The notes beneath the pieces were generated by a model. The model did no database searches. It worked only from the letters and a program-made list of their open reading frames with translations, and had not been told where the DNA came from. The position numbers were made by a program, and so were the translations under genes. Shown piece after piece: positions 1 through 36,501 of a stretch of 36,501 bases of DNA (positions within the stretch are counted from its first letter, which is position 1; each line of letters begins with the position of its first letter). The DNA comes from Polaromonas sp. GTDB lineage: Bacteria; Pseudomonadota; Gammaproteobacteria; Burkholderiales; Burkholderiaceae_C. The stretch is from NCBI RefSeq assembly GCF_013817205.1, contig NZ_JACDDD010000035.1:1-36501 (forward strand). The letters run 5' to 3'.

Positions 1-2
1 GT

Positions 3-119
3 AAACTCCTGGTGCGATACGAAAAGCTTGACCGCAGCTTTGTCGCGCTGAACCACTTGGCTGCATCCATCATGGCACTACGCAAGATCAAATTGGACGT
101 AAATATTATTTACGGATAG
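3..119 (+). pseudogene. IS5-family transposase, C-terminal end (truncated by window edge)
   Basis: The frame starting at base 3 is open to a TAG at 117-119 and encodes 38 residues. They begin KLLVRYEKLDRSF, continue with ALNHLAASIMALRKIK and end in VNIIYG. This is the typical C-terminus of IS5-group DDE transposases (from memory of the family). The N-terminal part lies outside the window, so I cannot tell an intact insertion sequence from a remnant. The transposase stop is only 4 bases from the stop codon of the convergent AsmA-like gene, so the terminal inverted repeat of the element, if still present, would overlap that gene's 3' end. Confidence 0.75.
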
Positions 120-123
120 GTTC

Positions 124-1401
124 TTAGCGTTTAGGCGCAGGCGCCGGCTTTGCGGGCTCGGGCTCCGAAGTGAAGATTTTGCCCAATGTGGCGCCTATAC
201 GTGCACCGATGGCCGTACCTATGCCGGGCAAAACCGCCGTGCCCACCGCAGCGCCGGCGATGGCACCCGCAGGCGCCGACACCTTGACGTCCTCAAACGG
301 GCCGGAAACCTTCAGCGGCACGCCGATCAAGCCATCGACCAGATCGACGGCGAATTCCGACTCGATATGCCGGTTGGCAACCCGGGCTTGGCCCGATGCG
401 GTCAGCACACCTGAGGTGGCCTTGACACCGCTGTAAGTCACCACCATGCCCTGCGGCGTGTTTTGGGTATCCATCTGGCCGGTGACAGTGTCCAGCGGGG
501 TCTGCCCGGCGTGGTCGCTGCCGAGGCTGCGCACTGCCTTGTTCAGGTCAAAGCGCAGCAAGGTCGCGCGGCGCATGCTGAATAGGGTCTTGGTGTTCAG
601 CGTGCGGGCCAGTTCACCTACCGTAGCGCCGTCGGCGCGCAAAGACGTGTCGCCCGAGGCTTCGCCTGAAATGACGGAACGGCGGTTGAAGGCGGCCATG
701 GCAGAGGCGACCTCCACCCCCTGGGGCTTGAGTGTCCCTTCCAGACGCAGCCGGCCCTTGTCGCTAGTCTTGATCTGTACCTCGCCGTCGGCAGTGCCGC
801 CACCGATGCGGATTTGCGTGTTCCAGCGGTCTTCCTGGCCCTGCCGCGTCAGCCGCAGATCGGTCACGGGCGACACGCCCGGCCTGCGCAAATGGGCTTC
901 ACGCGGGCGCCATGCCGGGTCGAAATCGACTTCCCCGTCAAACACCATGGACGTGCCCCGGCGCGAGATCCAGGTGACGTCACGAAAGACAAAGCGCGCC
1001 AACACGGTGGCGTCCGGTTTGGTTTGCACCCCGCCCAGCCCCTTGTCCAGAGCGCGCAGCGACAGTTGCGGCAGCACTGCACCGTCAAGCTCGGCGCGGT
1101 CGAACTGCAACCGGCCGTCAAGCAGCGCCGGCAAGCTGGGATGAACCGTCAGTTTTTTGATGGTGATGGGCGGGGTCTGCTGCGTCGCCGCGTCCTGCAC
1201 CACCACGGCGGGCACCGGGAACAGGCTCCAGCCCACGGAGCCGACAGCGACCGGCACGCCAAGCCGCGCCTGAAGCTCCGCAGACACTTTCGCGGCCAGT
1301 TCCTCGTCGCTCGGCAGCATCAGCAGCAGGGCTGCCCAGCCAGCCAGCAGCAGCGCCAACAGCAGCCCGCCGGCAACCATCCATTTGTTTCTAGCTTGCA
1401 T
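124..1401 (-). CDS. AsmA-like membrane-anchored protein
   Basis: The protein has 425 residues. A short N-terminus is followed by one strongly hydrophobic segment (about residues 8-29), then a large periplasmic beta-rich region. The stretch after the anchor (SAELQARLGVPVAVGSVGWS) and the repeating pattern of 'GxLxxDRAELDGAVL'-type strands are characteristic of the AsmA/DUF748 group, which is linked to outer-membrane assembly and lipid transport. The C-terminus carries a glycine/alanine-rich amphipathic segment (about 378-410) and a Pro/Lys-rich tail. The gene is monocistronic and divergent from the thioesterase gene. The tail appears complete although the transposase fragment ends 4 bases away. 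The family is fairly secure; the specific role is unknown. Confidence 0.75.
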   Translation of the reverse strand: MQARNKWMVAGGLLLALLLAGWAALLLMLPSDEELAAKVSAELQARLGVPVAVGSVGWSLFPVPAVVVQDAATQQTPPITIKKLTVHPSLPALLDGRLQFDRAELDGAVLPQLSLRALDKGLGGVQTKPDATVLARFVFRDVTWISRRGTSMVFDGEVDFDPAWRPREAHLRRPGVSPVTDLRLTRQGQEDRWNTQIRIGGGTADGEVQIKTSDKGRLRLEGTLKPQGVEVASAMAAFNRRSVISGEASGDTSLRADGATVGELARTLNTKTLFSMRRATLLRFDLNKAVRSLGSDHAGQTPLDTVTGQMDTQNTPQGMVVTYSGVKATSGVLTASGQARVANRHIESEFAVDLVDGLIGVPLKVSGPFEDVKVSAPAGAIAGAAVGTAVLPGIGTAIGARIGATLGKIFTSEPEPAKPAPAPKR

Positions 1402-1503
1402 GCATGCCTTTCGGTTGTCCCCCTAGCTTAAGCAATGTCTGGCACAGACGATGTAGGCTGCATTCTCTTTATAGTCAGGGTATTCAAGCTTTCTGGATTT
1501 GCC

Positions 1504-1926
1504 ATGACTGTGTGGAAAAGACCGATCTCCGTAGACCTGCTGACCCTGAACAATGCCAACAGCGCCGTGACTCACCTGGGCATCGAATTTTTGGAGGTCG
1601 GCGACGACTTCATCCGGGCCCGCGTGCCGGTGGATGAACGCACGCGCCAGCCTTACGGCCTGCTGCACGGCGGTGTCTCGGTGGTGCTGGCTGAAACCCT
1701 GGGCTCCTGTGGCGCCGCCTTCGCCGCCCCCGAAGGCCACCGCACCGTCGGCCTGGACATCAATGCGAATCACCTCAAGGGCACCACCAGCGGCTGGGTC
1801 ACCGGCATCACGCGCCCGGTCCACATCGGCCGCAGCACCCAGGTCTGGGCCATTGAGCTGAGCAACGATGCCGGTGAACTGACCTGCGTGTCCCGTATCA
1901 CGATGGCGATGTTGGTGCCGAAATAG
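1504..1926 (+). CDS. hotdog-fold acyl-CoA thioesterase, YdiI/PaaI type
   Basis: The 140-residue protein is a single hotdog domain. It resembles E. coli YdiI/EntH along its whole length: the N-terminus MTVWKRPISVDLL, the active-site stretch YGLLHGGVSVVLAETLGS, and LGRSTQVWAI near the end. His55 and the catalytic Glu64 are present. Such enzymes hydrolyse aromatic or small acyl-CoA thioesters in the cytoplasm (1,4-dihydroxy-2-naphthoyl-CoA in the case of YdiI). The substrate here cannot be read from sequence. I chose the ATG at 1504 because the protein then has normal family length; the frame stays open upstream to 1435, but that adds 23 residues without similarity. It is divergent from the AsmA-like gene and is followed by a dispersed repeat. 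Confidence 0.85.
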   Translation: MTVWKRPISVDLLTLNNANSAVTHLGIEFLEVGDDFIRARVPVDERTRQPYGLLHGGVSVVLAETLGSCGAAFAAPEGHRTVGLDINANHLKGTTSGWVTGITRPVHIGRSTQVWAIELSNDAGELTCVSRITMAMLVPK

Positions 1927-1927
1927 T

Positions 1928-1987
1928 TTTAATCAAATCGGCCGCCAGCCCTTGACTGACGGGCGTAAACAGCTATCAATAACATAG
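1928..1987. repeat. dispersed intergenic palindromic repeat, copy A
   Basis: It starts right after the thioesterase stop and reads AATCAAATCGGCC, an imperfect hairpin core (AGCCC TTGACTGAC GGGC), then ACAGCTATCAATAACATAG. The same order of blocks (ATCAAAT..GGCC, a CCCTT/AAGGG-like core, AGCTATCAA) recurs at 6394, 13263, 14372, 25947 and 35361. It separates convergent genes here. Confidence 0.65.
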
Positions 1988-1998
1988 CGGCGAGGATT

Positions 1999-2565
1999 CT
2001 ACTCGCTTGCAGCCCGCGCCATCCGTTCGCTCTTCCAGTACACGTCGTCACCACCGTTCATGCGGTTGAGTACGCGCGACAACACAAACAGCAGGTCGCT
2101 CAGCCGGTTCAAATAGAGGCGTGGGGACTCCTTCAGGGTCTCTGCCTTGTCCAGCGCCACCACCGCGCGCTCGGCGCGGCGCGCCACGGTGCGGCAGACG
2201 TGCGCCAGCGAGGCGGCGCGGGAGCCGGCGGGCAAGATGAACTCGGCCAGGCGCGGCAGCGCCGCGTTGTAGGTTTCCAGCGCTTCGTCGAGCACCATCA
2301 CTGCTTCCGGCTTGAGCAATTCGAAACCCGGAATCGACAACTCGCCGCCCAAGTTGAACAGCTGGTGCTGCACTTCAACCAACAGCTCGCGCACGTCGAT
2401 CGGCATTTCTTCGCACAGCAACACGCCGATTTGCGAATTGAGTTCATCAACGTCGCCCATGGCATGCACACGCAGGCTGTCCTTGGAAACACGGGTGTTG
2501 TCGCCCAAGCCGGTCGTGCCGTTGTCACCGGTGCGGGTGGCGATTTGTGAAAGTCGGTTGGCCAT
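1999..2565 (-). CDS. PduO-type cob(I)alamin adenosyltransferase
   Basis: The 188-residue protein transfers the adenosyl group of ATP to cob(I)alamin, giving coenzyme B12. It shows the full PduO/MMAB signature: the N-terminal ATP-binding TRTGDNGTTGLGDNTRVSK, then VDELNSQIG, the central PAGSRAASLAHVCRTVARRAER helix, and the C-terminal LYLNRLSDLLFVLSRVLNR. Length is normal for the family. No cobalamin riboswitch was seen upstream and no other B12 genes are nearby, so it probably serves salvage or housekeeping supply of the cofactor. The ATG at 2565 gives the expected N-terminus. Confidence 0.92.
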   Translation of the reverse strand: MANRLSQIATRTGDNGTTGLGDNTRVSKDSLRVHAMGDVDELNSQIGVLLCEEMPIDVRELLVEVQHQLFNLGGELSIPGFELLKPEAVMVLDEALETYNAALPRLAEFILPAGSRAASLAHVCRTVARRAERAVVALDKAETLKESPRLYLNRLSDLLFVLSRVLNRMNGGDDVYWKSERMARAASE

Positions 2566-2737
2566 GGGTGTGTCGGGTGGTATTTGCAGCGTGGCCGTGG
2601 GGCCGCGTTACGTGAAGCAAGAAAATGTGTATGAACTGCACATGATGTCAGCGCGGCAACACCATGCAAAAGTGCTGGAAGACATCGCTTTGCTGCGGTG
2701 CAATAGCGACTTCTTCAACTTCAAAGGACATGTCTGC

Positions 2738-3079
2738 ATGACATCCAAATCGCATTTTATTCCCAACTTTGAATTGCGCAGCATCACTCTGCTGGCCGCC
2801 TTGACCGTGGGTACAGCCATGAGCGCACACGCTCAAACTCCCGACGCTGCCGGGGCCAAGCCGGCGACCCCGTCCACCCAGGGCGCACCCGCTGCAAAGG
2901 CCGCACCGGCCCAGAATACCGAAACCATCTTCGCCCGCGCTGATGCCAACAAGGACGGCAAGCTGTCCAAGCAGGAAGCCGCGCGCTTTCCAGCCATCGA
3001 ACAGCGCTTTGAAGAGATTGACACCAACAAGGACCAGTTTGTCTCGCGCGAAGAATTCGAAGCCGCGCTGAAGTCTTGA
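2738..3079 (+). CDS. exported EF-hand calcium-binding protein
   Basis: The protein has 113 residues. The first 34 form a signal peptide: a basic start, the hydrophobic core ITLLAALTVGTAM, and a probable cleavage after SAHA. An Ala/Pro-rich linker follows (to about 65), then two EF-hand loops: DANKDGKLSKQE and DTNKDQFVSREE. Both keep the Asp/Asn ligands at positions 1, 3 and 5 and the Glu at position 12. It is probably a small periplasmic Ca2+-binding protein; its partner is unknown. The start at 2738 is supported by AAAGGA at 2724-2729 and by the signal peptide beginning there; the frame remains open far upstream without meaning. A terminator hairpin lies just downstream. Confidence 0.82.
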   Translation: MTSKSHFIPNFELRSITLLAALTVGTAMSAHAQTPDAAGAKPATPSTQGAPAAKAAPAQNTETIFARADANKDGKLSKQEAARFPAIEQRFEEIDTNKDQFVSREEFEAALKS

Positions 3080-3103
3080 CACCAGCACGGACTACATAAA
3101 CAT

Positions 3104-3125
3104 GTGGGGGCACTGAAGCCCCCAC
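3104..3125 (+). terminator. hairpin terminator after the EF-hand gene
   Basis: A perfect 8-bp stem GTGGGGGC / GCCCCCAC with the loop ACTGAA begins 25 bases after the EF-hand stop. The following run (TTCT) is weak in T, so termination may be partial. It separates the EF-hand gene from the flavoprotein gene. Confidence 0.6.
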
Positions 3126-3178
3126 TTCTAATGCATCAACACAAGTCGTAAACTGGGGCTTCTGTCAGGAGATCCCCC

Positions 3179-4600
3179 ATGAGCGCACCCCTGCCCCACC
3201 ATCTGCTCCCCGATATCCAGCAGCGCGAAACACCCGCGGCGTTGATCGATGCGCTGAAAGCGCGTTTTGCCGAGCGCTGCTCCACCGCGCTGGTGGTGCG
3301 CGAGCAGCATGGCCGCGATGAATCCTCGTTCGCGGTGCCGCCGCCAGCCGCAGTGGTGTTTGCCGAGAGCACCACCGATGTCGCCGATGCGGTCAAGCTG
3401 GCGGCCCAGCACAAGGTGCCGGTGATTCCCTTCGGCGTGGGCACCTCGCTGGAAGGCCACTTGCTGGCGGTGCAGGGCGGAATCAGCATCGATGTGAGTC
3501 GCATGAACAAGGTGCTGTCCATCAACGCCGAGGATCTGACGGTTACGGTGCAGCCCGGCGTGACGCGCAAGCAGCTCAACGAAGAAGTCAAAAGCACCGG
3601 CCTGTTTTTCCCGATTGATCCGGGCGCCGACGCCACCTTGGGCGGCATGAGCGCCACGCGGGCCAGCGGCACCAACGCCGTGCGTTACGGCACCATGCGT
3701 GAGAACGTTTTGGCGCTTGAAGTGGTGACCGCCAGCGGAGACATCATCCGCACCGGCACCCGCGCCAAAAAATCATCGGCCGGTTACGACCTGACGCGGC
3801 TGATGGTCGGCAGCGAAGGCACACTGGGCGTGATCACCGAAGTGACTGTCAAGCTCTACCCGCTGCCCGAGGCGATTTCTGCAGCGATCTGCTCCTTCCC
3901 GAGCATCGAGGCTGCCGTGCGCACCACCATCCAGATCATCCAGCTCGGGGTCCCGATTGCGCGTGTCGAGCTGATCGACAGCAACACCGTGCGCATGGTC
4001 AACGCCCACAGCAAGCTAGGTCTGCGCGAAGAACCCATGCTGCTGATGGAGTTTCACGGCTCGCCGAACAGCGTCAAGGAGCAAGCTGAAACCGTGCAGG
4101 AGATCGCTGCCGAACTCGGCGGCAACGCCTTTGAATGGGCCAGCACACCGGAGGAACGCACCCGGCTGTGGACGGCGCGGCACAACGCCTACTTTGCAGC
4201 CATCCAGTCCAAGCCCGGCTGCCGCGCCATCTCCACCGACACCTGTGTGCCGATCTCCCGCCTGGCCGACTGCCTGCTGGATTCAGTAAGTGAAGCTGAT
4301 GCCAGCGGCATCCCCTACTTCCTGGTCGGCCATGTGGGCGACGGCAACTTTCACTTCGGCTACCTGATTGACCCCGACAAGCCCGAGGAGCGTGAGAAGG
4401 CCGAAGCGCTGAACCACACGCTGGTGGCACGCGCCCTGAGCCTGGAAGGCACCTGCACCGGCGAGCACGGCGTGGGCCTGCACAAGATGGACTTCCTGGT
4501 CACCGAAGCCGGTGACGGCGCTGTGGACATGATGCGCACCATCAAGCGCGCGATGGACCCGCTGAACATCATGAACCCGGGCAAGATTTTTACGCTGTGA
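3179..4600 (+). CDS. FAD-linked oxidase, D-lactate dehydrogenase (cytochrome) / GlcD family
   Basis: The 473-residue flavoprotein belongs to the FAD-binding PCMH family. The N-terminal FAD domain (about 50-230) shows VPVIPFGVGTSLEGH, the PGVT strand, FPIDPGADATLGGM and VGSEGTLGVITE. The C-terminal substrate/cap domain has GHVGDGNFHFG (metal-binding His pair) and TGEHGVGLHKMDFL, and ends with the family's MNPGKIF motif. It probably oxidises D-lactate or a related 2-hydroxy acid to the 2-oxo acid. GlcD subunits are close relatives, but no glcE/glcF genes follow, which favours a stand-alone D-lactate dehydrogenase. AGGAG at 3167-3171, 7 bases before the ATG, supports the start. Confidence 0.85.
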   Translation: MSAPLPHHLLPDIQQRETPAALIDALKARFAERCSTALVVREQHGRDESSFAVPPPAAVVFAESTTDVADAVKLAAQHKVPVIPFGVGTSLEGHLLAVQGGISIDVSRMNKVLSINAEDLTVTVQPGVTRKQLNEEVKSTGLFFPIDPGADATLGGMSATRASGTNAVRYGTMRENVLALEVVTASGDIIRTGTRAKKSSAGYDLTRLMVGSEGTLGVITEVTVKLYPLPEAISAAICSFPSIEAAVRTTIQIIQLGVPIARVELIDSNTVRMVNAHSKLGLREEPMLLMEFHGSPNSVKEQAETVQEIAAELGGNAFEWASTPEERTRLWTARHNAYFAAIQSKPGCRAISTDTCVPISRLADCLLDSVSEADASGIPYFLVGHVGDGNFHFGYLIDPDKPEEREKAEALNHTLVARALSLEGTCTGEHGVGLHKMDFLVTEAGDGAVDMMRTIKRAMDPLNIMNPGKIFTL

Positions 4601-4652
4601 GTACGGCGACGTGCTGGTTGATGCGGCCCGCCTGAAGCGCGCATTTGGTTAG

Positions 4653-4799
4653 TCATCGGCCTGCCCGAAATGAACGAGTTACCCATAGCGGTACTGCGAA
4701 GAGCAGCATGAATGCAAAGTTCAGGGCTGCGTTTTGCCAGTAGCCCGATAGCAAAGAGTAACTCGTGTCAGGAACGAACCAAGCGCCTGTCGAAGGGTT
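4653..4799 (-). pseudogene. possible remnant of a small membrane protein
   Basis: On the minus strand the end of an open frame reads GAWFVPDTSYSLLSGYWQNA, then a hydrophobic segment (ALNFAFMLLFAVPLWV) and TRSFRAGR before the stop. This looks like real protein: aromatic-rich, one membrane segment, a basic tail. The frame has no good start. It runs back only to a TTG inside parB, through sequence with no membrane character, and the join lies near a TTCGACAGGC stretch that resembles a common dispersed repeat. I read it as the 3' part of a small membrane-protein gene that lost its 5' end. I do not recognise the family, and a chance frame is possible. Confidence 0.35.
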
Positions 4800-4857
4800 G
4801 ACACCACTTGCAACGACGCCATACCCTTGAAACGATGGCTTTTCAGACAACAGGCTC

Positions 4858-5802
4858 CTATCCTTTATTACCGCCGCGCAGCCGTTCAATCAGGCCGTTG
4901 AGCTCGTCCATGGAAGAGAACTGGATCGCCACCTCGCCCATGTCTTCACGCCGGCCGTTGCGCTTGACCTGCTTTTTGATGCGCACCTCGACGTCGGCCA
5001 TCAACAGGTCGGCCAGTTCTTCCTCGACGCGGCGGGTGTCGCGCGATTTTTCCTTGGCTGCTTTTTGCGGCTTCAGCGAAAACTCGGCGCCCAGCTTCTT
5101 GACCAGGCTTTCGGCTTCGCGCACTGACAATTTTTTCGCCGCGATCTGGTTGCCGGCGGTGATCTGGGTGGCGCGGTCCAGGCTCAGCAACGCGCGTGCA
5201 TGGCCCATGTCGATGTCGCCGGCCATCAGCATGGTCTGCACCGGATCGGCCAGGTTCAGCAGGCGCAGCAGGTTGGACGCGGCACTGCGCGAGCGGCCCA
5301 CCGCCTGCGCCGCCAGTTCGTGAGTGAGCCCAAACTCTTTGACCAGACGGTGCAGACCCTGTGCTTCTTCCAGCGGATTCAGGTCTTCCCGCTGGATGTT
5401 CTCAATCAGTGCCATGGCGGCGGCTGACTCGTCGGGCACATCGCGCACCAGTACCGGCACGCTGTCCAAGCCGGCGATTTTTGCGGCGCGGAAGCGGCGC
5501 TCGCCGGCAATGATTTCGTACTTGCCGTCGTTGGCGCCTGATGTCAGACGACGAACAAGTATCGGCTGCATGATGCCCTGCACCTTGATGCTTTCAGCCA
5601 GTTCGTAGAGCGCGCCCTCGTCCATGCGGGTGCGCGGCTGGTACTGGCCGGCCACCAGGTCGGTCAACAGCAGCGAGGCCGGCTGGCCCGGGCTGCTGGC
5701 GCTGCTGGCGCCGTTTTCAAGCACGTTGGCGGACTCGCCGACGGTGGGGCCCAGCAGGGCCTGCAGGCCACGGCCCAGGCCTTTTGGTTTTTTGGTGACC
5801 AT
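4858..5802 (-). CDS. parB: chromosome-partitioning protein ParB
   Basis: The 314-residue protein binds parS sites, spreads along DNA using CTP, and stimulates ParA. It has the N-terminal ParA-interaction peptide (MVTKKPKGLGRGLQALLG), the ParB/Srx nucleotide-binding fold with GERRFRAAKIAGL, the ENIQREDLNPLEEA motif, and the helix-turn-helix LAQAVG-type segment (here ELAAQAVGRSRSAASNLLRL). A charged linker and a C-terminal dimerisation domain follow. It lies downstream of parA, separated from it by an alpha/beta hydrolase gene, and is the last gene of the mnmG-to-parB cluster. Its likely target sites are at 8124, 9046 and 9259. Confidence 0.96.
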   Translation of the reverse strand: MVTKKPKGLGRGLQALLGPTVGESANVLENGASSASSPGQPASLLLTDLVAGQYQPRTRMDEGALYELAESIKVQGIMQPILVRRLTSGANDGKYEIIAGERRFRAAKIAGLDSVPVLVRDVPDESAAAMALIENIQREDLNPLEEAQGLHRLVKEFGLTHELAAQAVGRSRSAASNLLRLLNLADPVQTMLMAGDIDMGHARALLSLDRATQITAGNQIAAKKLSVREAESLVKKLGAEFSLKPQKAAKEKSRDTRRVEEELADLLMADVEVRIKKQVKRNGRREDMGEVAIQFSSMDELNGLIERLRGGNKG

Positions 5803-5826
5803 GCTTGTAGTTTCTTTCGGGTAAGT

Positions 5827-6378
5827 TCAGTGGGCAGCAGCGCTGTTCATCAGCGACTGCAGTTTTTCATGTGCCTCGGGCCAGTCCGCCAGGCCGCTGT
5901 CGGCGTTGAGGTGACCGAGCGGGCCGACGTCGACAAATTCAGAGCCCCAAGCGGCGGCAAATTCACGCGCCCGATCCGGCCAGCAATAGGGGTCGCGGCT
6001 GCTGGCCAGCACCACCGACGCAAACTGCAAGGTGTTCATGGGCACTGGCGCCCAGCTGGTCAGCAACTGCCGCACTTCCTCGCGGTCAACATCGGGCGGG
6101 GCCACCAGCAGCGCAGCCTTGACGCGGTGGGTGTTGCGCGAATGCGCCGCCCAGGCGGCGGCGAGGATGCAACCCAGGCTGTGGGCAACCAGCACCACCG
6201 GTTCGTCGCAGCCCAGCACCACGTCTTCCAGCCGGGCGATCCAGTCGCCGCGCAGTGGCTGCATCCAGTCGTGCTGCTCCACGCGCTGGTAGCCATGCGT
6301 GGTTTCCCACAGGCTTTGCCAGTGACCGGCGCCGCTGTTTTGCCAGCCGGGAAGAATCAGGACGTTGCGGGGGTTCAT
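5827..6378 (-). CDS. RBBP9/YdeN-family serine hydrolase
   Basis: The 183-residue protein is a small alpha/beta hydrolase. It opens with NVLILPGWQNSGAGHWQSLW, typical of the RBBP9/YdeN group. The catalytic triad is visible as Ser67 in VAHSLGC, Asp129 in SSRDPYCW and His156 in LGHLN. Substrates of this group are largely unknown. The gene sits between parA and parB in the same orientation. It is 24 bases from parB but is separated from parA by 86 bases that contain a dispersed repeat. No strong ribosome-binding site precedes the ATG. There is no evidence in sequence that it takes part in segregation; linkage is the only hint. Confidence 0.85.
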   Translation of the reverse strand: MNPRNVLILPGWQNSGAGHWQSLWETTHGYQRVEQHDWMQPLRGDWIARLEDVVLGCDEPVVLVAHSLGCILAAAWAAHSRNTHRVKAALLVAPPDVDREEVRQLLTSWAPVPMNTLQFASVVLASSRDPYCWPDRAREFAAAWGSEFVDVGPLGHLNADSGLADWPEAHEKLQSLMNSAAAH

Positions 6379-6393
6379 ATTGAAGGTGTGTTT

Positions 6394-6450
6394 GCTATCG
6401 TTTTAGTAGCTGTTGGCGCCCGTCGAATAAGGGCTAGAGGCCAATTTCAT
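6394..6450. repeat. dispersed intergenic palindromic repeat, copy B
   Basis: This copy is in the opposite orientation to copy A: TGCTATCGTTTTAGTAGCTG, then the hairpin core GCCCGTCGAATAAGGGC and AGAGGCCAATTT. It lies between parA and the hydrolase gene inside the par operon, so it would be transcribed and could fold in the mRNA. Confidence 0.65.
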
Positions 6451-6464
6451 GCATGGCTTCGACA

Positions 6465-7355
6465 TCACATGGCTTTGATGCGCTGCACCATCTCTTCGGC
6501 AAAAGCCACAAAAGCCTGTGCGCCCTTGGACGACGGGTCGAACACCACGCCCGGCAGGCCGTAGCTCGGTGCTTCGGCCAGCCGCACATTGCGCGGGATC
6601 ACGGTGTTGAAGACCTTCTCGCCAAAATGCTGCTTGAGCTGGTCGCTGACTTGTTGCTGCAGGGTGATGCGCGGGTCAAACATCACGCGCAGCAAACCAA
6701 TGATGGCCAGGTCCTTGTTCAGGTTGGCGTGCACCTGCTTGATGGTGTTGACCAGATCGGTCAGGCCTTCGAGTGCAAAGTACTCACACTGCATGGGCAC
6801 GATCACGCCGTGCGCGCAACACAGGCCATTGAGGGTGAGCATGCTCAGCGATGGCGGGCAGTCGATGAGGACAAAGTCATAGTCGGCCGTGACCGCCTCG
6901 ATGGCCAGCTTCAGGCGTTTTTCGCGGCGCTCAATATCGACCAGCTCAACCTCGGCACCGGCCAGCTCGCGGTTGGCGCCCAGGATGTCGTAACTGCAGC
7001 CGCCGTCGATCAACTTCTGGCTGGTCACCCGCGCCTCAGCAATCGAAGCCGACTCGAGCAGTACGTCGTATACCGTGAACTCAAGCTTGCGCTTGTCCAC
7101 GCCGGAACCCATGGTGGCATTACCCTGCGGGTCCAGGTCGATCATCAGCACCCGTTGCCCCACCTTGGCCAGCCCGGCCGCCAGATTGACCGTGGTGGTG
7201 GTTTTGCCAACCCCGCCCTTTTGGTTGGCTACACAGAAGATACGCGCCCCCACGCTTTTCGCTTCGCGTAATACGCTGCCCCCCGAGGGGGCCAATTTCC
7301 CTTGGGGCGGCCCGGCGGGAAATTCTTGGCCATCAGGATTTGTTGTCATATTCAT
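6465..7355 (-). CDS. parA: chromosome-partitioning ATPase ParA, with repeat-derived N-terminal extension
   Basis: The 296-residue Walker-type ATPase drives segregation of ParB-parS complexes. The deviant Walker A motif KGGVGKTTTT (residues 46-55), the VLMIDLDPQGNATMGSG strand and the DFVLIDCPPSLSMLT switch II region are all present. Chromosomal ParA proteins normally start about 8 residues before the P-loop, at a motif like 'AKIFCVANQKGG'. Here roughly 35 extra residues precede it, and about residues 12-36 come from a GC-rich dispersed element (7247-7320). The ATG at 7355 overlaps the lysE stop as ATGA, and a second ATG follows two codons later. No start closer to the P-loop is obvious, so the extension is probably translated. 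Confidence 0.93.
   Translation of the reverse strand: MNMTTNPDGQEFPAGPPQGKLAPSGGSVLREAKSVGARIFCVANQKGGVGKTTTTVNLAAGLAKVGQRVLMIDLDPQGNATMGSGVDKRKLEFTVYDVLLESASIAEARVTSQKLIDGGCSYDILGANRELAGAEVELVDIERREKRLKLAIEAVTADYDFVLIDCPPSLSMLTLNGLCCAHGVIVPMQCEYFALEGLTDLVNTIKQVHANLNKDLAIIGLLRVMFDPRITLQQQVSDQLKQHFGEKVFNTVIPRNVRLAEAPSYGLPGVVFDPSSKGAQAFVAFAEEMVQRIKAM
7247..7320 (+). repeat. GC-rich palindromic element inside parA (copy 1)
   Basis: The plus strand reads CCCCCACGCTTTTCGCTTCG, then CGTAATACGCTGCCCCCCGA, GGGGGCC, and CCTTGGGGCGGCCCGGCGGG. Blocks CCCCC(A/T)CGCT, CGCTGCCCCC and GGGGCGGCCCGGC are shared with the copies at 17704 and 27556, which lie in reverse orientation. It is read in frame as part of ParA. 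Confidence 0.75.
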
Positions 7356-7978
7356 TTGGACACAGCGAGCTTGATGCCAAAGCCGATCAGGAAAACACCC
7401 GCCGCCTTGTTCAGCCAGCTGGAAACTTGGGGGTTGGCGCGGATGCGCTCAGCCAGAAAGTGGGTGATCAGCACCGATGTCAGACCATACAGAAAAGTCA
7501 GGCCTGCAATCGTGACGGCCATCACCGCAAAAGTGGTCAGGCCCTGGTGCTGGGCGGGGTCCACGAATAGCGGGAAAAAGGCCATGTAGAAAACAATCGC
7601 CTTGGGATTGAGCAAGGTGATCAGCAGCGCCTGGCGGAAGTAGTGCCTGGGTTTGATCTCAAGAATGGGGGCGTCGCCGGGTTTGGCCATCAACATCTTG
7701 ATGCCCAGCCAGGCCAGATAGACGGCACCCGCCCACTGGACGATGTGGAAAGCCGTTGGGTACGCCACCATCACGGCCGACACGCCAGCCACCGCCGCCC
7801 ACAGCAAGACCTGGTCACCGGCGATAACGCCGAAGGTTGCCCCCATGCCGCCGGACATGCCGCCCTTGCTGGTCGAGGTGATCAACGCCAGGTTGCCCGG
7901 GCCGGGAATCAACAAAAACACAATGATGGCGACAACAAAAGCACCGTAGTCGGCTACGCCAACAAATGAACCCAGCAT
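7352..7978 (-). CDS. LysE/RhtB-family amino-acid exporter
   Basis: The 208-residue membrane protein has about six hydrophobic segments. The family signature FLLIPGPGNLALITSTSKGG is in the first third, followed by GDQVLLWAAVAGVSAV and YLAWLGIKML; LITLLNPKAIVFYMAFFPLF is the conserved central motif. Members export amino acids or related metabolites from the cytoplasm; the substrate here is unknown. It lies between rsmG and parA and overlaps parA by four bases (ATGA), so translation is probably coupled. GGAGGT-like sequence (GGAGGTTTTCC on the minus strand) precedes the ATG. Confidence 0.88.
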   Translation of the reverse strand: MLGSFVGVADYGAFVVAIIVFLLIPGPGNLALITSTSKGGMSGGMGATFGVIAGDQVLLWAAVAGVSAVMVAYPTAFHIVQWAGAVYLAWLGIKMLMAKPGDAPILEIKPRHYFRQALLITLLNPKAIVFYMAFFPLFVDPAQHQGLTTFAVMAVTIAGLTFLYGLTSVLITHFLAERIRANPQVSSWLNKAAGVFLIGFGIKLAVSK

Positions 7979-8050
7979 GGAAAACCTCCAGAAACAGAGG
8001 ACTTGAGTTTACGTCAGCAGTTGGGCGTGAAAATCAGGTGGCACGGAGTA

Positions 8051-8713
8051 TCAAGCCGGTTCTGCTGCTTTCGGGCGCATCCAGATGAGGCAACGCTCGG
8101 CGTCCAGCCCCGGCACGATCAGCTGCTCCACGTGAAACACCTCCGCCGTCGCGGGCAGAACGGCCATCTCGTCGGCTGGGTGTTTGCCCTTCATGGCCAT
8201 CCAGACGCCAGAGGGGGCAAGCGCCCCGCCCGACCACTGGGTGAAGTCGTGCAGCGAGGCAAAGGCCCGCGAACAGACCACGTCGAAAGGCTCTTTAAGG
8301 TTTTCGACCCGCGCATGGATGCCGGTCAAGTTGGGCAGCTTCAGCGCCAGCGCCGCCTGCTTGATAAACGCGGCTTTTTTGGCCACGGTGTCCACACAAC
8401 TCACCGCCACCTCCGGACAACAGGCCGCAATCACCACGCCCGGCAAGCCGGCGCCCGAACCGACGTCCAGCAGACTGGCGCGCTGCAGCCCGGCTTGCGC
8501 CAGATGCCGGCGCAGGGGACGGATCACCGCCAGGCTGTCGAGCAGATGGTGTGTCAGCATCACGGCCGGGTCACGCACCGCCGTCAGGTTGTAGACCTGG
8601 GTCCATTTGGCGATCAGGTCCAGGTAGTCCAGCAACTGGCCCACCTGCACATCGCCCAGATCCAGTTGGAGCGCGCTCAGCCCGGCGCGCAGTTCAGGTT
8701 CGCGCGGCCTCAT
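8051..8713 (-). CDS. rsmG: 16S rRNA (guanine-527-N7)-methyltransferase RsmG
   Basis: The 220-residue enzyme methylates G527 of 16S rRNA with S-adenosylmethionine. The N-terminal helical part contains YLDLIAKWTQVYNLTAVRDP and HHLLDSLAVI. The methyltransferase motif I is LLDVGSGAGLPGVVIA, and the later ENLKEPFDVVCSRAFASL and MKGKHP segments match the GidB family. The ATG overlaps the mnmG stop by one base (TGATG), as is usual for this pair. A near-consensus parS site lies within the coding sequence (8124-8139). Confidence 0.96.
   Translation of the reverse strand: MRPREPELRAGLSALQLDLGDVQVGQLLDYLDLIAKWTQVYNLTAVRDPAVMLTHHLLDSLAVIRPLRRHLAQAGLQRASLLDVGSGAGLPGVVIAACCPEVAVSCVDTVAKKAAFIKQAALALKLPNLTGIHARVENLKEPFDVVCSRAFASLHDFTQWSGGALAPSGVWMAMKGKHPADEMAVLPATAEVFHVEQLIVPGLDAERCLIWMRPKAAEPA
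8124..8139. promoter_or_regulatory. parS-like ParB binding site (one mismatch)
   Basis: TGCTCCACGTGAAACA differs at one position from the parS variant TGTTCCACGTGAAACA. It lies in rsmG, about 0.8 kb from parA. It is weaker than the other two sites but has the intact CACGTG centre and a perfect right arm. Confidence 0.7.
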
Positions 8714-10710
8714 CAGGCGTCGGCCTGTTCGGTGGTTTTGAGCGGAACCGTGTTTTTCCAGAGGTTCTTTTTCAGGTGCACCAGCAACAAAGAAACCGTC
8801 GCCGGCGTGATGCCGGAGATGCGCGAGGCCAGGCCCAGGGTTTCCGGACGATGCTTGGCCAGGGTCTGGCGCGCCTCAAAACTCAGGGCCGAGACCTGCA
8901 GGTAGTCCAGGTCGGCCGGCAACTTAAGGTTCTCGTAATGCGAGGCGCGCTCGACCTCGGTTTTCTGCAAGTCGATGTAGCCGGCGTATTTGACGGCAAT
9001 CTCGATCTGCTCAATCACGCTGCGCGCCATATCCGCCCCGGCTGATGTTTCACGTGGAACACCTTCCGCATCCACAGGGGCCAAATCCGGGTTCACATGC
9101 TTGCCGCCCTCCAGAGACATCAGCGCGGCGTAGTTCACATCGGGTCGTCGCAGCAAGTCAAGCAGGTTGTATTCATGCTCAATCGCCTTGCCCAGCACCC
9201 GCTCGGCCTCCGCCGCCGGCAGGCTACGCGGGTTGACCCAGATGGAACGCAGGCGTTCTGTTTCACGTGAAACAGCGTCGCGCTTGCGATTGAAGGCTTC
9301 CCAACGTGCGTCATCAACCAGCCCCAACTCCCTGCCCTTTTCAGTCAGGCGCATGTCGGCGTTGTCCTCCCGCAGCATCAGGCGGAACTCGGCCCGGCTG
9401 GTGAACATGCGGTAGGGCTCGGTCACGCCTTTGGTGATCAGGTCGTCCACCAGCACGCCGAGGTAGGCCTCATCGCGTTTGGGCAACCAGGCATCTTTGC
9501 CCTGGCACTGCAGTGCCGCATTGATGCCGGCGAACATGCCCTGGGCTGCCGCCTCTTCGTAACCAGTGGTGCCATTGATCTGGCCCGCAAAAAACAGGCC
9601 GCCAATCTGGCGGGTCTCAAAGGTAGTCTTGAGCGAGCGCGGGTCGAAGTAGTCGTATTCGATGGCGTAACCGGGCCGCAGGATGTGGGCGTTTTCCATG
9701 CCGGCCATGGACCGCACCAAGTCATACTGGATGTCGAAAGGCAGGCTGGTCGAGATGCCGTTGGGGTAAATCTCGTGGGTGGTGAGGCCCTCGGGCTCCA
9801 GGAAAATCTGGTGGCTTTCCTTGCCGGCAAAGCGGTTGATCTTGTCTTCCACGCTCGGGCAATAACGCGGGCCCACGCCATCAATCTTGCCGGTGAACAT
9901 CGGGCTGCGGTCAAAACCGGAGCGAATGATCTCGTGCGTGCGCTCGTTGGTGTGGGTGATCCAGCACGGCATTTGCTTGGGGTGCGGTATCTGCCCGCCC
10001 ATGAAGCTGAACACCGGAACCGGCCCGGCCGTGCCGCCGGGCATGCCGTCGCCGGGCTGCACCGTGCATTTGCTGAAGTCGATGCTGCGGCCGTCGATGC
10101 GCGGCGGTGTACCGGTTTTCAGCCGGCCCTGCGGCAGCTTGAGTTCTTTCAGGCGCGCGCTCAGCGACACCGCCGGCGGGTCGCCCGCCCTGCCCGCCGC
10201 GTAGTTCTGCAGCCCCACATGGATCTTGCCGTCCAGAAAAGTCCCGGCCGTCAACACCACGGTGCGCGATCGGAACTTGATGCCGACCTGGGTCACCGCA
10301 CCCACGACCCGGTCACCCTCGACCATCAAATCGTCCACCGCCTGCTGGAAAAGCCACAAATTCGGCTGGTTCTCCAGCTTCCGGCGGATCGCCGCCTTAT
10401 AAAGAATACGGTCAGCCTGCGCCCGGGTAGCACGCACGGCCGGACCTTTGGAGCTGTTGAGAATGCGAAACTGAATGCCGCCCTCGTCGGTCGCCAGCGC
10501 CATCGCGCCGCCCATGGCATCAACCTCTTTCACCAGGTGGCCCTTGCCGATGCCGCCTATGGACGGGTTGCAACTCATCTGGCCCAGCGTCTCGATGTTG
10601 TGCGAGAGCAGCAAAGTCTTGCAGCCCATGCGGGCAGCGGCCAGAGCGGCCTCAGTGCCGGCATGGCCACCACCGACCACGATCACGTCAAATTCTTGGG
10701 GGTAAAACAT
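8713..10710 (-). CDS. mnmG: tRNA uridine-5-carboxymethylaminomethyl(34) synthesis enzyme MnmG
   Basis: The 665-residue FAD enzyme works with MnmE to modify the wobble uridine of certain tRNAs. The N-terminal FAD motif [19 protein letters not shown], the [19 protein letters not shown] segment, [14 protein letters not shown] (here [14 protein letters not shown]), [12 protein letters not shown] and the [11 protein letters not shown] motif are all conserved. The C-terminal MnmE/tRNA-binding helical domain ends with [19 protein letters not shown]. Two parS sites are embedded in the coding sequence. It starts 2 bases after the VapC-like stop codon, so it is probably co-transcribed with the toxin-antitoxin pair and read through to rsmG and the par genes. 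Confidence 0.97.
9046..9061. promoter_or_regulatory. parS site (full consensus match)
   Basis: TGTTTCACGTGGAACA is the reverse complement of TGTTCCACGTGAAACA, an exact match to the widely conserved parS consensus TGTTNCACGTGAAACA. It lies in the 3' half of mnmG, on the upstream side of the parA/parB genes. Confidence 0.92.
9259..9274. promoter_or_regulatory. parS site (perfect palindrome)
   Basis: TGTTTCACGTGAAACA is a perfect 16-bp palindrome and an exact parS consensus. It lies in mnmG, 198 bases from the previous site. Close clustering of strong sites is typical of ParB loading zones near the chromosome origin. Confidence 0.95.
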
Positions 10711-10712
10711 CT

Positions 10713-11123
10713 TCAGTTCTCAATCAATTCTGTCGGCAAACCCATGCTGCTTGCCACTTGGGCTTGTCGTTTGTCGGCCGTTACAAAAAGGTCTATCCTG
10801 CCAACGAGCGCGCTGCCAATATGGAGGGCGTCCATGGCACGAAGCGGGCCCAGCTCCATGGCCGAAAAGGCAAAGCGCTCCACCCGCGCATCCAGCGGTA
10901 CCAGCGTCATGTCCGCCACATCGCTTTGCGCGGCGGCCCACGCCCGATTAAATTCGGGGGCAGGCAGGCTGCCATCACGGCGACGCCGCAGCAGCGCAGA
11001 GGCCACCTCGGTCTTGCAATGCGCGGCAACCAGCAACTCACTGGCCGCCTCAAAAAGGGCAAGAACGCGATCACGCCCCGCTTCACTAGCGTAGCGTTTG
11101 GTAAGTGCGGAAGCGTCAAACAT
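10713..11123 (-). CDS. PIN-domain ribonuclease toxin, VapC-like
   Basis: The 136-residue protein is a PIN-domain endoribonuclease, the toxin of a type II toxin-antitoxin pair. The four acidic metal ligands are in place: Asp3 ([11 protein letters not shown]), Glu39 (KTEVASAL), Asp98 ([10 protein letters not shown]) and Asp117 (FVTADKRQ). I chose the ATG at 11123 because it is preceded by GGGAGG with 8 bases of spacing and puts the first Asp at position 3, as in most VapC proteins. The frame is open to an ATG at 11204, which overlaps the antitoxin stop and would add 27 unrelated residues. The stop lies 2 bases before mnmG. Confidence 0.87.
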
Positions 11124-11197
11124 CAAACGCGCCTCCCAATTGCGCGCCACTACGCGGCTTGCCGGCGGTGCAGCCGGATAAGGGGCAGACGCACGCT

Positions 11198-11440
11198 TTA
11201 CCATGGAGACTCGCTACGCTCATCGAGCACCGCTTGCGACAAGGACACGCCAGGCGGCAAAACCACCGGTTCAAAGGGGCGCTTCCAGCTAGGCACCTTC
11301 ACCACCTCCTCTGACTTCAGAGGAACCAGCTCTGCCACGGGTTTGCCATGCCGCAGAATCCGCACGGTTTCACCGCGTTCGACCAGATCAATCATGGCGG
11401 AGGCTTGAGCGCGAAACTCGCTGAGAGCAATGGTGTGCAT
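11198..11440 (-). CDS. Phd/YefM-type antitoxin
   Basis: The 80-residue protein starts MHTIALSEFRAQASAMIDLV, continues ERGETVRILRHGKPVAELVP and then has an extended C-terminal tail. The first half is the Phd/YefM DNA-binding fold; the tail would wrap around the toxin. The ATG at 11440 is preferred over a TTG three codons upstream. No clear Shine-Dalgarno sequence precedes it; instead a TGTAC palindrome begins 3 bases upstream. The toxin gene follows on the same strand. Confidence 0.85.
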   Translation of the reverse strand: MHTIALSEFRAQASAMIDLVERGETVRILRHGKPVAELVPLKSEEVVKVPSWKRPFEPVVLPPGVSLSQAVLDERSESPW

Positions 11441-11442
11441 TT

Positions 11443-11467
11443 TGTACAAAATTGGTTATTTCGTACA
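11443..11467. promoter_or_regulatory. probable antitoxin operator
   Basis: The near-perfect inverted repeat TGTACAAAAT / ATTTCGTACA is separated by a few bases. It abuts the antitoxin ATG and lies in the divergent gap before the FMN reductase. Phd/YefM-toxin complexes usually bind such palindromes to repress their own promoter, so autoregulation is a reasonable inference. Confidence 0.6.
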
Positions 11468-11541
11468 TTTTAGCGGGTTTCAGCTTGCCCCCAGTACCAT
11501 ACGCAGTTTTTCTCCATGCGGCCTGTGGTGAAATCAATTGC

Positions 11542-12132
11542 ATGAGCGCCCCTTCCAAACTCCTCGTCTTTGCTGGCAGCACCCGTCTGGCCTCCTTCAA
11601 CCGCAAACTCGCCCATGCCGCCGCCGATCTGGCGCGCGCCAGCGGCGGTGAAGTCACCCACATCGAACTGGCCGACTTCGACATCCCCATGTACAACGCC
11701 GACCTGGAAGCCCAAGGCACGCCCGCCGACGTCATGAAGCTCAAGCAGATCATGTATGAGCACCCGGCCTGGATCATCTGCTCGCCCGAGTACAACGGCA
11801 GCTACACCGCCCTGCTGAAAAACACCGTCGACTGGGTCTCCAGCCCGGTCAAAAGCGACCCGGCCTGGCAGGACGGCAACAAGGCTTTCACCGGCAAGGT
11901 CGTGGGCATGCTCAGCGCCTCATCCGGCGCCCTGGGCGGCCTGCGTTCGCAAAGCCATCTGGCCCCACTGCTGCTCAACTTGCAATGCTGGTTGGCGCCG
12001 CGTGCGTTTGCCTTGGGCCATGCCGGCGACGCGTTTGATACGCAAGGCCAGCTGATCAATGACAAACACCGCAGCAACGTGCAGGCGGTGATCGACCAGG
12101 TTCTTTTTGCGGCCAATCGTCTGGCGCACTGA
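11542..12132 (+). CDS. NAD(P)H-dependent FMN reductase family protein
   Basis: The 196-residue flavodoxin-fold protein shows the FMN-phosphate loop AGSTRLASFNRKLA near the N-terminus, NADLEAQGTPADV, and the flavin-ring loop SPEYNGSYTALLKNTVDWVS. This places it in the NADPH-dependent FMN reductase family with SsuE-, ArsH- and ChrR/YieF-like quinone or chromate reductases. Its physiological acceptor cannot be assigned. The ATG at 11542 gives the usual N-terminus MSAPSKLLVFAGSTR; a TTG-started frame extends 30 residues upstream but crosses the probable antitoxin operator. Confidence 0.85.
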   Translation: MSAPSKLLVFAGSTRLASFNRKLAHAAADLARASGGEVTHIELADFDIPMYNADLEAQGTPADVMKLKQIMYEHPAWIICSPEYNGSYTALLKNTVDWVSSPVKSDPAWQDGNKAFTGKVVGMLSASSGALGGLRSQSHLAPLLLNLQCWLAPRAFALGHAGDAFDTQGQLINDKHRSNVQAVIDQVLFAANRLAH

Positions 12133-12219
12133 CCAGCTGCGGCTGCTGGCAAATCCCTACAAGGCCGGGTAAGCGGCCCTCTATAGTCAAGGCCTCACCG
12201 TCTTACCTTCGAGGCCCGA

Positions 12220-13230
12220 ATGAACACTCCCAAGTCCCGCCGCAGCGCACTTCAATCCGGCTTGCGCACAGGCACCGCGCTGGTCGCAGCCACGGCCTTT
12301 CCGGGCCTATGGACAAGCGCGCAGGCACAAGCCACCTGGCCCAGCAAACCGATCCGCCTGCTGGTGCCCTTCGCCCCTGGCGGCAGTTCCGAGATCGTGG
12401 CCCGTTCGGCCGCCAATGAAATCAGCAAAAGCCTGGGCCAGAACGTGTTTGTTGAAAACAAGCCGGGCGCCAGCGGCAACATTGCCATGCAGGAATGCGC
12501 GGCCAGCACCGACGGCCACACCATGATCCTGGGCCACATCGGCACGCTGGCGGTCAACCCCTTCATCTTTGACAAGCTGCCTTTCGACACCAACCGCGAC
12601 TTCCGGCCGATTTCGCTGCTCGCCAAGGTGCCCAGCCTGTATGTGGTCAACGCCGACGTGCCGGCCAAAAACCTCAAAGAGTTCATCGCACTGGCCAAAG
12701 CCAAGACCGGCCAGCTCAATTACGGCTCGGCCGGCAACGGCAGCGCCGGTCACCTGGCGTTCGAGTACCTCAAGATGGCGGCGAATATTTTTGTGCTGCA
12801 TGTGCCCTACCGCGGTACCGGCCCGCAACTGACAGACCTGCTGGCCGGGCGGCTGGACGCTGCCAGCGTCGGCGCGCCAGCCATCCTCGGGCACATCAAG
12901 TCGGGCAAGCTGCGCTGCATTGCCACCGGTACCAGGGAGCGCCTGCCGCAGTTGCCCGACGTGCCCACGGTGGCAGAAAGCGGCTACCCCGGCTTTGAGA
13001 TGACGCAGTGGTACGGCCTGAATGCACCGGCCAGCATGCCGCAAATCGCCATCGACAAAATTGCCGAAGCCTGCGCCAAAGCCATGCGCAATCCGCAGGC
13101 CACCGAGCGCCTGCGTGGCGACACTGCACAACCCGTGGGCGACACCCCCGCGCAATACGCTGCGTTCATCAAGACTGAGCAGGAGCGCTGGAAACAGGTG
13201 GTGGCGCGCGCGAAGATCAAACCCGATTGA
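12220..13230 (+). CDS. Bug/TctC-family extracytoplasmic solute-binding protein
   Basis: The 336-residue protein has an N-terminal export signal (paired arginines SRRSALQ, a hydrophobic stretch, cleavage near AQAQA). The mature part shows the Bug signature WPSKPIRLLVPFAPGGSSEIVAR, then VFVENKPGASGNIAMQ and LPQLPDVPTVAESGYPGFE. These periplasmic proteins bind carboxylates and other small anions for tripartite tricarboxylate transporters or sensors, and occur as large orphan families in Burkholderiales. No membrane components (TctA/TctB) are nearby, so this is an orphan; ligand unknown. The arginine pair suggests, but does not prove, Tat export. Confidence 0.9.
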   Translation: MNTPKSRRSALQSGLRTGTALVAATAFPGLWTSAQAQATWPSKPIRLLVPFAPGGSSEIVARSAANEISKSLGQNVFVENKPGASGNIAMQECAASTDGHTMILGHIGTLAVNPFIFDKLPFDTNRDFRPISLLAKVPSLYVVNADVPAKNLKEFIALAKAKTGQLNYGSAGNGSAGHLAFEYLKMAANIFVLHVPYRGTGPQLTDLLAGRLDAASVGAPAILGHIKSGKLRCIATGTRERLPQLPDVPTVAESGYPGFEMTQWYGLNAPASMPQIAIDKIAEACAKAMRNPQATERLRGDTAQPVGDTPAQYAAFIKTEQERWKQVVARAKIKPD

Positions 13231-13262
13231 GGACCTCGGAATGCCTGCACCCGCGACTCCTG

Positions 13263-13320
13263 TATCAAACAGGCCGTCAGCCCTTGATGTACGCACGTCA
13301 TCAGCTGCCATTTTGATAGC
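13263..13320. repeat. dispersed intergenic palindromic repeat, copy C
   Basis: It reads TATCAAACAGGCCGTCAGCC, CTTGATGTACGCACGTCATC and AGCTGCCATTTTGATAG. The two ends (TATCAAA ... TTTTGATA) pair with each other and inner GATG/CATC blocks also pair, giving a long interrupted hairpin. It fills the gap between the Bug-type gene and the next small gene. Confidence 0.65.
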
Positions 13321-13332
13321 GCGCCACGTCCC

Positions 13333-13596
13333 ATGAACTGCCGACCCGGCTGCGGCGCCTGCTGCATCGCGCCGTCCATCAGCTCGCCGATTCCCGGCAT
13401 GCCGCACGGCAAGCCGGCCGGGGTGCGTTGTGTGCAGCTCGACGCAGCCAATGCCTGCCGCATCTTCGGGCGGCCGGAACGCCCGGCGGTCTGCGGGCAG
13501 CTGATGCCGTCGGCGGAAATGTGTGGCGTGAGCGCCAGCGCTGCAATGCTGTGGCTCAGCAGGCTGGAACTGGCCACTGCGCCACAACCGGCCTGA
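13333..13596 (+). CDS. small YkgJ-type CxxCxxCC cysteine-cluster protein
   Basis: The 87-residue protein begins [20 protein letters not shown], with the closely spaced cysteines of the YkgJ family, and adds cysteines in GVRCVQL, NACRIFG, AVCGQL and EMCGV. The family is thought to bind metal (zinc or an iron-sulfur centre); no defined function is known. It ends close to the convergent glutathione S-transferase gene. A dispersed repeat lies immediately upstream. Confidence 0.75.
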
Positions 13597-13647
13597 GATG
13601 GCCACTGGGGGGCCGGTCTGCGTGTGGCAAACGCGGCACCCGCCCGC

Positions 13648-14253
13648 TTACTTCAGCAAACCTTCATGCCGCATCGCTGCCTGGACGGCCGGCCGCGCTG
13701 CCACGCGCTCGCGAAACGCCGAGATGTTGGCAAATTCGCTGATGTCCACACCGACGCGGGGCGCCCAGTTGGTGACGGTGAACAGATAGGGGTCGGCCAC
13801 GCTGAAGTCGCCCATCAGATAGGGTTTGCCGGCGAGCTGGCCGTCCACCCATTTCATGCGCGACAGCAGCTTGTCGATGACCATGGGTTTGTAGTCCGCC
13901 GGGGTGGCTGAATTGAACAGCGGGCTGAATCCCTTGTGCAGCTCGGTGCCGATGAAGGTCAGCCAGGACTGTAGCTGGTAGCGTTCCAGGGTGCCGTTGG
14001 CTGGCGCGAGTTTTTTCTCGGGGACCTGGTCGGCGATGTACTGCACGATGGCCGGGCCTTCGGTAAGGCGGGTGCCGTCGTCAAGCTCCAGCAACGGCAC
14101 ATAACCGAGCGGGTTGATGGTGTAGTAGTCGGTGCCGTCCTCCAGCTGGTGGGTCTTGGTCGGGGCGGCCACATGCTCGAAGTCCAGGCCAGACTCATGC
14201 AGGGTGATGTGTGGGGACAGCGAGCAGGCGCCGGGGGAGTAATAAAGTTTCAT
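13648..14253 (-). CDS. gstA: glutathione S-transferase, beta class
   Basis: The 201-residue protein aligns with E. coli GstA throughout: MKLYYSPGACSLSPHITLHE with the beta-class Cys10, the glutathione-binding NPLGYVPLLELDDGTRLTEG and AIVQYIADQVPE, and TELHKGFSPLFN and FSVADPYLFTVTNWA in the helical domain. It conjugates or otherwise uses glutathione against electrophiles in the cytoplasm. I chose the ATG at 14253 for its typical N-terminus; the frame stays open far upstream into unrelated sequence. The symbol follows the similarity to E. coli GstA. Confidence 0.9.
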   Translation of the reverse strand: MKLYYSPGACSLSPHITLHESGLDFEHVAAPTKTHQLEDGTDYYTINPLGYVPLLELDDGTRLTEGPAIVQYIADQVPEKKLAPANGTLERYQLQSWLTFIGTELHKGFSPLFNSATPADYKPMVIDKLLSRMKWVDGQLAGKPYLMGDFSVADPYLFTVTNWAPRVGVDISEFANISAFRERVAARPAVQAAMRHEGLLK

Positions 14254-14371
14254 AAGGGTCCTTGGTCGGAAACAGGAAGAGGAAGAGAGTGGGCGTCTTC
14301 CCCTCCATGCTACCGCGTGGCGCGGTCTCGTGCTGCAGGCCGCCCGCGTGATGAATTGCACGCAATGCCGG

Positions 14372-14417
14372 CAGCCAACCCCCGTCCAGCAAGGGTCAAC
14401 AGCTATCAAAAACAGAG
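14372..14417. repeat. dispersed intergenic palindromic repeat, copy D (partial)
   Basis: It contains GCCAACCCCCGTCCAGCAAG, GGTCAACAGCTATCAAAAAC and AGAG. It matches the right half of copy A (ACAGCTATCAATAACATAG). The left half is degenerate. It lies in the roughly 290-base gap between gstA and the DUF1328 gene, in which I see no other gene. Confidence 0.5.
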
Positions 14418-14539
14418 CGTCTCGGCACATCTGGCCTTGTCCTACAGGGCCATGCGCAGGGCGCTGATTCGGCGGTTGCGAAGCGCGCCCTAACATCACA
14501 TCAGTGACTCGCAGGCGAGTTACCCTACCGGAGAAGCTG

Positions 14540-14725
14540 ATGCTCAAATACGCCATCATTTTTGCGACTATTTCCCTGATTGCCGGGGCCATGGGCTTTG
14601 GCGGCCTGGCTGCCGGTTCTGCCGGCATTGCCAAGATCCTGTTCGGCCTGTTCCTGATCCTGGCGGTCATTTTTGTGGTGCTTGCCGCGCTGGGTGTAGG
14701 AGCCGCGAGAAAGGCCCTCAAATAA
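14540..14725 (+). CDS. DUF1328 (YtjA-like) small membrane protein
   Basis: The 61-residue protein is almost entirely two membrane segments: MLKYAIIFATISLIAGAMGF, then GGLAAGSAGIAKILFGLFLI running into LAVIFVVLAALGVG, with a short basic tail. Length and the GFGGLAAGSAGIAKILF motif match DUF1328 proteins. The family is often found with stress-response genes, but function is unknown. GGAGAAG just upstream of the ATG at 14540 supports this start over a frame opening 12 codons earlier. Confidence 0.88.
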   Translation: MLKYAIIFATISLIAGAMGFGGLAAGSAGIAKILFGLFLILAVIFVVLAALGVGAARKALK

Positions 14726-14759
14726 ATGCAATCCGCAGTTTCATGGCCCGGATTTGCCA

Positions 14760-15011
14760 TGTCGCTTGATCACGAGACTCACAAGACACATGAGAAGGCC
14801 CAGCCCGGTGCCGGGCTGTCGCGTGACAGCATTCAGCGCGCCAGTGTCGCGCAGCAGTTGCTTGTAGCGCGCCTGCAAGCCCGCAACCGCCGTGATCTGT
14901 CCGTAGACCTGCTGGAGCGCGGCGCCCACGTGTTGTGGGTGACCTGCAAGAACTGGTTCTCTTCGGGGCAAGCGCCGGCAGTTGCGCCCGACGACCACAA
15001 CAAAGATACAG
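14760..15011 (+). other. gap without a recognisable gene
   Basis: Both strands hold open frames here (for example one on the plus strand starting MSLDHETHKTHEK), but none resembles a known family or has a convincing ribosome-binding site. The plus-strand frame overlaps the transglutaminase start. I leave the stretch unassigned; a small unrecognised gene is possible. Confidence 0.4.
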
Positions 15012-15848
15012 ATGCACACCGCGACCATTGACTGCCTGCTTGAATACGACGTAGCCAGCGCCACCCATTTTCTGTTCAACATCGAGGCGGCTTTCCACGA
15101 CAGCCACAAGGTGATTGAAGAACGCCTGAGCGTCACGCCCAGCGTCAAGGTCCGCCATTTTTGCGACGAGCGCAATGGCAACCGCTTCTTCCGGCTTGAT
15201 GCGCCGCGCGGCCTGCTCTCGGTCAACTACCACGCGCAAGTCGAGCTGCACCATGCGCTCGTGCCGTTGCACCTGGACGAGGTGCCGGTGACGGCGGTGC
15301 CCGACGATGCCATGCATTTTCTGATGCCCAGCCGTTATTGCGAATCGGACATCATGAGCCGGGCGGCGCAGCAACTTTTTGGTCATCTGCCGCTGGGCCT
15401 GTCGCGGGTGCGCGCCATCGAAAGCTGGATCCACGACTCCATCCACTACCTGCCAGGTTTCAGCAACTCCACCACCACGGCGCAGGAGGTGTTTGTGCAG
15501 CGTGCTGGCGTCTGCCGCGACTTTGCGCACCTGGGCATCACGCTGTGCCGCGCGCTGAACATCCCCGCGCGGCTCGTGGTGGGTTATGTGTATTTTGACG
15601 AACCGCCGCAAGACTTCCATGCGGTGTTCGAAGCCTGGCTGGACGGCCGCTGGGTGATGTTTGATCCCACCCGTATGGCGCCCATAGACCGGCTGGTGCG
15701 CATAGGCACGGGGCGTGATGCCAAGGACGTGGCCTTTGCCACCATTTTTGGTGGCGTCATGATGTTGCGCAAGGAGATCACCATCGAGCAGGGCGACATC
15801 CGTCCCGGTGAGGCTTTCTCGTCGCAGCCCGAGGTGCTGACGGCCTGA
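15012..15848 (+). CDS. transglutaminase-like cysteine protease family protein
   Basis: The 278-residue protein has an N-terminal beta-rich domain (about 1-110) and a transglutaminase core. The triad is visible as Cys168 (QRAGVCRDFAHLGITLCRAL), His203 (QDFHAVFEAWLDGRW) and Asp218 (MFDPTR). Bacterial members act as proteases, amidases or cross-linkers; the substrate is unknown. No signal peptide is evident, so it is probably cytoplasmic. I chose the ATG at 15012 because the typical N-terminus of the family begins there (HTATIDCLLEYDV); the frame continues upstream without similarity. It ends 18 bases from the convergent aldolase. Confidence 0.85.
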   Translation: MHTATIDCLLEYDVASATHFLFNIEAAFHDSHKVIEERLSVTPSVKVRHFCDERNGNRFFRLDAPRGLLSVNYHAQVELHHALVPLHLDEVPVTAVPDDAMHFLMPSRYCESDIMSRAAQQLFGHLPLGLSRVRAIESWIHDSIHYLPGFSNSTTTAQEVFVQRAGVCRDFAHLGITLCRALNIPARLVVGYVYFDEPPQDFHAVFEAWLDGRWVMFDPTRMAPIDRLVRIGTGRDAKDVAFATIFGGVMMLRKEITIEQGDIRPGEAFSSQPEVLTA

Positions 15849-15866
15849 TCGCCGGCGGCTTACCGC

Positions 15867-16637
15867 TTATGCGCTGTAGCCCGGGTCCAGCCGGTCCAGC
15901 TTGCGGATCAGTGAAGGCCAGACAAATGCCCCGCCCATGCCGCCGGTCTGCACCCGCATGGCTTCAGCCACGCCTTTGACAATTTGCGGGTTCACCGGGA
16001 TCAGCTCCCCGCCGGCCTGCGCGTCAAGCTGGATGCGGCAGGTGTTCTCAAAGGTGTACATGCTGAGGAAGGCATCGGCCACCGTCTTGCCGACCACCAG
16101 CAGGCCGTGGTTGCGCAGCATCAAAAAGTTAGCCCTGCCCAAGTCGGCCTGCAGCCGTGGTTTCTCGTCGTCGCGGAAGGCCACGCCTTCATAGTCGTGA
16201 TAGGCCAGAGAGCCCAGCACAAAGGTCGACTGCTGGCTGATCGGAAGCACGCCGCACTTCTGCGCGCTGACGGCCACACCGGCGCGTGTGTGGGTGTGCA
16301 TCACGCAACCGGCATCGGCGCGTGCTTCGTGCACCGCGCTGTGAATCACAAAGCCGGCCGGGTTCACCGGAAACGGCGAGTCAATCACCTTGTTGCACTT
16401 TTCGTCGACCTTGACCAGGCTGGACGCGGTGATCTCGTCGAACATCAGGCCGTAGGGATTGATCAAAAAGTGATGCTGGCCCGAACCGCTGACCGACTCG
16501 GGCAGCTTCGCGCTGATGTGGGTGAACACCAGATCGCTCCAGCCGTACAGGGCGGCTAGCCGGTAGCAGGCGGCGAGTTCGCAGCGCAGTTGCCATTCTT
16601 CGGCGCTGACGACTTCTTTCAGTGAGGGGATGTGCAT
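15867..16637 (-). CDS. class II aldolase/adducin family protein
   Basis: The 256-residue protein contains the class II aldolase fold: LAACYRLAALYGWSDLVFTH near the N-terminus, the metal-binding pair in CVMHTHTRAGVAVSAQ, the later metal His in MLRNHGLLVVGKTVADAF, and LINPYGLMFDEITASSLVKV. Members are Zn-dependent aldolases, epimerases or decarboxylases; substrate specificity cannot be read here. It lies downstream of and in the same direction as the AraC-type regulator (91-base gap), so the two may be transcribed together. Confidence 0.85.
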   Translation of the reverse strand: MHIPSLKEVVSAEEWQLRCELAACYRLAALYGWSDLVFTHISAKLPESVSGSGQHHFLINPYGLMFDEITASSLVKVDEKCNKVIDSPFPVNPAGFVIHSAVHEARADAGCVMHTHTRAGVAVSAQKCGVLPISQQSTFVLGSLAYHDYEGVAFRDDEKPRLQADLGRANFLMLRNHGLLVVGKTVADAFLSMYTFENTCRIQLDAQAGGELIPVNPQIVKGVAEAMRVQTGGMGGAFVWPSLIRKLDRLDPGYSA

Positions 16638-16728
16638 GGGGGTATCTCCGTGGGGTGTTTGTCGTGCGACATTACGCTATGAAATCAGGAGCTGCTGACG
16701 CCCGAGGGACATGGGTCAGCGGCCAGGA

Positions 16729-17694
16729 TCAGTGCTGAAGCGGCGCCGCTGCAGCCTGCCGGAAGGCGCTGGGACTTTGCCCGGTGTGTTCGCGGAACAC
16801 GCGGCTGAAATGCGAGAGGTTGTTAAAGCCCCAGGACAACGCAATGCCGGTGATGGCACGTGACTGCGGCCCGGTTTGCTGGATCTCGCGGATGCAGGCC
16901 TGCAGCCGCAGCCGCAGGATGTAGCTGGCCAGGGTGTCGTCCCCGCCGACAAAGGCGTTGTGCAAGTGCCGCTTGCTGCAGTTGAGCGCGTGCGCGATCT
17001 GGTCAATCGACAGCGCCGGGTCACGCAGGTTGACCGCGACATAGGCGCGGATGCGGTCTTTCAGCGCCTCACGTTGTGTCAGTGCCGTGCTTTGTCCGGC
17101 CAGCTCGATCAGCGACAGCCGCACCAGTTGCGCAATCAACTCCCCTGCACCGTGCGCGGCAGCGGCGCTCATATTGGGCAGCTCCTGGTAAGTGCTGCGC
17201 ATGGTGGCCAGCGCCACGCGCGAGATGCCGCTGGCGCCACCGACGTGGCGGGCCATCAGGGTGTCGAGCTGCAGGCCGCGCTCGACGATCAGCGCCTTGG
17301 GCAGCATCACGATCAGGTGCTCGACGCGTTCGGGGTTGTCCACCGCATAGGCGTCGGTGGTGTCGTAAATGGTCCACGCGCCGGGGCTGACCCAGGCACT
17401 GCGACCCCTTTGCTGGACACCGGCGCGGCCTTGCAGTGGCGCGACGATCTTGAAGTAACCCTCATCGCAGGTGCGCGCCATGTCGGCGCTGCGCACGACG
17501 CGGTGGCGATTGGCCTCAAGTTTGGTCAGGATGACGTCACCGGCGTGGCCAGAGGCCATGTGGCCGTCGAAGTCGGTGTCGCCGTAGAGGTCGGACTCCA
17601 GGCCGCCGAAGTGTTTCCAGATCCACTCGCGCCACACCGGCGCACGCTCGCGCGGGGCGACATTGTCGGTGGATACCAGGGTGGCTGCGGTCAT
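16729..17694 (-). CDS. AraC-family transcriptional regulator
   Basis: The 321-residue protein has an N-terminal ligand/dimerisation domain of the AraC_binding_2 (FeaR-like) type (VISP-like GAWTIYDTTDAYAVDNPERV, EHLIVMLPK) and a C-terminal AraC DNA-binding domain. The two helix-turn-helices are LSIDQIAHALNCSKRHLHNA and AITGIALSWGFNNLSHFSRV, followed by FREHTGQSPSAFR. It is divergent from the ABC importer operon and upstream of the aldolase gene, making it the likely local regulator. The AraC_binding_2 group includes regulators of aromatic amine and acid catabolism. A GC-rich dispersed element lies directly upstream of the start. Confidence 0.88.
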   Translation of the reverse strand: MTAATLVSTDNVAPRERAPVWREWIWKHFGGLESDLYGDTDFDGHMASGHAGDVILTKLEANRHRVVRSADMARTCDEGYFKIVAPLQGRAGVQQRGRSAWVSPGAWTIYDTTDAYAVDNPERVEHLIVMLPKALIVERGLQLDTLMARHVGGASGISRVALATMRSTYQELPNMSAAAAHGAGELIAQLVRLSLIELAGQSTALTQREALKDRIRAYVAVNLRDPALSIDQIAHALNCSKRHLHNAFVGGDDTLASYILRLRLQACIREIQQTGPQSRAITGIALSWGFNNLSHFSRVFREHTGQSPSAFRQAAAAPLQH

Positions 17695-17703
17695 GCTGCC
17701 TCC

Positions 17704-17771
17704 TGCCGAGCCGCCTCAAAGGAGGCATGCGGCCCCGCTGGGGGCAGCGAACGAATGTGAGCGAGGGGGGT
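17704..17771 (-). repeat. GC-rich palindromic element upstream of the AraC-type gene (copy 2)
   Basis: On the minus strand it reads GACCCCCCTCGCTCACATTC, GTTCGCTGCCCCCAGCGGGG, then CCTCCTTTGAGGCGGCTCGG. The blocks CCCCC(T/A)CGCT, CGCTGCCCCC, GGGGC and GGCGGC-CGGC appear in the same order as in copy 1. It sits in the leader of the AraC-type gene, between its start and the region where the divergent promoters must lie. Confidence 0.65.
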
Positions 17772-17992
17772 CATGATGCGTCCTGTTGGGGGCTCGGGGC
17801 CTGCCGTGGGCCCATGGCAAAGATTATGGGTGTTGCGCCATGTTCTGTTGCGCCGTGAGGTCAAGGGTTAACCCCAGTCGCTGTGCGCTGGCCGACAACT
17901 GCTTTGTGCGCGCTCAGCAAAGCGCGGCGGGCTGGCCTTAATTACCATCGCGTTTGCACTGCCCTCCGGGCGCTTACAACAAGGAGCACAAC

Positions 17993-19192
17993 ATGGTCCA
18001 GCCATCCAGACGCATATTGATTCAGGGCGCCGCCGCCGCCGTCGGTGCGGCCGCCTTTGCCCCGCATCTTTTGGCCCAACCCAAGCCGGTGCGCGTGGGT
18101 TACGCCATCGCGCGCACCGGTCCGTGGACGGGCGGCGCGCAGGTCAGCCAGGAGCCCAACTATTTGCTGTGGGCCGAGCAGCAGAACGCCGCAGGCGGCA
18201 TCGATGTCAAGGGCACCAAACGCCCGATCGAGCTGATCAGCTCGGACGACCGCAGCGACATCGAGACCTGCGTGCGCTCATACGAGAAGCTGATGGGCAG
18301 CGACAAGGTCGATCTGATCCTGCCGCCCTGGGGCTCAAACGCCAACTTTGCCGTGGCCCCGCTGGCCAACCGCATGGGCTATCCGCTGCTGGCGCCGACC
18401 GCCCTGTCCAGGCGGCTGGCCGAGATGAAGCTGCCGTATTTCTTCCTGCTGCTGCAGCAGCCCGCGCCGATGACGAACGCACTGGTGGATATGCTCAAGG
18501 CCAACGGGGTGCGCAGTGTGGCGGTGATTTACGTCGATGACTTGTTTGGCCTGGAGAACTATGCCGCGCTGAAGGTGGCGCTGCAGGGCACGAACATCAG
18601 CATGGTGGAGGACAAGAGCTATCCGGCCGGGGTCAAGGACCTGTCGCCGGTGCTGCGCAGCATCCGCGACAAGAACCCCGATGCCTTCATCGGCTTCACC
18701 TACCCGCCCGACACCATTTTGGCGAGCAAGCAGGCCAAGGAGGTCGGCTTTAACCCGAAGTTCTTCTACGCCTCGGTCGGCACCGCCTTTCAGCTCTACA
18801 AAAATGTGATGACGCCCGCCGGGGCCGAGGGCGTGCTGGGCATGGGGTCGTGGAACAGCAAGACCAGCCCCGGTGCACGTGCCTACTTTGACGCCCACAC
18901 CAAGAAATTTGCCGGCAAGGAGCCCGACCGCTGGGCCAGCGGCGCCTGCTGGGCCAGCCTGGAGATCCTGACGGCTGGCGTGGCCAAAACCGGTCTGGAC
19001 CGCAAGGCGCTGCGTGACTACGTGGCCAACACCACGCACAAGACCATCCTGGGTGACATCAAGTTCACCGGCAGCGAAAACACCGCCACGCCGGGCACGG
19101 TGAGTCAGTGGCAAAACGGCGAGTTCGAGGTGGTGTGGCCCGAGAAGATTGCCACCGCCAAACTCAACGCGGCCAAGCCGGCCTGGAAGTAA
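17993..19192 (+). CDS. branched-chain-type ABC transporter periplasmic binding protein
   Basis: The 399-residue protein is a LivJ/LivK-like (type I periplasmic binding) protein. It starts with a twin-arginine export signal, PSRRILIQGAAAAVGAAAFA, with likely cleavage after HLLAQ. The mature part shows RVGYAIARTGPWTGGAQ and ELISSDDRSDIETCVRSYEK, typical of this fold. AAGGAG at 17980 precedes the ATG at 17993; a TTG-started frame 13 codons upstream is unlikely. It is the first gene of a complete five-gene importer. Presence of an aldehyde dehydrogenase downstream suggests an aromatic or other organic-acid ligand rather than an amino acid (inference). Confidence 0.9.
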   Translation: MVQPSRRILIQGAAAAVGAAAFAPHLLAQPKPVRVGYAIARTGPWTGGAQVSQEPNYLLWAEQQNAAGGIDVKGTKRPIELISSDDRSDIETCVRSYEKLMGSDKVDLILPPWGSNANFAVAPLANRMGYPLLAPTALSRRLAEMKLPYFFLLLQQPAPMTNALVDMLKANGVRSVAVIYVDDLFGLENYAALKVALQGTNISMVEDKSYPAGVKDLSPVLRSIRDKNPDAFIGFTYPPDTILASKQAKEVGFNPKFFYASVGTAFQLYKNVMTPAGAEGVLGMGSWNSKTSPGARAYFDAHTKKFAGKEPDRWASGACWASLEILTAGVAKTGLDRKALRDYVANTTHKTILGDIKFTGSENTATPGTVSQWQNGEFEVVWPEKIATAKLNAAKPAWK

Positions 19193-19215
19193 GCCTGGCT
19201 AATTAGTCCTCTGTG

Positions 19216-19240
19216 GGCGGGCGTCACGGCCCGCCGTTTT
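19216..19240 (+). terminator. intercistronic hairpin after the binding-protein gene
   Basis: GGCGGGC / GCCCGCC form a 7-bp GC stem around GTCACG, followed by GTTTTAT. Such a structure between the binding-protein gene and the permease genes commonly gives partial termination or 3' protection, so that binding protein exceeds the membrane components. The short T run suggests partial, not complete, termination. Confidence 0.6.
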
Positions 19241-19283
19241 ATCCGTCTCTGCCTGCCCCGGCCATCGCTGGCGCGGGCGGCTC

Positions 19284-20171
19284 ATGTACCTCATCATGTC
19301 AACTACTGCCTGGCTCGAACTGATCGCCTCTGGTTTGATTGCCGGGGGTATTTATGCGCTTGTGGCGCTGGGGCTCAATCTTCAGTACGGCCTGATGCGC
19401 ATCCTGAACATTGCGCACGGCGAGTTTTTGATGCTGGGCGCCTACCTGACCTGGATGGCGCAGACCTCACTCGGTGTCTCGCCGCTGTTGATGGTGCCGG
19501 TGTCCTTTGCGGTGCTGATGGCGCTGGGTGTGGTGATTCACAAGCTGTGTTTCCGGCGGCTCACCATCACCTCGCCGAATCTGGACATCTTCGAGGCGCG
19601 CGGCTTGATGGTGGCGTTTGGCCTGATGTTTCTGGTGCAGAACTTCGCCTCCTGGATGTGGGGCGGCGAGCTGCGCGGCTACGACTATCTGGCCGAGCCG
19701 GTGAAGTTTGGCGCCGCGCAGTTTGCTGGCAACAAGCTGCTGGTGTTCGGCCTGGCGTTGTTGTTTAGCGGGGCCCTGATTGTGCTGTTGCGCTACACGC
19801 TCTTGGGCAAGGGCGTGCGTGCGCTGATGCAGTCGCCGACCGGCGCGCAGCTGGTGGGCATTGACACCCAGCGACTGCACCCGCTGATGTTCGGCATCGG
19901 CCTGGGCCTGTCGGGTGTGGCGGGCTGCCTGCTGTCGATGGCCTACACCATCAGCCCCAGCATGGGCGAGCCCTACACCATCACGGCGCTGATCGTCATC
20001 ACCCTGGGCGGTTTTGGCAGCATGAGCGGCGCCCTGCTGGGAGGCCTGTTGCTGGGCGTGATCGAGGCGCTGGGTATGCACTTAACCAACCCGTCGCTCA
20101 AGGCCTTGTTGTCCTACAGCGTGTTTATTGCGGTGCTGCTGCTGCGGCCCCGCGGATTGTTTGCCAAATGA
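19284..20171 (+). CDS. branched-chain-type ABC transporter permease, LivH-like
   Basis: The 295-residue integral membrane protein has about eight hydrophobic segments and the LivH hallmarks ASGLIAGGIYALVALGLNLQ, MRILNIAHGEFLMLGAYLTW and, near the end, TITALIVITLGGFGSMSGAL. It forms the inner-membrane channel with the LivM-like partner. An ATG four codons later (19296) is an alternative start. It overlaps the next gene by four bases (ATGA), so the two are translationally coupled. Confidence 0.93.
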   Translation: MYLIMSTTAWLELIASGLIAGGIYALVALGLNLQYGLMRILNIAHGEFLMLGAYLTWMAQTSLGVSPLLMVPVSFAVLMALGVVIHKLCFRRLTITSPNLDIFEARGLMVAFGLMFLVQNFASWMWGGELRGYDYLAEPVKFGAAQFAGNKLLVFGLALLFSGALIVLLRYTLLGKGVRALMQSPTGAQLVGIDTQRLHPLMFGIGLGLSGVAGCLLSMAYTISPSMGEPYTITALIVITLGGFGSMSGALLGGLLLGVIEALGMHLTNPSLKALLSYSVFIAVLLLRPRGLFAK

Positions 20172-21148
20172 GCGCTTCAAGACAAATTCTGGTCAGGGAT
20201 CTGCTGGTGCTACTGGCCTTTGTCGGCTGGGCGCTGGCGCTGCCGCACTACGGCAGCGAGTTTGTGGTGTCCATGGCGCTGACCTGCCTGATGTACGTGG
20301 CCCTGTCGTCGAGCTGGGGGCTGTTTTGCGGCAGCACGCGCTATCTGTCGCTGGCCACCTCGGCTTTCTTTGGCATTGGCGCCTACACCAGCGCGCTGGT
20401 GCTGGGCGAGTTGTCGTGGGTGCAGGCGATCTTGCTGGGTGCCGCGCTGGCGGCGCTGGTGGCCGTCATCATGGGGGCGGCAGTGTTGCACCTGCGCGGC
20501 ACCTACTTTGCGGTGCTGACCTTCGGCATGACCGAGTTGATTCTGCATGCGGTGACTTACTTCGAGAAAAAGGTGACCGGCACGGTAGGCCGGGTGCTGA
20601 CCGTGATTCCAGATCGCGACACGATCTACCTGACCGTGCTGGCGCTGGCGGTGCTGGCGGTGGGTGTGTCGATCATCGTGCGGCGCAGTCGCTTCGGTCT
20701 GGCGCTGATGGGCATAGGCGCCGATGAGCAGCGCGCCCAGACATTGGGCGTGAACACGCGTCTGATCAAGATTGCCGGTTTTGCGCTGACGGCGGCGTTT
20801 GCCGGTGCCGTGGGCGCAGCCATGGCGGTGCGCTGGACCTACATCGACCCGCACACGGTGTTCAACCCCTTCATCGGTTTTCAGACCGTGCTGATTGCCC
20901 TGATCGGTGGCGCCACCACGCTGTGGGGGCCACTGATTGCCGCCATTGTGTTCAGCGTGCTGGCCGAGTCGCTGCGCCTGCAGTTTCCGCAGATCTACAT
21001 GATGTCGCTGGGCCTGTTGCTGATCCTGAGCGTGCTCTACCTGCCGGGCGGACTGGCCTCGCTGCGCTGGACCACCTTCAGCGGCTGGTGGCGTGACAGC
21101 CGCGGTTGGCTGCGCCGCTTGAAAGACCGGGAGCGCAAGAATGGCTGA
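20168..21148 (+). CDS. branched-chain-type ABC transporter permease, LivM-like
   Basis: The 326-residue membrane protein is the second permease. Conserved segments include SSSWGLFCGSTRYLSLATSA, FFGIGAYTSALVLGEL, FGLALMGIGADEQRAQTLGV and the C-terminal IGFQTVLIALIGGATTLWGP with LYLPGGLASL. The C-terminus is basic. The gene overlaps the LivH-like gene by four bases and the LivG-like gene by eight. Confidence 0.93.
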   Translation: MSASRQILVRDLLVLLAFVGWALALPHYGSEFVVSMALTCLMYVALSSSWGLFCGSTRYLSLATSAFFGIGAYTSALVLGELSWVQAILLGAALAALVAVIMGAAVLHLRGTYFAVLTFGMTELILHAVTYFEKKVTGTVGRVLTVIPDRDTIYLTVLALAVLAVGVSIIVRRSRFGLALMGIGADEQRAQTLGVNTRLIKIAGFALTAAFAGAVGAAMAVRWTYIDPHTVFNPFIGFQTVLIALIGGATTLWGPLIAAIVFSVLAESLRLQFPQIYMMSLGLLLILSVLYLPGGLASLRWTTFSGWWRDSRGWLRRLKDRERKNG

Positions 21149-21896
21149 GCTCCTGTTAGAGGCGCGTGACATCACGGTGCGCTTCGGCGGCCTGACCGCC
21201 GTGGACGCGGTCAACGCCACGTTTCGCGCGGGTGAACTGGTGGGCATCATCGGCCCCAACGGCGCGGGCAAGACCACGTTTTTCAACGCGATTTCGGGCG
21301 TGCAGATGCCGACCTCGGGTCAGCTGCTGGTGGCAGGGCGTAACCTGAGCGGCCAGGCGCCGCACCACTACGCGGCGGCCGGCATTGCGCGCACCTTCCA
21401 GACGCCGCGCGTGTTTGCCGACATGCCAGTGGCCGCCAACATCGACTTCGGCCTGAAGTTCGCGGGCCGCCACCGAAAGGGCGCGTGGCAGCTGCGTGAC
21501 GAGGCGAGCATTCTTGAACTGATTGGGCTGGAGGCGCAGGCAGACTTGCCGGCCGGTGCCATCACCCCGTCGCAGCAGCGCGCGCTGGAAATCGGCATGG
21601 CGCTGGCCACGCGCCCGCGCCTGCTGCTGCTCGACGAGGTGGCGGCCGGCCTGACCGAGGCCGAGATCGAGAACATGGCGCTGCTGATACGCCGCATGCG
21701 TGACGAGCTTGGCCTGACAGTGGTGTGGATAGAACACGCGGTGACGACGCTTCTGCGCCATGTCGAGCGTGTGATCGTGCTGCACCAGGGCCGCGTGATT
21801 GCCGACGGCACGCCGGCCGAGGTGGTGCGTAATGCCGAAGTGATTGAAGCCTATCTGGGTGATGAGATGGTGGAAACGCCAGGGGTGTCGGCATGA
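21141..21896 (+). CDS. branched-chain-type ABC transporter ATPase, LivG-like
   Basis: The 251-residue ATPase has Walker A GPNGAGKTTFFNAISG, the Q-loop region GIARTFQTPRVFADM, Walker B RLLLLDEVAAGLTEAE and the switch His in VVWIEHAVTTLL. The signature motif is unusual: where LivG proteins normally have LSYGQQRxLEI, this one reads ITPSQQRALEIGMALA, so the usual LS-G is replaced by TPS. Related LivG/LivF-like proteins tolerate some variation here, so activity is likely but worth testing. It overlaps both neighbours. Confidence 0.92.
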   Translation: MAELLLEARDITVRFGGLTAVDAVNATFRAGELVGIIGPNGAGKTTFFNAISGVQMPTSGQLLVAGRNLSGQAPHHYAAAGIARTFQTPRVFADMPVAANIDFGLKFAGRHRKGAWQLRDEASILELIGLEAQADLPAGAITPSQQRALEIGMALATRPRLLLLDEVAAGLTEAEIENMALLIRRMRDELGLTVVWIEHAVTTLLRHVERVIVLHQGRVIADGTPAEVVRNAEVIEAYLGDEMVETPGVSA

Positions 21897-22663
21897 TGTG
21901 GTACGCCCCGTCCTTTGTGCTCGGCGCGTCAAGCCATGCCCATCTGAAGGTCCAGGGCCTGAGCGCAGGTTATGGCGCCTTCCTGGTGCTGCGTGATGTG
22001 ACGCTGGAAATCAAACCCGGCCTGACCGTCATCCTGGGCCCGAACGGTGCCGGCAAGACCACCTTGCTCAAAGCCCTGTCGGGTCTGATTCCGCGCGGAG
22101 GCGAGATCCTGCTGGACGATCAGAAGCTGCCGCGCAAAACCAGCGAGATCGTGCAGCGCGGCATGTCCCTGGTGCCCGAGGGCCGGCAGTTGTTTCCGCA
22201 GATGACGGTGACTGAAAACCTCGAACTCGGCGGGTGGCTGGTCGGCAAGGCCGAACGCGCGCGGCGACTGGAGCAGGCCTTCAATGACTTTCCCAAGCTG
22301 CGCGAACGCGCGCAACAACTGGCCGGCACCATGAGCGGCGGCGAGCAGCAGATGGTGGCGGTGGCCCGCGCCATGATGAGTGCGCCGCGCCTGCTGATGC
22401 TCGACGAGCCTTCGCTGGGCCTGGCGCCGCGCATGGTCGATGAGCTGCTGGCGATCACGCGCCGCATTGCCGACGCCGGCACCACCGTGCTGATGGTCGA
22501 GCAGAACGTCAAGAAGGCGCTGGCTGTGGCCGACCGTGGCTACGTGCTGGAGCGCGGCACGCTGGTGGCCAGCGGACCCGCTGCACTGCTGGCGCGTTCG
22601 ACGGTGATTCGCGAGGCCTACCTGGGGGCGGGCGCTGCCGTGCCAGCCGCCAAACCTGTTTGA
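21893..22663 (+). CDS. branched-chain-type ABC transporter ATPase, LivF-like
   Basis: The 256-residue second ATPase has Walker A GPNGAGKTTLLKALSGL, the EGRQLFPQMTVTENLELG segment characteristic of LivF, the intact signature GTMSGGEQQMVAVARAMM, Walker B LLMLDEPSLGLAP and the switch region MVEQNVKKAL. A 15-residue N-terminal stretch (MMWYAPSFVLGASSHA) precedes the usual start of the domain. It overlaps the LivG-like gene by four bases (ATGA) and lies just upstream of the aldehyde dehydrogenase gene. Confidence 0.93.
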   Translation: MMWYAPSFVLGASSHAHLKVQGLSAGYGAFLVLRDVTLEIKPGLTVILGPNGAGKTTLLKALSGLIPRGGEILLDDQKLPRKTSEIVQRGMSLVPEGRQLFPQMTVTENLELGGWLVGKAERARRLEQAFNDFPKLRERAQQLAGTMSGGEQQMVAVARAMMSAPRLLMLDEPSLGLAPRMVDELLAITRRIADAGTTVLMVEQNVKKALAVADRGYVLERGTLVASGPAALLARSTVIREAYLGAGAAVPAAKPV

Positions 22664-22694
22664 AATTTCCCCTGACTATTTTTTGGAGAACCCT

Positions 22695-24149
22695 ATGTCT
22701 GACATGTCCATGCTGATCAACGGCCTGAAGGTCACCGCCGAAAAAGGCGCAACGTTCGAGCGCCGCAACCCGCTCGACGGCAGCGTGGCGACACGCGCGC
22801 CGGCCGCTTCTGTAGCGGATGCCCGCATGGCCGCCGATGCCGCGGCCGAGGCTTTCAAAAGCTGGAGCCAGACCGGCCCCAGTGCGCGCCGTGCGCTGCT
22901 GCTGAAGGCCGCCGATGCGCTGGAGGCCAGGACGCCGCAGTTCATCGAAGCCGTGGCGGCGGAGACCGGTGCGTCGGGCATGTGGGCCGGCTTCAACGTG
23001 ATGCTGGCCGCCGGCACGATCCGCGAGGCGGCCTCGCTGACCACGCAGATCAGCGGGGAGGTGATTCCGTCGGACGTGCCCGGTAGCCTGGCCATGGGCG
23101 TGCGCCAGCCGGCCGGCGTGGTGCTGGGGATTGCGCCCTGGAACGCGCCCATCATCCTCGGCGTGCGCGCCATCGCCACGCCGCTGGCCTGCGGCAACAC
23201 GGTGATCTTCAAGGGCTCCGAGAACTGCCCGCGCACGCACCGGCTCATCGTCGAGGCCTTTGAAGACGCCGGTTTCCCGCCGGGCGTAGTCAACTACATC
23301 ACCAACGCACCGGCCGATGCCGGCGCCGTGGTCGAAGCCATTGTGGCGCATCCGGCGGTGCGGCGCGTCAACTTCACCGGCTCCACCAAAGTCGGCAAGA
23401 TCATTGCCATGACCTGCGCAAAATACCTCAAGCCCGCGCTGCTGGAGCTTGGCGGCAAGGCGCCGCTGGTGATTCTGGACGACGCCAACATTGACGACGC
23501 CGTCAACGCCGCCGCCTTCGGCAGCTTTGCCAACAGCGGGCAGATTTGCATGTCTACCGAACGCATCATCGTGGACCAGAAAGTGGCTGATGCTTTTGTG
23601 AAAAAGTTTGCAGCCAAGGCGAGCGCGCTGCCGGTGGGTGATCCGCGCAAGCCCGAGCCGGTGGTGCTGGGCTCGGTCATCGGCATGGGCGCGGTCGAAC
23701 ATTGCAATGCGCTGATCGACGACGCGCTGGCCAAGGGTGCGAAGCTGGTCTGCGGCGGCAAGGCCGAGAACACGCTGATGCCCGCGACGGTGCTGGATCA
23801 CGTGACACCGGCCATGCGCATCTACCATGAGGAAGTATTTGGCCCGGTCAAGGGGGTTGTGCGTGTCAGTGGTGTCGAGGAAGCCGTGGCCTGCGCCAAC
23901 GACAACGAATACGGCCTGTCCGCCGCAGTGTTTGGCGGCGACATCGCGCGCGCCTTTGGCGTGGCGCAGCGCATCGACTCCGGCATTTGCCACGTCAACG
24001 GACCGACGGTGCACGACGAGGCGCAGATGCCGTTTGGCGGTGTCAAGGGCAGTGGCATCGGGCGCTTTGGTGGCAAAGCGGGGGTGGCGGAGTTCACCGA
24101 GTTGCGCTGGGTGACGATACAGACGGCGCCGCGGCATTACCCGTTCTGA
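22695..24149 (+). CDS. aldehyde dehydrogenase, vanillin/salicylaldehyde dehydrogenase-like
   Basis: The 484-residue NAD(P)-dependent enzyme oxidises an aldehyde to its acid. The catalytic residues are in place: Asn150 (APWNAPIILG), Glu251 (LELGGKAP) and Cys285 (NSGQICMST). The N-terminal INGLKVTAEKGATFERRNPL and the C-terminal HVNGPTVHDEAQMPFGGVKG are most like vanillin/salicylaldehyde dehydrogenases (family-level judgement). GGAGA just before the ATG at 22695 sets the start; a TTG four codons upstream is less likely. It is 31 bases after the LivF-like gene and probably in the same operon, linking uptake to oxidation of an aromatic-type aldehyde or its precursor. Confidence 0.9.
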   Translation: MSDMSMLINGLKVTAEKGATFERRNPLDGSVATRAPAASVADARMAADAAAEAFKSWSQTGPSARRALLLKAADALEARTPQFIEAVAAETGASGMWAGFNVMLAAGTIREAASLTTQISGEVIPSDVPGSLAMGVRQPAGVVLGIAPWNAPIILGVRAIATPLACGNTVIFKGSENCPRTHRLIVEAFEDAGFPPGVVNYITNAPADAGAVVEAIVAHPAVRRVNFTGSTKVGKIIAMTCAKYLKPALLELGGKAPLVILDDANIDDAVNAAAFGSFANSGQICMSTERIIVDQKVADAFVKKFAAKASALPVGDPRKPEPVVLGSVIGMGAVEHCNALIDDALAKGAKLVCGGKAENTLMPATVLDHVTPAMRIYHEEVFGPVKGVVRVSGVEEAVACANDNEYGLSAAVFGGDIARAFGVAQRIDSGICHVNGPTVHDEAQMPFGGVKGSGIGRFGGKAGVAEFTELRWVTIQTAPRHYPF

Positions 24150-24179
24150 GCCAGTCATTCGGACCTGATCCGGGATCCA

Positions 24180-24670
24180 CGTTTGCAGACCACTACCGTT
24201 CGGGCTGAGCTTGGCCTGTCCTGAGCTTGTCGAAGGGTCGAAGCCTTCTTTGCCTCCAGTGTTTGTGGTTCGCCAACAAGCCGGGGGTTGCCCGGCGGCA
24301 ACTCACTTTCTTTTTGCGTCGCCAAAAAGAAAGTAAGCAAAGAAAAAGGCGACCCTGCTGTCTGCGTCCCTCCGCTTCGCTACGGGCAGCCTGCGGTGCT
24401 CGGTCCAGTCGGGGTCGAGCTCGAACTCGCCTGCGGCTCAGACAATCGCTCGCCCTGGTCCGTCTGGACCTCCGCCCCTCGGCGCATACAGAAGGGTGGG
24501 GTAAGAAACCAATGCGGGGACAAATCCGGAGCCCTTGAAGCGCGCAGCGCTTCAAGGGCGGGAATCCCAATGAACGGTCATGTTTGCACGCGAGCGCAGC
24601 GCACGCGGCCGCATGGAGTCCCCCTCCATCGCCCAGCGGGGCGAGGGAGTAGGGGTGGGAGTGGGAGTAG
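24180..24670. repeat. composite block of dispersed repeats (704-base gap without genes)
   Basis: The gap from 24150 to 24853 holds no convincing gene. It starts with CCTGTCCTGAGCTTGTCGAA (about 24213-24235), a very common bacterial interspersed motif. Next comes a perfect hairpin ACTTTCTTTTT / AAAAAGAAAGT (24305-24315 with 24324-24334), also common in proteobacterial intergenic repeats. A third is a perfect 13-bp stem GCCCTTGAAGCGC / GCGCTTCAAGGGC around GCA (24531-24559). A purine-rich run of GGGAGT units ends the block near 24670. Open frames through it on both strands are unlike any family and I regard them as chance. Confidence 0.65.
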
Positions 24671-24853
24671 GGAGTTGCGCCTACTGTCCAGAACAAACCA
24701 CAGACGCAGCGTGATGCAATGTTTTGTGGAGATCTTGCAAATCACCCTCCATCTGCAACTATCACGAATCCAGCAACCCGTCCCGCACAAGCCAATTGAA
24801 CTGCGCCCACACTGCAGGCTGCTTCCAACAACTTCACTACCAGCGGACCTCCC

Positions 24854-25960
24854 ATGCCCACCCTCTTCGAACCCACCCACGCCGGCGACCTGAAACTTGC
24901 CAACCGCATCGTCATGGCGCCGCTCACGCGCAACCGCTCGCCCAAGGCCATTCCGCCCGACATTGCGCAGACCTACTATGCCCAGCGCGCCAGTGCCGGC
25001 CTGCTGATCACCGAGGCCACCGCCATCAGCCACCAGGGCCAGGGATATTCGGACGTTCCGGGGCTTTACGGCACCGAGCAGCTCGACAGCTGGAAAAAGG
25101 TGACGCAGGCCGTGCACGGCAGAGGCGGCAAGATCGTGGTGCAGCTCTGGCATGTCGGCCGCGTTTCGCACAACGACCTGCAGCCCGATGGCGGCAAGCC
25201 GGTGGCGCCCTCGGCCGTCACCGCCAAGACCAAAACTGTGCTGATCAAGGATGGCGTGCCGGCCTTTGTGGACACCTCCGAGCCGCGCGCGCTCGACGCC
25301 GTTGAGCTACCCGGCATCGTTCATGCCTACCAGGCGGCTGCGCGTAATGCGGTAGAGACGGCCGGTTTTGACGGCGTTGAAATCCATGGCGCCAACGGTT
25401 ACCTGCTGGACCAGTTCCTGAAAGACGGCAGCAACCAGCGTACCGACGACTACGGCGGCAGCATCGAAAACCGCGCCCGTCTGCTGCTGGAGGCCACACG
25501 CGCCGTCGCCGATGCCATCGGCGGCGGCAAGACTGGCATCCGCCTGTCACCCGTCACGCCGGCGAATGACGCGAAAGACTCGGATCCGCAGCCGCTGTTC
25601 GACTACGTGATCAAGCAACTGGCCACGCTGAACCTGGCCTATATCCACATCATTGAAGGCGCCACTGGCGGACCGCGGGTGATCGATGACCGGCCGTTTG
25701 ACTACGCCGCACTGAAAGCCGCCTATCGATCGGCTGGCGGCAAGGGTGCATGGATGGTCAACAACGGTTATGACAAGGCGCTGGCCGAAAAAGCCGTGGC
25801 CGACGGTGCCGACCTGGTCGCCTTCGGACGCCCCTACATTGCCAACCCGGACCTGGTCGAACGCCTGAAAGCCAACGCGCCGTTCAACACGCCCGACAAA
25901 ACCACTTTCTACGGCGGCCGGGAAAAAGGGTATACCGACTACCCTATGCTATCGAATTAA
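24854..25960 (+). CDS. nemA: Old Yellow Enzyme family alkene reductase, NemA-like
   Basis: The 368-residue FMN enzyme reduces activated C=C bonds and nitro or nitrate-ester compounds with NAD(P)H. It shows LANRIVMAPLTRNRSPKAIP, QGQGYSDVPGLYGTEQL, the active-site VVQLWHVGRVSH, the substrate-binding FDGVEIHGANGYLLDQFLKD with the catalytic HGAN pair, and TDDYGGSIENRARLLLE. It is full length and close to E. coli NemA. The last residues (MLSN) and the stop are supplied by a dispersed repeat, so the C-terminus is slightly altered. It stands alone, downstream of the repeat block. Confidence 0.92.
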   Translation: MPTLFEPTHAGDLKLANRIVMAPLTRNRSPKAIPPDIAQTYYAQRASAGLLITEATAISHQGQGYSDVPGLYGTEQLDSWKKVTQAVHGRGGKIVVQLWHVGRVSHNDLQPDGGKPVAPSAVTAKTKTVLIKDGVPAFVDTSEPRALDAVELPGIVHAYQAAARNAVETAGFDGVEIHGANGYLLDQFLKDGSNQRTDDYGGSIENRARLLLEATRAVADAIGGGKTGIRLSPVTPANDAKDSDPQPLFDYVIKQLATLNLAYIHIIEGATGGPRVIDDRPFDYAALKAAYRSAGGKGAWMVNNGYDKALAEKAVADGADLVAFGRPYIANPDLVERLKANAPFNTPDKTTFYGGREKGYTDYPMLSN

Positions 25961-25999
25961 TAGCTACTGGCCCTTATTCCACAAGGGTTGAGCGGCATT
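25947..25999. repeat. dispersed intergenic palindromic repeat, copy E, overlapping the nemA stop
   Basis: It reads ATGCTATCGAATTAATAGCT, ACTGGCCCTTATTCCACAAG, GGTTGAGCGGCA. The core CCCTT ATTCCAC AAGGG is a clear hairpin, and the flank matches copy B. The nemA stop codon TAA and the three codons before it are part of the repeat. The hairpin lies between two convergent genes and may end transcription from both sides. Confidence 0.7.
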
Positions 26000-26024
26000 T
26001 TTGGCATGATCCGGCCGATAAACA

Positions 26025-26606
26025 TCAGGCCACGCCGACCCCGATGGGGGCCGGCGTGGTCAACACAATGCGGGTGAACAGCCGGTCGTAACACGGGTCG
26101 CGTGCGCCAGCGGCGAGCGGATCGCGGTTGGCCTGGAAGGCAACATCCAGCTCGGCCCAGTCACCCACGCTCAGGGCTTTCTGCGCGGCGGGCAGCAACT
26201 GGGCTTCCTCCGTCTGCATGTGTTCCAGATAAAAGCTCACATAGGCCCGGGCCGCCCCGGTGAAGGCCTCGCGCCGCGATTCACCGATCAGCTCCCACGC
26301 CAGCAGCAGGTGCTGCAGTTCACGCGCCCGGCCTTCGCCCAGCATGTGGTCTGACTCCAGTCGGCGTATCACCGGCATCAACTCCGGCGCGGCGCGCGCC
26401 AGCCGCGGAAACAGCAGGTTGGACTCCTTGGGGTGATGCAGGCGCTCGGGAAACTCGTCGATATAAAACAACATGGCGCGCAACACGTCGAAGAATCGCT
26501 CCGGCTCGTCGCCAGGACCTCGCTCCATCATCATGACCAGTGAACGCAGCACTGCGGCCACAGCGGCGTGTTCGTCGCGAATAATTTGAAGGGCGGAATG
26601 TAACAT
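26025..26606 (-). CDS. hemerythrin-like HHE-domain protein
   Basis: The 193-residue protein is a four-helix HHE protein that should bind a di-iron centre. Candidate ligands are the His in IIRDEHAAV, the His pair in FPERLHHPKESNLLFPRL, the His in ESDHMLGEG and the His/Glu in YLEHMQTEEAQLLPAA. Such proteins take part in oxygen, NO or redox handling. I chose the ATG at 26606, since the frame upstream starts only at a TTG. It lies 44 bases downstream of copA and may be co-transcribed with it, which could suggest a link between copper and redox stress (inference). Confidence 0.85.
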   Translation of the reverse strand: MLHSALQIIRDEHAAVAAVLRSLVMMMERGPGDEPERFFDVLRAMLFYIDEFPERLHHPKESNLLFPRLARAAPELMPVIRRLESDHMLGEGRARELQHLLLAWELIGESRREAFTGAARAYVSFYLEHMQTEEAQLLPAAQKALSVGDWAELDVAFQANRDPLAAGARDPCYDRLFTRIVLTTPAPIGVGVA

Positions 26607-26650
26607 CGGCCCAGCTTGGCACAGCGGTCCAGGCCGGGTTTTGATCCAGC

Positions 26651-28921
26651 TCAATCCCGCTTCAATTGCCAGCGCTTGAGCAGCAACGCATTCGAGATCA
26701 CGCTGACGCTGGACAGCGCCATCGCCGCGCCGGCCACCACCGGGCTCAGGTAGCCCAGCGCGGCCAGCGGGATACCGGCCACGTTGTAGGCAAAGGCCCA
26801 GAACAGGTTCTGCCGGATCTTTATCACGGTGCGGTGCGAGATGTCGAGCGCACCGGCCACCAGCGCCAAGTCGCCCCGCATCAGCGTGATACCCGCCGCG
26901 TGCATGGCCACATCGGTGCCGGTGCCCATGGCCATGCCGACGTCGGCTGCGGCCAGTGCTGGGGCATCGTTGACGCCATCGCCCACCATGACCACCGTAT
27001 GGCCACCGGCCTTCAATTTAGCCACTTTCGTGGCCTTGTCACCGGGCAACACTTCGGCCAACACTTCATCGGCGCCCAGGCCCAGGCGCGCGCCCATAGC
27101 CAGCGCCGCGCCCTGGTTGTCGCCCGAGATCATCACCACACGAATGCCCCGCGCGCGCAGCGCCGCCAGCGCCTGCTTCGCTTCCGGCTTGGGTTCGTCA
27201 GCAAAGGCCATCAGGGCCCGGGGCCTCAGGCCCGCAGTCGTGCGCTCCACCAGCAGCGCCAATGTCGCGCCTTCGCCCTGCAGCCGCTGCGCCTGCGGCG
27301 CCAGCGCGCCGAGATCCACCCCCAACTCGTCCATCCAGCGCAGGCTGCCGATCAGGTAGCTACGCACGCCGACCTCACCTTCGCTGCCGCGGCCCGGCAC
27401 GGCACGCAGGCCGTCGGGCTGAGCCACCGTCATGCCGCGCTCCTGCGCGGCGGCCACCACCGCACGCGCCAGCGGGTGTTCGCTGCCACTTTGCAGGCTG
27501 GCGGCCACGGCCAGTTGTGCAGCTTCGTCGGCATCGGCATCGGCCGCGGCCGCGAGAGCCCCCTCGGGGGGCAGCGACTCACGCGCAGCGGGGGAGCGTG
27601 GGGGCACGATGAATGCAACCAGTTTCGGCCGCCCCACCGTCAGCGTGCCGGTCTTGTCAAACGCCACCGTGTCCACCTTGTGCGCCAGCTCCAGCGCCTG
27701 CGCGTCCTTTATCAGAATGCCGTTTTTTGCCGCCACCCCGGTTCCCGCCATGATGGCCGCCGGTGTGGCCAGGCCCAGCGCGCAGGGGCAGGCAATCACC
27801 AGCACCGCCACTGCGTGAATCAGCGCCGTCTCCACCCCTGCACCCACGAAAAGCCAGCCCAGCACGGTGGCCAGCGCAATCACCAGCACCACCGGCACAA
27901 ACACCGCTGAGACCTGATCGACCAGGCGCTGGATCGGTGCTTTCGCCGCCTGCGCGTCTTCCACCAGGCGGATGATGTGCGCCAGCACACTTTCACTGCC
28001 CACTGCACTCACCTTGAGCACCACACGCCCGTCGCCGTTGATGCTGCCGCCGGTCAGCCGGTCGCCAGGTTGTTTGGTTACGGGCAGCGGCTCGCCGGTC
28101 AGCATGGACTCGTCCACCTGGGTCTGCCCTTCCTGCAGCAGGCCATCCATCGGTATGCGCTCGCCAGGACGCACCACCACCCGGTCGCCCAGCAGCACCT
28201 CGGCCACCGGCAGGTCGGTTTCCTCGCCCGTGCCCTGCAGCACGTGGGCTACCTCGGGCCGCAAGGCATGCAGCGCGCGTATCGCCGCAGTGGTCTGGCG
28301 CTTGGCGCGCGCCTCCAGCCACTTGCCCAGCAGCACCAGCGTCACCACCACGGCCGAGGCCTCGAAGTAAAGATGCACCATCGTGTCGGCCTCGGCGCTG
28401 AGCCACAGCCACATCGACAGGCCCCAGCCGGCGCTGGTGCCAATGGCCACCAGCAGGTCCATGTTGCCGGTCAAGGCCTTGAGCGCATGCCAGCCCGCTT
28501 TGTAAAACCGCGCGCCCAGAATGAACTGCACCGGCGTCGCCAGCAGGAACTGCTGCCAGGCCGGCAGCATCCAGTGTTTACCCAGCAGATCGCCCAGCAT
28601 GGGCACCACCAGCGGCGCCGACAGCAGCAGCCCGATGGCGACCGGGGCAAAGCCGGCCCAGGGCGACAGGTCTTCGGGTAACTCCTCTTTCGCAACCCTC
28701 GGCTCATAGCCGGCATTGCGCACCGCACGGCGTATCTGCGCGTCCATCTGCGGCGAAGGTGCGTAGCTCACACGCGCCGACTCGGTCGCCAGGTTTACCG
28801 TGGCGTCTTGCACGCCCGGCACTTTTTTCAGGGCTTTTTCGACGCGCGACACACACGACGCGCAGGTCATGCCGCCGACGCCGAGGTCCAGGGTGAGGGG
28901 GGAGGTGGTGGAAGTAGTCAT
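26651..28921 (-). CDS. copA: copper-exporting P1B-type ATPase CopA, with in-frame repeat insertion
   Basis: The 756-residue inner-membrane pump exports Cu(I). It has one N-terminal HMA domain with GGMTCASC (Cys20, Cys23), the CPC metal site (about residue 377, [12 protein letters not shown]), TGEPLPVTK, the phosphorylated Asp in DKTGTLTVG (about 421), SEHPLA in the N-domain, and [10 protein letters not shown]. Between VGRPKLVAF and [10 protein letters not shown] there is an insertion, about residues 439-455, encoded by a GC-rich dispersed element. The ATG at 28921 gives a normal N-terminus. An ATG at 28945 lies inside the operator, upstream of the promoter's -10 region, and should not be transcribed. 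Confidence 0.96.
27556..27604 (-). repeat. GC-rich palindromic element inside copA (copy 3)
   Basis: On the minus strand (the coding strand) it reads CCCCCACGCTCCCCCGCTGC, GCGTGAGTCGCTGCCCCCCG, AGGGGGC. CCCCCACGCT and CGCTGCCCCCCGAGGGGGC are identical to copy 1 in parA, where the element lies in the other orientation relative to the gene. It is translated as [16 protein letters not shown]. Confidence 0.75.
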
Positions 28922-28935
28922 GAGGTGGATGATCA

Positions 28936-28956
28936 ACCTTGCCATGATGGCAAGGT
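28936..28956 (-). promoter_or_regulatory. CueR-type operator and promoter of copA
   Basis: ACCTTGCCATGATGGCAAGG T is a near-perfect palindrome of the CueR class (ACCTT...AAGGT). On the minus strand TTGACC (28959-28954) and GATCAT (28934-28929) are separated by 19 bases, the long spacer of MerR-family promoters, with the operator between them. Transcription should begin near 28922, essentially at the copA ATG. Confidence 0.8.
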
Positions 28957-29013
28957 CAAGCTTTGGTACAGATCAACCCCACATCGTTCAGGGCTTTGCC
29001 ACGAAGCGGCTTG

Positions 29014-29034
29014 ACCTTACCATCATGGCAAGGT
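29014..29034 (+). promoter_or_regulatory. CueR-type operator and promoter of copZ-cueR
   Basis: ACCTTACCATCATGGCAAGG T repeats the copA operator with one change. TTGACC at 29011-29016 is a good -35 on the plus strand; the -10 after a 19-20-base spacer (around 29036-29042) is poor, as is normal for promoters that need an activator. It drives the divergent copZ-cueR pair. Confidence 0.78.
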
Positions 29035-29078
29035 TCAAGCTTCAGGCTTCTTCCACTTTCATATCAGAGGACAACACC

Positions 29079-29276
29079 ATGAACCAGACCTTCAACGTAC
29101 AAGGCATGACCTGCGGCCATTGCGAACGCGCGGTGACCCAGGCCGTCAAGACCCTGGACCCACAGGCGACCGTCAGCATTGACCGCGCGGCCGGCAAGGT
29201 GGCGGTGGACTCTACCCAGCCCCGCGAGGCCATTGCCGCAGCCATTGCCGAAGAAGGCTACACAGTCGCCCCATGA
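29079..29276 (+). CDS. copZ: copper chaperone CopZ
   Basis: The 65-residue protein is a single HMA domain. MTCGHC (Cys12 and Cys15) is the Cu(I) site and the rest (AVTQAVKTLDPQATVSIDRA, AIAAAIAEEGYTV) gives the beta-alpha-beta-beta-alpha-beta fold. It buffers cytoplasmic copper and passes it to CopA or CueR. AGAGGA at 29066-29071 precedes the ATG. The stop overlaps the cueR start (ATGA). The upstream-open frame is without meaning. Confidence 0.93.
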   Translation: MNQTFNVQGMTCGHCERAVTQAVKTLDPQATVSIDRAAGKVAVDSTQPREAIAAAIAEEGYTVAP

Positions 29277-29686
29277 GCGGGGCCATGAACATCGGCGAAG
29301 CGGCGCGGCTGTCGGGCGTGTCGGCCAAGATGGTGCGCCACTACGAGTCGCTGGGGTTGCTGCCGCAAGTACACCGCAGCGACAGCGGTTACCGCCAGTA
29401 CACGGAAGCCGAGGTCCACACCCTACGCTTCATCAAACGCGCGCGCGATCTCGGGTTTTCCATGGCGGAGATCGCCGAACTGGTCAGCCTCTGGCAAAAC
29501 CGACGTCGCGCCAGCCAGAACGTGCGGCGCATCGCGCAGAAACACGCCGACGAGCTGGGTGAGCGCATTGCCGCGATGCAGGCGATGCAGCACACCTTGG
29601 CCCATCTGGTGCACTGTTGTCAGGGCAACGAGCGGCCGGAATGCCCAATTCTGGATGATCTGGCGGGTGCAAGCTCTGCGAGATAA
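29273..29686 (+). CDS. cueR: copper-responsive MerR-family regulator CueR
   Basis: The 137-residue activator has the N-terminal winged helix (MNIGEAARLSGVSAKMVRHY, SDSGYRQYTEAEVHTLRFIK), the dimerisation helix, and a metal loop HCCQGNERPECPIL. Cys116 and Cys124 are spaced like Cys112 and Cys120 of E. coli CueR, and Ser81 is at the position of Ser77, which selects monovalent ions. It therefore fits a Cu(I)/Ag(I) sensor acting on the two operators upstream. An ATG at 29285 is an alternative start; the 29273 ATG overlaps copZ. Confidence 0.93.
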   Translation: MSGAMNIGEAARLSGVSAKMVRHYESLGLLPQVHRSDSGYRQYTEAEVHTLRFIKRARDLGFSMAEIAELVSLWQNRRRASQNVRRIAQKHADELGERIAAMQAMQHTLAHLVHCCQGNERPECPILDDLAGASSAR

Positions 29687-29881
29687 CTTGACCGCTGGGG
29701 CAGACCGCACATAGGGCCCCTCCGGCATGCCGCATCAGCGTCGCTCATCACCGTCCCTGCGACAAAATCTTTACTCATTTCTCACGTTCCGGTCATGGCG
29801 GCCTTACATGTGCCGCGCAAAGTTGCCTTCAAGCTCACGCCATCCCGGCAATAGCCCGGTCTTCACCGAAAGGACGCCCTT

Positions 29882-30430
29882 ATGACTTGCATGTTCAAAC
29901 CCCTGAAATCCGTCAATACATTGATTCTGGCCGGCATCATGGCTACTACCGGCCTGGCCGCCACGGCACAAACCGTTGCGCCGCCCGCTGCAGCAGCACA
30001 CGCAGCACCCACCCAAGCCGGTGGTCACCACAGCCGTCACATGGAGCGCCACGACCCCGCCAAGATGCAGGAACACAGGGCCAAACGCCAAGCCGAACTC
30101 AAGGCCAAGCTGGCCATCTCCCCCGCCCAGGAGGCTGCTTGGTCGGCCTGGACCGCCGCGCTGCAGCCGCAGGTGCGCAACGGAGCCCAGCGCCCCGACC
30201 ACGCTGCCATGCGCGCCGAGCTCGAGAAGCTGCCGACACCGCAACGCATCGACAGGATGAACGCACTGCGCACCCAGCGCATGAGCGAGATGAATACAGC
30301 CATGGCCAAACGCGGCGACGCGACCAAGACCTTTTACGCCGCGCTGAACGTCGACCAGCAAAAGGTCTTTGACAGCCAGCGTATGGATCGCGGCGGCAAG
30401 GGCCATGGCGGTCGGCACCACAAGAGCTAG
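29882..30430 (+). CDS. Spy/CpxP-like (LTXXQ) periplasmic protein
   Basis: The 182-residue protein has a signal peptide (hydrophobic LILAGIMATTGLAATAQ) and a His/Lys-rich helical mature part. ISPAQEAAWSAW and LNVDQQKVFD match the two LTXXQ-type motifs of Spy and CpxP, which are envelope-stress chaperones. His clusters occur near the start (GGHHSRH) and at the end (GHGGRHHKS), so metal binding is possible. AAAGGA just before the ATG supports the start. The leader contains TTTACTCATTTCTCAC, only a weak resemblance to a CpxR box. Nearness to copA/cueR fits a copper or envelope stress role (inference). A strong terminator follows. Confidence 0.82.
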   Translation: MTCMFKPLKSVNTLILAGIMATTGLAATAQTVAPPAAAAHAAPTQAGGHHSRHMERHDPAKMQEHRAKRQAELKAKLAISPAQEAAWSAWTAALQPQVRNGAQRPDHAAMRAELEKLPTPQRIDRMNALRTQRMSEMNTAMAKRGDATKTFYAALNVDQQKVFDSQRMDRGGKGHGGRHHKS

Positions 30431-30465
30431 ACGCTTCGCCCCGCCACACCAGCAACCCCCAGACC

Positions 30466-30507
30466 AGCCTGCCCCCCGTCCCTGCCGGACAGGGGGCAGG
30501 CTTTTTT
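30466..30507 (+). terminator. rho-independent terminator of the Spy-like gene
   Basis: AGCCTGCCCCC pairs with GGGGGCAGGCT over 11 bases, followed at once by a run of six T. It lies 36 bases after the stop codon and is a textbook intrinsic terminator on the plus strand. Confidence 0.9.
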
Positions 30508-30660
30508 ATGTCCGCCGGAAACGCACCTGACCAAGATGCTCGGGGCAAGAAGATCACATTCTGGCCTCGTCGCCAGCATCAGCCTTTGCATGATTGACGT
30601 CACAAACGCAAGGCCATGCGCAGCTCTGGCCGCCCCATAATTTCGTTAATGGATCGGTCC

Positions 30661-30701
30661 TGAAAAAACAAAAGCGCCCTTCTCTTGCGAGAAGGGCGCT
30701 T
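30661..30701 (-). terminator. rho-independent terminator of the exported repeat-protein gene
   Basis: AAGCGCCCTTCTC pairs perfectly with GAGAAGGGCGCTT around TTGC (13-bp stem, 30672-30701). On the minus strand it is followed by TTTTGTTTTTTC. It lies about 50 bases beyond the stop of the gene at 30752. Confidence 0.92.
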
Positions 30702-30751
30702 GATCCCTGAGCATGACGAATCACGCTCGCGGGGAAAGCCTCACCAGATGA

Positions 30752-31273
30752 TTATTTGGCGTTGACTGTGGAAGAGGCGCCGCCAGCTTCCTTGCTGGTC
30801 GCGATATCCGGCGTCGTAGTCTTGCCAGCAGCTCTGCGCTCTGCATTACGTGCCCTGCGTTCTTCACGGGTCATTTTGGCAGTCTTCTTGGCGGTGGCTG
30901 TATCTGCCTTCACTTCAGCGCGGGTAGTGTGGCTCGTGCCGGGCGTGCTGGGAACACTGGCTTCGCTGCGTGACTGCGCGTTCTGGGTGGGCGAACCGGC
31001 AGGAGCGTTGGGTGTATTGATCGATGCCTTCACATCCGCGCGGGTGGTGCCGGAGGGAGCGCTGGGCGTGCTGGGCACACCGGCTTCGCTGCGAGCACGC
31101 GCGTCCTGCGTGGGCGAGCCAGGCTGCGAATTGGGTGCATTGATGCCGGCCTTCACTTCAGCACGGGTTTTAGCATCGCCAGAAGCAGACATCGCAGGCG
31201 TGGTTTGTGCCATGGCAAAACCAGAGGTCGCCAGCAATGCGGCGAGGACGAGAGAGATGTTGGACTTGTTCAT
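30752..31273 (-). CDS. exported low-complexity protein with 40-residue tandem repeats
   Basis: The 173-residue protein starts with a clear signal peptide (MNKSNISLVLAALLATSGFA, cleavage after MAQ or FAMA). The mature part has two imperfect repeats of 41 and 40 residues and the start of a third. Each unit runs TRA(E/D)VKA..IN.PN, GSPTQ.A, RSEA.VPSTP; the matching DNA direct repeats lie 120 and 123 bases apart (near 30907, 31027, 31150). A Lys/Arg-rich stretch (MTREERRARNAERRAAGK) and a Ser/Thr tail follow. It is probably disordered and periplasmic. I do not recognise the family. AAAAGG precedes the ATG at 31273; upstream residues are not used. Its own strong terminator shows it is expressed as a unit. 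Confidence 0.75.
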   Translation of the reverse strand: MNKSNISLVLAALLATSGFAMAQTTPAMSASGDAKTRAEVKAGINAPNSQPGSPTQDARARSEAGVPSTPSAPSGTTRADVKASINTPNAPAGSPTQNAQSRSEASVPSTPGTSHTTRAEVKADTATAKKTAKMTREERRARNAERRAAGKTTTPDIATSKEAGGASSTVNAK

Positions 31274-31454
31274 TTGAATGACCTTTTGATGAATTAATGA
31301 GAGAAGAATCGAAAAAGTGACAAGAGCATTTTGATCAGCCTCACCCCAAATGGGCAGCGGAGCCGAAGCTTGGGTCAGGCGCCTGCAGGTTGCTCTTGTA
31401 ATTGCAGTCACGCGAACTCGCGCAACGTGCAACCGTGCAGGCTACTGATTTTGC

Positions 31455-31910
31455 TCATTTTGAAGGTGCGTTGATCACAGCGGCATTGCTACCCTGAGCG
31501 CTCGCCGACCCGCCTGCGCTAGTGCTGCCATTGGGCAGGGCATTCTGGATGCGACGGTCCGCGCGGCGGGCCACGCCATCAACCGAATTTTTGGCCCGGT
31601 ACCCTGCTTTGGTGGTTGCGTTGGTGCCACGCTTGACGGCGCTACCTACACGATCACCGGTGCGTGCAACCGCGCCTCTGACGCCAGGGTCGCTTGCCTG
31701 TACACCGGCACGCGTATTGGTGTCAGCATTCACGGCAGCGCCTTGCTTGTCGGCGGAATTGGTCACGCCGCCTGCGGCGTTGGCACGCACGTCCGCGCCA
31801 ATGTTGGTGTTGGGTCCGGTGCGTACACCGTCCTGCGCAAATGCAGCGCCTGCCAGGGCGGCGCCCAAAAGAGCGGCGGCTGAAATGGCACGAATGGAAA
31901 ACTTGTTCAT
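31455..31910 (-). CDS. exported low-complexity protein of unknown function
   Basis: The 151-residue protein has a signal peptide (MNKFSIRAISAAALLGAALA, cleavage near AFAQ). The mature protein is rich in Ala, Gly, Asn, Thr and Arg, with no Cys or Trp and little hydrophobic core. It contains degenerate repeats such as NTNIGADVRANAAGG, GAAVNADTNTRAGVQASD and VARTGDRVGSAVKRGTN. It is probably disordered. It starts MNK like its neighbour, is on the same strand 181 bases upstream, and has a similar composition, so the two may be functionally related. I do not recognise the family. AGGAA precedes the ATG. Confidence 0.72.
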   Translation of the reverse strand: MNKFSIRAISAAALLGAALAGAAFAQDGVRTGPNTNIGADVRANAAGGVTNSADKQGAAVNADTNTRAGVQASDPGVRGAVARTGDRVGSAVKRGTNATTKAGYRAKNSVDGVARRADRRIQNALPNGSTSAGGSASAQGSNAAVINAPSK

Positions 31911-32220
31911 TGCTGATTCCTAGAAAACTCACGCAGGACAGAGCGGGTCGTGGCCTCATGAGCGGGTTGCGTAATCTGCCTGAACCCGAGGGTGCCGGCA
32001 AACAGCCAAAACCGTAAATGGGTTTTAGTTAACTTGAATTTAGCGTAGGCTCGATGCGTCTCCTGCCGGAAAGCCTCTCCGCAGTGCGTAGGACATCAAC
32101 CTTTACAGACGGTTCACACAACCCGCCGTGAAGCCGGCTGCGCGGCAAATGAGCTTGCTGTCCTACAGTTTTCCGGACCACGGCCGCGTGACAATATCAC
32201 TTTGCCCATTCCGTCCGCCC
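31911..32220. other. 310-base divergent intergenic region
   Basis: This gap separates the exported protein (minus) from the ybhP-like gene (plus) and must hold both promoters. An AT-rich stretch, TTTTAGTTAACTTGAATTTA (about 32023-32042), stands out from the GC-rich surroundings and is the best candidate for promoter elements. I see no gene, repeat copy or clear operator. Confidence 0.4.
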
Positions 32221-33084
32221 ATGCTCCCTACCGAATCCCTCATCCAGGTCAGCGCGCCCGTGATCGAGCCCAACGCGCCGGGTGCAGACGCCGACGTTCT
32301 GGCTGAAACCCGCGAAGCCATCGCCACCGCAGCGCTGAGTTTTTCGATCAAGGTGCTGACGGTCAATATTCACAAGGGTTTCACCTTCTTCAACCGCAAG
32401 TTCATCCTGCATGAACTGCGCGAAGCGGTGCGCACCGTGGGCGCCGACGTGGTCTTCCTGCAGGAAGTCACCGGAACCCACGCGCGCCACGAAAACAAGG
32501 TGGCCAACTACCCGGCGACGCCGCATTACGAATTCCTCGCCGACAGCATCTGGCCGCAGTTCGCCTATGGCCGCAACGCGGTCTATACCAACGGGCACCA
32601 CGGCAACGCCGTGCTGTCGAAGTTTCCCATCGTTAGCTTCGAAAACCGCGACGTGTCCATCAGCGGGCCGGAGCGGCGCGGCCTGCTGCACTGCGTGCTG
32701 CAGATTCCGGGTCGCGAGACCACGGTGCATGCCATCTGTGTGCATCTGGGTCTGGCGGAATCGCATCGCCTCAAGCAGCTGCACATGCTGTGCGACATGG
32801 TGCACAAGGACATCGCGCCCAGCGCACCGGTGATTGTTGCTGGCGATTTCAACGACTGGCGGCTGCGCGCCCATGACGTCCTCAAGCAGGGCGCCGGCAT
32901 GCATGAGGTGTTTGTGCAGGCCACCGGCAAGGCGGCACGCACTTTTCCCGCTCGCTTTCCGGTGTTGCGGCTGGACCGCATCTATGTGCGCAATGCCATC
33001 GGCCATGCGCCCGTTGTGCTGCCGCCCAAGCCCTGGTCACATCTGTCGGACCACGCGCCGCTGGCGGCTGAAATCGAGATTTGA
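32221..33084 (+). CDS. endonuclease/exonuclease/phosphatase family protein, YbhP-like
   Basis: The protein has 287 residues from the ATG at 32221. The fold is shown by [31 protein letters not shown] (metal-binding Glu), [30 protein letters not shown] (catalytic Asp/Asn) and [15 protein letters not shown] (catalytic Asp-His). It is a metal-dependent phosphodiesterase of unknown substrate. The start is uncertain: the frame is open to 32128 and no clear ribosome-binding site is seen before either ATG. It precedes a ClsB-like and a YbhN-like gene, as in E. coli ybhP-ybhO-ybhN, which suggests a role in membrane phospholipid metabolism. Confidence 0.87.
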
Positions 33085-33102
33085 TCCTTCAGGATTTCGT
33101 CG

Positions 33103-34356
33103 ATGCGCAGTCGCTGGGTGCCAGGCAACAAGTTCACACTGCTGGAAAACGGCGAGGCCTTTTTCCCGCGTGTCTTTGAATGTATCGCCGCTGCTGAAAA
33201 GCAGGTGATGCTGGAGACCTTCATTCTGTTCGAAGACAAGGTCGGCAAGGCGCTGCATGCGGCCCTGCTCACCGCCGCCCGGCGCGGCGTGCAGGTGGAC
33301 ATCACCATCGACGGCTACGGCTCGCCTGATTTGTCGCCCGGCTTCATCTCGGCGCTGACCTCTGCCGGCGTGCGTGTGCATGTGTTTGACCCGAGCCCGC
33401 GCCTGTGGGGCTACCGCACCAACCTGTTTCGCCGCATGCACCGCAAGATCGTCGTGATTGACAGCAAACGCGCCTTTGTCGGTGGCATCAATTATTCGGC
33501 CGACCACCTGTCCGACTTCGGGCCAGAGGCCAAGCAGGACTATGCGGTCGAGATTGAAGGCCCGCTGGTCACCGTCATCGAGGAGTTTGTTGCCGAGCAA
33601 CTGCAGCTCGGCCAGCAGCAGCCGGTCGGGCCGCTCAAGCGACTGCTCAGGCGCAAAACCGCTGCCGCAGCGCAAAGCACACTGCCAGCCGCTGGGCATG
33701 CCGACGCCATGCTGGTCACTCGCGACAACCGCAAGCACCGGAACGACATTGAGCGCCATTACCGCATCGCCATTCGCGGCGCGCGCCAGCGCATCATCAT
33801 CGCCAACGCCTACTTCTTTCCCGGCTACCGACTGCTGCGCCAGTTGCGCAAGGCGGCCAGGCGCGGGGTGGATGTGCGGCTGATCCTGCAGGGCGAGCCC
33901 GACATGCCCATCGTCAAGATTGCCGCAAGCATGCTTTACCACCACCTGCTGGGGGCCGGCGTCAAGATTTACGAATACAGCGAACGCCCGCTGCATGGCA
34001 AGGTTGCACTGACCGACAACGAATGGTCCACCGTCGGCTCCAGCAACCTTGATCCCCTGAGCCTGGCGCTCAATCTCGAGGCCAACGTCATCATCAAGGA
34101 CCGCGACTTCAACCAGCGTCTGGCCGAAAACCTTGAAGAACTGATGCGGGCGAGCTGCCACCAGGTTCAGACCGCTGACCTGCCCGAGTCACCCATCTGG
34201 GTCAAGCTGCGCAGCTTTTTTGTGTTTCACCTGTTACGCCGCTACCCGGCCTGGTTTGGCTGGCTGCCGGCGCATATGCCGCGCCTGACCCCGGCGGAGA
34301 AACTGCTTGGCGAGCCCGCGGGGCTCGACCACGTCAACGAAGGCCAGGCCTCATGA
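33103..34356 (+). CDS. clsB: cardiolipin synthase B, phospholipase D family
   Basis: The 417-residue enzyme has two HKD motifs: HRKIVVIDSKRAFVGGINYS (His113) and HGKVALTDNEWSTVGSSNLD (His298). The N-terminal FTLLENGEAFFPRVFECIAA and ETFILFEDKVG are typical of ClsB (YbhO) and not of the longer, membrane-spanning ClsA. It joins phospholipids to form cardiolipin at the inner membrane. The start is 18 bases after the YbhP-like stop, and it overlaps the next gene by four bases (ATGA). Confidence 0.92.
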   Translation: MRSRWVPGNKFTLLENGEAFFPRVFECIAAAEKQVMLETFILFEDKVGKALHAALLTAARRGVQVDITIDGYGSPDLSPGFISALTSAGVRVHVFDPSPRLWGYRTNLFRRMHRKIVVIDSKRAFVGGINYSADHLSDFGPEAKQDYAVEIEGPLVTVIEEFVAEQLQLGQQQPVGPLKRLLRRKTAAAAQSTLPAAGHADAMLVTRDNRKHRNDIERHYRIAIRGARQRIIIANAYFFPGYRLLRQLRKAARRGVDVRLILQGEPDMPIVKIAASMLYHHLLGAGVKIYEYSERPLHGKVALTDNEWSTVGSSNLDPLSLALNLEANVIIKDRDFNQRLAENLEELMRASCHQVQTADLPESPIWVKLRSFFVFHLLRRYPAWFGWLPAHMPRLTPAEKLLGEPAGLDHVNEGQAS

Positions 34357-35333
34357 CAAGCGCAACGGCCACCGGCATCACCAGCAAGCCTTTGTGGCCC
34401 TGGCTCAAGCGAGCTGCCACGGTGGTGTTTTTCGCTCTGGTGGCTTGGCTGCTGATCGGACAGGGCCGCGCCATCGACTGGCCCGAAGTGTTTGCAACGC
34501 TGCGTGCCTACCCGACGGCGCTGCTGTTGGGTGCTGTGGCGCTGTCAGCCCTGAGCTTCTGTCTGTACAGCTGCTTTGATCTGCTGGGCCGGCATTACAC
34601 CGGCCACACTCTGCGCACGTCCACGGTGATGCTGGTGACTTTCATCAGTTATGTCTTCAACCTGAATCTTGGTTCACTGGTGGGCGGCGTCGCCTTTCGT
34701 TACCGCCTGTATTCACGCCTGAAGCTCGACACCCCGACCATCACGCGGGTGCTGACCCTGAGCATGCTGACCAACTGGACCGGCTACCTGCTGCTGGGCG
34801 GCCTGGTCTTCGCCTTTGCCACGCCCGACCTGCCGCCGGGCTGGAAGATGGGCAGCGGCGGCCTGCAAATCCTCGGTGTTGTGCTGCTGGCCGGCTCGGC
34901 GGCCTACCTGCTGCTGTGCGCGGTGTCGCGCCAGCGCAGCTTTTCCCTGCGCGGCCACGTCCTGGAGCTGCCCACCGGCCGGCTGGCGCTGCTGCAGGTG
35001 GCCATGGGCGCCGCCAACTGGCTGATCATGAGCGGCCTGATGTTCTTGCTGCTGCAGCACAAGGTGGCTTTTCCCACCGTCGCCGGCGTGCTGCTGGTGG
35101 CAGCCGTCGCCGGTGTGGTCGCCCACGTGCCTGCTGGCCTGGGCGTGCTCGAGGCGGTGTTTGTGGCGCTGCTGTCGCACCAGATTCCCACCCATCAGTT
35201 GCTGGCGGCCCTGGTGGCGTATCGAATCATTTATTACCTGATGCCGCTGGTGATTGCGACCGTGGCCTACCTGGTGACCGAGGTCCGGGCCAAATCGCTG
35301 GCTGGCACCGCCGGGCAAACCACGCCCCCCTGA
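34353..35333 (+). CDS. YbhN-type (lysylphosphatidylglycerol synthase TM region) membrane protein
   Basis: The 326-residue inner-membrane protein has about eight hydrophobic segments. It matches the UPF0104/YbhN family: TSTVMLVTFISYVFNLNLGS followed by LVGGVAFRYRLYSRL, LSMLTNWTGYLLLGGLVFAF, VAHVPAGLGVLEAVFVALL and VAYRIIYYLMPLVIATVAYL. The family shares the membrane region of lysyl-PG synthases/flippases but lacks the soluble aminoacyl-transfer domain. It is translationally coupled to clsB, suggesting a role in moving or regulating phospholipids made there. Confidence 0.88.
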   Translation: MTSATATGITSKPLWPWLKRAATVVFFALVAWLLIGQGRAIDWPEVFATLRAYPTALLLGAVALSALSFCLYSCFDLLGRHYTGHTLRTSTVMLVTFISYVFNLNLGSLVGGVAFRYRLYSRLKLDTPTITRVLTLSMLTNWTGYLLLGGLVFAFATPDLPPGWKMGSGGLQILGVVLLAGSAAYLLLCAVSRQRSFSLRGHVLELPTGRLALLQVAMGAANWLIMSGLMFLLLQHKVAFPTVAGVLLVAAVAGVVAHVPAGLGVLEAVFVALLSHQIPTHQLLAALVAYRIIYYLMPLVIATVAYLVTEVRAKSLAGTAGQTTPP

Positions 35334-35360
35334 TTTTCTGCCCCGGCGCCCGGAGTTGGG

Positions 35361-35427
35361 TGCCAATTTGGCCTGCAGCCCTTATCCTGTAAGCGCGTTT
35401 AGCTATTAAGTTTATAGCAATCATAGC
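35361..35427. repeat. dispersed intergenic palindromic repeat, copy F
   Basis: It reads TGCCAATTTGGCCTGCAGCC, CTTATCCTGTAAGCGCGTTT, AGCTATTAAGTTTATAGCAA, TCAT. The core CTTA TCCTG TAAG is a hairpin, and GCTATTAAGTTTATAGC is a second palindrome. It lies between the ybhN-like gene and the radical SAM gene, where it can act as a terminator region. Confidence 0.65.
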
Positions 35428-35494
35428 CCGCTTGCCGACAGGGAAAAGCTGTGAATAATTACAGTTAAATCCGAATTCCCTGTATATTCTTCCA

Positions 35495-36501
35495 GTGTCT
35501 TTCCCCACTACCCAGCGCAAGCTCGCAATCCTGGCTGACGCCGCCAAATACGACGCCTCCTGCGCGTCCAGCGGCAGCACGAGCCGCAACTCGGTGGGCG
35601 GAAAGGGCATTGGCTCGACCGAAGGCTCCGGCATTTGCCACAGCTATGCACCCGACGGTCGCTGCATCTCGCTGCTGAAAATACTCTTCACCAACTTCTG
35701 CACTTATGACTGCGTCTACTGCGTCAACCGCGTCAGCAGCAACGTGCCACGTGCGCGCTTCTCGGTGGACGAGGTGGTGCAGCTCACGCTGGACTTTTAC
35801 CGCCGCAACTGCATTGAGGGCCTGTTCCTGTCCTCCGGCATCATCCAGAGCCCCGACTACACCATGGAGCGCGTGGTCGAGGTTGCACGCGTGCTGCGCG
35901 AAGAGCATGACTTTCGCGGCTACATCCACCTCAAGACCATTCCCGACGCCTCGCCCGAGCTGCTGGCGCGCGCCGGCCTGTATGCGGACCGCCTGAGCAT
36001 CAACGTCGAGCTGCCGACGGTGCAGGGCTTGCAGGCGCTGGCCCCCGAAAAAGACAGCGCTGCCATCAAGCGCTCCATGGCGCGCATGCGGGTGCACATC
36101 GACGACGCGCGTGGCGCCGCCAGCGACGACGCACGCACCAGCGTGATCTCGCTGCCGCGCTCACTCAAGGCTGGCCGCAGCAGCGCGCCGCGTTTTGCAC
36201 CGGCCGGCCAGAGCACGCAGATGATCGTCGGCGCCGACGCCACCTGCGACAGCACCATCCTGCAGGCCAGCGCCACGCTGTACGGCGCCTACCACTTGCG
36301 GCGGGTCTATTACTCGGCCTTCAGCCCCATCCCTGACGCCTCGCTGAGCCTGCCGCTGCGCCAGCCCCCGTTGATCCGCGAACACCGGCTCTACCAGGCC
36401 GACTGGCTGATGCGTTTTTACGGTTTTGCGCATGACGAAATCATTCCGGCCGGGACGGGCAACGCGGGCGGGATGCTTGCCCTCGACATGGTGCCCATAC
36501 T
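35495..36501 (+). CDS. radical SAM protein of the putative DNA modification/repair family (3' end outside window)
   Basis: The first 335 residues are present. The iron-sulfur motif is Cys69, Cys73 and Cys76 in NFCTYDCVYCVNR, the CxxxCxxC motif of radical SAM enzymes. Upstream, LADAAKYDASCASSGSTSRN and GICHSYAPDGRCISLLKILF, and downstream, GLFLSSGIIQSPDYTMERVV and HLKTIPDASPELL, match the family annotated as putative DNA modification/repair radical SAM protein (TIGR03916, from memory). The only plausible start is GTG at 35495. A TATATT box lies at 35483-35488, so the transcript may begin at or next to the GTG. Function is not established. Confidence 0.88.
   Translation, partial: MSFPTTQRKLAILADAAKYDASCASSGSTSRNSVGGKGIGSTEGSGICHSYAPDGRCISLLKILFTNFCTYDCVYCVNRVSSNVPRARFSVDEVVQLTLDFYRRNCIEGLFLSSGIIQSPDYTMERVVEVARVLREEHDFRGYIHLKTIPDASPELLARAGLYADRLSINVELPTVQGLQALAPEKDSAAIKRSMARMRVHIDDARGAASDDARTSVISLPRSLKAGRSSAPRFAPAGQSTQMIVGADATCDSTILQASATLYGAYHLRRVYYSAFSPIPDASLSLPLRQPPLIREHRLYQADWLMRFYGFAHDEIIPAGTGNAGGMLALDMVPI

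Follow-up and report, generated by a model that had tools for sequence, protein, structure and literature searches.

A loop of the copper ATPase CopA in a Polaromonas sp. very probably derives from a mobile betaproteobacterial repeat

The window, that is the whole stretch of DNA analysed here (36,501 nucleotides), corresponds to contig C68 of a Polaromonas sp. genome of 3.77 Mb (G000, referred to as the own genome). It carries a copA gene and a parA gene, both of which contain a short repeat (Table 1). The first inverted repeat listed in the window joins 7260-7292 to 27558-27590 (33 nt, 88% complementary), and a 19-nt core, CGCTGCCCCCCGAGGGGGC, was found exactly at 7274-7292 on the forward strand and at 27558-27576 on the reverse strand. 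This agrees with an earlier note on this DNA, which had claimed that copA and parA hold the same element, inserted in opposite directions. With at most two mismatches allowed, the core was found 134 times in the own genome (66 + 68), against no match for the reversed pattern, so the match between copA and parA is not due to chance.

Table 1. Features of the window that carry or border the repeat (positions of the whole stretch; BRE, Beta-proteobacterial Repeat Element).
Feature	Position	Strand	Content or evidence
copA	26654..28936	-	P1B copper ATPase; HMA, E1-E2 ATPase and hydrolase domains (Pfam; PDB relatives 3rfu and others)
Net in-frame insertion in copA, 63 nt = 21 codons	27544..27606 (ends uncertain by a few nt)	-	DNA alignment against orthologues
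5' half of the repeat in copA, 48 nt	27558..27605	-	GCCCCCACG box, hairpin 1 region, CCCCC/GGGGG hairpin 2
83-nt insertion with full type B copy, antisense to parA	7242..7324	+	Relatives without it
parA with N-terminal extension MNMTTNPDGQEFPAGPPQGKLAPSGGSVLREAKSVGA	6468..7355	-	ORF and upstream sequence
Degenerate shorter BRE-like copy	17697..17772 (ends approximate)	-	Core with 3 mismatches; motif by eye

The insertion in copA lies after the P-domain motif DKTGTLT and ahead of HPLA. The 16-residue stretch that it encodes is read from 27604 to 27557. As the net insertion amounts to 21 codons, the Ala/Asp-rich run of CopA belongs partly to the insertion, and the remainder is native protein by comparison with the orthologues. 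In solved copper ATPases the alignment breaks off directly ahead of the insertion, near own residue 443, and restarts at about 471. Mapping on P1B-ATPase structures, as the earlier note had proposed, placed the insertion where 3rfu has five residues between the aligned stretches (442 to 448). We take this point to be an early loop of the nucleotide-binding domain. The insert is probably a tolerated loop near the start of that domain, which would leave the pump working. A separate inverted pair of 27 nt (28935-28961 and 29009-29035, 96% complementary) is located at the copA start, before small metal-binding and MerR-like ORFs, and may represent copper-regulator sites.

A CopA match was detected in 60 of 61 genomes of the genus (own included), and the best 30 loci, from 30 genomes, were read. 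The span from DKTGTLT to HPLA was 43 amino acids in 26 of the 30 loci, 49 in two, 64 in the own CopA and 71 in that of genome G050. The insert was absent in 28 of the 30 loci (own included), with G050 as the one other carrier. Within the genus, the sharing of these residues by orthologues, which the earlier note had named for distant families as grounds for refutation, was not seen at these 28 loci. The stretch is, as that note had supposed, an insertion and not ancestral protein. Pairwise DNA alignment with five insert-free copA orthologues gave a gap of 63 nt in every one. G050 has an 84-nt copy at the same place, including the type B 3' module described below, and the own copy is therefore 21 nt shorter in its 3'-module part, with the frame still kept. 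Judged from sequence and place and not from a tree, the two copies probably descend from a single insertion.

The parA copy was found directly behind the native codons ATG GCC AAG (native codon 3), that is after ATGGCCAAG. Because 83 nt are inserted there, the native ATG at 7333 now reads into a stop codon. In-frame insertion therefore holds for CopA, whereas the parA copy does not keep the frame of the native ATG and has disrupted the native start. An open ParA frame begins at a different ATG, at 7355, which overlaps the stop codon of the preceding gene. This ATG, or a GTG inside the element, is possibly the new parA start. ParA starts with MAKIFC, without the element, in all ten relatives compared, and the core (at most three mismatches) was absent from the 240 nt before their ANQKGG motif.

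A search of the own genome with 81 nt around the copA copy located the element in at least 41 places (40 of 151 candidates scored). We fetched 80 stretches. Added to the window, they covered 104 of the 134 core copies; allowing three mismatches raised this number to 109. Copies consist of GCCCCCACGCT, hairpin 1 (for example GTCRC-TTC-GYG-T-AC), CGCTG, hairpin 2 (CCCCC-CGA-GGGGG) and then one of two 3' modules. The type B module is a variable stem around TTGGGGCGGCCCGGCG, giving whole copies of 79-82 nt (ends as cut here), and the type A module is a CTGCGCCTGCGG.. hairpin, giving whole copies of 90-93 nt. Within the genus of the window, type A accounted for 58 of 108 and 57 of 83 copies. It was not seen in G108, a genome of another genus (0/27), in other genera and families (0/37) or in the loci of named genomes (0/20). 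Tandem copies in the own genome were spaced by 84 (four cases), 81 (three), 97 and 105 nt. Arrays with a spacing of about 81-84 nt were also observed in other genera, with six copies in L226 (1042-1508), three in L221 (972-1173) and four in L224 (958-1250). No Rfam family matched the element, either in ten loci searched up to E 1 or in the window at the gathering score.

The tri-loop pattern of hairpin 1, which leaves the pairing of the outer dinucleotides free, was fitted by 50 of 101 cut copies. The outer dinucleotides were complementary in 48 of these 50, in ten pair combinations (wobble allowed). Covariation was determined on 38 distinct 47-nt 5' halves from the fitting copies. In these halves 98.8% of the cells were paired, as compared to at most 68.2% in slid controls; 37 cells were changed on both sides versus 10.8 in shuffles (0/500), and the covariation score was 0.260 versus 0.098 in shuffles (0/500). 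Two of the five measures, double-change pairs (443/500) and further pair types (437/500), were not above shuffles. Hairpin 1 thus covaries, with compensatory changes. Hairpin 2 is nearly invariant and silent on covariation either way, and the type A 3' hairpin showed one pair with eight double changes (25 of 54 type A copies). The RNA folding energy of four copies was no better than that of shuffles (z 0.08 to -0.90).

A home-made gene finder based on codon usage placed 38 of the 109 copies within 31 genes; 18 in-gene sites were checked by orthologues and the others by Pfam or neither. The Pfam scan covered 30 of the 31 host genes (all but L021), and the gene names used here derive from Pfam domains. 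The hosts encode mostly conserved enzymes and transporters, among them PrmA, CobB/CobQ, PriA, RecG, AcrB, PutA, GcvP, GcvT, AroA-cytidylate kinase, CtaA, FdhD, an acetyl-CoA synthetase type and others. Several copies were found in GlnE (two), GlnD (three in tandem), MoeA (two in tandem) and a CobT-type DBI_PRT protein (three in tandem, behind the domain), and the tandem copies of the last three stay in frame.

Eighteen insertions were compared with near relatives, nine of them in seven relatives and nine in four; the CFA-synthase type was left without a locus. At 16 of the 17 checked sites at least one orthologue was free of the insert. In the seven relatives this was so for RecG (7/7), PriA (6/7), AcrB (5/7), the first GlnE site (5/7), MoeA (5/7 clean), CobQ (3/7), PrmA (2/7) and PutA (2/7), and insert-free GlnD orthologues were 3 of 3 scored, with four more unscored. 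The remaining sites gave 4/4 for GcvT, Acs, AroA and the second GlnE site, 6/6 loci from four genomes for GcvP, 2/2 for XdhA and 1/2 for CtaA, and no insert-free orthologue was found for FdhD (0/4). In PrmA and PutA the element has opposite orientations in different relatives. Junctions were studied by DNA alignment at 13 sites, where most PutA relatives were filled and gap totals varied in messy alignments. Net insertion lengths in multiples of three are not separate evidence, because intact frames were compared. No target-site duplication was clear by eye at RecG, CopA and CobQ, where the ends are uncertain by a few nucleotides. The A/T share of the 6 nt before the element was 0.68 at filled and 0.48 at empty sites (12 own in-gene sites), a comparison confounded by loop variability and shared ancestry that gives a hint of A/T preference only. 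Since filled sites are more A/T-rich than empty ones, some of these flanking bases may belong to the element.

Reading frames were determined in three survey sets, which contain mostly the copies closest to the consensus. The stricter survey of the own genome, with the 5' box required, gave 81 loci with 107 copies (70 intergenic, 36 in genes and one at an edge). The survey of G050 and G033 gave 70 loci with the best-scoring copies (85 copies, 61 intergenic and 24 in genes), and that of G108 gave 20 loci (27 copies, 20 intergenic and 7 in genes). The 67 in-gene copies, from two genera, were balanced in orientation (30 forward, 37 reverse) and used frames F1 (30), R0 (31) and R1 (6), with zero use of F0, F2 and R2. 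By set, F1, R0 and R1 were used 17, 14 and 5 times in the own genome and 9, 14 and 1 times in G050 and G033, and F1 and R0 4 and 3 times in G108. As the earlier note had stated, both strands of the element can be translated without stops. F0 went unused in genes although most intergenic copies are open in it: of the 70 own intergenic copies, 63 were open in F0, 65 in F1, 35 in F2, 61 in R0, 63 in R1 and 39 in R2. Counted by gene, F1 was used at 23 of 23 forward sites (p 7e-10) and R0 at 30 of 36 reverse sites (p 3e-8), with sites taken as independent and open-frame shares rounded to 0.40 and 0.38. The survey sites are not all independent, because some G050 and G033 sites may be orthologous to own sites; G108 alone gave p 0.07 and 0.04. 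The 18 orthology-checked sites (17 and CopA) gave F1 10, R0 6 and R1 2, and the frame rule is thus independent of the gene finder.

The frames also differ in the peptides that they encode. Among 208 distinct copies (in-gene copies included) the share of Arg and Lys was 0.07-0.14 in F1 and R0, the lowest for both types, versus 0.15-0.25 in the other frames. Cys was highest in F0 and F2 (0.05-0.08), with 0.02 in F1 and less than 0.02 in the reverse frames. Asp and Glu were highest in R0, followed by F1 in type B, while in type A F1 was level with R1. The R1 peptides equal those of R0 in openness and low Cys, yet they are rare in genes.

We consider it very likely that the CopA stretch represents one copy of a mobile repeat of betaproteobacteria, about 80-93 nt long and in all likelihood BRE, which has been filtered by selection on frame and peptide. 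Presence and absence between relatives, opposite orientations at the same sites, tandem copies, restricted frames, a covarying hairpin and the position behind stop codons reported below were all observed. Machinery acting in trans would move the repeat; it would not discriminate between orientations but might mildly prefer A/T-rich sites. The copies surviving in genes would be those that keep the frame, bring no stop codon, lie in a loop and encode a weakly basic linker rich in Pro, Gly, Ala and Ser (F1, R0 and sometimes R1). Between genes, the copies kept would for the most part follow a stop codon closely and point in the direction of transcription, and these may act as structured mRNA 3' ends (stability or translation coupling). 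With insert-free relatives and opposite-orientation sites at hand, the filter on new inserts (frame, peptide, loop) is directly measurable. The finding also cautions that 'variable loops' of proteins annotated in these genera are in some cases repeat insertions.

The frame preference could instead stem from the choice of insertion site, through a target motif with codon phase, and not from selection on the peptide, which we regard as unlikely. Such a phased target is conceivable, since the 5' flank next to the junction is A/T-rich at filled and empty sites and the start of forward in-gene copies mostly coincides with the beginning of a codon (A P T L). However, the near-equal orientations in genes (30 versus 37) each have their own preferred frame, the peptides of the two main frames are the least basic, and the consensus of the 5' flank is weak.

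The repeat was compared with BRE, which has been described as a repeat 75-91 nt long, present in Bordetella and Comamonadaceae, that also occurs in tandem and as partial copies of 40-60 nt (Hot et al. 2011, PMC3110155). It is mostly intergenic, with 'some' copies entirely within coding sequences, and past mobility was suspected (PMC3110155). Here we found units of about 80-93 nt, a 48-nt partial copy in CopA and tandem arrays, likewise in Bordetella and Comamonadaceae according to matches of a 47-nt model with 11 pairs (model R1). The model matched in 19 of 200 members of the order and in 14 of 109 genera (best 30 candidates or fewer scored per genome), with at least 150 matches in each of G050 and G033. 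In named genomes, reached through LexA loci, the counts were 60 in Bordetella genomosp. 5, 12 in B. ansorpii, 3 in B. genomosp. 2, 2 in B. hinzii and 0 in Bordetella LUAb4; 13 in Achromobacter xylosoxidans, 9 in Acidovorax facilis and 5 in Rhodoferax UBA4127; and 0 in Comamonas BIGb0124 and Alcaligenes endophyticus. The tandem spacings in the named loci were 75-78 (12 cases) and 84 (two cases). Beside lexA itself, where BRE copies are described for the B. pertussis group, 80 loci (no B. pertussis among them) gave one strong (L298) and one weak match (L238), with none in the five Bordetella.

Based on size, tandem arrays and hosts, that is by description, the repeat is most likely the published BRE. 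The 134 core matches of the own genome differ from the highest count given in the available text on BRE, 29 in Polaromonas sp. JS666, which was obtained with another search method (PMC3110155). The copies had a GC content of 75% in the own genome and 76-78% in the other sets; the mean in the BRE paper is about 69%, a Bordetella value. A separate family merely resembling BRE is improbable. The likeness is by description and not letter by letter, and no type A 3' module was seen outside the genus of the window, but size (about 80-93 versus 75-91 nt), tandem arrays and host groups are all like BRE, and four of the five Bordetella species contain copies (60, 12, 3 and 2), with spacings of 75-78 and 84. 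The parts of the BRE text at hand do not include frames, host genes, empty sites, hairpin covariation, a stop-codon rule or the type A module (PMC3110155). A literature search, with sources available in part, likewise yielded no description for BRE of in-frame copies within conserved genes, of the restricted set of frames, of the placement behind stop codons or of the compensation in hairpin 1.

The inserts might also be functional protein parts, domesticated as linkers or regulatory loops under positive selection, although this seems improbable. Inserts of similar length occur in many relatives (FdhD 4/4, PrmA 5/7, PutA 5/7), the core itself being recognised in three FdhD, three PrmA and three PutA of those relatives, and the tandem copies of GlnD, MoeA and the CobT-type protein are kept in frame. 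Against this, the orientation and hence the peptide differs at the same site in PrmA and PutA, near relatives are often insert-free, as in RecG and PriA, and the CopA copy is 21 nt shorter than its G050 counterpart. That the CopA loop is an ancestral variable stretch, matching parA by chance or through GC-rich low complexity, is hardly credible: the region is GC-rich and the length does vary in a few orthologues (49 amino acids in 2 of 30), but there are 134 core copies against none for the reversed control, and 28 of 30 loci are insert-free while one has an 84-nt copy.

Genes made up 89% of the fetched own-genome DNA but contained 67 of the 219 copies of the three sets, and they are strongly under-represented among the copies. 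The element thus tolerates insertion inside genes well beyond the two cases known to the earlier note, but the suggestion that it favours such insertion was not borne out. The intergenic copies cluster just behind stop codons. A co-oriented upstream gene was present for 115 of 151 intergenic copies (45/70 in the own genome, 50/61 in G050 and G033, 20/20 in G108). Among these, 99 copies start between -2 and 10 nt from the stop codon (41/45, 43/50 and 15/20), and nine of the 16 exceptions sit 84-131 nt from it, as expected of second tandem copies. The 3' end was within 10 nt of the next gene for 8/70, 0/61 and 7/20 copies. Gene starts were predicted less reliably than stops. An origin of the in-frame copies from loss of a stop codon was also considered and is unsupported, with stop-to-element distances found in all three phases.

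The orientation bias between genes differs from the balance within genes (Fisher p 1e-5). Since orientation in genes is balanced, the intergenic orientation would arise from selection on the transcript and not from insertion. We propose, tentatively and as something that may well prove wrong, that BRE is a mobile structured 3'-UTR element, retained just behind stop codons in the sense of transcription, where its covarying hairpins would govern the stability of mRNA ends or the coupling of translation, and that its spread also seeds conserved proteins (CopA, GlnD, PrmA, PriA, RecG) with linkers in frame across Burkholderiales. If so, one repeat would shape both transcript ends and protein loops across the order. 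The role in mRNA 3' ends is testable, because the stop-codon position has a preferred orientation.

Among other known systems, as far as the available parts of the sources describe them, Rickettsia palindromic elements are short palindromic repeats of about 150 bp that occur in frame in many unrelated genes, and a review highlights Rickettsia for repeats that lie in frame within protein-coding genes (PMC10969869). The 67 in-gene copies reported here are also in frame in unrelated genes, but the hosts are betaproteobacteria and not Rickettsia, and the comparison is by description. A similar outcome is now seen in betaproteobacteria, with more than 100 copies. REPs measure 14-40 or 20-40 nt and rarely overlap coding regions (PMC12306157, PMC3733652), and they are said to stall ribosomes when the stop codon is no more than 15 nt away (PMC12306157). 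They resemble the present repeat as palindromic repeats close behind stop codons, but its units have three hairpin modules and a length of about 80-93 nt. No REP/RAYT link was detected: the sole PF01797 (Y1 transposase) match in the own genome (C109:20255-20575) had no core (at most four mismatches) in its 3.3-kb locus L212. MITEs are small, multi-copy and apparently moved in trans (PMC10969869), like the repeat described here, which differs in that no clear target-site duplication and, by the PF01797 search only, no parent transposon was found.

Some further observations were made on short repeats. The degenerate copy at 17697-17772 lies just upstream of an ORF (16729-17694), with AGGAGG in its 3' arm directly before the ATG. 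By eye, a second shorter BRE-like copy was observed before a start codon in L076, near 1977, and its last hairpin likewise carries AGGAGG in the 3' arm. Because of this motif the last hairpin could cover the ribosome-binding site in both cases. At the AcrB loop, the AcrB of G056 (L130) has a different insert, reading PHPVHPEPVEGQAPASTSSARTEK, which presumably is the translation of another common proteobacterial repeat. Another short repeat, ..CAGCTATCAA..ACATAGCG, is present in three copies in the window (1939-1989, 13271-13321 and 14369-14419), of which two share 71 and 73% identity with the first.
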